Shown here: positions 1 through 53,903 of the stretch, in pieces
Layout of the letters: each line of letters opens with the position of its first letter
How positions within the stretch are numbered: position 1 is the stretch's first letter
Program-made: the position numbers and the translations under genes
The notes under the pieces: model-generated
What the model was told of the DNA's origin: nothing
Seen by the model: the letters and a program-made list of their open reading frames with translations, nothing else
Databases searched by the model: none
Assembly (NCBI GenBank): GCA_020718105.1
Contig: DYDA01000002.1
Location: 1-53,903, forward strand
Direction of reading: 5' to 3'
DNA from: Micavibrio sp.
GTDB taxonomy: Bacteria > Pseudomonadota > Alphaproteobacteria > UBA9219
DNA length: 53,903 bases

Positions 1-315
1 AAGGGGGGAGGGACTCTATTGTCCTTGCTGAAACATCATGCACGATGCCAACTTTTGAAGTGTGATCAGTATAAAACAGTTCAAGTGTTGTTTTTATTTT
101 ATTCCCTTGTAATCGGCGCAGGAAATCTATAAAATCACTTTTATGGCAACGAATACCGCCCTTTTTGCTCTTCTTATAAAGCCCTTTTTGAAACACAAAA
201 AGGCCTGAGGCCTTTTTATATTCTGGCTGCGGCCTGACGTTGACGTTCCGCCCCAGCCTTCACCACAAAAAACAAAAATGTATCTTCATCCTCTTTTATT
301 GGGAGTTGTATCCTT
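1..315. other. Leading intergenic region
   Basis: No gene is supported here. The first 12 bases (AAGGGGGGAGGG) match the right end of the family B palindromic element seen complete at 9311, 37614 and 40927, so the window probably opens inside another copy. Two copies of the recurring TTCAAG-GTTG motif follow in opposite orientation (47-62 minus, 67-90 plus). A strong hairpin lies at 197-217. The GGGAG at 301-305 is the likely ribosome-binding site of the gene starting at 316. Confidence 0.5.
197..217 (+). terminator. Rho-independent terminator-like hairpin
   Basis: A perfect 9-base-pair stem AAAAAGGCC / GGCCTTTTT closes a TGA triloop. The A run on one side and T run on the other make it usable on either strand. 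It most likely ends a gene lying left of the window. Confidence 0.6.
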
Positions 316-1377
316 ATGTCTCGTTCCACACACAATCTTGTCGCGTTTCCCATTCATGCGCAAAACTTCAGGCCTCATCCGCTCACCAAGCTCTGGCAAC
401 AAGCCTTTTACGACCTGATTCAAGAACAAGCTGAACAACACGCCTTTGCCCCACCAGCCGTGGAAAGGGAGCGCGAGGCCGAGGCGCTTTTCGATGCCAT
501 CACGTATCAAAAACAATGCGAGGCCTTCCTTGTTATAGACACGACGATTCCAAGGCGGCCTGTACCGTTGACGGCCGTGACTTATTATGACGCCCACAAC
601 GGGCGCGGCGCTGGCCTTTATCTTGAGGACATTGTCACGACGAAGCATGAACGCGGACGCGGCGCAGGATCGTTTGCTTTGGCGACGCTGGCTCAACTTG
701 CTCTTAAGAAAAGGTATCATTATGTCGCATGGGAATGTGCGGCGCATAATGCGGTGGCGCAAAATTTCTACACTTATCACGGAGCCTTGCGCCACAATGA
801 CCAACACACATGGCGGCAAAGCCAAGTCCCCAGCGCAGAAACGATCGCAAGCCCTGACCTGACCTTTCGCAAGCTCAGTTGGGGCAATCACGAGCAGCTT
901 ATGACGTTTTTCGAGCAACAGGGAACGCCCCTTCATGAAAATCAAAGAAATCTTTTGCGCTGCAAGGCTCACGGCGAAGATCCCCTGTTTATCGTCGCAA
1001 GAGAAACGACAAAACGCGGAATCGAAGGCGATGTCGTAGGCATGGCCTCGGCCTATCCTAGCTTTTCAACCTTCCGTATTGTCAGCGGTATGCACATCAG
1101 CAATCTTTATGTGCAAGATAATGATCCACAGATTGCCGCAAACCTTCTGCGTCAATTTACGCCGTTGCAACACCAAAAGAACTTATTGGGGCATACGGAT
1201 ATCACCATTGCTGATCGGCAAAAGGAATGGCTTAATCCCGTCGTCACGGGGGCGGGGTTTGAGCCGTTAGCCTATGGCGAGGACAAGATGATCGTCAGAA
1301 GCCTACACGATTCCGCGCTTCATAAGCTTGCCTGCCGTTATGGCAACCGTAACCTGATCACTCATCTTTCTTATTAA
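316..1377 (+). CDS. GNAT-family acetyltransferase with two GNAT-like halves
   Basis: A 353-residue protein. The N-terminal half (about 60-165) reads as a GNAT fold: a central strand ending in LYLEDI, then the acetyl-CoA pyrophosphate-binding loop RGRGAG at residues 113-118, then an NxxAQNFYxxxGA segment typical of motif B. The C-terminal half (about 180-345) repeats the layout (GDVVGMASAYPS, then HISNLYV) but has no RxxGxG loop, so it is probably a degenerate second GNAT domain. The substrate is unknown. GGGAG lies 10 bases before the ATG. The next gene, a deacetylase-family enzyme, starts 12 bases downstream, so the pair is probably one transcript. This recalls the acuA/acuC pairing in Bacillus, but this protein is larger and not an evident AcuA orthologue. 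Confidence 0.8.
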   Translation: MSRSTHNLVAFPIHAQNFRPHPLTKLWQQAFYDLIQEQAEQHAFAPPAVEREREAEALFDAITYQKQCEAFLVIDTTIPRRPVPLTAVTYYDAHNGRGAGLYLEDIVTTKHERGRGAGSFALATLAQLALKKRYHYVAWECAAHNAVAQNFYTYHGALRHNDQHTWRQSQVPSAETIASPDLTFRKLSWGNHEQLMTFFEQQGTPLHENQRNLLRCKAHGEDPLFIVARETTKRGIEGDVVGMASAYPSFSTFRIVSGMHISNLYVQDNDPQIAANLLRQFTPLQHQKNLLGHTDITIADRQKEWLNPVVTGAGFEPLAYGEDKMIVRSLHDSALHKLACRYGNRNLITHLSY

Positions 1378-1389
1378 GGGGGACGTCTT

Positions 1390-2352
1390 ATGACAACCTT
1401 GTGTTTCTATCATCCCGATAACGAGGCGCATGATCCAGGCAAAGGACATTCAGAACGCGCAGCGCGGATCACAGCCATCGTTAAGGCGCTGCGCGCCCTT
1501 CCCCAACCAAGCATCGCGTGGCGCGAGTCTCCTTTGGCGGATCACGAAGCGCTCTTTTTGACCCATACGCCCGCCTACATCGACTTTGTTTTTAAATCCG
1601 TCCCGCAAAGCGGTTACTGCACGATTGAATTGGATGAAACCGTTTGTTGCGACGACGATGCGGGTGAGCTAACCGTTCTGTGCCCTCGCTCTGGCGATGC
1701 TGTCTTGCGCTCTGTTGGCGGCGCGTTGCAGGCGGTAGATGAAGTTGTCACAGGAAAAGCTGATAACGCCTTTTGCCTGACGCGCCCGCCGGGTCATCAC
1801 GCGATGCAGGGTAAGGCGATGGGCTTTTGCGTGGTGAACAATGTCGCCATCGCGGCGCGGTACGCGCAGAAAGCACATGGGCTGAAGCGTATCGCCATTG
1901 TTGACTTTGACGTTCATCACGGCAACGGCACGCAAGCGATTTTTGAAAAAGACACGTCCGTCTTTTTTATCAGCCTGCATCAACTCCCCCTGTGGCCGGA
2001 GTCGGGTTATGAGGACGAGGTTGGCGCGGGCAACATCCTGAACATCCCCATTCCCCCCAACACGCCACGTGAAGCATGGCTGACCCAATGGCGCGAGAAA
2101 GCCATGGCGCGGCTGGAGAGAGAAGACTTTGACCTCCTTCTTGTGTCGGCTGGTTTTGATGCGCATAAAGATGATCCTAAGGGATCGCAGAATCTGGAGA
2201 CAGAGGATTACGCGACCCTCATGTGCGATCTTAAAGGCATGGCGGAGCGCAAGTGCCAAGGCCGTCTTATCGCCCTGTTGGAGGGCGGCTATAACATCGA
2301 GGCCAGCGCCACCAGCGCCGCCGCCGTCATGGGGGTTTTGTCAGACCAATAA
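1390..2352 (+). CDS. Histone deacetylase family protein (class II / AcuC-like)
   Basis: A 320-residue zinc hydrolase of the arginase/deacetylase fold. The active-site signatures are all present: RPPGHHA with His136-His137, DFDVHHGNGT with zinc ligands Asp174 and His176, GFDAH with Asp257, and EGGYN with the transition-state Tyr301. It should therefore be catalytically competent on acetyl-lysine or another acylated amine (acetylpolyamine hydrolases share these motifs). The start follows an AGGGGGA ribosome-binding site directly after the stop of the upstream acetyltransferase. The family call is firm; the substrate is not known. Confidence 0.92.
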   Translation: MTTLCFYHPDNEAHDPGKGHSERAARITAIVKALRALPQPSIAWRESPLADHEALFLTHTPAYIDFVFKSVPQSGYCTIELDETVCCDDDAGELTVLCPRSGDAVLRSVGGALQAVDEVVTGKADNAFCLTRPPGHHAMQGKAMGFCVVNNVAIAARYAQKAHGLKRIAIVDFDVHHGNGTQAIFEKDTSVFFISLHQLPLWPESGYEDEVGAGNILNIPIPPNTPREAWLTQWREKAMARLEREDFDLLLVSAGFDAHKDDPKGSQNLETEDYATLMCDLKGMAERKCQGRLIALLEGGYNIEASATSAAAVMGVLSDQ

Positions 2353-2597
2353 GGTCAAAAACGAGGCCTTGTTTTGAGTGTTTGGAAAAATCGACCACAG
2401 AAGGGGTCTCACGGCGCTTTAGGTGATCGCTGACGCGTTATTCTGATGCCTCCGCTACTCCCATGGCCTAGGATTTCGCCCCCATTCAGCGCTCGTTTAA
2501 AGCGCCGTACGGGGCCTTTTAAAACTGCCTAAAAAATGGTCAAAAGGAGAGGGGTTTCCCCTTCCCTAAATGCTGAATCCTGAATCCTGCCCCCCAC
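2353..2597. other. Convergent spacer with a long imperfect palindrome
   Basis: This lies between the deacetylase and tldD stop codons. A 10-base perfect stem (CGGCGCTTTA at 2412-2421, TAAAGCGCCG at 2498-2507) is extended outward by AAGG/CCTT and inward by CGCTG/CAGCG, enclosing about 75 bases. It could be a bidirectional terminator, a structured RNA or another dispersed palindrome. I do not recognise an RNA family. A short tandem CTGAATC repeat sits just before the tldD stop. Confidence 0.4.
2525..2567 (-). terminator. Probable tldD terminator
   Basis: On the minus strand, just beyond the tldD stop, AGGGG-AAA-CCCCT forms a hairpin with further partial pairing outward. It is followed by CCTTTTGACC and a run of six T. 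The T tract is interrupted, so this is only a moderate candidate. Confidence 0.35.
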
Positions 2598-4031
2598 CTA
2601 CACGCTGGCGCCGCCGACGGTCATAGCATCAATCCGCAAGGTCGGCTGCGCCACGCCCACGGGGACGCTTTGCCCGTTTTTGCCGCACGTACCAACGCCC
2701 GTATCCAGCTTGACATCGTTGCCGATCATGGAAACCTTTTTTAGAACCTCAAACCCTGAGCCAACCAATGACGCGCCTTTAACGGGACGACCAATCTTGC
2801 CGTTTTCAATTTCGTAAGCTTCAGTGGCCGAGAAAACAAACTTGCCAGAGGTAATATCCACCTGTCCGCCGCCAAAGTCGGCGGCATAGATACCGCGATC
2901 AACCGAGGCGATAATCTCTTCAGGCACATGGACTCCCGCCAGCATCATCGTGTTGGTCATGCGAGGATACGGCTGGCACGCAAAGCTCTCACGCCGCCCG
3001 TTGCCCGTGGACGCGCCGCCCATCAGCCGCCCGTTCAGGCGATCTTGCATATAGCCGACAAGCTTGCCATCCTCAATCAACGTCGTGCATTGCGAAGGCG
3101 TGCCCTCGTCATCGATACTGATCGAGCCGCGCCGATTTTCCAGCGTGCCGTCATCTACAATGGTCACGCCCTTGGCCGCCACTTGCTGCCCCATCAACCC
3201 CGCGAAAGCCGAAGTCTTCTTGCGGTTAAAGTCGCCCTCTAGGCCGTGGCCGATAGCTTCATGCAAAAGCACGGCGGGCCAGCCCGCGCCGACCACCACC
3301 GTCATCTCACCCGCCCGCGCTTCAACAGCGTCAAGGTTCACCAGCGCCTTACGCAAGGCTTCATCGGCCATGCCCTGCCACTGCGCGGGATCAAACAGGT
3401 GATCATAGGACAGCCGTCCGCCCGCGCCGCGCGCGCCGCTTTCCATGCGATCCCCCTGCTTGGCGACAACCGATACGTTGAGACGCACAAGAGGGCGAAT
3501 ATCCGCCACACGAAAGCCCCCCGCGCCAATAATCTGCACCGCCTGCCACGTCGCGGCCAGCGAGACGCTCACCTGATGGACATGGGGATCACGCGCACGA
3601 ACATAAGCGTCGATCTCTTGCAACAGCGCAAGGCGTTCTTCAAAAGTTTTAGACAAAAGAGGATTGTCATCGCCATACAAGTGGCGGTTCGTGCCGATGG
3701 GGGGCAACGCCAGCGTGCCCGCATAGCCGCCCTTCACCGCCGCCACGGAAGACGCGGCGCGGTGCAAAGTTTCCTCGTCCAAATTAACGGCATGGGCAAA
3801 GCCAATCGTCTCGCCACACACGGCACGAAGCCCAAAGCCTTGCGAGGTGTCAAAGCTGGCTGTGCGCAGCTTGCCATCGTCCCAGACCATGCCTTCGGAT
3901 TGCGCGTATTCAAGATACAGCTCACCATCATCCGCACCCACAAGCGTGTCGCTGACAAGGCGTTCAACCTTGCCGCGATCCAATGGCGTGGCATCGAAAA
4001 AAAGCTTATCGGTTTGAGTAAGGGCGGACAT
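2598..4031 (-). CDS. tldD: Metalloprotease TldD
   Basis: A 477-residue member of the TldD/PmbA peptidase family (the TldD/TldE heterodimer degrades unfolded peptides and matures modified peptides). The zinc-site motif HEAIGHGLEGD begins near residue 257, and the glycine-rich C-terminal beta domain includes FGGGQVDITSG and GTCGKNGQSVPVGVAQPT. The length matches TldD (about 480) and it is intact. The start is preceded by AAGGAAA, which overlaps the end of cckA. Only four bases separate the cckA stop from this start, so it is probably co-transcribed with that kinase gene. No PmbA/TldE partner is present in the window. Confidence 0.95.
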   Translation of the reverse strand: MSALTQTDKLFFDATPLDRGKVERLVSDTLVGADDGELYLEYAQSEGMVWDDGKLRTASFDTSQGFGLRAVCGETIGFAHAVNLDEETLHRAASSVAAVKGGYAGTLALPPIGTNRHLYGDDNPLLSKTFEERLALLQEIDAYVRARDPHVHQVSVSLAATWQAVQIIGAGGFRVADIRPLVRLNVSVVAKQGDRMESGARGAGGRLSYDHLFDPAQWQGMADEALRKALVNLDAVEARAGEMTVVVGAGWPAVLLHEAIGHGLEGDFNRKKTSAFAGLMGQQVAAKGVTIVDDGTLENRRGSISIDDEGTPSQCTTLIEDGKLVGYMQDRLNGRLMGGASTGNGRRESFACQPYPRMTNTMMLAGVHVPEEIIASVDRGIYAADFGGGQVDITSGKFVFSATEAYEIENGKIGRPVKGASLVGSGFEVLKKVSMIGNDVKLDTGVGTCGKNGQSVPVGVAQPTLRIDAMTVGGASV

Positions 4032-4035
4032 AACT

Positions 4036-6606
4036 TTAATTTCCTTCGCTCAACAGCTCTTTGACCTTGCTGGCGAGTTGCTTGAGGGAGAACGGCTTGC
4101 CAAGGAAATGGATGACCTCGCCCGATTTGAACTGCTCGCGCAGGCGGTCTTCAGTATAGCCAGACACAAAGACGACCTTCATCTTGGGCCATTTTTCTTG
4201 CATATGCTTGTACAAAGTCGGCCCATCCATCTCTGGCATCACGACGTCCGTGATCGTCAGGTCAATCTTGTCGCCTTCTTTTTCCAAAATCTCTAAGGCC
4301 TCTTCGCCGCTACGCGCTTCAAGGACGTTATACCCTTTGTTCTTCAAGGCGCGGGTTGAAAACACACGCACAGCGTCTTCGTCCTCAACCAGCAAGATCG
4401 TGCCCGCGCCCGTCAGATCGGGGCCTGGTTTTTCCTCGGCATTTTCGTCCGTTACCTCAACGACGCGCAGCTTTTCACTCTCAGCCATCACAGGCAGGTA
4501 AACCGTAAAGGTTGTGCCCTGCCCCACGGCGCTGTCCACATGGATAAAGCCGCCCGTTTGCCGCACAACGCCGTACACAGTGGAAAGGCCAAGGCCAGTT
4601 CCAGAGCCGATTTCTTTCGTCGAGAAGAAGGGATCAAAAATACGCGGGATGATTTCCGATGGGATTCCCGATCCGGTATCTTGCACCTTGATCAAGACAT
4701 AGCGCCCCGGTGGCATATCATCTTGACCGCGCAGAGCGTGGTCTTTTTGGATGTGGTTGGCCGTCGTGATCGTGACCGCGCCGCCATCAGTCATGGCATC
4801 ACGCGCATTGACCACAAGGTTGATCACGACCTGCTCTAATTGGCCTTGATCAACTTTGACAAGACCAATGTCACGCCCGTGAAACATATCAAGGCGTATC
4901 TGCGCGCCGATCAGGCGGCGCAAAAGCGCCGTCAGCTCAGACACCACATCAACAATGTTGATGACCTTGGGCTGCAAGGTTTGCTGGCGCGAGAAAGCAA
5001 GCAATTGGCGCACAAGGTTGGCGGCGCGGTTGCCGTTTTGCTTGATTTGCATGATATCGGTAAAGCTTTGATCGCCCGGCTTATGCCTCATCAAAAGCAA
5101 ATCGCAAAAGCCGATCATCGCCGTGAGAAGATTGTTGAAATCATGCGCGACGCCGCCCGCCAGCTGACCGATGGCTTGCATCTTTTGCGACTGGGCAAAC
5201 TTAATCTCCATGCGTTTTTGCTCTGTCACGTCGATGAAATAGAGCATCAGCCCGCCATCGCCGCCGCCTTCACCTTCGATTTGGGTCGCATCGCCAAAGC
5301 GTTTGGCAAACACATGCACGATGATGTCGCGATCCGCCTGCAAAAGTACTTCAATCGGCTTGGTCATGTCCGCGCCAGAGAGAACCTGCGCAAGAATATC
5401 CAGCGATTCCTTACGCGCTTGCTGCGCGATAAGCTCGTCAATTGGCTGACTGATGGTGGCCTCGCGCTTGCGCCGCGCAATCGTCAAGAACGCCTGATTG
5501 CATTCCATCACGATAAAGTTCGCATCCAAAAGAAGAACGCCAATCGGCGCTTGTGCGAACAGACGTTGGAAGCGATATTCCGACAGCGACAAGGCCATCT
5601 GCCACTCACGTTCGGGCGATAAATCGCGCACGACAGAGCGCGTGCGCAAAGCCTTGCCGTCCTCTGAGGGGACAACCGTTTGTGTGACGGCCACAGGAAA
5701 GAATGTCCCATCGCGGCGGCGTAAAATCACCTCGCCCCGCGTTTCGCCTTGTGCCCCCACCGCAATAGCATAAGCCGCCGCGCCGTCTGGCGCGTCCTTT
5801 AAAATGTCGTGAATGCGCACATCGCCCTTCACAAGGTCATCGGGGGTGACTTGCAACCAATCGGCCAGCGTCTCGTTCACAAAGCGGAAACGCCCATGTT
5901 GATCCACCGAATAAATGCCGATAGGCGCATGCGCCATAAAATCGATCAACTTGTTTTGCTCATCCCGCATGGCGCGTTCCATGCGGCGGCTTTCGCTGAT
6001 ATCCTCAAAGCGCCAATGATAATAGCGATTATGGCCATCAATAGGCCTTGCCACAATGCGCCGCCATTCAACCATGCGCTGTCCGCGTATCACGGGAAGA
6101 TCCGCGATAACCGACTGCCCCTTTTGCAAGGTTTCCTGTATCTGCTTAAACTTTTGACGGCTCTCTGCCGTAGCGCCAAACCGCGCCGCCAGCGCCTCTA
6201 TCACAGAGCCTTTGCCCCAATCAATCCAACCGCGAAAAGCACGGCTGGCCATCACAACGTCGCCCTTATGATCGGTGATCAACTGCGGGGTGAGCATGCT
6301 GTGGAAGGCTTCACGCAGCAAAATCTCTTCCGCCGCATCATCATGGGAATGCTTAATCTGCCACCACACGGCCGCCGACATCCCCAAAAGAGCCGTCGCC
6401 AAAAGCCCGCCGATAATCATGCCAGCAAGGTCTCCGGCAAAATAAGGCGCTAACACGGCCACCATGCCAAGCGCCGTCATAACGGCAAGGCCTTGGAACA
6501 TGCGGCGCAAACGCGCCAATTTCCCGCCCCCGCCGGAAGGCAAGACCCGTGGCGTCAACCAACGCGACAAGGCGCTTAACCCCTTATGAAAAAATATGTT
6601 TACCAC
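4036..6606 (-). CDS. cckA: Hybrid sensor histidine kinase CckA
   Basis: An 856-residue membrane hybrid kinase matching CckA, which phosphorylates CtrA through ChpT in alphaproteobacterial cell-cycle control. Two transmembrane helices lie at about 37-85. Two clear PAS domains (about 220-335 and 345-460) follow a weaker PAS-like stretch at about 105-210. The CckA-type dimerisation helix GGVAHDFNNLL carries the phosphoacceptor His488. Next come the HATPase N box (NLVVNARDAM) and G boxes (DTGSGIP, GTGLGLSTVYG), then a C-terminal receiver with Asp787 in TDVVMPEMDG. The start is GTG, supported by AGGA six bases upstream. ftsK is divergent and tldD lies 4 bases downstream. Neither ctrA nor chpT is in the window. 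Confidence 0.93.
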   Translation of the reverse strand: MVNIFFHKGLSALSRWLTPRVLPSGGGGKLARLRRMFQGLAVMTALGMVAVLAPYFAGDLAGMIIGGLLATALLGMSAAVWWQIKHSHDDAAEEILLREAFHSMLTPQLITDHKGDVVMASRAFRGWIDWGKGSVIEALAARFGATAESRQKFKQIQETLQKGQSVIADLPVIRGQRMVEWRRIVARPIDGHNRYYHWRFEDISESRRMERAMRDEQNKLIDFMAHAPIGIYSVDQHGRFRFVNETLADWLQVTPDDLVKGDVRIHDILKDAPDGAAAYAIAVGAQGETRGEVILRRRDGTFFPVAVTQTVVPSEDGKALRTRSVVRDLSPEREWQMALSLSEYRFQRLFAQAPIGVLLLDANFIVMECNQAFLTIARRKREATISQPIDELIAQQARKESLDILAQVLSGADMTKPIEVLLQADRDIIVHVFAKRFGDATQIEGEGGGDGGLMLYFIDVTEQKRMEIKFAQSQKMQAIGQLAGGVAHDFNNLLTAMIGFCDLLLMRHKPGDQSFTDIMQIKQNGNRAANLVRQLLAFSRQQTLQPKVINIVDVVSELTALLRRLIGAQIRLDMFHGRDIGLVKVDQGQLEQVVINLVVNARDAMTDGGAVTITTANHIQKDHALRGQDDMPPGRYVLIKVQDTGSGIPSEIIPRIFDPFFSTKEIGSGTGLGLSTVYGVVRQTGGFIHVDSAVGQGTTFTVYLPVMAESEKLRVVEVTDENAEEKPGPDLTGAGTILLVEDEDAVRVFSTRALKNKGYNVLEARSGEEALEILEKEGDKIDLTITDVVMPEMDGPTLYKHMQEKWPKMKVVFVSGYTEDRLREQFKSGEVIHFLGKPFSLKQLASKVKELLSEGN

Positions 6607-6883
6607 GCCTTATCCTGTTGCTTGCAACGCAAGGAAACGCATCACGTTTTCCATGAAAGTTCCGACTCACACCGACGAATCGCCCTACTTCTTCCTTAGT
6701 CATGCAACAATAAGGGTATGTAATAAGTTAACGAATGCACTTTTGTTTGTTTTTTTGGTCTTATCTCCCTTCACAGTTGAAAGACTCTGTCATGCCATAA
6801 TGCCAGCGTGACAGGCGCACGCGAATCAGCAAGAATGCCTATGCGCCGCGCCTTTGCTGCCCTTAGCTTTGAGTTTTTGCCTT
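6607..6883. other. cckA/ftsK divergent intergenic region
   Basis: The 277 bases hold the promoters of both divergent genes. TTGAAA at 6777-6782 is a possible -35 box for ftsK, but no well-spaced -10 is convincing. A small open frame across 6596-6811 has no ribosome-binding site and no recognisable features, so it is not called. Confidence 0.3.
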
Positions 6884-9277
6884 ATGTCACCACGTCCTCT
6901 TGTTCGTAATTCTTCCCGTTATCGCCGCAACAGCTCGTCGTGGATGCCCGACCCTTTGCGCGATGCGCTGCTGCGCCTTCTCGTCCGCATCGAAGGAATC
7001 GTTATGATCCTTCTGGCCGTTGTCCTCGCCCTTATTATTATCAGTTATCACCCTGAGGACATCTCGCTCAACGTCGCCTCCACAGAATCTCTTCACAATC
7101 TTTTTGGAACAACAGGAAGCTATCTTGCCGACTTTTTATGGCAAGCGTGGGGACTCTCATCTCTTTTATTTTCCGTTGTCTTGGCCGCATGGGGTTGGCG
7201 CATTGGGCAAGGGCGCGGACTGGATTTGCCCTGGGGACGGGCTTTGGCGGCCTTTTTATCCGTCTTGGCCGCAGGCATCGCGATTGCCGCCCTCACCCCT
7301 GAGGCTTCTTTAGAGGCAACCCGTTTTTGGGGAGGCTCTCTTGGCAACCTTATCGCAAAGGGTCTCCTTAGCCTTTTGCCTAAGACAGGCGGCGGGATCA
7401 TCGTGGCCATCACGATGGGCTTATTGTCTTTGGGAACTCTTTACATGGCTTGCGCGCTAACCTTTGGCGAGTGGCAAGACTTTGTCAGCCTCCTTCACAA
7501 GACAGTGCGCGATGTCACGGCTTTGATGGCTCAAAAAACGACAACGCTGTGGAACCGCCTGCGCCACCGCGACGAAGAATGGCCCGATGAAGACGAGGAA
7601 CAAGAAAGCGAAGAAGAGGAAGAAGAAGCAGAGGATGAGGAAGAAGCGGAAGAAGAAGGTGGCGACGCTAAAAGCTTTATCCGTCCCACAAAACGCGCCG
7701 TTAAAAAGCCGCTTATCAACAGGCCCAAACCGACAGGCAGGCAGGCGCGGTTGCCTTTGCGTGCGGAAGGCGCTCATGCTCTCCCCCCCTTAGAGTTATT
7801 GCAGTGGCCTGACCTATCGCGCAAAAGCGCACCGGATCTGTCCGAAGAAGCCTTGGAAAAAAACGCCAGCTTGCTAGAATCCGTTCTTGCCGACTTTGGC
7901 GTGTATGGCAAAATCACGAAGGTCAGCCCCGGCCCCGTTGTCACGCTTTATGAATTAGAGCCTTCACCGGGAACGCGCTCATCACGTGTGATTTCTTTGG
8001 CCGACGATATCGCCCGCAACATGAGCGCCGTGTCCGTGCGCGTCGCCGTTGTGCAAGGGCGCAACGTCATCGGCATTGAGCTTCCCAACAAGAAACGTGA
8101 GATGGTCTTCCTGCGCGATCTTCTCAGCAGCGAAGCTTATACCGACCATAAAGGCGCCATTCCCTTGGTTTTGGGCAAAGACATTGCGGGCATGCCCATC
8201 ATCACCGACATGATCCGCATGCCGCATTTGCTGATTGCCGGAACGACGGGGGCGGGTAAATCCGTCGCCATCAACACGATGATCCTATCTCTCCTTTACA
8301 GACTTCCTCCCGAAAAATGCCGCTTTATTATGATCGATCCCAAAATGTTGGAGCTTTCGATCTATGAGGGCATCCCGCATTTGCTCGCCCCCGTTGTGAC
8401 GGAACCCAAGAAAGCCATCATGGCTCTTAAATGGACGGTGCGCGAGATGGAGGAGCGTTATCGCGCCATGTCTAAATTGGGCGTTCGCAACATCGATGGC
8501 TATAACATTCGTCTGCGCGAGGCGGCCAAGAACAAAGAAAGCCTGACCCGCACGGTGCAGACAGGCTTTGATCGTGAAACGGGCAAACCCATTTATGAAG
8601 AGCAACCCCTTGATCTAACCCCCCTGCCCTTTATCGTCGTGATCGTTGACGAAATGGCTGACTTGATGCTTGTCGCCGGTAAGGAGATTGAAGCCGCCGT
8701 CCAAAGGCTGGCGCAAATGGCGCGCGCGGCGGGCATTCACATCATGATGGCCACGCAAAGGCCTTCAGTGGATGTCATCACAGGCACGATTAAGGCCAAC
8801 TTCCCCACGCGCATCAGCTTCCAAGTCACTTCGAAAATCGATAGCCGCACCATTTTGGGCGAACAGGGGGCTGAGCAACTTTTGGGACAAGGCGATATGC
8901 TTTTCCGCGCTGACGGCGGGCGCATCACACGCGTGCATGGCCCCTTTGTCTCAGATAAAGAAGTTGAAGATGTCGTCTCGTTCCTGAAAGCGCAGGGTGA
9001 GCCGGACTATCTGGACGAAGTGACCGAAGAAGAAAGCGATAGCGATGCAGGTGGCGCGGGCGCAGCCAATGATTCAGGCGATGAGATGTATGACAAAGCT
9101 GTTGATGTCGTTCTACGCGCCCGTAAGGCTTCGATTAGTTATGTGCAACGCCAGCTTTCTATCGGCTATAACCGCGCCGCAACGCTTATCGAACGCATGG
9201 AAGAAGACGGCATCATCAGCGAGGCCAACCATGCGGGCAAACGCGAAATCTATGGACGCCAACCCGATGAAGAGTAA
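6884..9277 (+). CDS. ftsK: DNA translocase FtsK
   Basis: 797 residues from the preferred ATG at 6884; a TTG at 6854 is in frame but lacks support. The N-terminus has four predicted transmembrane helices (about 30-195) anchoring it at the septum. A linker with about 30 almost uninterrupted acidic residues (near 230-260) leads to a basic stretch. The RecA-like motor follows, with Walker A GTTGAGKS (Lys459) and Walker B VIVDEMADLM. The C-terminal gamma winged helix (YDKAVDVVLRARKASISYVQ region) normally reads KOPS sequences to direct translocation toward dif. The linker is shorter than in E. coli FtsK, as in many alphaproteobacteria. It resolves chromosome termini during division. Confidence 0.95.
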   Translation: MSPRPLVRNSSRYRRNSSSWMPDPLRDALLRLLVRIEGIVMILLAVVLALIIISYHPEDISLNVASTESLHNLFGTTGSYLADFLWQAWGLSSLLFSVVLAAWGWRIGQGRGLDLPWGRALAAFLSVLAAGIAIAALTPEASLEATRFWGGSLGNLIAKGLLSLLPKTGGGIIVAITMGLLSLGTLYMACALTFGEWQDFVSLLHKTVRDVTALMAQKTTTLWNRLRHRDEEWPDEDEEQESEEEEEEAEDEEEAEEEGGDAKSFIRPTKRAVKKPLINRPKPTGRQARLPLRAEGAHALPPLELLQWPDLSRKSAPDLSEEALEKNASLLESVLADFGVYGKITKVSPGPVVTLYELEPSPGTRSSRVISLADDIARNMSAVSVRVAVVQGRNVIGIELPNKKREMVFLRDLLSSEAYTDHKGAIPLVLGKDIAGMPIITDMIRMPHLLIAGTTGAGKSVAINTMILSLLYRLPPEKCRFIMIDPKMLELSIYEGIPHLLAPVVTEPKKAIMALKWTVREMEERYRAMSKLGVRNIDGYNIRLREAAKNKESLTRTVQTGFDRETGKPIYEEQPLDLTPLPFIVVIVDEMADLMLVAGKEIEAAVQRLAQMARAAGIHIMMATQRPSVDVITGTIKANFPTRISFQVTSKIDSRTILGEQGAEQLLGQGDMLFRADGGRITRVHGPFVSDKEVEDVVSFLKAQGEPDYLDEVTEEESDSDAGGAGAANDSGDEMYDKAVDVVLRARKASISYVQRQLSIGYNRAATLIERMEEDGIISEANHAGKREIYGRQPDEE

Positions 9278-9310
9278 GAAAGGGGGTCGAGTCTAGAAAT
9301 TTAATAATCA

Positions 9311-9450
9311 CCCTCCCCTTGCGGGAGGGTCGAAAGCGCATCGCGCTTTCGGGGAGGGGTTGCTTAATAACAATCATTGTTTGTGACCCCTCCCCGAAAT
9401 TTCTGATCCTGTTAGTCTCAGAAATTTCGTGCCCTCCCGCAAGGGGAGGG
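9311..9450. repeat. Family B palindromic element, copy B1
   Basis: The ends are CCCTCCCCTTGCGGGAGGG at 9311-9329 and its exact complement at 9432-9450, each itself a hairpin. Inside, hairpin 1 has a 9-bp perfect stem (9331-9339 with 9343-9351). The central pair is GGGGAGGGGT (9351-9360) with ACCCCTCCCC (9386-9395). Hairpin 2 has an 11-bp perfect stem (9396-9406 with 9418-9428). The element fills most of the ftsK-kdpF spacer. It could act as a terminator for ftsK. Related copies lie at 37614 and 40927. Confidence 0.85.
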
Positions 9451-9523
9451 CGATTGTAGTATTCTAATTTCTTCCGCCCCTCCCTCCTTCTTTCCTTTTT
9501 CTCCTAAAGGAACCACCCTGACG

Positions 9524-9607
9524 ATGATCATTCTTGCCGCTCTGGTTGCTCTTTGTCTGTTGGTCTATCTTGGCCTCGCGCTGTTTAAGCCGGAGTTGTT
9601 TCCATGA
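9524..9607 (+). CDS. kdpF: KdpF, small subunit of the K+-transporting ATPase
   Basis: A 27-residue single-helix membrane peptide that begins MIILAALVALCLLVYLGLAL and ends FKPELFP. Length, hydrophobicity and position directly before kdpA match KdpF, which stabilises the KdpABC complex. Its TGA overlaps the kdpA ATG (ATGA), so translation is coupled. AAAGGA lies about a dozen bases upstream. Confidence 0.9.
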   Translation: MIILAALVALCLLVYLGLALFKPELFP

Positions 9608-11310
9608 GCTTTCTCTCTCTCCCCTTTGCGTGGTGGGCGCAGTTGGCGCTTTTCTTCGTGATCCTGCTTGTCGCGATGAGGCCGTTTGGCCTATACATGG
9701 CGCGGGTATTTAGTGGTGAGCGCACTTTTCTGACGCCCCTTATGCAGCCCATCGAAAACGTCCTTTATAAACTAGGCCGGATCGATCCGCATGAGGAGAT
9801 GGACTGGAAAACCTATACGGTAAGCGTTCTTATGTTTTCCATCATCGGCGGCCTCGCACTTTTCCTTTTCCTTCTCTATCAACCGTTTCCAGACATAAGC
9901 GCTGACCTTGCCTTAAACATCGCGGCCAGCTTTGTGACCAACACGAATTGGCAATCCTATGCGCCGGAAACGACGCTGACGACCACAAGCCAGATGATCG
10001 GCCTTGCGGTGCAAAACTTTTTATCCGCTGCCGTAGGGTTTGCCGTCCTCATCGCCTTTCTGCGCGGCCTTGCGCGTGATAGCAGCAAAACCCTTGGCAA
10101 TTTTTGGAGCGATCTGGTCAAAGGCGTTCTCTATCTTCTTTTGCCGCTATCTTTCTTTTTTGCCCTCTTCCTTGTCACGCAAGGCGTCGTTCAGACATTC
10201 GGTGAAGCTTCAGTCGTTTCCCCCCTCGATCCCACGGCTTCACAAATTATTGCAACAGGCCCTGTCGCATCGCAAGTCGCCATCAAACAGCTTGGCACAA
10301 ATGGCGGCGGCTTTTTCACGGTCAATGCCGCTCATCCGTTTGAAAACCCGACGCCACTTTCCTCCTTTTTCCAAATGCTGGCTATCCTGTTGATCCCCGC
10401 TGCAAGCGCCGTTTGCTTTGGCGCGATGACGCGCCGCCATGGCGATGGGCGGGCGCTTTTGTGGGCGATGTTTTTGTTCCTTATTCCTCTGGCGCTTGTA
10501 AGCCTTATGGCCGAGCATCAAGCCAATCCGCTTTTGAAGGCGCTGGGCGTTGATCCGGCCTTGGGCAACATGGAAGGAAAAGAAATGCGCTTTGGCGTGT
10601 TCGGATCGACCCTGTGGGCCAGCCTGACCACTGCCACGTCCAGCGGATCAACCAACGCGGCGCTTGACTCTTTTATGCCATTGGCAGGCCTTATCCCGCT
10701 TCTCTTCATTCACTTTGGCGAGGTCGTGTTTGGCGGCATCGGCAGCGGCCTGTGCGGCTTGTTTGTTTATGTGTTCCTTACCGTCTTTATGGCGGGATTG
10801 ATGATTGGCCGCAGCCCCGAATACCTTGGCAAAAAAATTGGAATCTTTGATATGAAAATGGTGTCGCTGATTGTTTTGATCCCCGCTTTTTTGACGTTAG
10901 GCGGAACGGCGCTGGCCGTGATGACGCAGGCGGGACAAAACGGCGCGGGCAATCCGGCAGAGCAGGGATTCAGCGAAATCCTTTATGCCCTATCCTCCGC
11001 CAGCCATAACAACGGCAGCGCCTTTGGCGGCATCAAAAGCAACACGCCGTTTTATAATATCCTTCTAGGGCTTTGCATGTTGTTGGGACGTTTTGGCGTG
11101 ATAACGGCCTTTCTAGCGCTGGCTGGCTCTATGGCAGCGAAAAAAAGTACGCCCGCCTCTGCGGGAACGCTGGACACCACCTCCCCCCTTTTTATCGGGC
11201 TTTTGGTTGGCGTGATTGCCATCATCAGTGTCTTGACCTTTATTCCCGCGCTTTCTTTGGGACCCGTGGCCGCGCACTTTCATTTAATGGCGGCGGGAGG
11301 CCTTGGATGA
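9604..11310 (+). CDS. kdpA: Potassium-transporting ATPase subunit KdpA
   Basis: The 568-residue polytopic channel-like subunit that selects and conducts K+ in the KdpFABC pump (E. coli KdpA is 557). About ten transmembrane segments are visible. The selectivity-filter loops are intact, notably GTNGGGFF near residue 231 and FENPTP after it, with later P-loop equivalents [10 protein letters not shown] and [15 protein letters not shown] inside kdpF serves as the ribosome-binding site. The stop overlaps the kdpB start by ATGA. Confidence 0.96.
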
Positions 11311-13394
11311 ACAAGAGCGCCCCCATGACTTCTCTACGCTTCTCACCCCAAGATTTGATCGCGCCGATCAAGCTTGCGCTTTTGCGCCTATCCCCCCTTC
11401 ACCAAATACGTAATCCCGTGATGTTCGTCGTTTATGTCAGCGCGATACTAACGCTTATCGATGCGCTAACGGCTTTTAGAAACACAGAACACAGCACTTT
11501 TGGTTTTACGCTTGTTGTTTCCCTTATCCTGTGGTTCACGGTGTTGTTTGCAAACTTCGCCGAAAGCTATGCCGAGGGGCGCGGCAAGGCTCAAGCTGCC
11601 TCGCTGCGGCAAGCACGAAGCGATATTATGGCGCAAAAACTGGAAGACCCCGCGAATAAACAACTCTATCAAGTCGTTCCCGCCAGCACTTTAAGGCAAG
11701 ATGATTGTGTCTATGTTTCAGCAGGCCAATTCATTCCTGCCGACGGGCAGGTGATCGAAGGCGCGGCCTCGGTCGATGAAAGCGCCATCACGGGCGAGAG
11801 CGCCCCTGTGATCCGCGAGTCCGGCGGCGACCGCGATGCGGTCACGGGCGGCACACGCGTTTTATCGGACTGGCTTGTGATCAAAGTCATGGCCAACGCG
11901 GGGGAAAGCTATCTTGATAAAATGATCGCGATGGTCGAAGGCGCAAAGCGCCAGAAGACGCCCAACGAAATCGCGTTGGGTCTTTTGTTGGCCGCGATGA
12001 CCCTTATCTTCCTTTTGTCCTGTGCAACACTGCTGCCTTTTTCTTTGTATAACGTGAGGCAAACGCTTTCTGCCGCGCCGCCTGTCAGCCTGACCGTCCT
12101 TATCGCCCTTCTTGTCTGCCTTGCGCCCACGACGATCAGCGGCCTTCTTTCGGCCATCGGGATCGCGGGCATGAACCGCTTGATGCAAGCCAACGTGATC
12201 GCCACATCGGGTCGCGCGGTAGAGGCGGCAGGCGACATCAACGTCCTGCTTCTTGATAAAACGGGCACGATCACGCTGGGCAATCGGCAAGCCGTCGCCT
12301 TTTTCGCGGCGGAGGGCGTCGCACCGATTCAACTCGTCAAAGCCGCGCTGCTTTCATCTCTGGCCGATGAAACGCCCGAAGGAAGAAGCATTATTGAATT
12401 GGCGCGCATGAGTTATGGCCAAACGCCACCATCAAAAGCCGACGATATGATCTTTATTCCCTTTTCTGCCGACACGCGGATCAGCGGTGTGACCCAAGGT
12501 GACCGAACGATCTTGAAAGGCGCAGGCGATGCGATTGAGGCGCATATTCTGAAAGAGGGGGGCACTGTGCCACCGTCCTTGCGCGGGCAAATTGAAACCA
12601 TCGCGCGGCAAGGCGGCACGCCGCTGATGGTCGCCCAAGGCGCGCGCGCCTTGGGCGTTATCCATCTTAAAGACATCGTCAAAAAAGGCATTAAGGAGCG
12701 TCTGGCCTCGCTTCGCGCCATGGGCATTAAAAGCGTGATGGTGACAGGCGATAATCCTTTAACCGCCGCCGCCATCGCCGCCGAGGCGGGCGTGGACGAT
12801 TTTATCGCGCAGGCAACCCCTGAAACAAAGCTGACCTATATCCGCAAAAGGCAAGAAGGTGGCGAGATGGTCGCCATGGTGGGCGACGGAACGAACGATG
12901 CGCCCGCGCTGGCGCAGGCCGATGTTGCCGTCGCGATGAACAGCGGCACGCAAGCCGCCAAGGAAGCGGCCAACATGGTGGACCGAGACTCTGACCCCAC
13001 GAAGCTGATCGAGGTTGTGGAGATTGGCAAACAACTGCTGATGACGCGAGGCTCGCTGACCACCTTTAGCCTCGCGAACGACATTGCCAAGTATTTCGCC
13101 ATCATTCCTGCCGTATTTATGGCGGCCTATCCCGCCTTTGGCGGCTTGAACATCATGGGACTGGCAACGCCGCACAGCGCCATTCTCTCGGCCCTCCTCT
13201 TCAACGCCCTCATCATCATCGCGCTGATCCCCGTTGCGATGCGCGGCGTGGCCTATCGTCCCATCGGCGCGGGGCAACTTTTGCGTCGCAACCTGCTTAT
13301 CTATGGCCTTGGTGGCATGATCGCACCGTTTATCGGCATCAAGCTGATTGATATGGCCATCGCGCTTATTATGAACGGGGTGGCTCATGTTTAA
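11307..13394 (+). CDS. kdpB: Potassium-transporting P-type ATPase subunit KdpB
   Basis: A 695-residue P-type ATPase. The chosen ATG at 11307 overlaps the kdpA stop (ATGA) and is preceded by GGGAGG; the open frame extends further upstream but only as shadow sequence within kdpA. Catalytic motifs are the phosphorylated Asp317 in DKTGTIT, the actuator TGES loop (ITGESAPV, containing the serine that is inhibitory when phosphorylated in E. coli), the [20 protein letters not shown] hinge, and transmembrane segments on both sides. It energises K+ uptake through KdpA. Its end overlaps kdpC by 8 bases. Confidence 0.96.
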
Positions 13395-13971
13395 AGCTCT
13401 GCGCGCCTCGCTCGCCCTTCTTGCGGCCTTCACGTTGCTGCTGGGTCTGCTCTATCCCGCCGCCGTCTGGCTCATCGCGCAAACAGCCTTTTCCCATGAA
13501 GCGAACGGCAGCTTGATTTCCTACCAAGGCAAAATCATCGGCTCGGCATTGATCGGTCAGAACTTTACGGGCGAGCGTTATTTCTGGCCGCGTCCCTCAG
13601 CATCGGGCGAGAAGCCCTATGCTTTTTCCACAGCGGGAGCCAGCAACCTCAACCCCGCGAACCCCGCGCTTATTGATCGCGTGCGGGAACATATCGCCGT
13701 TTTATCCAACGCGCATGAAACCCAAAGTGGCACGATCCCCGCCGACCTTGTCACCGCCTCAGGCAGCGGGCTGGATCCGCATATCTCTCCTGCCGCCGCG
13801 CTGTATCAGGCGGGGCGCGTGGCCACGGCGAGGAATATATCTCTTGAGCGCATCCACGCCCTTATCAAGGCTCATACAGAAAATAAAACCTTGGGGATGA
13901 TTGGCGAGAGGCGCGTCAACGTCCTCCTTCTTAATCTAGCGCTTGATCGCGCCAGTGGAGACCGTCCATGA
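13387..13971 (+). CDS. kdpC: Potassium-transporting ATPase subunit KdpC
   Basis: The 194-residue accessory subunit of KdpFABC, with one N-terminal transmembrane helix (about 8-30) and a periplasmic domain. The family signatures are [29 protein letters not shown] and [14 protein letters not shown]. It starts inside the kdpB 3' end and overlaps the kdpD start by ATGA, so all five kdp genes are translationally coupled. Confidence 0.95.
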
Positions 13972-16625
13972 ACGATGATGGCCGCCCCGATCCCGAAAAC
14001 CTTTTAAAGCAAATCCAGCAAGAGGAGAAAAAAGACAAGCGTGGCCGCTTAAAGATTTTTTTCGGCAGCTGCGCTGGCGTCGGTAAAACTTATAGCATGT
14101 TGTCTGCCGCGCATGAGCAGATTAAGCAAGGCGTGGATGTCGTCATCGGTCTTGTGGAAACGCACGGACGTCCTCAAACCGAAGAACTTTTAAAAGACAT
14201 CCCCGTCCTGACGCCGCAAGCGCTGACCTATCGCGGGATAACGCTTTATGAATTTGACTTGGAAAAAGCGTTAGAGCGCAAGCCGACGCTGATCATCGTT
14301 GATGAGTTGGCACACACCAACGCGCCTGGCTCACGTCATCCTAAACGCTGGAACGACGTGATCGAGCTTTTGGACGCAGGCATCAACGTCATGACGACGC
14401 TCAACGTGCAACACATTGAAAGCCTAAGCGATATCGTCGCAAGCGCAACGGGCATATGGGTTAAGGAAACGCTTCCCGACTCCGTTTTCGATATGGCCGA
14501 TGATGTTGTTTTGGTGGATATCGATCCCGATGATCTTTTGATCCGTTTGCGCGAAGGCAATGTCTATGTCGCGGCAGGCGCCAATAAACGAGCCGCAGAG
14601 AATTTCTTTAAGATTGATAATCTCAACAGCCTACGTGAAATGGCTCTGCGTCGCATGGCGCAGCGTGTAGACGCCGAACGAAGCGCCACGGCGAGTGAGA
14701 CAACCCTTCATGCCAACGTGTCGGAAAAACTGTTGGTCGTCATTGATGCCGACTATGACTCCGTCAAAATGATCCGCGCCACCAAACGTCTTGCCATCGC
14801 GCTGAAAACGCCATGGACGGCTCTTTACATCGAAAGCGGCGACTATGACTCGGCCTCCAATCGCGCCAAGCGACGTTCCGCCGAACTTATGGAACGCATT
14901 GTTGAAAGATTGGACGGCACGATGGTCTCTTTGCGCGGCGATGACGCTGTCGAAGAAACACTGGCTTACGCACGCGGGCATGGCATCACAAAAATCGTTG
15001 TGGGGAAAGACAGCGCTTGGTCCTTTCGCAATCTGTTTAAAAACCACGCGATTGATCGTTTAATCCGCAACAGCGGGATGATCGATGTTCTGATTATCTC
15101 GCGGCAAGACTCCCCCATCGCTCCGGAATCCATCGTTTCGCCTTTGACGAATTTCAAGCCTCTGAATTACCTTATCGCCTTCATCACGGTTATTGCCTTC
15201 ACGCTTTTGGGCAATGGATTGCAAGAAATTCTGACCACGACCGATCAAGCTCTTTTATTCCTGTCGGGCATTATTCTTGTGGCCACAAAGCTGGGGCTTG
15301 GCCCTGCCCTTTTTTATGCGTTGGTGTCAGCGTCTTCTTTGAACCTCTTTTTTATGAACCAGCTTCCTGCCTCCACCACCCATGATAGCTCAGCTATCAT
15401 GACGTTTGTGGTCATGCTGATCACGGGCTATGCCATTGCGACGCAAGCCACGCGCCTTCGTAGTCAAGCCCACGCCGCACGCGATAAGGAGGAAAAGACG
15501 CAAGCCCTTTATCTTCTGACAAGAAAATTAGCCTCTACGCGAGGCCGCTTGCCTGTTGCCCAAGTTGTCGCGGATTATCTGGGCAAAACGCTTCATGTCA
15601 ACGCGACGGTCTGGATGACCAATGCGCAAGGCCATCCCGCCATGCTGCTGGGCGAATTGCCACAAGAAACCTATTACAACGATTTCGGCGCTCTGCAATG
15701 GTGCTTTGAAAACCTGAAGGGCGCAGGGCGGGGCACATCAACCATGCCCAGCGCCGCAGGCTTTTATCTGCCGCTTGTCACAGGCGGCGAAACTTTGGGC
15801 GTTTTGGGAATCTTTCCTTATGACAAAGAGCGCCTTTTCACCCATGACATAATCTTATCCTTAGAAACCATAGCGAGCCTTTTGGCCTCAGCGTTGCAAC
15901 GCGTTCGTGCAGGTGAAATTGCGGCGCAAGCCATTGTCGAAAGCGAAAATAAAAAACTGCGCGATTCTTTGATGACAAGCTTCAGTCATGATTTTCGCAA
16001 ACCACTTGAATCGATCGCGGGAAGCGTCGCCCATCTTATGAAGCCGCAAGATTCTATCGATCCCACAACCCTTCACGCTATTGCCGCAACGCTTCATCAG
16101 GAAACAAAGCACCTGACGAAAACGGTGACGCATCTTTTTGACGCCAACAATTTGGAACAAGGCTCGGTTGAACCTCAACGCGTTCCCTCATCCCTTCATG
16201 AGCGGATTGATCAAGCCGCCGCCCGCCTGACAACGACACTGGCAGGGCATCGGTTTGTTCAAAAGATCGAAGAAACTCTTCCCGATGTTTTGATTGATCC
16301 GGTCCTCATCGAACAATTGGTTATGAACCTTTTGGAAAACGCCGCGCAATTTTCGCCTCCGCAAAGCACCATCTCTCTAACGGCTGGGCGGCAAGGCGCC
16401 GTGATGCTCGTCACCATCGAAGACGAAGGAATCGGTCTGCCCAAAGGCTTTGAGGATAAAATCTTCGATAAATTTTGCTCCATCGCGCCAGAGGGGCAAG
16501 CCAAACGCACAGGCCTTGGCCTTACTATCGCCTCTGGCATCGTCCATCTTCACGGCGGGCAATTATGGGCGGAAAATCGTCTTGAGGGTGGTGCGCGCTT
16601 TAGCTTTACTTTGCCGTTGGCTTAA
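13968..16625 (+). CDS. kdpD: Osmosensitive K+ channel sensor kinase KdpD
   Basis: 885 residues with the full KdpD order. The N-terminal KdpD domain has Walker A-like GSCAGVGKTYSM (normally GAAPGVGKTYAM) and DELAHTNAPGSRHPKR. Then come a universal-stress-protein domain (about 250-370), four transmembrane helices (about 395-500), a GAF-like region, and the kinase core with His674 in SFSHDFRKPL. The N box (MNLLENAAQFS) and G boxes (DEGIGLP, TGLGLTIASG) are intact. Residue His+4 is Lys, where HisKA kinases usually carry Thr or Asn needed for phosphatase activity. No kdpE response regulator follows; the next gene is a helicase after 281 bases. It presumably regulates kdpFABC in cis. Confidence 0.94.
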   Translation: MNDDGRPDPENLLKQIQQEEKKDKRGRLKIFFGSCAGVGKTYSMLSAAHEQIKQGVDVVIGLVETHGRPQTEELLKDIPVLTPQALTYRGITLYEFDLEKALERKPTLIIVDELAHTNAPGSRHPKRWNDVIELLDAGINVMTTLNVQHIESLSDIVASATGIWVKETLPDSVFDMADDVVLVDIDPDDLLIRLREGNVYVAAGANKRAAENFFKIDNLNSLREMALRRMAQRVDAERSATASETTLHANVSEKLLVVIDADYDSVKMIRATKRLAIALKTPWTALYIESGDYDSASNRAKRRSAELMERIVERLDGTMVSLRGDDAVEETLAYARGHGITKIVVGKDSAWSFRNLFKNHAIDRLIRNSGMIDVLIISRQDSPIAPESIVSPLTNFKPLNYLIAFITVIAFTLLGNGLQEILTTTDQALLFLSGIILVATKLGLGPALFYALVSASSLNLFFMNQLPASTTHDSSAIMTFVVMLITGYAIATQATRLRSQAHAARDKEEKTQALYLLTRKLASTRGRLPVAQVVADYLGKTLHVNATVWMTNAQGHPAMLLGELPQETYYNDFGALQWCFENLKGAGRGTSTMPSAAGFYLPLVTGGETLGVLGIFPYDKERLFTHDIILSLETIASLLASALQRVRAGEIAAQAIVESENKKLRDSLMTSFSHDFRKPLESIAGSVAHLMKPQDSIDPTTLHAIAATLHQETKHLTKTVTHLFDANNLEQGSVEPQRVPSSLHERIDQAAARLTTTLAGHRFVQKIEETLPDVLIDPVLIEQLVMNLLENAAQFSPPQSTISLTAGRQGAVMLVTIEDEGIGLPKGFEDKIFDKFCSIAPEGQAKRTGLGLTIASGIVHLHGGQLWAENRLEGGARFSFTLPLA

Positions 16626-16660
16626 AAAAACCACACATCTTCATGAAATCAATCAATAGT

Positions 16661-16820
16661 TATAGCTTGTCTCAAATAAAATGAGCATGAAAAAGAAACC
16701 AAACGGGATGCCCGCTTTCGCGGGCATGACGGGAATAGTGTTTGTTTTTAATCCTTTATCGTCATCCCCGCGAAAGCGGGGATCCCGTTTTTTGAATCAC
16801 TTTATCTGACATAAGCTATA
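16661..16820. repeat. Family A REP doublet with outer arms, copy A1
   Basis: Two REP palindromes in inverted orientation lie at 16704-16731 (GGGATGCCCGC...GCGGGCATGACG) and 16760-16787. The doublet is enclosed by 24-base outer arms at 16661-16684 and 16797-16820 (TATAGCTT...) that match in 20 of 24 positions. The whole unit is a nested palindrome in the kdpD-helicase spacer and may end the kdp transcript. Confidence 0.8.
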
Positions 16821-16906
16821 GAATCATCCTTGCCGTTTGCTTTTTGACTGAAAAAGGCCTATGAAAGGCAATATGAAAAATAAGAAAAGAAAGATACTAT
16901 ACCAAC

Positions 16907-18370
16907 GTGACAACATTTGCTGATTTAGGGTTAAGCGACGAACTGCTCAAGGCCATTGACGACGTCGGCTACACCACCCCCACCCCCATCCAAGAACAAG
17001 CCATCCCTTACGTCTTGCAAATGCGTGACGTGCTGGGTTGCGCGCAAACGGGCACGGGCAAGACGGCAGGCTTTACGCTGCCGATGATCGAGATTCTGTC
17101 AACGGGGCGGGCGCGGGCGCGTATGCCACGTTCCCTGATCCTTGAGCCAACACGAGAGCTGGCAACGCAAGTGGCTGAAAATTTCCGCACCTATGGCAAG
17201 TATCATCCGGCGCTCAGCATGGCTTTGTTGATCGGCGGCGAGAACATGGGGCCGCAGATCAAAAAGCTGGAGCGCGGCGTTGACGTGCTGATTGCCACAC
17301 CCGGACGCCTTATCGATTTGTTTGAGCGTGGTCAGATTATGCTCAATGATATTAAGATTTTTGTGATCGACGAAGCGGATCGCATGCTGGATATGGGTTT
17401 TATTCCCGATATCGAAAAGATTGCGGGGCTGTTACCCTCCATGCGTCAAACGCTGTTTTTCTCGGCCACCATGCCGCCTGAAATTCGCAAATTGGCGGAT
17501 CGGTTCCTCAGCAATCCCAAGACCGTCACGGTTTCTCCGCCTGCCAGCACGGGCGTCAACATCACGCATTCCATCGTCAACCTGCCTTCCGCCAATGATT
17601 GGCACAAGCGCGAGGCTCTGCGCACCCTTTTGCGTAATCACGCGGTGCAGAACGCCTTTATCTTTTGCAACCGCAAGCGCGATGTCGCCATCGTCCACAA
17701 ATCGCTGCAAAAGCATGGCTTCAACGCGGGCGCTTTGCATGGCGATCTGGATCAAAGCACGCGCACCGAAACGCTGGATTCCTTCAGAAGCGGCAATATC
17801 TCGCTTTTGGTATGCTCAGACGTGGCGGCGCGAGGCCTTGACATCGCGGATGTCAGCCACGTTTTTAATTTCGATGTTCCCTTTAATGCGGAAGATTACG
17901 TCCATCGCATTGGGCGCACAGGCCGCGCAGGCAAAGAAGGAACCGCCTTCACGCTCATGACTCCCGATGAAGGCAAACTGGTCGCCGCGATTGAGGCGCT
18001 CATCAAGAAAGATATTGAACGCTCGACCATCGACCTGCCACCTGTTCAGGAAGGTACATCTTTTGGTCGCGACAGGAAGCCTTCTTCATCAAGGGGCGGA
18101 CGCGGCGGCAAACCTGCCTCACGTCCCCGCCCACAGCCTAACGCGCCTAGCCCTGCCGAACCGGCAAGCATCGTTGCCGTTGCCGCTGCCCCCACCTATG
18201 AATCGCCGCACGTGCCGCCACATCCTGCGCCGCAACCCTATGGTCACACGACGGCATCAGCGGCAGCTTTAGCGCACAGCAGCGCAAGCGGCGATAACGG
18301 TCACGACTTTGGCGAGCATATGCCCGCCTTCCTTCGCCGCCCGCGCACCGTGGAAAAACGCTCATCGTAA
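16907..18370 (+). CDS. DEAD-box ATP-dependent RNA helicase (RhlE-like)
   Basis: A 487-residue helicase with every DEAD-box motif: Q motif (FADLGLSDELLKAI then PTPIQ), motif I AQTGTGKT, motif Ib TPGR, motif II DEAD in VIDEADRMLDMGF, motif III SAT, and motif VI HRIGRTGRAG. The C-terminal tail beyond about residue 385 is low complexity, first Arg/Gly-rich then Pro/Ala-rich, and probably contacts RNA. RNA remodelling in ribosome assembly or decay is likely. The start is GTG; no upstream ATG is in frame and the ribosome-binding site is weak. It converges on the Mur ligase gene with a 9-base gap. Confidence 0.93.
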   Translation: MTTFADLGLSDELLKAIDDVGYTTPTPIQEQAIPYVLQMRDVLGCAQTGTGKTAGFTLPMIEILSTGRARARMPRSLILEPTRELATQVAENFRTYGKYHPALSMALLIGGENMGPQIKKLERGVDVLIATPGRLIDLFERGQIMLNDIKIFVIDEADRMLDMGFIPDIEKIAGLLPSMRQTLFFSATMPPEIRKLADRFLSNPKTVTVSPPASTGVNITHSIVNLPSANDWHKREALRTLLRNHAVQNAFIFCNRKRDVAIVHKSLQKHGFNAGALHGDLDQSTRTETLDSFRSGNISLLVCSDVAARGLDIADVSHVFNFDVPFNAEDYVHRIGRTGRAGKEGTAFTLMTPDEGKLVAAIEALIKKDIERSTIDLPPVQEGTSFGRDRKPSSSRGGRGGKPASRPRPQPNAPSPAEPASIVAVAAAPTYESPHVPPHPAPQPYGHTTASAAALAHSSASGDNGHDFGEHMPAFLRRPRTVEKRSS

Positions 18371-18379
18371 GCGAAAGCC

Positions 18380-19792
18380 TTAACAAGGCGCAGTCGCTAT
18401 GCTGTTCAACAAACCTTGCGCCAAGGCAGGCAGCGTATCATCGCGTGCGCCCATAACAATGAGGCGATCCCCCGCAGCCGCCTCCAGAACCATCGTGGCG
18501 GCGGCATCATCGCGCGCGGGATAATAAAAAGTTTCTCGCCCCTGCGCTGTCACGCCATCGGCAACGTCAAGACTGGTGACCGAGCGATCCACCGTTCCCC
18601 CAAGATAAAGCGGATCGACGATATACAGGCGATCTTGTGGCCGAAGCCCCTCGGCAAACGCCGCCGTAAACGCGTCCTTCATCAGCTTAAGCGGGCCATA
18701 ACCATGCGGTTGAAAAAGGATCAACAACCTCCCATCGAATTGATGAAAGGCCTCAAGGCTTGCCGCTATTTTATCGGGATTATGAGCAAAATCGTCATAG
18801 ACCGTCACGCCGCCCGCATGGCCTATTGTCTCCATGCGCCGCGCTATGCCTGAAAAAGACTCCAAGGCGCTGGCCGCAGTTTCTAAAGAAACGCCTAAAG
18901 ACAGCGCCGCCCCCATAGCGGCAAGCGCGTTCGATACGTTATGCCGCCCCGCCAAGGGAAGGAAGAGACGGACACGCTGCCCCGTTGGGGTGTGCTCCAC
19001 ATTAAAACGCACGCCGCTTTGCTCAAAAACCAAGGCGCTGGCGTAAAGCGTCGCCGCCGGATCACGCAGGCTATAAGTCGTCATGGACGGCAGAGCCAAG
19101 CGCGCCGCTTCCTCATTATCAAGATTGATCACGACGTTTTGAGCCTTGCCGACAAAGCGAGAGAACAGGCCGCGCAGCTCATCCATCGTTTTATGATCCA
19201 GCGCGATGTTGTTCAAAACAGCCACCGTTGGATTGAACTCATCGATAGAGCCGTCGCTTTCATCCACTTCGCTGACAAATAAAGCGGGATCACCCACAAG
19301 CGCGGAAGACAAGGGCATTTCCGCCGTCACAAAGTTTTTCATCACTGCGCCATTCATCACGGTCGGATTCAATCCCGCCTGATGCAAAAGCCAACCGATC
19401 ATGCCCGTTGTGGTGGATTTGCCGCTGGTTCCGGCCACGGCCACACGCGCGTGAGCTTCATTAAAAAGCTCAGCCAATAACGTCGCACGACGCACGACAG
19501 GAATCCCCCCCATCATCGCGGCGCGATAATCGGGGACGGTTTCCTCAACCGCCGTTGAAACGACAACGCGGCTGACAGCGGGTGTCACGCCACTGCCATC
19601 TTGAGGATGCAAACGGATTCCCTGCTCTTCCAAGAAGGCAAAGCGCTCTGGCGTACGGCCTTGGTCGCGCCCCCGATCCGAGCCGCTGACGGCATAGCCA
19701 CGCGCCTTCATGATCAACGCCAAGGGCAGCATACCGCTGCCGCCAATCGCGCAAAAAAAGATAGAAGGGAGAGGGGGGGAAGAATAGGTCAT
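18380..19792 (-). CDS. Mur ligase family protein (MurC/Mpl-like)
   Basis: A 470-residue three-domain Mur ligase: an N-terminal UDP-binding Rossmann part (AIGGSGM, GSDRGRD), a central ATPase with P-loop GTSGKSTTTGM (Lys125), then EVDESDGS and NNIALDHKTMDEL, and a C-terminal domain with RRMETIG, DDFAHNPDKI and FQPHGYGP. These resemble MurC and the recycling ligase Mpl. The P-loop differs from the usual GTHGKTTT (His to Ser, Thr to Ser). It is not in a dcw cluster; recF lies upstream. It adds an amino acid or peptide to a UDP-MurNAc-type substrate, but which one cannot be decided by eye. Confidence 0.8.
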   Translation of the reverse strand: MTYSSPPLPSIFFCAIGGSGMLPLALIMKARGYAVSGSDRGRDQGRTPERFAFLEEQGIRLHPQDGSGVTPAVSRVVVSTAVEETVPDYRAAMMGGIPVVRRATLLAELFNEAHARVAVAGTSGKSTTTGMIGWLLHQAGLNPTVMNGAVMKNFVTAEMPLSSALVGDPALFVSEVDESDGSIDEFNPTVAVLNNIALDHKTMDELRGLFSRFVGKAQNVVINLDNEEAARLALPSMTTYSLRDPAATLYASALVFEQSGVRFNVEHTPTGQRVRLFLPLAGRHNVSNALAAMGAALSLGVSLETAASALESFSGIARRMETIGHAGGVTVYDDFAHNPDKIAASLEAFHQFDGRLLILFQPHGYGPLKLMKDAFTAAFAEGLRPQDRLYIVDPLYLGGTVDRSVTSLDVADGVTAQGRETFYYPARDDAAATMVLEAAAGDRLIVMGARDDTLPALAQGLLNSIATAPC

Positions 19793-19888
19793 GCAGCGAC
19801 TGTATAAATCACACCGCTAAAGGGCAAGAGAAATACGGAAAAAAAACAGATAAGGAACAGCCTTACGGAAGCATCCATCCTAGAAACG

Positions 19889-21013
19889 CTAGGCTTCCGC
19901 CAACGCCCCTTTTTCAACCGAAAAATGCTGAGCATAAGGCAAAAACGAGCTAAAAAAGGCCGCATCCGTTCCCGTCAGCCACGCCTGAACGCGCAGGGCA
20001 AGGATTTCTTCAAACAGCGCGGCGCGGCGCATACCATCCAAATGCGCGGTGATATCGTCCAACAGGAAGAGCGGCGGACAGCCTCCCCTCGCCGTTGTCA
20101 GTGTGCGCACAAAAGCCAGCATGATCGCGACCAACAAAGCCTTTTGCTCCCCCGTTGAGCATAGCTCAGCAGGACAATTGTGGTTGCGATGGATCACTTG
20201 AAGATCGCTGCGATGAACGCCGATAGCGCACGTCCCGCTTTGCGCATCGCCCTGCCGCGACCGCACCAACGCAGCGCGAAACTTGTCCTCCACCAAAAGC
20301 GCGGGCTGCTCTGCCAAGGATTCCTCGGCTATGCCGACCAACATCATTTCGGCCTGCGGAAAGGCGCTTTGCGCCAACGTCATCGCGCTTTGCAATTGGC
20401 GCAGCAGATGCAGCCGCGCCGCCGCAATCGAAACCCCCGTTTGCGCCATCGTGTCCTCAAGCGCGGCCAGCCACGTGGCATCCACCACGCCATCGCGCAA
20501 AAGGCGAAGGCGCTCGCGCATCGCTTTCTCGTACCGATGGACGCGCCCCGCATGCGCTGGATCAAAGTTGAACACCATGCGATCCAAAAGCTTGCGCCGC
20601 GCCGAAGAACCATCGGCCAGAACGCGGTCAAGATCAGGCGTCACCCACGCCATCGCAACGTGATCGGATAAAACTTGCTGCCCCTTCACAGCGCGACCAT
20701 CAACATGCACGACGCGCCGCCCGTTGTCAGGCGCGGCAGGATCGCGCCCTGTGCCAATCCTCACTTCCCCCTCTGGCGTCATCACTTGCGCGGCCACGGC
20801 CCATGGTGAAGTCGTATGATAGTTTTGCCATTCCGATGGCGTGGCGCGGCAGAGCCCGCGTCCGGGAACGAGCAAACTAATCGCCTCAAGGATGTTCGTC
20901 TTGCCACTGCCGTTCATGCCCGTCAGCACAACAGGCGCAGGCGCAAGCGTGAGCCTTATCTCGCCATAGTTGCGAAAGTTGGTAAGGGAAAGAGAGGAAA
21001 GATTTAAAGACAT
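19889..21013 (-). CDS. recF: DNA replication and repair protein RecF
   Basis: A 374-residue SMC-like ATPase that helps load RecA at single-strand gaps. Walker A is GMNGSGKTN (Lys38) just after the FRNY motif. The ABC signature is STGEQKALL, and Walker B with the D-loop is LFLLDDITAHLD. The dnaN/gyrB neighbours common elsewhere are absent; glmU is upstream and a Mur ligase downstream. No clear Shine-Dalgarno precedes the ATG. Confidence 0.93.
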   Translation of the reverse strand: MSLNLSSLSLTNFRNYGEIRLTLAPAPVVLTGMNGSGKTNILEAISLLVPGRGLCRATPSEWQNYHTTSPWAVAAQVMTPEGEVRIGTGRDPAAPDNGRRVVHVDGRAVKGQQVLSDHVAMAWVTPDLDRVLADGSSARRKLLDRMVFNFDPAHAGRVHRYEKAMRERLRLLRDGVVDATWLAALEDTMAQTGVSIAAARLHLLRQLQSAMTLAQSAFPQAEMMLVGIAEESLAEQPALLVEDKFRAALVRSRQGDAQSGTCAIGVHRSDLQVIHRNHNCPAELCSTGEQKALLVAIMLAFVRTLTTARGGCPPLFLLDDITAHLDGMRRAALFEEILALRVQAWLTGTDAAFFSSFLPYAQHFSVEKGALAEA

Positions 21014-21380
21014 AAAAGGGACGAGAGGTTAATGGGTAAGGGCTAGAGACTATACTCAAAACAGGTCAAGCGTTGGTACAGAAAACGAAATTCTCGTCCA
21101 AATCCTTTTCCCCTTTTTGCTCCCTTTTTCGCACCACAAAAAACCCAATAGAATCAACGAATCTTGTGTTTTTTATCGATTCTCAGCCCCTTCAGCGTAT
21201 AAAGAGGCGGTTTTTTTCCATGAGGACGACGAGAGAGCGTTTTTAACCATAAAACGTCTATAGGTGGTGGTTAACGATGTTGGAAAAACACAATATATGG
21301 TGGGTCAAAACCTAACTTCCGCCAAAAGCAAAAAGGCGTGACGATTGGGGAAAAGTTGTCGTGATTCTCTTTTCCTCTCC
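21014..21380. other. recF upstream region (367 bases without a gene)
   Basis: It spans from the recF start to the glmU stop, both on the minus strand, so it is the recF leader and promoter region. It carries one long copy of the dispersed motif at 21051-21084 (TATACTCAAAACAGGTCAAG then CGTTGG) and several A/T runs. I see no hairpin strong enough to call a glmU terminator. A 70-residue minus-strand frame at the left edge of glmU has no independent support. Confidence 0.4.
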
Positions 21381-22739
21381 TCACGTTTTTGTTTTTTGTA
21401 AAGCGCGGAAACGTCCCGCCCAACCTTCTGTATTCGTTTGCCTTTCGCGGGCAATGGCCAAAGCGTCCGGTGGGATGTCCTGCGTGATCGTGCTGCCAGC
21501 CGCGATGATTGCGCCATCGCCTATTGTGACGGGGGCAACCAGCGCGGTGTTTGACCCAATAAACGCGCCCGCGCCGATTTCCGTATGAGCCTTGGTAAAG
21601 CCGTCATAGTTGCAGGTAATCGTGCCCGCGCCGATGTTGGTTTTCTCACCCACCGAGGCATCGCCGATATAGGAAAGGTGGTTGACCTTCGCGCCCTTGG
21701 CAATTTTTGTGTTCTTGATCTCAACAAAGTTGCCGATGTGGGCGGCCTCGCCGATCACCGAGTTGGGGCGCAGGCGAACAAAGGGGCCGATGATCGCGCC
21801 CTTTTTCACGGTCACTTGATCCAGATGGGAAAAGGCGCGGATTTCGACGTTATCCTCAATCACAACGCCCGTCGCAAAAACGACGTTTGGCCCGATGGAG
21901 ACGTCTTGCCCCATCACCGTATCCGCTGCCAAGGTCACTGTTGCGGGATCGATCATCGTGACGCCGCTTAGCATATGCGCTGTGCGCAGGCGATTTTGCA
22001 TCACAGCATCAACCTCGGCCAACTGCACGCGCGTGTTCACGCCGCGCACGTCGTCAGCATCCAGTGTCGTCGTGGTCACCGCCAGGCCTTGCTTGTTCGC
22101 TAAGGCGATGGCATCGGTCAGGTAGTATTCGCCTTTAGCGTTATCGTTGCCGATTTGATCCAGCAAAGCCCACAAGGCGGTGGCCTCAAACAGCATAATC
22201 CCGCCGTTGCAAAGCGTGATGGCTTTTTGCTCTGGCGTGGCATCGGCAGCCTCGACAATCGCTTGCAGCTTGCCGTTAGTGCCCATGACCAAGCGGCCAT
22301 AGGGGGCAGGATCGGCAGGCACAAAGCCCGCAACGGCCAGCGCAGCCTTGTCCTGCATCAAGCGTTCGCGCAGCGCCATAAGGGAGGCTGGCGTGATCAG
22401 GGGCGTGTCGCCAAACAGCACAAGAACGTGCCCTTCGAATCCGGTCAAAGCCTCCCGCGCAGCCTTAACCGCATCGCCCGTCCCAAGGGGCTGGCTTTGG
22501 ATCGCGCAGGCATGGGGGGTGACGGCTGCCTGCACCGCGTCCATGTCGGGCGCAACAACGACCACGACCTTCTGCGGGGCAAGAGCCTCACACGCTTTCA
22601 CAACATGGCGGATCATGGGGAATGAGGCCACAGGATGAAGAACCTTGGGCAAAGAAGATTTCATCCGAGTCCCCTGCCCCGCCGCTAGAATAACGCAGGC
22701 TAAAGGAGGGTATGTCATGGGCGTTGCCTTGTCGGTCAT
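21381..22739 (-). CDS. glmU: Bifunctional UDP-GlcNAc pyrophosphorylase / glucosamine-1-P acetyltransferase GlmU
   Basis: 452 residues from the ATG at 22739, chosen for AGGA about 10 bases upstream; a frame start at 22793 would add an unlikely tail. The N-terminal uridyltransferase has LAAGQGTRMKSSLPKVLHPV and LFGDTPL. The C-terminal left-handed beta helix has hexapeptide repeats and acetyltransferase residues in NFVEIKNTKI and GAGTITCNYDG. It makes UDP-GlcNAc for peptidoglycan and lipid A. It is complete and standard in length. Confidence 0.96.
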   Translation of the reverse strand: MTDKATPMTYPPLACVILAAGQGTRMKSSLPKVLHPVASFPMIRHVVKACEALAPQKVVVVVAPDMDAVQAAVTPHACAIQSQPLGTGDAVKAAREALTGFEGHVLVLFGDTPLITPASLMALRERLMQDKAALAVAGFVPADPAPYGRLVMGTNGKLQAIVEAADATPEQKAITLCNGGIMLFEATALWALLDQIGNDNAKGEYYLTDAIALANKQGLAVTTTTLDADDVRGVNTRVQLAEVDAVMQNRLRTAHMLSGVTMIDPATVTLAADTVMGQDVSIGPNVVFATGVVIEDNVEIRAFSHLDQVTVKKGAIIGPFVRLRPNSVIGEAAHIGNFVEIKNTKIAKGAKVNHLSYIGDASVGEKTNIGAGTITCNYDGFTKAHTEIGAGAFIGSNTALVAPVTIGDGAIIAAGSTITQDIPPDALAIARERQTNTEGWAGRFRALQKTKT

Positions 22740-22780
22740 TGTCGGTTTATCCTGAAGGAAGAGAAAAAATGGAGTAGACC

Positions 22781-22947
22781 CAATACTGTTCAAGCTTGGT
22801 AAGTAAAAAAGAAAACAAATGGGATCCCCGCCTGCGCGGGGATGACGCTAAAGGGAAACACCGTTACAAAAACCCCGTCATGCCAGCGAAGGCTGGCATC
22901 CCATTTTCTTTTTTGTCTTTAAAACACCCCTTGAACTGTATTGAGCG
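22781..22947. repeat. Family A REP doublet with outer arms, copy A2
   Basis: REP palindromes at 22821-22847 and 22876-22903 are in inverted orientation. The outer arms are copies of the dispersed motif: CAATACTGTTCAAG at 22781-22794 and, inverted, CTTGAACTGTATTG at 22930-22943 (13 of 14 complementary). A-rich segments sit between arm and REP on both sides. It lies upstream of glmU and next to the gph-duplication insert. Confidence 0.8.
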
Positions 22948-22966
22948 CACATTATCACTGTTCGGA

Positions 22967-22996
22967 GATCTAAATGCAACGGCTTGAAGCGGTTTT
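22967..22996 (+). repeat. Left copy of a 30-base duplication of the gph 5' end
   Basis: These 30 bases are identical to 23948-23977, the start of gph (GATCTAA leader, ATG, and codons for QRLEAV). Here the frame runs MQRLEAVFSLN and stops at 23009. A GGAGAT precedes it, so a 11-residue peptide could still be translated. It flanks the inserted gene at 23075-23917 and marks the insertion boundary. Confidence 0.9.
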
Positions 22997-23074
22997 TTCC
23001 TTGAATTAACCAAAAGGCCTATGCCACTTTCTCGTCATGCACTACCATTTCAACGAAAATCTAGGAGATAATCC

Positions 23075-23917
23075 ATGGCAAGAGAACCCAACACTGACAT
23101 TAGAACCTTAGAAATTTGCATCGATGCCCTTCACGCGACGAATGTTACTCTGGCGGGTTACCATTTTTGTTGGAAGCGGGGCAATATGGGGGTCACCGTT
23201 AGAATGGATTATCATGAAAGGGGTTCCTTTACACCTGCCATGAAATCCCTTCACAATAATCCGCTTCATGCTTCTTCCGGCGGTGCTTTGATCAATGAAT
23301 TTGTAAAAAATGAACATCCCGAAAATCTTCATGCCGCATGGCAGTTACGCGAAGATTCTGAAAAAGAATATGGTCTAACTCTTGAGCTTACGGGAAGCGA
23401 AAAACTCCTGATCGACTTCTTAAAAAGGTCGTTTGGTCCATGGGCAAAAAGCCTAAACGAAAACAACAAGAACCGCCCCTTTTATGGACGACCGGTTGTG
23501 GCCAAGGTCAGTTTGGACGGAGCAAGAATAAACTCCGCTTGGCAATTTTTAGACAATCCCGCTCTCATAGCTCGTTTGGAAAACACTATCCTTTATAAGC
23601 CAAAGCAGGCGGCAGAGGAAAAAATACCCCAAGAGCTTCCCCCGATTGATGCGTCTGCGCAAGCGTGGGATTGGGATCTTTATGTTAGGAACAAAAAAGC
23701 CTTGGAATGTCGTCTTCCGCCTATCGGGGGTGACTTTACGATTGTGGGACAAAGGCAAATTGAGGCACGCAATATGGAATTAAGACAAAGCGCTGGCCAA
23801 GAAGCCGATGCTCTGGGCATTTCTGATGAAGAATATTACGCAACTAGACCGAAGACATACCGTACTGTTCTTAATAGAGTTACGGGAGAGGCGGAAAGAA
23901 CTGGGTTCTCTAGATAA
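23075..23917 (+). CDS. Hypothetical protein inserted upstream of gph
   Basis: A 280-residue soluble protein with no domain I recognise. It has an AGGAGA ribosome-binding site six bases before the ATG, so it is probably expressed. Visible features are a mixed alpha/beta N-terminal two-thirds, an EEKIPQELPP linker near 195-205, then a charged helical tail with GISDEEYYATRPKTYRTVLNR. No signal peptide or membrane segment is present. The gene sits entirely between the two 30-base repeats that duplicate the gph 5' end, and its sequence appears more A/T-rich than the surrounding genes, which suggests acquisition by transfer. Cargo of a small mobile element is possible; the function is unknown. Confidence 0.75.
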   Translation: MAREPNTDIRTLEICIDALHATNVTLAGYHFCWKRGNMGVTVRMDYHERGSFTPAMKSLHNNPLHASSGGALINEFVKNEHPENLHAAWQLREDSEKEYGLTLELTGSEKLLIDFLKRSFGPWAKSLNENNKNRPFYGRPVVAKVSLDGARINSAWQFLDNPALIARLENTILYKPKQAAEEKIPQELPPIDASAQAWDWDLYVRNKKALECRLPPIGGDFTIVGQRQIEARNMELRQSAGQEADALGISDEEYYATRPKTYRTVLNRVTGEAERTGFSR

Positions 23918-23947
23918 GAGGGATATCCAGCTGCGCCATCATGAAGG

Positions 23948-23977
23948 GATCTAAATGCAACGGCTTGAAGCGGTTTT
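23948..23977 (+). repeat. Right copy of the 30-base duplication, within the intact gph start
   Basis: Identical to 22967-22996. It covers seven leader bases (GATCTAA) and the first codons of the functional gph. GAAGGGA just upstream provides its ribosome-binding site. The two copies are direct repeats 981 bases apart. Confidence 0.9.
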
Positions 23978-24629
23978 ATTTGATTGTGACGGCACTTTGC
24001 TCGACAGCGCCCCTGATATAGGGCAAGCGCTGAACCTGATGCTGGAGGATTGTGACCGCCCGCCCCTGCCCTTGGCGCAGATTAAGGGCTATTTGGGCGA
24101 TGGCATGATGGAGCTGTGCAGCCGCGCCCTTATGGCGACGGGCGGGTTGCCGCAGGATGACGTGTACCCTTTTGTGCAGAAGTTTATCACGCATTACCGC
24201 AAAGTCCCCGCCGATCCCTCGCAGATTTACGCGGGCGGGCGTGAGGCGTTGGAGTCTCTGTCGCAGGCGGGCGTGAAGCTGGCCGTTTGCACGAACAAGC
24301 AGGAAGCTGCCACGCGGCGCATCTTTGATCAGCTTGACCTGACGCGCTATTTCGCGGCCATCGCGGGGGGAGATACCTATTTGGTGCATAAGCCGCATCC
24401 CGATCATGTCTTGAATCTTTTGAAGGCGATGGATGTCTCGCCCCAAGGAACCCTGTTCGTCGGCGATGGCATGAATGACGTTATGGCCAGCCGCCAAGCA
24501 GGTGTGAAATGCGTCATCATCACGCATGGCTATAGCGACGATTGGGAGGCTCTTGGCGCGGATGCCCTGATCGGCGGCTTTGACGGGCTGTCAGCAGCCA
24601 TCGAAAAGCTGGGCTATGCGGCAAAGTAA
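23955..24629 (+). CDS. gph: Phosphoglycolate phosphatase (HAD superfamily)
   Basis: A 224-residue HAD phosphatase. Motif I is FDCDGTLLDSAPD with the nucleophile and acid Asp pair, motif II is the Thr in AVCTNK, the motif III Lys lies near HKPHPDH, and motif IV is VGDGMNDVMAS. The helical cap after motif I matches Gph, which removes 2-phosphoglycolate formed in DNA repair or oxygenase activity. Its leader and first codons were duplicated by the upstream insertion, but this copy is intact. It converges on the lipoprotein gene with a 19-base gap. Confidence 0.9.
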   Translation: MQRLEAVLFDCDGTLLDSAPDIGQALNLMLEDCDRPPLPLAQIKGYLGDGMMELCSRALMATGGLPQDDVYPFVQKFITHYRKVPADPSQIYAGGREALESLSQAGVKLAVCTNKQEAATRRIFDQLDLTRYFAAIAGGDTYLVHKPHPDHVLNLLKAMDVSPQGTLFVGDGMNDVMASRQAGVKCVIITHGYSDDWEALGADALIGGFDGLSAAIEKLGYAAK

Positions 24630-24648
24630 CGCCATGGATTTCTTGGCA

Positions 24649-25161
24649 TCACTCGCCTCTTTTAGCTTGTGCTTCGGTTAGTTGAAAGCCCATCAGCACG
24701 CGAATGTTCGCCGCATCCTCATCCTTGGCAAGCGGCAGAAAAATATGCAGCGGCTGGTCAAGCGTTGTTGTTTTATTCTCGCCCTCAAACGAAAATTCCG
24801 CCGTCATCATTTCCTTAGCCAGAACTTTGTCCTCAGCGCTTACGACCGAGACAAAAAACGGAACGCTGATTTTATTGCCGCCCAGACGCGGCCCCTTTTG
24901 CGCATCCATCGATAAATCAAAGGTCACGTCCACGCCCTTATCACCATACGTGCATGATCCATCAACTTTTTGCATGACGGCCACAGCCACAAGCGTTGCG
25001 GGATCCATGGCTTCCTGTCCATAGTCTTCGACTCTTTCAAGGGAGCGCACAATGGCGACTTGGGGACACAAAGGCTTGGGCTTGACGGGCGCGTCTTTAT
25101 CCGTGACGCATGCGCCAAGCATGAAACAGGCCATCATTAAAGTCAGGATTGTGCGTTTCAT
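24649..25161 (-). CDS. Predicted lipoprotein
   Basis: A 170-residue protein with a lipoprotein signal peptide: basic MKR, a hydrophobic core and lipobox LGAC with Cys18. The mature part is about 150 residues, mostly beta, with no family that I recognise. It contains acidic and lysine-rich stretches and two internal cysteines. An AAGGAAAA ribosome-binding site precedes the ATG. It lies 15 bases downstream of the ABC-2 permease gene, so the two are probably co-transcribed. Confidence 0.75.
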   Translation of the reverse strand: MKRTILTLMMACFMLGACVTDKDAPVKPKPLCPQVAIVRSLERVEDYGQEAMDPATLVAVAVMQKVDGSCTYGDKGVDVTFDLSMDAQKGPRLGGNKISVPFFVSVVSAEDKVLAKEMMTAEFSFEGENKTTTLDQPLHIFLPLAKDEDAANIRVLMGFQLTEAQAKRGE

Positions 25162-25176
25162 CGTGTTTTCCTTTTC

Positions 25177-26037
25177 TCAATTTTTAAGGCGCGTGCCGTG
25201 GGCAAACAGCCAATAAGCCACCGTGAACAGAACCAATGAAATGATCGCGAGCATTCCCGCCGAAGCCAGCAACAGAGCGTCCGAAGCGCCCGTGAAGCCA
25301 TAGCGAAACCCATCAATCATGTAAAAGAACGGGTTGAGGTATAACGCGCCGCGCCATGCGGGTGGCAGCTGGCTGGCGGAAAAAAACGTGCCTGATAAAA
25401 ACGTGGCGGGCGTGATGAAAAAACTTTGCGCCGCGCCCAGATGATCAAACTTATCGCCTAAAATCCCCGTCAAAAGCCCCATAAGCGAGAGCATCAACGA
25501 CCCCACCACGGCAAAGAAAAGCACAGCCCCAATAGAGTGAATAGCAACAGGCATCATCAGCATAAACGCGCCAAGACCCAACGCTCCGACAAGCACGCCT
25601 CGCACCACACCGCTGATCGTATAGGCAAGCGTTAGCTCAAGCGCTGAAAGAGGTGGCATAAGGATATCAACGATATTCCCTTGAAGCTTGGAAATAATCA
25701 TCGAGCTGGACGTCGTCATAAAGGCGCTTTGCGCCATCGCCATCATAATAAGGCCAGAGATCATAAACGACAGAAACGGGATGCCATTGATGGTTCGTGC
25801 GCCGCTGCCAAGCCCCACCGCAAAAACAGCATAAAAAAGAAACGTCATGACAAGCGGCGAGAGAATCGTTTGCGGCCAGATTTTCATAAACCGCATGATT
25901 TCTTTGACCGTCAACGTCCAAAGACCTCGCCCGTTAAAAGAGCCCAGCGCACGAGCAGGCACATACGCATCCTCCATGCGGAGAAGGTTGTCTTGTTCCT
26001 CTTGCTCTTCAATCAGTTTGCGACGCAACACGCGCAT
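25177..26037 (-). CDS. ABC-2 type transporter permease
   Basis: A 286-residue inner-membrane permease. After about 45 cytoplasmic residues it shows six hydrophobic segments with the ABC-2 pattern (TVKEIMRFMKIWPQTILSPL entry, then LNPFFYMIDGFRYGFTG near the C-terminus). This fits polysaccharide or drug exporter permeases of the NodJ/YadH kind. GGGAGG lies about 8 bases upstream of the ATG. No ATPase gene is adjacent, so its nucleotide-binding partner must be encoded elsewhere. obgE is upstream on the same strand. Confidence 0.88.
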   Translation of the reverse strand: MRVLRRKLIEEQEEQDNLLRMEDAYVPARALGSFNGRGLWTLTVKEIMRFMKIWPQTILSPLVMTFLFYAVFAVGLGSGARTINGIPFLSFMISGLIMMAMAQSAFMTTSSSMIISKLQGNIVDILMPPLSALELTLAYTISGVVRGVLVGALGLGAFMLMMPVAIHSIGAVLFFAVVGSLMLSLMGLLTGILGDKFDHLGAAQSFFITPATFLSGTFFSASQLPPAWRGALYLNPFFYMIDGFRYGFTGASDALLLASAGMLAIISLVLFTVAYWLFAHGTRLKN

Positions 26038-26099
26038 AAAGGAGCCTCCCTAGGGTTAAGGAAGTCTACCGCGTGATGGGGATGGGATAAAGGGGAAAA

Positions 26100-27321
<1,222 letters not shown>

Positions 27322-27323
27322 AC

Positions 27324-27581
27324 TTACGCTGCATCCGCTACAACGGAAACATACATACGTTCCTTGATTTCACGGAAAGCAACACGGCCATCAATCTTGG
27401 CGAAGATCGTATGATCCTTGCCGATGCCAACGTTCGTGCCGGGGTGATAGGTCGTGCCGCGCTGACGAATAATGATCGCGCCCGCCTTCGCGGCCTGACC
27501 ACCCGACAACTTCACGCCAAGACGACGGCCAGCGGTATCGCGACCATTGCGTGAGGAACCGCCTGCTTTTTTATGTGCCAT
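27324..27581 (-). CDS. rpmA: 50S ribosomal protein L27
   Basis: 85 residues, beginning [15 protein letters not shown] with the conserved mobile N-terminal tail that reaches the peptidyl-transferase centre, followed by LGVKLSGGQ and [15 protein letters not shown]. An AGGGAG ribosome-binding site is present. It lies between rplU and obgE. Confidence 0.97.
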
Positions 27582-27618
27582 AGTTTTTCTCCCTTAATCC
27601 GAAACCTTATTTCGCGCC

Positions 27619-27933
27619 TTACTTGGCTTTAATCGCCGTGACTTTAAGCACGGTGAAGCTTTGGCGATGGTTGAACTTGCGACGATAGTTTTGGCGACGC
27701 TTTTTCTTGAAGATAATAAGCTTGCCCGTGCGCTCTTGCGCGACGACTTCCGCCGTGACGGAAGCGCCAGCAACAAAGGGAGCCCCCATCGTTACCTTGC
27801 CATTATCACAAAGCATCAAAACTTCGTTCAAATCGATGGACTTGCCTGCTTCGGCATCCAATTTTTCGACTTGAAATGTATCACCTTGGGCAACTTTATA
27901 TTGTTTGCCGCCGGTCTTTACGACTGCGAACAT
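27619..27933 (-). CDS. rplU: 50S ribosomal protein L21
   Basis: 104 residues. The family features are [13 protein letters not shown] at the N-terminus and a basic C-terminal [16 protein letters not shown] segment that binds 23S rRNA. It is the first gene of rplU-rpmA-obgE. A TTGACA on the minus strand (28031-28036) is a possible -35 box, but the -10 is unclear. Confidence 0.97.
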
Positions 27934-28097
27934 CTTTTACCAGCCATTTCTGTATGTTAACAACAATCAGGTCGCGTCATCCAAGATGGGCGCCCCGTGG
28001 AAGCGCGTTTTTGCCGGATTCTCACCGTGATGTCAACAAGTCATTTGCTTGCGGCCATTGTTAACTTTATTAAGATTATCAAAGTCGTGACTTTTCC

Positions 28098-28126
28098 TTG
28101 AATTAGGGCTGGCGTGTGGGTTAATA
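28098..28126 (+). promoter_or_regulatory. Candidate sigma70-type promoter of the ferredoxin reductase gene
   Basis: TTGAAT (28098-28103) and TTAATA (28121-28126) are separated by exactly 17 bases, in the 283-base divergent spacer between rplU and the reductase, about 90 bases before the ATG. It was identified by eye only. Confidence 0.35.
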
Positions 28127-28189
28127 CCGCTGTCATGGCCATGGCCGCATGAATCTCGACTCGCGCTCTTCATCGGTTTATGGGGATAA

Positions 28190-29260
<1,071 letters not shown>

Positions 29261-29281
29261 CAAAAACGCAAAGAGAGAACG

Positions 29282-29596
29282 ATGCACATTTATTGTACGG
29301 ATATAGAAGGCAAGGTCAACGAACTCCCCGCGACCGAGGAGTGGAGCGTGATGGAAATTATTCGCGAAGGCGGCATCGCCATGCTGGCTCAATGCGGCGG
29401 ATCATGCGCTTGCGCAACATGCCACGTTTATGTTGATCCTGCCTGGAAGGATAAGATTCCTCCCGCGGGCGAAGAAGAAATTGGCATGCTGGACGGCGCG
29501 TTTGAAGTGACGGCGGATTCGCGGTTGGCGTGTCAGATTTTCTTTACGAAGGAATTGGATGGCCTCAAAGTTACTCTTGCCAATGGATCCATGTAA
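29282..29596 (+). CDS. 2Fe-2S ferredoxin (adrenodoxin/FdVI type)
   Basis: 104 residues. The cluster ligands are Cys38, Cys44, Cys47 and Cys84 in CGGSCACATCH and RLACQI. An extra Cys42 sits in the loop. Alphaproteobacterial FdVI-type proteins carry electrons for iron-sulfur cluster assembly or P450/oxygenase systems; the adjacent reductase suggests a dedicated NADPH-to-ferredoxin chain. The stop TAA shares its last base with the next gene's ATG (TAATG). Confidence 0.94.
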   Translation: MHIYCTDIEGKVNELPATEEWSVMEIIREGGIAMLAQCGGSCACATCHVYVDPAWKDKIPPAGEEEIGMLDGAFEVTADSRLACQIFFTKELDGLKVTLANGSM

Positions 29597-29913
29597 TGTT
29601 GCTTGACGACCTTCAACAGCGTTATGGTCTTTATGTCACCGAATTGGTGAGGCAAGCTTTGACGCTGGAGGAATTCCATCGCCTTGAGATCGAAGAATTG
29701 GTCACGTATTTTGAATTGAAGGCCGAGCGCACTTACGAAGAGTACCGACGGCATCAAAAGACGCCCCATCCTTCGGAAAGCCCAACAGGATCAAAAGACA
29801 ATTATTTAGAGATTTTGCACCGCCGTTGGCAACAATCCGAAGAAATGGCGCAGACCGTCCTTTCCGCCGAAAAGGACTATTACGAATCCACCGCCCGCGC
29901 TCTTGAGGCTTAA
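29596..29913 (+). CDS. Small hypothetical protein coupled to ferredoxin
   Basis: 105 residues from the ATG at 29596; the frame opens earlier, but only inside the ferredoxin gene. It begins MLLDDLQQRYGLYVTELVRQ. It is almost wholly helical, acidic and rich in Glu, Leu and Tyr, with a central break at about 57-66 (HPSESPTGS). It has no signal, membrane segment or cysteine, and no domain I recognise. The TAATG junction implies translational coupling, so the product may act with the ferredoxin/reductase pair. It converges on purB with a 21-base gap. Confidence 0.7.
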   Translation: MLLDDLQQRYGLYVTELVRQALTLEEFHRLEIEELVTYFELKAERTYEEYRRHQKTPHPSESPTGSKDNYLEILHRRWQQSEEMAQTVLSAEKDYYESTARALEA

Positions 29914-29934
29914 GGGCTTATCAAAAAAGAGAGC

Positions 29935-31248
29935 CTACTTCACCGCCAAGACCCGTTTCCATATTTTGCGGGCGTGGCGCGTGTAGTATTTCAAATCAAA
30001 ACAAGCCTTCAGCGTTTTTGAATCAATTTTCTTTTGAATGATCGGATCGGCCTTGATGCGCTCTTCGAATGAGGCATGCTTTCCTGATTGAATATCGTCC
30101 CAAACCTTCATCGCGGTGCTTTGTACAAGGGCGTAAGAATCTTCACGGCTCATGCCTGCTTGGGTGAGCGCCAGCAAAACGCGTTGTGAGAAATAAAGCC
30201 CCCCCAACGATTCCAAATTGGTTTTGACACGGTCTTTATAAATTACCATGCCATCGATCAAACCGCTTAGGCGGGCAAGAGCAAAATCCAAAGCGATGGT
30301 GGCGTCCGGCGCAAAGACGCGTTCCACAGACGAATGCGAAATGTCGCGCTCATGCCACAAGGCGACGTTTTCCATCGCAGGCGTAACGGCGGCGCGAACA
30401 ACGCGGGCAAGGCCTGTCAGGTTTTCAGCCAGAATGGGGTTGCGCTTATGCGGCATGGCGCTAGAGCCCTTTTGCCCTTTGGCGAAAGGCTCCTCGGCCT
30501 CGCGCACTTCGCTGCGTTGCAGATGGCGCATTTCAATCGCGAAATTTTCGATGGATGCGGCAATCACGCCCATCGTGGCGAAAAATATGGCGTGGCGATC
30601 ACGTGGAATGACTTGGGTTGAAATAGGCTCAACCATCAGATCCATTTTCTTGGCAATATGAGCCTCAACGCGAGGGTCAACGGTGGCGAAGCTCCCCACA
30701 GGGCCAGAGATCGCGCACATCGCAATTTCCTGCCTTGCGGCTATCATGCGCTTTTTCGCCCGCGCAAAGGCGGCGTAATGGCTGGCAAGCTTAATACCAA
30801 AACTGGTCGGTTCGGCATGAATGCCATGACTGCGCCCAATGGTGGGAAGATCAATGGTTTCGTCCACCCGCTTTTTTAATGCCGAAAGAACTCTCTCAAG
30901 CCCCTCAATCAACAGATCGGCGGCTTGCTTCATTTGAACGGAGAGCGTGGTGTCCAGTATATCGCTGGACGTCATGCCTTGATGCACAAAACGAGCATCG
31001 GGGCCGATAGAGGCCGCCAAGTCGGTCAAAAACGCCAAAACGTCGTGGCGTGTCGTTTTTTCAATCTCATCAATGCGGGCGATGTCCCACTTGCCCTTTT
31101 TCCAAACGGCTTTGGCCGCAGAGGCAGGAATGATGCCAAGGTCAGCTTGCGCATCACAAGCATGGGCTTCAATTTCAAACCAGATACGAAACCTGTTCTC
31201 AGGCTCCCATATCTGCGTCATCTGAGGACGCGCATAACGAGGGATCAT
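29935..31248 (-). CDS. purB: Adenylosuccinate lyase
   Basis: A 437-residue fumarase/aspartase-superfamily enzyme acting twice in purine synthesis (SAICAR to AICAR and adenylosuccinate to AMP). The signature loop is GSSAMPHKRNP; SxxMxxKxNP holds the catalytic serine. TSSDILDTTLS and GRSHGIHAEPTSFG are also typical. The length is normal. A lipoprotein gene ends 6 bases upstream on the same strand. Confidence 0.96.
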   Translation of the reverse strand: MIPRYARPQMTQIWEPENRFRIWFEIEAHACDAQADLGIIPASAAKAVWKKGKWDIARIDEIEKTTRHDVLAFLTDLAASIGPDARFVHQGMTSSDILDTTLSVQMKQAADLLIEGLERVLSALKKRVDETIDLPTIGRSHGIHAEPTSFGIKLASHYAAFARAKKRMIAARQEIAMCAISGPVGSFATVDPRVEAHIAKKMDLMVEPISTQVIPRDRHAIFFATMGVIAASIENFAIEMRHLQRSEVREAEEPFAKGQKGSSAMPHKRNPILAENLTGLARVVRAAVTPAMENVALWHERDISHSSVERVFAPDATIALDFALARLSGLIDGMVIYKDRVKTNLESLGGLYFSQRVLLALTQAGMSREDSYALVQSTAMKVWDDIQSGKHASFEERIKADPIIQKKIDSKTLKACFDLKYYTRHARKIWKRVLAVK

Positions 31249-31254
31249 AGGCGC

Positions 31255-31653
31255 TTATTCCGTTGTCGCTGCTGCGCAAAGAGCGCCGCCACCCGCTAAA
31301 GGCATGCGACCGGAGCAAGAGGTGACCTCCCACCCGCGCGCGCGCATACATTCGGCAACGACCAGACTGGGGCGCTGCATACATTCGCCGCCGCCGCCTT
31401 TAATCGTCCTAACAATACCGGTTTCAACGTAGCGCTGTTTTTCTGGTTGAAATTGAACAAGCTCTGGCTGCGGGACGTTCGCCGGATAAATGCCGCAACC
31501 GCATTGGCTAAGATCAAAATCCAATTTCCTTTGCGCTTTTTCAAGCGGCATCATGATGTTCGGCTCACTGATCGGGCGCCAGAACTCAGCGGTAGAACCC
31601 GTGCAGGCGACAAGAGTCAAAACAGCCAAAAGACCGAGAAGAGAACGACGCAT
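31255..31653 (-). CDS. Small predicted lipoprotein
   Basis: 132 residues from the ATG at 31653, chosen because it opens a clean lipoprotein signal (MRRSLLGLLAVLTLVAC, Cys17) and follows a GGGGG purine run; the frame extends 27 codons upstream without support. The mature part is cysteine-rich (CGCG, then CMQRPSLVVAECMRARGW), with Trp and Arg residues but no known domain. It is probably an outer-membrane or periplasmic lipoprotein. purB follows after 6 bases. Confidence 0.7.
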   Translation of the reverse strand: MRRSLLGLLAVLTLVACTGSTAEFWRPISEPNIMMPLEKAQRKLDFDLSQCGCGIYPANVPQPELVQFQPEKQRYVETGIVRTIKGGGGECMQRPSLVVAECMRARGWEVTSCSGRMPLAGGGALCAAATTE

Positions 31654-31802
31654 AGAAAACCCCCTGTTATATCCAGCCCCTACTATCAGCGAAAAGAGAC
31701 CGAATCGCAAGCGCTGAACAACAAAAAACGACACAAACCCTCTTTTTTCTTATGTCGTTTTGCTTAATTTATGGTGAAGAACCCGCGTTTTTTTAAGAGG
31801 GC

Positions 31803-32924
31803 TTATCCTTCTTGTAACGCAGCGGCATAGGCTTGCCCCAAGGCAATGGCGGTATCGCCAACAGGTAATTGCTTGGGCAACAAGGGGGTAAGACCAGCCT
31901 CCGTTAATTCACGCACGACCAAATCGCGAAGAATCTGATTAAGGAAACAGCCGCCGCATAAGGCAACCTCGCGCAGGCCTGTTTGCGCAGCGGCTTGCCG
32001 TGTCCAATCGACCAGCGCCGCCGCCAAGGTTCCATGGAAAAGACTTGCCGCCTCTTCTGTGGTTAAGGCCGCGTGCTTACTATCAGCAAGACGCGCCAGT
32101 AAAGGCCGCACATCAAGAATAAGCCCTTTGCTTTTTTCTATGCGCCAGCCATCAGGATCAACCAGAGCCGCGCCTTGCCTTTGCGCCGCTAACGTCTCCA
32201 GCATCATGGGAGCCTCCCCCTCAAACGAGGCGATAGGCATAACATCAAGCAACCCGCACGCCGCATCAAACAGACGCCCTGCGCTGCTGGTCAGGGGCGC
32301 GTTAAGCCCATGGTCCATCATAAGGGCCAGCTGCGCTGCGCCCGCAAAAGCGCCATAGCGCAAGGCAATCTCGCCTCCCCGCCCCATCGCCCACAGCGCC
32401 GCCGCGCCCATGCGCCAAGGCTGCCGCGCCGCGCTATCGCCCCCCGCCTGATGAAGGGGGAATAGGTGGCCAAGGCGCATAAAGCCATCGCCCTTTACCT
32501 GTAAAAGTTCTCCGCCCCATGCCTCATTCTTTTCGCCAAGGCCAAAGCCATCCAAAGTAAGCGCCAAAAGAGGATGCGTGATTCCATGTTCGGCCATCAC
32601 GGCAGCGGCATGAGCATGGTGATGCTGGACACTTATTGTTTTAAAACCGCTGGCAAGCGCCCAACGCGTACAGGGAAAATCGGGATGAAGATCATGGGCA
32701 AACGCCACAGGTTTTTCCCGCGCCATCGCGATCATCGCTTGCGCCGTTTCCTCAAACCGCAAAATTGCGTCCGCCGAGTCAAGAGAGCCGTTTTCGCGAC
32801 TGATCCACGCCTCATCGCCCTGTATAAGGCACAAGGCGTTCTTTAAAAAAGCCCCCACGCCAAGGACAGGCGGCAGGCGCCTTGCCAAAGGAATGACACA
32901 TTGAATAAAGGAATCATCAGACAT
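31803..32924 (-). CDS. Stand-alone HypF C-terminal (Kae1-like) carbamoyltransferase domain protein
   Basis: A 373-residue protein resembling only the C-terminal half of HypF, the carbamoyltransferase for [NiFe]-hydrogenase cyanide ligands. Shared features are HHHAHAA (metal-binding histidines), LDGFGLGEKNEAWGGELL, LCGGCFLNQIL and ALGQAYA. HypF is normally about 750 residues, with acylphosphatase, zinc-finger and YrdC domains ahead of this one; here they are absent and no frame upstream encodes them. The usual NDGG near the end reads VGDTA. No hydrogenase genes are present. It may be a specialised carbamoyl- or nucleotidyl-transfer enzyme. The neighbours are ftsY upstream and a lipoprotein downstream. 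Confidence 0.75.
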   Translation of the reverse strand: MSDDSFIQCVIPLARRLPPVLGVGAFLKNALCLIQGDEAWISRENGSLDSADAILRFEETAQAMIAMAREKPVAFAHDLHPDFPCTRWALASGFKTISVQHHHAHAAAVMAEHGITHPLLALTLDGFGLGEKNEAWGGELLQVKGDGFMRLGHLFPLHQAGGDSAARQPWRMGAAALWAMGRGGEIALRYGAFAGAAQLALMMDHGLNAPLTSSAGRLFDAACGLLDVMPIASFEGEAPMMLETLAAQRQGAALVDPDGWRIEKSKGLILDVRPLLARLADSKHAALTTEEAASLFHGTLAAALVDWTRQAAAQTGLREVALCGGCFLNQILRDLVVRELTEAGLTPLLPKQLPVGDTAIALGQAYAAALQEG

Positions 32925-32948
32925 ACAGGCAGAGTCCTTTTTTGATTC

Positions 32949-33878
32949 TCATCCCTCAATTCCCATCAACGAGCGCGCAAAATCAGCAGCGTTAAACGGC
33001 TGCAAATCCTCCACGCCCTCACCCACGCCGATGGCATTGATAGGCATTTTAAACCGCTCTGCAAGCGCAACCAGCACACCGCCCTTGGCGCTGCCATCCA
33101 GCTTTGTCAGCACAAGCCCCGTCACGTCCGTCATGGCGCTAAACACTTCGACTTGCGCAAGGGCGTTTTGTCCCGTCGTCGCATCCAAAACGAGAAGTGT
33201 CGCATGAGGCGCTTGCGGATCGACCTTTTTAATCACGCGGCTGATTTTGGAAAGCTCTTGCATCAAATCATTCTTGTTATGCAATCTCCCCGCCGTATCG
33301 ATGAGAACAACATCCACGTTCTCGCGCTTTGCTTTCTCCAAAGCCTGATAGGCCAAAGCCGCTGCGTCGCTACCTGACGCGCCCTCTATAACCTCACACC
33401 CCGTCCTCTCGCCCCATACTTGCAATTGAGCAACCGCCGCTGCGCGAAACGTATCACCCGCGACCATCATCACGTTCAGGTTTTGCGAACGGAAAAGACT
33501 GGCCATCTTGCCAATCGTTGTGGTCTTGCCCGCGCCATTGACACCAACCATTAAAACAACGAACGGCCTTTTGCTTTCGTCGCGCACCAAAGGTTTGGCG
33601 CAAGGCTCCAGCAGCGCCGCAATCTGCACGGCCAAAGCTTCCTTCACCTCTTGATCCGCAATCTCTTTGCCAAAGCGGCTTTTACCAAAGTCAGCAACCA
33701 GCCGCGCCGCAACGGCGGGGCCAAGATCGGCGGCGATCAAAAGCTCTTCCAACTCTTCAAGAACTTCGGCATCTAAACGGCGCTTGGTGAAAAGCCCCGT
33801 GATCCCCTCCCCGATTTTCGCGCTAGAGCGCGTCAGCCCGCCGCGTAGCCGCTCCAACCATCCTGTTTTCTCACTCAT
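32949..33878 (-). CDS. ftsY: Signal recognition particle receptor FtsY
   Basis: 309 residues from the ATG at 33878 (GGAG seven bases upstream; a TTG one codon earlier is less likely). This is the NG-domain GTPase that docks SRP at the membrane. G1 is GVNGAGKTTTIGKMA (Lys118), followed by DTAGRLHNKNDLM, TKLDGSAKGG and GVGEGVEDLQPF. The long acidic A domain of E. coli FtsY is absent, as is usual in alphaproteobacteria. Confidence 0.96.
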   Translation of the reverse strand: MSEKTGWLERLRGGLTRSSAKIGEGITGLFTKRRLDAEVLEELEELLIAADLGPAVAARLVADFGKSRFGKEIADQEVKEALAVQIAALLEPCAKPLVRDESKRPFVVLMVGVNGAGKTTTIGKMASLFRSQNLNVMMVAGDTFRAAAVAQLQVWGERTGCEVIEGASGSDAAALAYQALEKAKRENVDVVLIDTAGRLHNKNDLMQELSKISRVIKKVDPQAPHATLLVLDATTGQNALAQVEVFSAMTDVTGLVLTKLDGSAKGGVLVALAERFKMPINAIGVGEGVEDLQPFNAADFARSLMGIEG

Positions 33879-33939
33879 CAAAATACTCCATCAGTCGAAA
33901 ACATCATAACAAAGCGCTGTATTGCCGTCTTTCCTATTC

Positions 33940-34001
33940 CGTCATTGCGAGCGCAGCGAAGCTGGATCGCCACGTCGGCCTATGGCCTCCTCGCGATGAC
34001 G
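33940..34001. repeat. REP-like palindrome of a third type (family C)
   Basis: CGTCATTGCGAG at 33940-33951 pairs with CTCGCGATGACG at 33990-34001 (11 of 12). The core GCGCAGCGAAGC differs from family A. It sits in the mtaB-ftsY spacer, downstream of mtaB's coding end and upstream of ftsY. Confidence 0.7.
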
Positions 34002-34040
34002 ATAATGGAAAAAAATAATATAAAAAGGCAATAATCATGC

Positions 34041-35318
34041 TCATCCTAAAACACGCGCTTTCAAAACAGCTTCATCCCTTTCCAAAACATCAACCTCGAT
34101 CACGCTGCCCACCGTGGCCGCAGCCTCAAGCCGCACTTCGGCAAAAGTCGGCGTGCGGGCCAGCATCGGTTGTTCGACATGCACCGCCATGCGCTGCCCA
34201 ACAAGACCGTCCAAGTGACGGATCATAGCAGCCTGCCCGACTTGCCGCAAACGCGCGGCGCGCGCGCGGCGCACCTCCATCGGCTCATGCGGCATCTTAG
34301 CGGCGGGCGTTCCAACCCGCGCAGAATAGGGGAAAACGTGCAGCCACGTCAGGCCTAATTCTTCCACAAGGGCAAGCGTGTTTTCGAACATTGCCTCTGT
34401 CTCGGTTGGAAAGCCCGCGATCAAATCCGCGCCGAAAACAATGGCGGGACGCGCTTCCCGCGCCCGCTTGCACAGCGCCCGCAAATCCTTGGCCCTATGC
34501 CGCCGCGCCATGCGTTTAAGCACTGTGTCATCGCCCGCCTGCAAGCTTAAATGCCAATGCGGCATAAGGCGAGGCTCATGCTCTAACAGCCACCATAAAT
34601 CCTCATCAATCGCGGCAGGATCCAACGAGGATAACCTCAATCTTTTAAGAGAGGGAACCGCCGTCAAAACCTCACGCACCATCGCGCCAAGCGTCGGTTT
34701 ATACGCTAAATCCGCGCCATAGGACGTGATATCCACGCCCGCCAAAACGATTTCGGGAAAACCACCTTCCGCCAGCGTTTGCGTTTGCTTGATAATTGAC
34801 TCAACCGCGACCGAGCGCGAGGCGCCGCGCCCATAAGGAATGATGCAATAGGTGCAGCGATGATCGCAGCCATTTTGCACCTGAATAAAACCGCGAGTCA
34901 GCCCGCCCGCAAAATCATGCACAAGCGGCGCAAACGCGTGATCGGCACACTGAATGGGCGCGACTTGAACACGCGCCCTATCCAGAGCGACATACGTGTC
35001 GGCCTTCAACTTTTCATGATTGCCAATAACGTGATCAACCTCATCCAGCGCGGCATAGCGTTCGGGATGAATTTGCGCCGCGCAGCCCGTCACGATAATT
35101 TTAGCCTTTGGATTCTGTCGCCGCGCCTTGCGGATTGCTTGCCGCGCTTGCCTCTCGGCCTCTGCCGTCACGGCGCACGTGTTAATCAGAACGACATCGC
35201 CAAGCCCTGCTTGCCGCGCAAGACTTCGCATGACTTCGGACTCATAAGTGTTGAGCCGACAGCCAAACGTGATGATGTCAACAGTATCCGTCATAGAAAT
35301 CGCATAGGGAAGCGCCAT
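34041..35318 (-). CDS. mtaB: tRNA (N6-L-threonylcarbamoyladenosine-37-C2) methylthiotransferase MtaB
   Basis: A 425-residue radical-SAM methylthiotransferase. The N-terminal UPF0004 domain opens with TFGCRLNTYESE and carries further cluster cysteines. The radical SAM cluster CxxxCxxC is in CDHRCTYCIIPYGRG, and a C-terminal TRAM-like part closes the protein. The N-terminal CRLN form (rather than CQMN) is typical of MtaB, not MiaB. I chose the ATG at 35318 because of an upstream GGAAGA; an internal ATG at 35294 is the alternative. The start lies 8 bases after the DUF4167 gene. Confidence 0.9.
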   Translation of the reverse strand: MALPYAISMTDTVDIITFGCRLNTYESEVMRSLARQAGLGDVVLINTCAVTAEAERQARQAIRKARRQNPKAKIIVTGCAAQIHPERYAALDEVDHVIGNHEKLKADTYVALDRARVQVAPIQCADHAFAPLVHDFAGGLTRGFIQVQNGCDHRCTYCIIPYGRGASRSVAVESIIKQTQTLAEGGFPEIVLAGVDITSYGADLAYKPTLGAMVREVLTAVPSLKRLRLSSLDPAAIDEDLWWLLEHEPRLMPHWHLSLQAGDDTVLKRMARRHRAKDLRALCKRAREARPAIVFGADLIAGFPTETEAMFENTLALVEELGLTWLHVFPYSARVGTPAAKMPHEPMEVRRARAARLRQVGQAAMIRHLDGLVGQRMAVHVEQPMLARTPTFAEVRLEAAATVGSVIEVDVLERDEAVLKARVLG

Positions 35319-35326
35319 CAAGGCGC

Positions 35327-35992
35327 TTATCTTCCTGCTACAAGTGTCTGCGGATTAGACCCCGACTCATCGTCATCGCTGGAGAATAAGGTGCTAACGG
35401 GCGGAGGGGTGCGGCGCGTTACTTCAGCCTGCGGCATGCCTTCCGGCTCACCCACAGGGCTGATTGTCTGCGTTATCGGTTGAGGTTGCGCTGTGGCAGA
35501 AGACGCTTGTGGAACAGGCGCGTTAGGCGATCCCTTACCTTCTGGTGTATAATAGTTCGAAGGCATATCGGGTTGCGAGCCAAAAGGCGGTTGAGCCGCC
35601 GCCACGCCGCCGCGCTGATGTTTTTGTTCTGCCTGCGTGGCCTCTTCAATCGCTTCCGTCACGCGGTAGTAATGCTCGGCATGCTGCAAATAGCTTTCAG
35701 CCATGACGCGGTCGCCCGCGCTGGTCGCATCACGCGCCAAAGACTGATACTTTTCATAAACCTGCCACGCATTGCCGCGCACGCGCACATCGGGGCCATT
35801 GCTGTCAAAGGATTGATGCCGCAGCGATGCCGCCGAACGGTTGCGGTTATCGCCGCGCATAGAATTGCCGGAAGATTGGCGGCTTTCATTGCCGCCATTG
35901 CCCCCGTTGTTGCTGCCACTGCTAGGGTGGCGGCTACGCGGACGACGCGTGCCAGAACTGGGTTGCCTCATGCTATGATTTCTCTCGTTCAT
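35327..35992 (-). CDS. DUF4167 domain-containing protein
   Basis: 221 residues. The N-terminus is disordered and rich in Arg, Ser, Asn and Gly. A conserved helical core of about 75 residues (VRGNAWQVYEKYQSLARDAT, DRVMAESYLQHAEHYYR) matches DUF4167, an alphaproteobacterial family. A Pro/Gln/Ala-rich tail follows. The basic N-terminus suggests nucleic-acid or ribosome contact, but the function is unknown. It is probably co-transcribed with mtaB. Confidence 0.88.
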   Translation of the reverse strand: MNERNHSMRQPSSGTRRPRSRHPSSGSNNGGNGGNESRQSSGNSMRGDNRNRSAASLRHQSFDSNGPDVRVRGNAWQVYEKYQSLARDATSAGDRVMAESYLQHAEHYYRVTEAIEEATQAEQKHQRGGVAAAQPPFGSQPDMPSNYYTPEGKGSPNAPVPQASSATAQPQPITQTISPVGEPEGMPQAEVTRRTPPPVSTLFSSDDDESGSNPQTLVAGR

Positions 35993-36199
35993 TTTTTCTC
36001 TGCTGTCTTTCTAACTTGTTGTTTTTAAAAAAAGGGGAGCCACGATCATTCTTTCGCGCTCCAACGGCTCTCTCTTTTGGCCGCAGGGCATTCGTCATTT
36101 TCGTTGACGAGCCTTACAAGTAGTCTCCTTCTTAATCTTTTCAGACCGACAGAACAACCCCTTTTTTTAACCTTATTTAAAAAAGAAAGGGGATTGGGG

Positions 36200-37513
36200 C
36201 TAGTCTATCTCTTCTTCCTTTGATTCCATGAAATCGGGATTGACCAGCACTTTGTCCACGCGGCGGCCATCCATATCCACAACTTCGAACCGCGAGACGC
36301 CCCACTGGAAGTGATCGCCAGCGGTAGGAATGCGCCCCAGCTTATCGATCATAAAGCCTGCCAGCGTATGATAGTCGCCACTGTCATGCAGGTTTTTAAT
36401 CCCGATGATCGTTTCAACTTCATCAACGGGGGTCATGCCATCGATCAGCCAACTTCCGTCCTCACGCCTTACAGGTTTTTCGTCACTGTCCTGCCCGCTC
36501 TCTGGCAAAGCGCCCGTGATGGCTTCAAGAACGTCCGTGGCCGTGACCAAGCCTTCGATGCTGCCATATTCATCGATAATGATCGCTACGTGCTGGCTGG
36601 ACTCCTTAAATAAATCAAGCAATCGCAGAACCGACGTTGTATCGGGAACGATCAACGCGGGACGCATCGTGCCCTGTACATCGATGGGCTCGCCGCGCAA
36701 AAGGACGTTCAGCAAATCCTTGGCATAAACGATACCCAACACTTCTTCCATATCACCCCGCGCCACGGGAAGGCGGCTGTAACCGCTGGCGCAGATTTCC
36801 TTAATGTTTTCCTCAACATTGTCTTCAAGGCCCAGCCACATCATGTCAATACGCGGCGTCATGATGGTGCGCACCGTCCAATCCGCGACACGCATCACGC
36901 CTTCCAACATTTCTTTTTCCGCTTGTTTGAAGACGCCTTTTTGCGTCCCTTCCGCGATTAAATCCTTGACCTCTTCTTCGGTCACTTGCGCACCGCTGGG
37001 ATTATGCAAATGAAAAAGTTTTATAATGCCTTCGGTTGAGGACTTAAGAATCCAAACCAGCGGCGCAAGAAGCCGCGATAAAAAGTGCATTGATCCAGCA
37101 ACACGAACGGCAATGGGTTCAGCATAGGAAAGCCCAAGCCTTTTGGGAACCAACTCACCAATGATCAAAGTCAAATAGCCGACAAGGCTAACGACAACAA
37201 GAAAGGCAAATTGAGAGCCATAAGGGGCAATCCACGGCACATCGTTTAAATAGACTCCCAACGGCTCGGACAAAGCCGTTCCCGAAAAAGCGCCCGCCAC
37301 GATCGTGTTCATCGTTACGCCGATTTGAACGGTGGATAGATAGGAGCCAGGATCGCTGGCAAGAGCCAAAGCACGACGAGCGCCCTTGCTTTTGACTTCT
37401 TCTACCAATTGACGGAGATGGGCGCGACGCGCCGACACGATAGCCATTTCAGCCATCGCAAAAAAGCCGTTCAAAAGCAAAAGCAAGAGAATGATACCGA
37501 TATCGGCTAACAC
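36200..37513 (-). CDS. CNNM/CorC-family (hemolysin C-like) membrane protein
   Basis: 437 residues in the order DUF21 transmembrane domain (about 1-195, with NGFFAMAEMAIVSARR), two CBS domains (about 210-335, VMRVADWTVRTIMTPRIDM and AIIIDEYGSIEGLVTATDV), and a C-terminal CorC/HlyC FAD-like domain (to about 430). Members export or regulate Mg2+ or Co2+; haemolysis is not implied. The start is GTG at 37513 with no strong ribosome-binding site. It is divergent from the glycosyltransferase gene. Confidence 0.9.
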   Translation of the reverse strand: MLADIGIILLLLLLNGFFAMAEMAIVSARRAHLRQLVEEVKSKGARRALALASDPGSYLSTVQIGVTMNTIVAGAFSGTALSEPLGVYLNDVPWIAPYGSQFAFLVVVSLVGYLTLIIGELVPKRLGLSYAEPIAVRVAGSMHFLSRLLAPLVWILKSSTEGIIKLFHLHNPSGAQVTEEEVKDLIAEGTQKGVFKQAEKEMLEGVMRVADWTVRTIMTPRIDMMWLGLEDNVEENIKEICASGYSRLPVARGDMEEVLGIVYAKDLLNVLLRGEPIDVQGTMRPALIVPDTTSVLRLLDLFKESSQHVAIIIDEYGSIEGLVTATDVLEAITGALPESGQDSDEKPVRREDGSWLIDGMTPVDEVETIIGIKNLHDSGDYHTLAGFMIDKLGRIPTAGDHFQWGVSRFEVVDMDGRRVDKVLVNPDFMESKEEEID

Positions 37514-37885
37514 AGCGTCGTCTATCTCATCGTTATGGGTCAGAGGTTGGCATAAGACCAGAGTCTTAAAAAATCCATGTCTCCAAACTCAGATTAATTG
37601 CACACTCAAACCTCCCTCCCCTTGCGGGAGGGTCGAAGATTTTATGGGCGAAGCGCGTAAAATCTTCGGGGAGGGGTCGTTTTCTATTCTGCTTTTAACC
37701 CCTCCCCGAAAAATACGTCTCCTGCGGAGTCTTGTTTTTCGACCCTCCCGCAAGGGGAGGGGGATTTGTTCTATTTATCTTACCAACTCTTGAAATGGAA
37801 AACATCTAACCAATCATCCCCCGCATTGTCTTTACCACGACAACACGCCATACTGTAGCGGCTTGTCCATCGGAGTGCAAACGGT
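37514..37885. other. Divergent spacer (372 bases) containing element B2
   Basis: It holds the promoters of the CorC-like and glycosyltransferase genes. Most of it is the family B element at 37614-37761, followed by a minus-strand copy of the dispersed motif at 37783-37798. GGAG at about 37871 is the ribosome-binding site of the glycosyltransferase. No open frame is supported. Confidence 0.5.
37614..37761. repeat. Family B palindromic element, copy B2
   Basis: Terminal palindromes at 37614-37632 and 37743-37761 are identical to those of B1. Internal hairpin 1 has an 11-bp stem (37634-37644 with 37658-37668). The central GGGGAGGGGT/ACCCCTCCCC pair is at 37668-37677 and 37698-37707. Hairpin 2 begins GAAAAA/TTTTTC (37708-37713 with 37735-37740) and has an inner CTCC/GGAG. 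The stem sequences differ from those of B1. Confidence 0.85.
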
Positions 37886-39577
37886 ATGTCAAAAACAGCG
37901 CAAGAACGCTATTTCAATCTGCTTTCATTGGCGCAAAGCGGCGATGTTGTCGCCGCGAACGAGGCCTTGCGTAAAGCGCTTTTGACAACGCCCAAAGAGC
38001 CCAACCTTTTGCATTTGGCCGCGCAAGTAGCCGAAAGCCTGAAAGAGCCTGACCGCGCCATCGTCCTTTATCGCCGCGCAGCGGTTGCCCATCCGCATTG
38101 GTTCGAAGCCACCATGAATCTAGCCCGCGTTCTGTCCGCGCAAAACAAAAACGATGAGGCTCTCGCCGTCCTTAAAGACTTGGCGTTGCATCATCCCGAT
38201 CGCCACGAGATTCCCGAAGCACAAGCCAACCTCGCGCAACGAACAAACGCCTTGCCGCAAGCTATTGTTTTTTGGCAAAAAGCTTTGGCTTTGCGTCCCG
38301 ATAACGCGGAAGGCCGTGGGCAATACTTTTTCTGCTGCCGCCAAATATGCGATTGGAGAGAAACGCCCTCTCCCGATTCTGCCCTTTCGCCCAACATCAC
38401 AGCGATTCTCTTTGATGATCCGGCCTTGCAACGTGCGGCGGCAGAACGCTATTGCGCCCAGTATTTTAATCGTCTGATGCCCCTGCCCCCTCCGTCGCCT
38501 TATACCCATGAGAAGGTGCGCGTTGGCTATTTATCTTCGGACTTTCACGCGCACGCGACAGCGTGGTTGATTGCCGAACTTTTCAGCCTGCATGACCGCC
38601 AGCGTTTCGAGGTTTATGCTTATAGTTATGGCGTTGAGGACAACTCGCTCATTCGTGAGCGTTTGCGCCAGCAGGCTGATCACTTTATCGTCCTCAACGC
38701 CCTGACCCCCGCGCAGTGCGCCGAGCGTATCCGTGCTGACGAAATCGATATCCTCATCGATCTCAAGGGGCATACGACGGGGGCAAGACTGGATATCCTT
38801 GCGCATCGTCCCGCGACGCGCCAGCTGCATTGGCTTGGCTTTCCGGCAACGACAGGCGCGCTCTTTATCGATGCGTTTATAGCGGATTGTGTCACCGTTC
38901 CGAACGGAAGCGAACGCGCTTTTACCGAAAAAGTGCTGCGCCTTCCCCATACCTATCAAATCAATGATCGGCAAAAGAAGGCCAGCAAGCCTTTGGCCAA
39001 AAGCGCCTATGGCCTGCCCGATAAGGGGCTTATTTTCGCCAGCTTCAACCAAACGTATAAGATAACGCCAGAGATTTTTGATGTCTGGTGCAAGCTTTTG
39101 CAAAGCGTGCCGGACTCCGTTTTATGGCTTTTGGAATCCAACACCTTCGCACCCAATGCGCTGCGAGGGGAAGCGGCCAAGCGCGGCATTGATCCCACGC
39201 GCCTTCACTTTGCCCCTTCTGCGGCGCAAGAGGATCATCTGGCGCGGTATGGCGTTGTTGATCTGGCGTTAGACACCTTCCCCGTCGGAGGCCACACAAC
39301 GACCAGCGATGCCCTATGGTCTGGCGTGCCTGTCGTGACGATGGCGGGGCAGAGCTTTGTCAGCCGCGTGGCTGCCAGCCTTCTGACCGCGGCAGAGCTT
39401 CCTCAGCTTGTCACAAACAATCTTGATGATTACAAAGCGCTGGCCCTACGTTTAGCAACGGATAAGGTTGAGCGCGAGGTTCTCCATACGCACCTTAAGC
39501 AAAAACGCCTCACCCTCCCCCTCTTTGACACGCCACGCTTTGTCAAAGATTTTGAGGCGCTGCTTATCGCGCAATGA
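37886..39577 (+). CDS. TPR and GT41 (SPINDLY/OGT-like) glycosyltransferase
   Basis: 563 residues. The N-terminal ~130 residues form tetratricopeptide helices ([20 protein letters not shown] and later repeats). From about 210 the O-GlcNAc-transferase catalytic fold follows: [60 protein letters not shown] and [15 protein letters not shown]. Bacterial GT41 enzymes add GlcNAc to Ser/Thr of proteins such as flagellin or adhesins; no target gene is nearby. The start has GGAG upstream. The 3' end overlaps the convergent purD by 14 bases. Confidence 0.9.
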
Positions 39578-40862
39578 CAGAGCTTTTTTCTCGCTCTACC
39601 GCCCGCCAGCCGATATCGCGGCGGCAGAAGCCTTGCGGCCAGTCGATGATGTCCACGGTGGCATAGGCTTTCTTTTGCGCCTCGCTGATCGTGGCGGCCC
39701 AGCCCGTGACGCCCAAAACGCGCCCGCCGCTCGCCGTAATTTCGCCCTTCTCATTGCGTGCCGTTCCAGCGTGAAAGACGATTCCGTCTTGCACCTTGGC
39801 TGCCTCATCAAGGCCTCCAATCACGCTGCCTTTTTCATAAGATGCGGGGTAGCCATTCGCCGCCATCACGACGCACAGTGCGGCCTTGTCCTGCCAGTGA
39901 AGCTCTATGGCATCCAGCATCCCCTTGGCCGTTGCGTAAAGCGCGGCGAGCAAATCGGATTTCATGCGCGGCAGCATCGCTTGCGTTTCGGGATCGCCAA
40001 AGCGGCAGTTGTATTCGATAAGGCGAGGCCCTGTGGCGGTGATCATCAGACCCGCAAACAGAATGCCGGTAAAGGGCGTGCCGTTGTCTTCCATGCCTTT
40101 GACGGTGGGAAGGATAATCTCACGCATCACGCGCTCTTGCATAGCGGCATCGATAACAGCAGCAGGAGAATAAGCGCCCATGCCGCCTGTGTTGGGGCCT
40201 TTGTCGCCATCGTAAACCGCTTTGTGATCTTGCGCCGAGGCGAAGTACAAAGCGTTCTTTCCATCGCATAGGGCAAAGAAGCTGGCTTCCTCGCCTGTCA
40301 TAAACTCTTCGACCACGATCTCGGCGCCCGCCGCGCCAAACGCGCCGCCCGTCATCGTTTCATCGATGGCGGCGCAGGCTTCCTCAACCGTTTGCGCGAG
40401 GGTCACGCCTTTGCCCGCCGCAAGGCCGTCGGCTTTGATCACAATCGGCGCGCCCTGTGCCTTGACGTACGCCTTGGCCTTTTCAGGATCGCTAAAGCGT
40501 TCATAGGCGGCGGTGGGGATGCCGTTTTTCTTGCACAAATCTTTCATAAAGCCTTTGGAGGATTCCAACTGCGCGGCGGCCTTGCTGGGGCCAAAGCAGA
40601 CGATGCCTTCGGCGCGAAGCGCATCGGCAAGGCCAAGCGCGAGCGGGATTTCGGGGCCGATCATGACAAAATCGATTTCAAAGCTTTTGCAAGCGTCCAC
40701 AATGTCAGCCGTAGCCTCAACCTTGATGGGCAGGCAGGTGGCGATCCTTTCGATGCCGGGATTACCGGGGGCGCAAAACAATTTGCTGCACAAGGGGGAT
40801 TGAGCAAACGCCCAACACAGCGCGTGCTCGCGCCCACCAGAGCCAATAACAAGGACTTTCAT
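39564..40862 (-). CDS. purD: Phosphoribosylamine-glycine ligase
   Basis: 432 residues from the ATG at 40862, where [15 protein letters not shown] is the family N-terminus; the frame start further upstream is spurious. This ATP-grasp enzyme of purine synthesis (PRA + glycine + ATP to GAR) has [26 protein letters not shown] and [12 protein letters not shown]. Its 3' end overlaps the glycosyltransferase gene by 14 bases on the opposite strand. Confidence 0.95.
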
Positions 40863-41165
40863 ATGTTGTATTCTCCCGTTTTTATTGTCATCTATCCTGT
40901 TCTTCAAACATGACACTCTCTTTTGACCTCCCCCCTTGCGGGGGAGGACATGAAAACTTAGGCTTACGCAAGTAAGTCTTAGTTTTCATAGGTGGGGGGG
41001 TATGAGCGATGCAACGTGATAACCCCCCACCTGAAAAATCTAAGGCGTTACTTCGTAACACCAAGATTTTTCTTCCTCCCCCGCAAGGGGGGAGGCAAAG
41101 TAAGGACAACAGAGTGATTCTGTTCTTTTCAACCCCTAAACTGTTTTGAGTATAGACCTTTTCCC
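40863..41165. other. Divergent purD/xseA spacer (303 bases)
   Basis: The spacer is mostly the family B element at 40927-41095. A minus-strand copy of the dispersed motif (AAACTGTTTTGAGTATA, 41138-41154) lies just before xseA. Any promoters must lie in the short flanks or within the element. Confidence 0.5.
40927..41095. repeat. Family B palindromic element, copy B3 (C6 variant)
   Basis: The ends CCTCCCCCC-TTGC-GGGGGAGG (40927-40947) and its inverse (41075-41095) are a shifted-composition version of the B1/B2 ends. Hairpin 1 is ATGAAAACT/AGTTTTCAT (40950-40958 with 40981-40989), with an inner CTTAC/GTAAG. Hairpin 2 is GAAAAATCT/AGATTTTTC (41033-41041 with 41064-41072), with an inner GTTAC/GTAAC. 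A G-run/C-run pair closes the middle. The architecture matches B1/B2 with different stem sequences. Confidence 0.85.
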
Positions 41166-42566
41166 ATGCCACAAAAGACAACGCAAGCCCCTGAAGACGA
41201 TCTTTTGTCCCGCGCCCTTGTTGATAAGCCCAAGGAGGGCAACAACGTGCCCGAATGGACGGTTTCCGACCTGTCGCGCCAGCTGAAACGCATGGTAGAG
41301 GACGGCTTTGGCCATGTGCGCGTGCGCGGCGAGATTGGCGAGTGCAAGCTTCATTCCAGCGGCCATTTGTACTTGTCGCTTAAGGACGAGGGCGCGGTTC
41401 TGGCGGCGGTGTGCTGGAAGGGGCAAGTGGCCAAGCTTGGCCTGAAGCCTGCGACGGGCATGGATGTGGTCTGCACGGGCAAGCTCACGACTTATGCGGG
41501 GCAATCGAAATACCAAATGAATGTTGAAAGCATGGCTCTGGCGGGTGTCGGCGCTCTTTTAAAAATGCTGGAGGAGCGGCGCGTTAAGCTGGCTGCCGAA
41601 GGCTTGTTCGATGAAGCCCGTAAAAAGAAACTGCCGTTCCTGCCGCGCGTCATCGGCGTTGTGACTTCGCCCACGGGCGCTGTCATCCGCGACATTTTGC
41701 ATAGGCTGGAGGAGCGCTTTCCGCGCCCCGTGTTGGTTTGGCCTGTGCCCGTTCAAGGCGAAGGCGCGGCGGAGAAAATCGCTGCCGCCATTCGCGGCTT
41801 TAACGCGTTGGCAGAAGATGGGGAGACTCCTCGCCCCGATGTGCTGATTGTGGCGCGGGGCGGCGGCTCGCTTGAGGACTTGATGCCGTTTAACGAAGAG
41901 GTCGTTGTGCGTGCTGTGGCGGAAAGCCGCATTCCCGTGATCTCTGCCGTTGGGCATGAAACGGATACGACGCTGGTGGACTACGCCGCCGATTTGCGCG
42001 CGCCCACGCCCACGGCGGCGGCAGAAAAGGCTGTGCCTGTTCGCGCCGAATTAATGGAAAGCCTAGGCGCGGCGGGTCTTCGGTTGCATAGCGCGATGCG
42101 CCGCATGGTGGTGACCCGCAAGGAATCCGTGGCGCTTTTGTCGCGGGCGCTGGGCGATCCCATGCGGGCGCTGCGCCCCTTGATGCAACGGCTTGACGAA
42201 CGGGCGGATCGTTTGGCTGTTGCGTGGGGCGGCTATCATCGCCGCCTGCAAGGTCGCGTGGCCGAGGCAGGCGGGCGCTTGCGCCATCCACGCGATGTTG
42301 TGCGCCTTGCCGCGCAAAAGCTGGAGGCACTCGCGCAGCGGATGAACGCGCTGGCGCGTGAGCGCGTGATGGTAGCGGAAAAGAAACTGGATCGTTTAAG
42401 CGCGATGCTAGAGGCGCTTTCGCCGCGTGCGGTATTGGGACGCGGCTATGGCCTTGTCTATGACAGCGCGGGGCGCGTGGTCACGTCGATAACGGCGATG
42501 AAGCGCGGCGAGACCGTTCGCATCGATCTTCACGACGGCTCGCGCAAGGCGCGGGTTGAGGATTAG
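41166..42566 (+). CDS. xseA: Exodeoxyribonuclease VII large subunit
   Basis: 466 residues. The N-terminal OB domain (WTVSDLSRQLKRMVEDGFGH, VRGEIGECKLHSSGHLYLSLKD) binds single-stranded DNA. The catalytic region has GVVTSPTGAVIRDILHR, ARGGGSLEDLMPFNEE and SAVGHETDTTLVDYAADLRAPTPTAA. A coiled-coil segment (about 300-425) binds the small XseB subunits, which are not encoded here. It overlaps the convergent small gene by 4 bases. The ribosome-binding site is weak. Confidence 0.95.
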   Translation: MPQKTTQAPEDDLLSRALVDKPKEGNNVPEWTVSDLSRQLKRMVEDGFGHVRVRGEIGECKLHSSGHLYLSLKDEGAVLAAVCWKGQVAKLGLKPATGMDVVCTGKLTTYAGQSKYQMNVESMALAGVGALLKMLEERRVKLAAEGLFDEARKKKLPFLPRVIGVVTSPTGAVIRDILHRLEERFPRPVLVWPVPVQGEGAAEKIAAAIRGFNALAEDGETPRPDVLIVARGGGSLEDLMPFNEEVVVRAVAESRIPVISAVGHETDTTLVDYAADLRAPTPTAAAEKAVPVRAELMESLGAAGLRLHSAMRRMVVTRKESVALLSRALGDPMRALRPLMQRLDERADRLAVAWGGYHRRLQGRVAEAGGRLRHPRDVVRLAAQKLEALAQRMNALARERVMVAEKKLDRLSAMLEALSPRAVLGRGYGLVYDSAGRVVTSITAMKRGETVRIDLHDGSRKARVED

Positions 42567-42826
42567 GGCTGAGGCTGACGCGGATAAGCGTCTGGCTTAA
42601 AAAACCCGTGTACGGGGGCAAGCTTTCTTAGGATGCGTTGTTCGTTCAGAGAATAATCTTGATAAAAAAAGAGGCCATATCCAATCGGAATTTTTTTTCC
42701 TTCAGCAATTTTCTGATTGGCAGCGGCAAGAGCTCGCTTTGCGCCATCGCGACGATTTTGGAAAGCATTTTTAGCACGCTGCCAAAGGCTGAAACAACTG
42801 GTCGCGCTTAGGATAACTTCACTCAT
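42563..42826 (-). CDS. Small hypothetical protein
   Basis: 87 residues beginning MSEVILSATSCFSLWQRAKNAF. The first half is helical and basic (QNRRDGAKRALAAANQKIAEGKK); the second is aromatic and ends in a Pro/Gln tail (PRQPQP). There is no recognisable domain or signal peptide. An excellent AAGGAGG lies five bases before the ATG, which is the main reason to call it real. It converges on xseA with a 4-base overlap. A hairpin (42841-42870) lies just upstream of the ribosome-binding site. Confidence 0.65.
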   Translation of the reverse strand: MSEVILSATSCFSLWQRAKNAFQNRRDGAKRALAAANQKIAEGKKIPIGYGLFFYQDYSLNEQRILRKLAPVHGFFKPDAYPRQPQP

Positions 42827-43195
42827 AAAAACCTCCTTGATAAAATGAGAACATGGCTCATCTTATTTTAAAGCTTTTAACAGGCGCAAGGAGAAAGAGG
42901 GCGCGTTTTTTTTCTCCTTTTTTGGGATGCCTAAACGGTCTTTTTTAGCCCCCCAAAAACGGGAAAACGATTTTGTTATATATCAATACGTTAGCAAAAA
43001 AACATCGATTTACAGCCCCAAGAGCGTAGGATTGTGCCACTTGGGAGTCTTCCGCTCAAAGTTAATGCCGTAACCCATTGAAATATAACAATACTGACTC
43101 GATTTTAAGCCTTGCCTAACCCATTGATTTAAAACGCTTTTGTAAACTTCGCCCGATTTTGGATTTTAAACGGCCAAAAAAACGGAAGGTTCTAT
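42827..43195. other. Spacer upstream of the small gene (369 bases)
   Basis: It lies between the small gene's start and the fasciclin gene's stop, both on the minus strand. It contains the ATGAG/CTCAT hairpin with an A/T-paired base (42841-42870), then a pyrimidine-rich and T-rich stretch, then A/T-rich sequence. I see no gene, REP or family B element in it. Confidence 0.4.
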
Positions 43196-43930
43196 CTAAA
43201 GTCCAAAGAGCTTTTTCAAGACGCCTTTCTTTTCTTCCTTAGGCGCAGGAACAGCCAGAGGCGCGGCGCCCCCTACACTGGGTTGCGTGGCGGCTGCAGG
43301 CGCGGCGTCTTTTTCTTTTTCCTTGATTTGTTTGTCCATCAAGGTTTGACGCTCTTCCATCTGGTCCTTCATCGCAGCTTCTTCTTTTGCCTTTTGGGCT
43401 TCTTTAATTTTGGGATCTTTGAGCGATTCAGGAATAAGAACGGCGTTGATGACCTGAACCACACCATTCATAGAGCCTTGATCTTCGGCAACGATGGTGG
43501 CCTCTCCGACCTTCAGCGTCTTACCCGTGCCATCAAAACCAATCATCTCACCAGAGGCGGAACTAGGCGATGCGCGGCGTCCCTTGATGTTCGTGGAAAA
43601 CACAACGCTGCCGTTGATCATATGATAGTGAACAAGATTTTTAAGACCCTCTTTAGATTCTTTGGCGCGGGTCAAAACATCATCGGGAAGTTTTTCCATC
43701 GCGGCGTTATTGGGCGCAAAAACAGTCAGCCTTGCCTCTTTGCTTGTAAGCTCACTTTCAAGGCCTGCTTTTTCCACAAGGGCAGCAAACTGGCTCAAGT
43801 CTTTATTGCCCTGCAAAACCTTCATGACATTTTCAGGCTTAGCGGGCGACGTTGCCGCCATGGCAGAAAATGAAAGCGAAACGCCAAGAACCAGTGAAGA
43901 CAAGAAGGCCAAGGTACGAGTCTTGCTCAT
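43196..43930 (-). CDS. Secreted fasciclin-domain protein
   Basis: 244 residues from the ATG at 43930 (GGGAGAG upstream). The Sec signal peptide ends near residue 25 (SAMA, then ATSPAKPENV). One fasciclin (FAS1) domain covers about 30-165: LTVFAPNNAAMEKLP, LVHYHMINGS and GVVQVINAVLIPES are the H1/H2-type motifs. A charged coiled coil (about 168-205, KIKEAQKAKEEAAMKDQMEE) follows, then an Ala/Pro tail ending KKGVLKKLFGL. It is probably a periplasmic or surface adhesion protein. Confidence 0.88.
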   Translation of the reverse strand: MSKTRTLAFLSSLVLGVSLSFSAMAATSPAKPENVMKVLQGNKDLSQFAALVEKAGLESELTSKEARLTVFAPNNAAMEKLPDDVLTRAKESKEGLKNLVHYHMINGSVVFSTNIKGRRASPSSASGEMIGFDGTGKTLKVGEATIVAEDQGSMNGVVQVINAVLIPESLKDPKIKEAQKAKEEAAMKDQMEERQTLMDKQIKEKEKDAAPAAATQPSVGGAAPLAVPAPKEEKKGVLKKLFGL

Positions 43931-44039
43931 GTTTTTCTCTCCCATTATCGTGAACGTCCCAGAATCGGGCATTTTGATAGGCAATTTCTTATTTTAGATT
44001 TATAGGTATTCACGTTCATGGTCAATTAGGTGATTCACG

Positions 44040-44816
44040 ATGGAAGAAAATAACTTTTTCACAATCCTTTTTAATCTGCTGACAGGCGGAGGGCTGGGGC
44101 TTATCTCGGCTTCGCTTGCGGCGCATTTTGGCTATCGCTCAGCCGATAGGCTGCCTGGGGAAAGCCGTCTGCCCCATTGCTTTTTTTGCTTAAGGCCACT
44201 TCAACTGCACGAATACTTCCCTTTGTTCGGATGGCTTTTAAGACCAAACGTCAAGGCCTTCCCCTGCCCTTGTGGCAAAAAAACAGGCCTGTGGACACAG
44301 CCTGTCGTAGAAACAGCGGGCTTTCTCCTTGGCGTTATCGCTGTTGCCATCGCGGGGTGGTCGCCCGTCCTTATTCCCCTTTGTTTAGCGTTAGGCCTCT
44401 TGCCCGCCATCGCGATGATCGATTTGGCTTTTGGTATTATTCCAGACGGATTGAATATAACGCTTGGCCTTTTAGGCGTGACCGGCCTTCTTCTAGGACA
44501 CGGCGATCTCTTTATGGGGCTTATTGGATCGGCTGGCCTGTTGGGCATGGGGCTTTTGCTGGCCATCGTTTACAGCAAATTACGTGGGCGCGAAATGTTA
44601 GGGCTGGGCGACGTTAAATTCTTCGCCGCCGCCGGTCTATGGCTGCCCGCCATAATGATCCCGTGGTTTTTGATTGTATCCGGCCTGTTAGGCGCGGCGA
44701 TGGGGCTTCTTTGGAAGCACATCAGCGGCGCGAAAGAGTTTCCTTTTGCCCCCGCATTGTGTCTGGCTTTGGCCGGATGTCTGTATTATCAGTTATATGT
44801 CTTTGCGTCCTTGTAA
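44040..44816 (+). CDS. Prepilin peptidase (A24 family)
   Basis: A 258-residue membrane aspartic protease. The N-terminal methyltransferase-type domain keeps a zinc-like cysteine set (Cys47, Cys50, Cys76, Cys78) and is followed by hydrophobic helices. The catalytic aspartates are Asp128 in MIDLAFGIIPD and Asp191 in LGLGDVKFF, the GxGD signature. It processes type IV pilin or type II secretion pseudopilin leaders. No pilus or secretion genes are adjacent. murJ begins 9 bases downstream. Confidence 0.88.
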   Translation: MEENNFFTILFNLLTGGGLGLISASLAAHFGYRSADRLPGESRLPHCFFCLRPLQLHEYFPLFGWLLRPNVKAFPCPCGKKTGLWTQPVVETAGFLLGVIAVAIAGWSPVLIPLCLALGLLPAIAMIDLAFGIIPDGLNITLGLLGVTGLLLGHGDLFMGLIGSAGLLGMGLLLAIVYSKLRGREMLGLGDVKFFAAAGLWLPAIMIPWFLIVSGLLGAAMGLLWKHISGAKEFPFAPALCLALAGCLYYQLYVFASL

Positions 44817-44825
44817 CGAGCCTTC

Positions 44826-46400
44826 ATGAGTTTCGCCCGCGCCCTTGCCACGGTCAGTGGTTTTACGATGCTTAGCCGCATTGCCGGTTTCGTACGCGAC
44901 ACGCTCACGGCCACATTTTTAGGAGCAGGCGCGCAAGCCGATGCTTTCTTTGTGGCACAACGCCTGCCCAACCTGTTCCGCAGTTTGTTTGCCGAGGGCG
45001 CTTTCTCGGCAGCCTTCGTACCCCTTTACACAGCGGAAAAAGAACGTCACGGCGATGAGGCCGCCAAGCTTTTCGCGGGTGAAGCGCTGGCGTTGATGAT
45101 CACGTTGCTGGTTCCCTTCACCATTCTTATCATGATGCTGATGCCATGGGTTCTGCGCCTTATCGCCCCTGGCTTTCATGATGAGCCGATCAAATTCGCG
45201 CTGGCCGTAAAATACAGCCTTATCACGTTTCCCTATCTGCTTTTGATTTCCATCACGGCGTTGCAAAGCGGCGTGCTCAACGCGCATGGCCGTTTTGGCC
45301 CCGGCGCAGCCGCGCCCATTATGCTCAATATCGTGATGATAGTCGCCCTCCTCCTTAGCAGTTTCTTTAGCTGGAACGTGGCTGAGGCCTTGGCATGGGG
45401 CATGGTGATCTCTGGCGTGGTGCAAGCGCTTTGGCTTACGATCAGCTGCCGCAACGCGCATATTGCCTTGCCGTTGATGTGGCCGCATTTGTCGATGGCG
45501 TGCCGCCAGCTCTTCAAAAACATAGGCCCCGGCGCGATTGGCGCTGGCGCGACGCAAATCAACTTGCTGCTCACCACCATTTTGGCCTCAATGCTGCCGA
45601 CGGGCGCGGTGTCGTACCTTTATTATGCGGATAGGCTCAACCAATTGCCTCTTGGCATCATCGGCGTGGCCGTTGCCACCACGCTTTTGCCCATTCTCTC
45701 CAAGCATGAAACGAACAGCGATGGCGCAGCAATTCGCCACACAATCAGCCGCGCTATTGAGTTTTCCCTTGTCCTTGGGTTGCCAGCCGCCATTGGTCTT
45801 GGACTTGCGGCACATCCCATTATTCAAACGCTTTTCGAACATGGCGCCTTCACGCATCAAGACACACGAGAGACAGCGCTGACCCTTTCCGCCTATAGCC
45901 TATGCGTGCCCGCCTTTCTTTTGGCCAAGATTTTTGCGGCACGCTTTTTTTCCTATCACGACACAAAGACGCCCGTTCAAATCGCCATCGTGTGCATGGC
46001 GGCCAATGTCCTTTTGGCGCTTCTGTTGATGGGGGCGTTAGAGCACGTCGGCATGGCTTTGGCGACCAGCCTCGCGACATGGCTTAACGTCATCCTTCTT
46101 TATTGGCGGTTGCGAAAGCGCGGCGAAAAACTGGCCGACGAAACGCTGTTAAAACGCCTGCCCCGCCTTTTCATCAGCGCGGGCGGCATGAGCGCTTTGA
46201 CCTATTTCAGTTGCGATGAGACGGCCTTTTTGTTCGATTCCACGCCTCTTTTAAGTAAAATGATGGGGCTTGCCCTGATAATGGGGCTTTCATCCGCCTT
46301 CTATGCCGTGCTATTACAAATAACAGGCGCGATGAGGCTGAAAGAAATCCTGACGCGATTCAAAAGCGCCCCCTTATCCAAAGGCTCTCTTCATGATTAA
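44826..46400 (+). CDS. murJ: Lipid II flippase MurJ
   Basis: A 524-residue MATE/MOP-superfamily flippase with about 14 transmembrane helices. Family motifs are TMLSRIAGFVRDTLTATFLGAG at the N-terminus, RLPNLFRSLFAEGAFSAAFVPLY, and LYYADRLNQLPLGIIGVAVATTLLP. It moves lipid II across the inner membrane for peptidoglycan synthesis. It is complete. It follows the prepilin peptidase closely and precedes trpS by 103 bases. Confidence 0.95.
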   Translation: MSFARALATVSGFTMLSRIAGFVRDTLTATFLGAGAQADAFFVAQRLPNLFRSLFAEGAFSAAFVPLYTAEKERHGDEAAKLFAGEALALMITLLVPFTILIMMLMPWVLRLIAPGFHDEPIKFALAVKYSLITFPYLLLISITALQSGVLNAHGRFGPGAAAPIMLNIVMIVALLLSSFFSWNVAEALAWGMVISGVVQALWLTISCRNAHIALPLMWPHLSMACRQLFKNIGPGAIGAGATQINLLLTTILASMLPTGAVSYLYYADRLNQLPLGIIGVAVATTLLPILSKHETNSDGAAIRHTISRAIEFSLVLGLPAAIGLGLAAHPIIQTLFEHGAFTHQDTRETALTLSAYSLCVPAFLLAKIFAARFFSYHDTKTPVQIAIVCMAANVLLALLLMGALEHVGMALATSLATWLNVILLYWRLRKRGEKLADETLLKRLPRLFISAGGMSALTYFSCDETAFLFDSTPLLSKMMGLALIMGLSSAFYAVLLQITGAMRLKEILTRFKSAPLSKGSLHD

Positions 46401-46426
46401 ATTTTTTATCCCTCTTTTTGTTTTTA

Positions 46427-46465
46427 GCCCTAACGGGCGATGGCGTTAAACCACGTTTTGCCATC
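46427..46465 (+). promoter_or_regulatory. Tandem hairpins in the trpS leader
   Basis: GCCC-TAAC-GGGC (46427-46438) is followed directly by GATGGC...GCCATC (46439-46444 with 46460-46465). Both lie 40-75 bases before the trpS ATG. There is no T run after them, so they are not a standard terminator. A role in trpS expression is only a possibility. Confidence 0.25.
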
Positions 46466-46503
46466 AGTCTTTCTTCGTCATTATTTCAATCAGGAGTCCT
46501 CTT

Positions 46504-47493
46504 ATGAAACGCATTTTCTCTGGCATGCAGCCCACCGGCAATCTTCACCTTGGCAATTATCTTGGCGCTTTGAAAAACTGGGTCAAGCTGCAGGATGACT
46601 ATGAGTGCTTTTATTGCGTTGTCGATTTGCACGCGATCACGTTGCCACAAGACCCCGAAGCGCTACGCCGCGCTTCGCGTGAGGTCGCCTGCGCCTATAT
46701 CGCATCGGGCATCGACACCAATAAAAGCTCGCTGATCGTCCAGAGTATGATGCCCGCGCATACTGAGCTGGCTTGGATTCTGGGATCAAAGGTTCCACTC
46801 GGCTGGCTCAACCGCATGACGCAATTTAAGGACAAGGCGGGCAAAGATGCAGGAAAGCAACTGCTGGGTCTTTACAGCTATCCCGTTTTAATGGCCGCCG
46901 ACATTTTGGCCTATAAGGCGACGCACGTGCCTGTTGGCGAGGATCAAAAGCAGCATGTGGAGTTGACGCGCGATATCGCCATCGCCTTTAACAACACGTA
47001 CGGCGAAATCTTCCCCATTCCTGAACCTCTCATCATGGGCGAGGCGACCCGCGTCATGTCGCTGCGTGATGGCAAGAAGAAGATGAGCAAATCGGACGAG
47101 TCCGATTACTCGCGCATCAACATGACGGACGATGCCGACACGATCATGCTGAAGATCCGCAAGGCTAAGACCGACCCCGAACCTCTGCCGGAAACGGCCA
47201 AGGAGCTGGAGTCAAGGCCAGAGGCTGACAACCTTATCACCATCTACGCGTCGTTGGCGGATACGACGGTGGCCGAGGTTCTTAAATCCCACGCGGGGGA
47301 GCAGTTCTCAACCTTTAAGAAAGATTTGGCCGATCTAGCAATCTCTAAGCTGATTCCCATCACAAATCGCATGCGCGAATTGATGGCTGATCCGGCAGAA
47401 ATTGACGCCATCTTGAAAAAAGGCGCTGACAAAGCCAATGCCCTGACGCAAAAAACCTTGCGTGAGGTCAAGGATCGGGTCGGGTTTTTGTAA
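46504..47493 (+). CDS. trpS: Tryptophan-tRNA ligase
   Basis: A 329-residue class I aminoacyl-tRNA synthetase. The HIGH-equivalent is [11 protein letters not shown] (11-21) and the KMSKS loop is KMSKS at 193-197. GMQPTG and the [10 protein letters not shown] helix are typical of bacterial TrpRS. An AGGAG ribosome-binding site precedes the ATG. The length is normal. Confidence 0.96.
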
Positions 47494-47510
47494 GCCCCCC
47501 CCCTCCACGG

Positions 47511-47534
47511 TCATCCCCGCTTTCGCGGGGATGA
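47511..47534. repeat. Single family A REP palindrome (A3)
   Basis: A 24-base perfect-arm hairpin TCATCCCCGC-TTTC-GCGGGGATGA directly after trpS. Unlike other sites it has no inverted partner nearby. It may serve as a terminator or mRNA 3' stabiliser for trpS. Confidence 0.75.
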
Positions 47535-47612
47535 CATATTCTCTTCTCTTGAAATATGGAGAAAGGGGCTGTATTCTGCGCCGTTCACCCTTTTCAGGAA
47601 TAGAGAAACACA

Positions 47613-50600
47613 GTGCTTTTTAATGCGCAGGATATTGCAAGGTTGTTTGATGCGCGTGATCGCGCGCGCGGTCACGCCTATCAAACCCAAGGCCACGTCA
47701 AAGAGCTTCAACTGGACAATCAGGGCACGCGCCTTAGCGCCCTTGTCCAAGGCACAGCACCTTCGCCTTACCGCGTCGATATTGAAATTGGCAAACGTGG
47801 CGGGCGCGTGGCCATCCAAGCCTATTGCTCATGCCCCGTGGGTTATATGTGCAAACACAGCGTGGCCGCTCTTTTCGAAGCGATTGCGCAGGAAAGCCGC
47901 AAACACGAGCGCATTGGCGCATTTACAGGAAGCCGCAAAAGCGCGGCAGCCTCGCTGTCGCCCCAGTCTTTGCATTGGCTAAAAAGTTTAAAAGCGGATG
48001 AGGCCACCCCCCCCCCTCAAGAAAGCCGCATCATCTATCTTTTGATTCAAAATGAAAAACAACGCGGCCATCTGACGATAACTCCCTATAGCCAATATAA
48101 GATGCGCAATAATACGTGGAGCGTCAAAAAGAACATCGGGTATGGGCAAGCCGCGATGATCTACCAACTGAACGGCGCTTATAACGAAGAAGACGTGGCC
48201 ATTTTTTCTTTATTAAAAGAAAACTACGGAAGCCGCCTTCCCCATGTTTTATGGTCGTTTGATACAGACGGCGATTTTGTCGATTTTCTTGTAGCGCGTC
48301 TTTTAAAAACAGGTCGCGCCTATCTTAACAATGAAAGCACCCTCCCCCTTTCGCTAGGCGAAGATGAAGCCGGTCATTTATCGTGGGAGCTTCTTCCCGA
48401 CATGCGGCAAAGACCGACCGTTACGCCAGACAAGGGCGAGCTTAAAACGCTTCTTTTGCCTCATCCATGGTACATCCATTCTACAACGGGCGTGATGGGG
48501 AGGCTTCTCTGCCATGAGGAATCGCCTGTTATAAGGCATTTTCTAAAAGCGCCCCCTATCACACAAAATGAAGTGCCTGTTGTGCGCAAAGCGATTAAGG
48601 AAATTAAGGCGCTTTTGCCCGCGCCCTTTAAAATTCGCGACATGAAAGACAAGATGGAAGCGCCCGCCGCGCGGGTCATTCTTTTTCAAACGCCCAAAGG
48701 CGAACAAGCGGCGCGGCTTGACTTTACTTATGGCGATCAATCTTCTTCAGGCTCAGCGCTGCCAGAGCATTACACTGTTGTGAAAGACGATGAGATTCGC
48801 CTCTATCGGCGCAATGTGCTGGCCGAGGAAGCTCTGCTTAAAAAATTAGAGAAACATCATCTGCGTCCTACGTCCACGCAATCCCTTTTGATGCCCGATG
48901 AAACCGCCTCCCCTTGGTTTTGGTTGGACTTTCGGCATAAGGGACTTGCCAAGTTGGAAAAAGACGGCTTCACAATCAGCGATAACGTGCCTCAATCCAC
49001 AATCATCCTTGAGCCTGATAGCGAAGACATCGAAGCCTCGTTTGAGCAAAGCGGCGATTGGTGGTTTTCAATGGATCTGGGCATCACAATAGGCGGTGAG
49101 CGCATCCCTCTCCTGCCCGTCCTTGTGGCCATGATCAAAAAGCTAAACGCGCCTACAGATATTGATCGTTTGACCGAAGGCGGCAAATGTTATGCGCCAT
49201 TGCCCGATGGCCGCATGATAGCGCTTCCAGCAGACCGCATTCGCACAATTTTGAAAACGCTGGTTGAGCTCTTCGATGACAAAGCCCTCAATAAAGACGG
49301 CACGCTGCGCGTATCGATAGACCTGACCGCCGCCTTTCTGAAACTGGAAGCGATCACCAGCAAGCGTTGGCTGGGCGAAGGAGGCCTTCGCAAACTGATC
49401 GAAAAACTGGGCAACTTTGAAGGTATCAAAAAACACGCTTTGCCTAAAAAATTGAACGCTACGTTGCGCCCCTATCAAATCGATGGCTACAACTGGCTCC
49501 ATTTTCTAGGCGAATATGGGCTGTCGGGCATTCTGGCCGATGATATGGGACTGGGCAAAACCATTCAGACCCTGACCTATATTCTCTCGCTCAAAGAATC
49601 AAAAAAGCTTGAGCAGCCGTGTCTGATTGTGATGCCGACCAGCCTGATTGCCAACTGGCAGGCGGAGGCCGCCAAGTTCACGCCAACCCTGAAAGTCCTG
49701 ACGCTTCATGGCAAGGAGCGCTTCACCCGTTTTGATAAGACCGAACACTATGATATTGTTTTAACGACTTATCCTCTTTTGCCACGTGATGGCGAAAAAC
49801 TATCCCAACAGAAATGGAGTCTCCTCATCCTTGACGAGGCTCAGGCCATCAAGAATCCTGCCGCCAAAATGACTCAAGCCGCTTGCGCCCTTAAAGCCAA
49901 GCACAGGCTTTGCCTGACGGGAACCCCCGTTGAAAACCATTTGGGCGAGGCTTGGTCGATTTTCACATTCCTGATGCCAGGCCTTTTGGGCGATCACAAA
50001 AAGTTCACCAAGCACTATCGCACGCCCATTGAAAAAGACGGTGATAATGACCGTAAGATTCTTTTTGCGAGGCGCTTGCGTCCCTTTGTGTTGCGGCGTT
50101 TGAAATCCGAAGTTGAAAAAGACTTGCCACCCAAAACCGAAATTATCCGCCATGTCACGCTGGCCGATGATCAGCGTGATTTGTACGAAGCTGTGCGTCA
50201 CGTCATGAACGACAAAGTGCGCGAAGAAATTGCGGCCAAAGGCCTTGCGCGAAGCCAGATTGTTATTTTAGATGCGCTTTTGAAACTCCGCCAAACCTGC
50301 TGCGATCCGCGCCTTGTCAAACTGGAGGCCGCGCGGAAGGTGAAGTCCTCCGCCAAGCTGGATGAGCTGATGGAGATGATCCCGACCCTTATCGAAGAAG
50401 GGCGCAAGATTCTTCTGTTCTCGCAATTCACCTCGATGCTGGATCTCATCAAAATAGAAATTGAGAAGATGGCCATTCCCTATGTCGAGCTTCGCGGCAC
50501 AACCAAAGACCGCGCTACGCCCGTTAAGCGTTTTCAGGCGGGCGAGGTTCCCCTCTTCCTCATCAGTTTAAAGGCGGGCGGCACAGGTCTGAACCTGACG

Positions 50601-50855
50601 GCGGCGGATACCGTCATTCACTATGATCCGTGGTGGAATCCGTCCGTGGAAAATCAGGCAACCGACCGCGCCCATCGCATTGGGCAGACACGGCACGTCT
50701 TTGTGTACAAAATGATTGCCGAGGGCACGGTGGAGGAGCGCATCTTAGAGCTTCAATCCCGCAAGGCTGGCCTTGCCGCCGCGCTGTTTGGCGATAAGCC
50801 CGCCGCTGCCGCCGCCCTTACCCAAGACGACATCAAATGGCTGATGGGGGAGTAA
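47613..50855 (+). CDS. SWIM zinc-finger SNF2-family ATPase/helicase
   Basis: 1080 residues from a GTG start. A SWIM zinc finger (Cys72, Cys74, Cys80, His82 in YCSCPVGYMCKH) is followed by about 500 residues of bacterial SNF2-associated sequence. The SNF2 motor then has Walker A DDMGLGKTIQT (Lys649), DEAQ box ILDEAQAIKN, the LTGTPVENHLGEAWSIFTFL motif, and a helicase C lobe ending TDRAHRIGQTRHVFVYKMIA. It is a RapA/HepA-like ATPase that translocates on DNA, and is likely to remodel protein-DNA or transcription complexes. The target is unknown. It is intact and follows trpS. Confidence 0.92.
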   Translation: MLFNAQDIARLFDARDRARGHAYQTQGHVKELQLDNQGTRLSALVQGTAPSPYRVDIEIGKRGGRVAIQAYCSCPVGYMCKHSVAALFEAIAQESRKHERIGAFTGSRKSAAASLSPQSLHWLKSLKADEATPPPQESRIIYLLIQNEKQRGHLTITPYSQYKMRNNTWSVKKNIGYGQAAMIYQLNGAYNEEDVAIFSLLKENYGSRLPHVLWSFDTDGDFVDFLVARLLKTGRAYLNNESTLPLSLGEDEAGHLSWELLPDMRQRPTVTPDKGELKTLLLPHPWYIHSTTGVMGRLLCHEESPVIRHFLKAPPITQNEVPVVRKAIKEIKALLPAPFKIRDMKDKMEAPAARVILFQTPKGEQAARLDFTYGDQSSSGSALPEHYTVVKDDEIRLYRRNVLAEEALLKKLEKHHLRPTSTQSLLMPDETASPWFWLDFRHKGLAKLEKDGFTISDNVPQSTIILEPDSEDIEASFEQSGDWWFSMDLGITIGGERIPLLPVLVAMIKKLNAPTDIDRLTEGGKCYAPLPDGRMIALPADRIRTILKTLVELFDDKALNKDGTLRVSIDLTAAFLKLEAITSKRWLGEGGLRKLIEKLGNFEGIKKHALPKKLNATLRPYQIDGYNWLHFLGEYGLSGILADDMGLGKTIQTLTYILSLKESKKLEQPCLIVMPTSLIANWQAEAAKFTPTLKVLTLHGKERFTRFDKTEHYDIVLTTYPLLPRDGEKLSQQKWSLLILDEAQAIKNPAAKMTQAACALKAKHRLCLTGTPVENHLGEAWSIFTFLMPGLLGDHKKFTKHYRTPIEKDGDNDRKILFARRLRPFVLRRLKSEVEKDLPPKTEIIRHVTLADDQRDLYEAVRHVMNDKVREEIAAKGLARSQIVILDALLKLRQTCCDPRLVKLEAARKVKSSAKLDELMEMIPTLIEEGRKILLFSQFTSMLDLIKIEIEKMAIPYVELRGTTKDRATPVKRFQAGEVPLFLISLKAGGTGLNLTAADTVIHYDPWWNPSVENQATDRAHRIGQTRHVFVYKMIAEGTVEERILELQSRKAGLAAALFGDKPAAAAALTQDDIKWLMGE

Positions 50856-51187
50856 AAGATCAACCGCCCAATGAATTATCACGTTGGTTTTTACCATGGA
50901 CGGCCATTCACTATTTCGTCATCCCGCACGAAGCGATGCGTGAGCATCGCGTAGATGCGGGACCCAGCCTGCCTTGCCGAAGCTGCGAAGCAGCGTAGGC
51001 AGGTTGAATTCTCTTTGTTTTGCCAAAAAACAATGATCGGGATTGTTTAAAGAAAAAGTTTTCAACTGGGTCCCGCATCTTCGTCCCGCCTTCGCGGGAC
51101 TTCGTGCAGGATGACGAAGAATGGGACGGGAGGAAATCCCGTCAAGGTTTTATGAATCATTTCATGAGGCCGTTGGTATAAGCCCCC
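50856..51187. other. Convergent spacer (332 bases) with a compound REP element
   Basis: It lies between the SNF2 and purK stop codons. No gene is present. It is dominated by the nested palindrome annotated at 50918-51116. Confidence 0.5.
50918..51116. repeat. Compound REP element A4
   Basis: Outer arms CGTCATCCCGCACGAAG (50918-50934) and its inverse at 51100-51116 match 16 of 17. An inner 13-base perfect inverted pair GATGCGGGACCCA/TGGGTCCCGCATC is at 50954-50966 and 51067-51079. Further hairpins (GCTGC-GAA-GCAGC; CCTGCC/GGCAGG) lie within. It is a larger derivative of the family A theme between two convergent genes. Confidence 0.75.
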
Positions 51188-52276
51188 CTACCACGCGCCT
51201 TTAAGGAACGTGACGTGGCCCATCTTGCGGCCCTCGCGGGGTTCTTTCTTGCCGTACAGGTGCAAGGCAGCGGTGGGATCGGCGACATAGGCAGGGCAAC
51301 GATCTAAATCCTCGCCAAGGATATTGCGCATCACGGCCTTGCTATGCGGCGCGGCCTCAACCAACGGCAAGCCCGCAACAGCCCTCACCAGCATTTCGAA
51401 CTGACTGCAAAGGCAAGCGTCAATCGTCCAGTGGCCAGAGTTATGCGGACGCGGCGCAATCTCGTTCACCAAAACACGTTGACCCTTTTCGTTTGGCTCT
51501 TTCAAGATAAACAGCTCAACCGTCAGCAAGCCCACCACATGCAGGTGCGCGGCCATACGCTGCGCGATGTCTATCGCCTCTTTCGCTGTGGCGGGATCAA
51601 TCAGCGCGGGCGCTTGCGTTTCAAACAAAATATGGTTGCGGTGCGTGTTCTCCATAACGGGAAAGGCGACGCTTGCGCCGTCCTCGCGCCGCGCGGCAAT
51701 CACGGACACTTCCTTCTCAAAAGCGACAAAGGCCTCAAGGATTCCTTCCTCGCTGCCCATTTGCGCCCATGCATCCTGCGCCGCCATACCATCCACGATT
51801 TTAACCTGCCCACGCCCGTCATAGCCCATGCGCGTGGATTTCAAAACGGCCGGACGGGAAAACGACTCCAGCGCCTTTTCCAATTCGTCCACAGAACGCA
51901 CAATCATAAACGCGGCCGTGCCCACGCCAACCTCGCGGGCAAAGCGCTTTTCTAGCCCACGATCCTGCGCGATACGCAAAACCGTTGCACTGGGAAACAG
52001 CGACGTATGCGCCGCCACCACATCCAGCGCGGCGAGAGGCACGTTCTCCCACTCCAGCGTTACGACATCGGTGGCCTTGGCAAAGCGCGTGAGCGCGTCC
52101 GCATCGTCCCACGCACCAAGCGTATGGGCGGCGCAAACGGCTACGGCAGGCTCGTCCTCATTTTGGCAAAAAACGTGACAAGGAAACCCAAGCCGCGCGG
52201 CGGCCATAGCCGTCATGCGCCCCAGCTGCCCCCCGCCTAAAATGCCTATCGTCGATCCAGCTGTCAGGGTTCTCAT
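51188..52276 (-). CDS. purK: N5-carboxyaminoimidazole ribonucleotide synthase
   Basis: A 362-residue ATP-grasp enzyme (AIR + bicarbonate + ATP to N5-CAIR). The N-terminal motif is GSTIGILGGGQLGRM. The ATP-grasp region has PAVLKSTRMGYDGRGQ and VNEIAPRPHNSGHWT. It begins one base after the purE stop codon, so the two consecutive pathway enzymes form an operon. Confidence 0.96.
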   Translation of the reverse strand: MRTLTAGSTIGILGGGQLGRMTAMAAARLGFPCHVFCQNEDEPAVAVCAAHTLGAWDDADALTRFAKATDVVTLEWENVPLAALDVVAAHTSLFPSATVLRIAQDRGLEKRFAREVGVGTAAFMIVRSVDELEKALESFSRPAVLKSTRMGYDGRGQVKIVDGMAAQDAWAQMGSEEGILEAFVAFEKEVSVIAARREDGASVAFPVMENTHRNHILFETQAPALIDPATAKEAIDIAQRMAAHLHVVGLLTVELFILKEPNEKGQRVLVNEIAPRPHNSGHWTIDACLCSQFEMLVRAVAGLPLVEAAPHSKAVMRNILGEDLDRCPAYVADPTAALHLYGKKEPREGRKMGHVTFLKGAW

Positions 52277-52277
52277 C

Positions 52278-52868
52278 TTACTTCTTTTTCTTCACGGTTT
52301 TCTTGGCGACGGCCTTCTTCTTGGCGGGTGTTTCTGGTTCAATGGCGACCGAGGCCGTTTGAACCTCGCGCCACTGGGCAAAAGTTTTAGCCAGCGCCTT
52401 ATCCTGCAAAGCCAGAATTGACGTGGCCAAAAGCGCAGCATTGATCGCGCCCGCGTTACCAACGGCCAGCGTTCCGACAGGCACGCCCGCAGGCATCTGC
52501 GCGATGGAAAGCAAACTATCCAGCCCCTCTAGTGTGCGGCTCATCACGGGCACGCCCAAAACAGGCAGAGGCGTGAGCGAGGCCGTCATACCGGGTAAAT
52601 GCGCCGCTCCGCCAGCGCCCGCGATAATAACCTTTAGGCCACGTTCGGCTGCGCTGGTTGCGTACTCAAACAAACGACGAGGCGTGCGATGCGCGGAAAC
52701 AACCGCGCTTTCATAAGCCACGCCAAAGCTGTCCAGCACGTTGGCGGCGTTTTCCATCGTCGCCCAATCGGACTGGCTGCCCATGATGATACCCACCAGC
52801 GGTTGCGGCGCAGTGGCCTTTGCCTTAGTGGTTGCCTTTTTTGTTTTGGTCTTGATCGAAGCCGCCAT
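52278..52868 (-). CDS. purE: N5-carboxyaminoimidazole ribonucleotide mutase with Lys-rich tails
   Basis: 196 residues. The PurE core (about 24-175) has [40 protein letters not shown] and [13 protein letters not shown]. It converts N5-CAIR to CAIR. Unusually, both ends carry lysine/alanine-rich extensions: [13 protein letters not shown] at the N-terminus and [16 protein letters not shown] at the C-terminus, making it about 30 residues longer than typical. AGGGGA precedes the ATG. It is the first gene of purEK. Confidence 0.95.
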
Positions 52869-52887
52869 GAAAGTCCCCTGATAAGAA

Positions 52888-53088
52888 GCAAAAAAAGCAA
52901 GTTAACCCAAGGTGTCACTTTTACACAATCAGGAAAACAAAAGAATCCACGTCATCCCCGCGAAAGCGGGGATCCCGTATATTTTTCTTCTTTCTTCGTA
53001 AACGTCGTCGTTTGTTGTTATACAAAGCAAAAAAACTGGATCCCCGCTTTCGCGGGGATGACGAATACGCGCAAAAAAAGCAAGTTAA
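52888..53088. repeat. Family A REP doublet A5 flanked by 18-base direct repeats
   Basis: Inverted REPs lie at 52950-52977 and 53038-53063 in the divergent purE/GGDEF spacer. The doublet is bracketed by an identical 18-base direct repeat, GCAAAAAAAGCAAGTTAA, at 52888-52905 and 53071-53088. This resembles a target duplication made on insertion, or a segmental duplication. Confidence 0.75.
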
Positions 53089-53162
53089 TGACTTTTTTAT
53101 AAAAAGCCTAGAGTCTTGTTGAGAAAGTCCAGAATCACATCCTTTACGAAAGACCGTCCCTT

Positions 53163-53783
53163 TTGAGCGCCCCCCTTGATTTGTTAACCGATTTTCTGGC
53201 CGATGCGCCCCTAACGGACGCGCAGCGGACGATTTGGCGCGATTTGTGCGCTGAGCTTGTTCTTTCGCGTGTGCGTATCCAAGAGCTTGAAACCCGCCTT
53301 AAAACCCTTGAGCGCCAGCCAGAGGGGGATAGCACCTCCCACCAACTTCTCAATCGCCCCGAATTCAACCGCGAAGTCGCCCGTATGCTGGCCTTTGATG
53401 AACGCTATGGCGGCATCTCCAGCGTCCTTTATATCAATATCGAAAGTCTTGAGACCATCCGCGTTCGCCACGGCGCGACGCTTGTGGACTCGGCTCTGCG
53501 CTGCCTTGGCGATACGTTGGCGGGGCTGATCCGCCGCAGCGATATTCTGGGCCGCCTTGCGCCAGATGAGTTCGGCATTCTTCTGCCACGTTGCGATAAC
53601 ACCTCGGCTTGGAAAAAGGGTGAACATATCGCGTCCATCCTTTACGATACGCTTGCCACCCTTTGGGGGCCGAACTTGAAGCCACAAATCAGTTATGGCG
53701 CCTATACGTTCCAAGAAAAAGAAGACCTTGCCCAAGGTCTGAAACAAGCCGCCGCCGATCTGACGAAGTTAGAGAGGCGATAG
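53163..53783 (+). CDS. Degenerate GGDEF-domain protein
   Basis: 206 residues from a TTG start; no better start is in frame ahead of the domain. A helical N-terminus (about 1-60) leads to a GGDEF fold (about 62-200): NRPEFNREVARMLAFDERYG, SVLYINIESLETIRVRHG and RRSDILGRLAPDEFGILLP. The catalytic GG(D/E)EF is APDEF, and the metal-binding Asp of the first strand is Asn, so cyclase activity is unlikely. The inhibitory-site RxxD (RRSD) is kept five residues before APDEF, so c-di-GMP binding is possible. It is divergent from purE. Confidence 0.8.
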   Translation: MSAPLDLLTDFLADAPLTDAQRTIWRDLCAELVLSRVRIQELETRLKTLERQPEGDSTSHQLLNRPEFNREVARMLAFDERYGGISSVLYINIESLETIRVRHGATLVDSALRCLGDTLAGLIRRSDILGRLAPDEFGILLPRCDNTSAWKKGEHIASILYDTLATLWGPNLKPQISYGAYTFQEKEDLAQGLKQAAADLTKLERR

Positions 53784-53798
53784 AGTTTATCCCTCTTC

Positions 53799-53903
53799 CA
53801 CTTCAAGAGTTGTTTTTCTGGAACAGAAAAAACAAGAAAATGGGATGCCCGCCTTCGCGGGCATGACGGGTTTATGTTTAGTATTAAGCCTATGCCGTCA
53901 TCC
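53799..53903. repeat. Family A REP doublet A6, cut by the window end
   Basis: A copy of the dispersed motif (CACTTCAAGAGTTG, 53799-53812) and an A-rich stretch precede the REP at 53842-53868. The second, inverted REP begins at 53896 (CGTCATCC) and runs off the window. The layout matches A2. Confidence 0.75.

Follow-up and report, generated by a model that had tools for sequence, protein, structure and literature searches.

Gains of DNA that leave a direct duplication of the target sequence have been described from Helicobacter pylori under the name 'insertion with long target duplication' by Nobusato, Uchiyama, Ohashi and Kobayashi (2000, Gene 259:99), whose work is described in PMC1643837 and PMC3031569. 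Between 10 and 18% of the small variable segments in E. coli, S. aureus and S. pyogenes have repeats at their flanks, most of them shorter than 30 bp, and illegitimate recombination has been proposed to account for much of the diversity among such segments (PMC2884548).

The locus described here has a comparable structure. It lies in a window of 53,903 bp, the whole stretch of DNA that was analysed, from contig DYDA01000002.1 (positions 1 to 53,903, forward strand) of assembly GCA_020718105.1, from the uncultured alphaproteobacterium Micavibrio sp. A single gene is located between glmU and gph and is bordered by two copies of the gph 5′-end. The features of the region are as follows.

21381–22739, reverse strand: glmU, the divergent neighbour of gph, with the start codon chosen from a reading of the sequence.
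22773–22950 (borders approximate), forward strand: palindromic MITE-like repeat between glmU and the left copy, with 58 matches in its own genome and a terminal inverted repeat of the form TATACCCAAAACAGTTCAAGAGTTGGC in the alignment of copies.
22967–22996, forward strand: left copy of the 30-bp repeat (exact).
22974–23009, forward strand: gph stub, MQRLEAVFSLN followed by a stop codon, which from its sequence is probably the original gph start severed by the insertion.
22997–23947, forward strand: inserted DNA without the repeat, 951 bp (981-bp unit when one repeat copy is included), with a GC content of 45.5% compared to 53.9% for the window and with no terminal inverted repeats.
23075–23917, forward strand: orphan gene, a complete open reading frame of 280 aa with an AGGAG ribosome-binding site at 23063–23067 and a GC3 of 41%.
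23948–23977, forward strand: second (right) repeat copy, 30 bp, which now serves as the gph start, with AAGGGA just upstream as the likely ribosome-binding site.
23955–24629, forward strand: gene for a gph-like HAD phosphatase of 224 aa with intact catalytic motifs (TIGR01449, 173 bits with a cut-off of 180; PF13419, 4.6e-34; alignment).

The 30 identical bases (GATCTAAATGCAACGGCTTGAAGCGGTTTT) are in direct orientation, match at 30 of 30 positions and are 981 bp apart from start to start. Each copy consists of 7 bases of the gph leader, the ATG, codons 2 to 7 and two bases of codon 8, and identity between the copies ends sharply at either edge. Only these two occurrences of the 30-mer were found in the whole 1.9-Mb genome with up to 3 mismatches allowed. 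The preliminary description had reported an exact direct repeat with this spacing, a left copy that encodes MQRLEAVFSLN and then stops, a right copy that leads into an intact gph, and a single complete gene with a strong ribosome-binding site in between, and all of these were recovered at the positions listed above. Its further claim that the reading frame had been restored stands only in that the right copy opens an intact gph; no frame inside a protein needed repair, the right copy being a second gph start region with a new leader.

Exact direct repeats spaced 150 bp to 20 kb apart were surveyed in the window and 20 sampled stretches, together 454 kb or about a quarter of the genome. When palindromic elements and locally repetitive sequence are set aside, no exact spaced direct repeat in the 454 kb is longer than the gph pair, which is also the sole remaining pair of >22 bp. 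The longer or similar pairs that were set aside are a 95-bp repeat in near-tandem arrangement, a single locally repetitive run of Lys/Ala codons, and copies of two palindromic families. Approximately 1e-8 matches of this kind would be expected by chance (estimated as 454 kb × 20 kb × 4^-30), and a chance match is excluded as the origin of the 30-bp pair.

Further repetitive sequences were observed in the course of this survey. The 95-bp repeat (L059:1930–2217, same genome) is exact, with its copies 192 bp apart, and belongs to a further repetitive element (CCGTCATTGCGAGCGAC...). Copies of a second palindromic family (CACCCTCCCCTTGCGGGAGGGTCGA / CCCTCCCGCAAGGGGAGGG) are dispersed over the genome, at 9311 and 37614 and also in L057, L059 and L072. 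The MITE-like repeat between glmU and the left copy has a REP-like core, and the genome contains no Y1 (RAYT-type) transposase. This repeat was considered as the cause and rejected, since it is a distinct element that has termini of its own and ends some 16 bp short of the left copy. It is a separate insertion, either earlier or later than that of the orphan gene, so that the glmU-gph gap has received two insertions.

The 280-aa open reading frame is predicted to be a real gene on the basis of its 280 open codons, its codon-position composition and the AGGAG before the start codon. No homologue of the protein was detected, at the limits applied, in Pfam, NCBIfam, PADLOC, the genome collection or the viral, phage and plasmid collections, nor in 96 relatives, 385 genomes of the class and 398 genomes of the phylum. 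Searches of PHROGs (E 0.28) and of solved structures (immunoglobulin light chains, with E values from 0.14 upwards) returned matches at chance level only. An AlphaFold model made without an alignment has a mean pLDDT of 38 and is unusable. The GC3 of 41% compares with 57.6 ± 7.7% over 277 long open reading frames in the genome, six of which are lower, and the insert is thus foreign-looking in composition, with a GC3 that is atypical yet not unique within the genome. The orphan gene is separated from gph by 37 bases, and the two genes probably share one transcript that would be read from the side of the old gph start and the MITE-like repeat. A promoter scan revealed nothing above chance, and a scan against Rfam nothing above the cut-off.

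An empty glmU-gph interval, which the preliminary description had expected in related genomes, was found in 24 relatives, namely those in which glmU could be located beside gph. In each, the two genes are divergent neighbours, and the short gap that separates them holds no such gene. The nearest species (MAG UBA8914), in which Gph is 71% identical, has a single gph start beside glmU and carries ...CAGGGGACATAAATGCAACGACTTGAAGCGGTTTTGTTTGAT... once. Because the relatives have adjacent, divergent glmU and gph genes and the nearest has one copy, the arrangement at this locus is a lineage-specific insertion, on a comparison between species with one genome per species. Codons 1 to 8 of gph are near-identical in the window and in the nearest species (counted from the ATG, 22 of 23 bases agree), and the leaders diverge fast. 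The 17 bases upstream of the left copy show a weak likeness to the leader of the nearest relative (p about 0.02); for the right copy p is about 0.11, and its leader is no closer to that of the relative than shuffled sequence. The slightly closer match on the left suggests that the left copy holds the original gph leader.

Changes to gph itself were seen elsewhere in the group. In the Gph homologues of two congeneric species (L009/G002 and L011/G003), HAD motif I reads FELDGP and FDLEGT compared to FDLDGT, and motif IV is likewise changed, with loss of catalytic aspartates; these homologues may be inactive or repurposed. A gph homologue from the same family (L028, G019) is interrupted by an in-frame TAG. 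Given the loss of the catalytic aspartates in two congeneric species, the constraint on gph may be relaxed in this group, and insertions at the gph start could then be easier to tolerate.

The explanation we favour, and to which we give about an even chance, is that approximately 0.95 kb of foreign DNA was captured by illegitimate recombination in one event, with duplication of 30 bp of target sequence, i.e. an insertion with long target duplication. The incoming DNA, with one gene and its own ribosome-binding site, would have entered between glmU and gph, and the duplicated target would be the 7 bases of gph leader and codons 1 to 8. A replication fork that left the target for the foreign DNA after ...GCGGTTTT could have rejoined the target 30 bp upstream, or a staggered break could have been filled in; either template switching or fill-in would yield the product in one step. 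The left copy would retain the old leader and become a dead 11-codon stub, and the right copy would gain a new ribosome-binding site and become the start of the intact gph. The insertion is probably recent. Capture is supported by the sharp-edged 30-bp repeat, the empty site in relatives, the low GC content, the single copy, the lack of inverted termini and the lack of a similar pair in the 454 kb. Against it, a chance slip would be expected to duplicate fewer than 30 bases, and a duplication located exactly at the start of a gene that is left intact would also be expected of a site-specific element. Selection for gph explains the intact gene equally well. Also against it, no Ku was found in the genome, so Ku-dependent end joining is not available as a joining route.

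Two of the alternatives involve mobility. The preliminary description had proposed that a small element integrated at the gph 5′-end, and that part of the claim which concerns an insertion there with duplication of the 5′-end is upheld by the empty arrangement in relatives. The 981-bp unit might then be a minimal non-autonomous integrative element whose 30-bp attachment core copies the gph 5′-end, moved in trans by a tyrosine recombinase of the host; it would supply gph with a new 5′-end, as SXT/R391 elements do at prfC, and would exchange the gph leader for its own while adding a cargo gene. The identical direct repeats at both ends, the intact target gene and the single cargo gene have the form expected of such an element, and 12 tyrosine recombinases above the Pfam cut-off are encoded on other contigs of the genome; two of these enzymes may be XerC and XerD as judged by size and score. 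However, the 125-kb contig that carries the locus encodes no tyrosine recombinase, in agreement with the integrase absence noted in the preliminary description. The search that it advised, for the same unit at other gph genes or elsewhere, was negative: the unit and its 30-mer have no further copy and the gene no paralogue in the genome, and no recurrent insert of this kind is present at gph in the 24 relatives with glmU beside it. The phage, plasmid and viral collections also hold no relative of the unit, and an integrative element appears distinctly improbable. Transposition by a lost or unknown type of element, with a very long (30 bp) target duplication, has a smaller likelihood again. A target duplication around intact cargo does have the form of a transposition product, but the ends of the insert have no terminal inverted repeat above shuffled controls, no second copy exists, the insert encodes no transposase, and neither a Y1 transposase nor Cas1 was found in the genome. 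Derivation from a transposon or IS is not supported, given the lack of inverted termini and multiple copies, nor is CRISPR-type (Cas1) integration with a duplication of repeat length, as no Cas1 match was found in the genome. No result identifies the insert as mobile, and the small-mobile-element reading is not supported.

Of the readings that require no mobile element, the least probable of all those considered is an assembly artefact. The genome is in 42 contigs, and a 30-bp repeat falls within the small word sizes used by assemblers, so that metagenome assembly could have falsely joined sequences at this repeat. Such a join would, however, need the 30-mer beside the orphan gene in a real molecule, which would itself be a duplication or an excised circle, and the gene order is ordinary and continuous on both sides in the window and in the contig. 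A close rival of capture with target duplication is homology-facilitated illegitimate recombination, which we nevertheless consider unlikely. The donor would be a close relative in which the orphan gene immediately precedes gph; its DNA would have been joined on the right by homologous exchange within gph and on the left, after codon 8, by a single illegitimate join. In that case the gph start at the right copy would come from the donor, and the left edge of the repeat would be set only by leader divergence. A single illegitimate join suffices for this arrangement, and the conservation of codons 1 to 8 at 71% Gph identity alongside fast-diverging leaders is consistent with it. PMC2884548 cites descriptions of this process in transformable bacteria. 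Against this, the orphan gene was not found upstream of gph among the 96 relatives and 385 members of the class, and the likeness of the right leader to that of the nearest relative is at the shuffled level.

If capture with target duplication is the correct explanation, the locus is a clean example of a bacterium that has no Ku-type end joining gaining a single foreign gene beside a housekeeping gene and keeping the latter. It is a single case, and mainly adds to an already known pattern. As with SXT/R391 at prfC (PMC2791158), a conserved gene has received DNA at its 5′-end and stays intact, and the sequences at the two ends are near-identical. However, SXT/R391 elements are about 100 kb in length, carry their own family-defining tyrosine recombinase and reuse the same site, whereas no integrase and no recurrence were found here. 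The small variable segments (PMC2884548) are similar in that a short strain- or species-specific piece is bordered by short direct repeats and is not explained by known mobile elements, though most of their repeats are <30 bp, while here the repeat is 30 bp and encloses a whole gene. In the H. pylori insertions, as they are represented in PMC1643837 and PMC3031569, the published cargo is frequently restriction-modification genes and the comparison is between strains, whereas the gph insert carries one orphan gene that matches no Pfam or PADLOC model and is compared between species. The features by which insertions with long target duplication are recognised, namely exact flanking repeats, an uninterrupted one-copy target in the nearest species and a lack of IS or transposon ends, are all present at the gph locus. 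As far as those accounts go, the two share a foreign gene with a direct duplication of its target, no IS or integrase, and an empty site in relatives.
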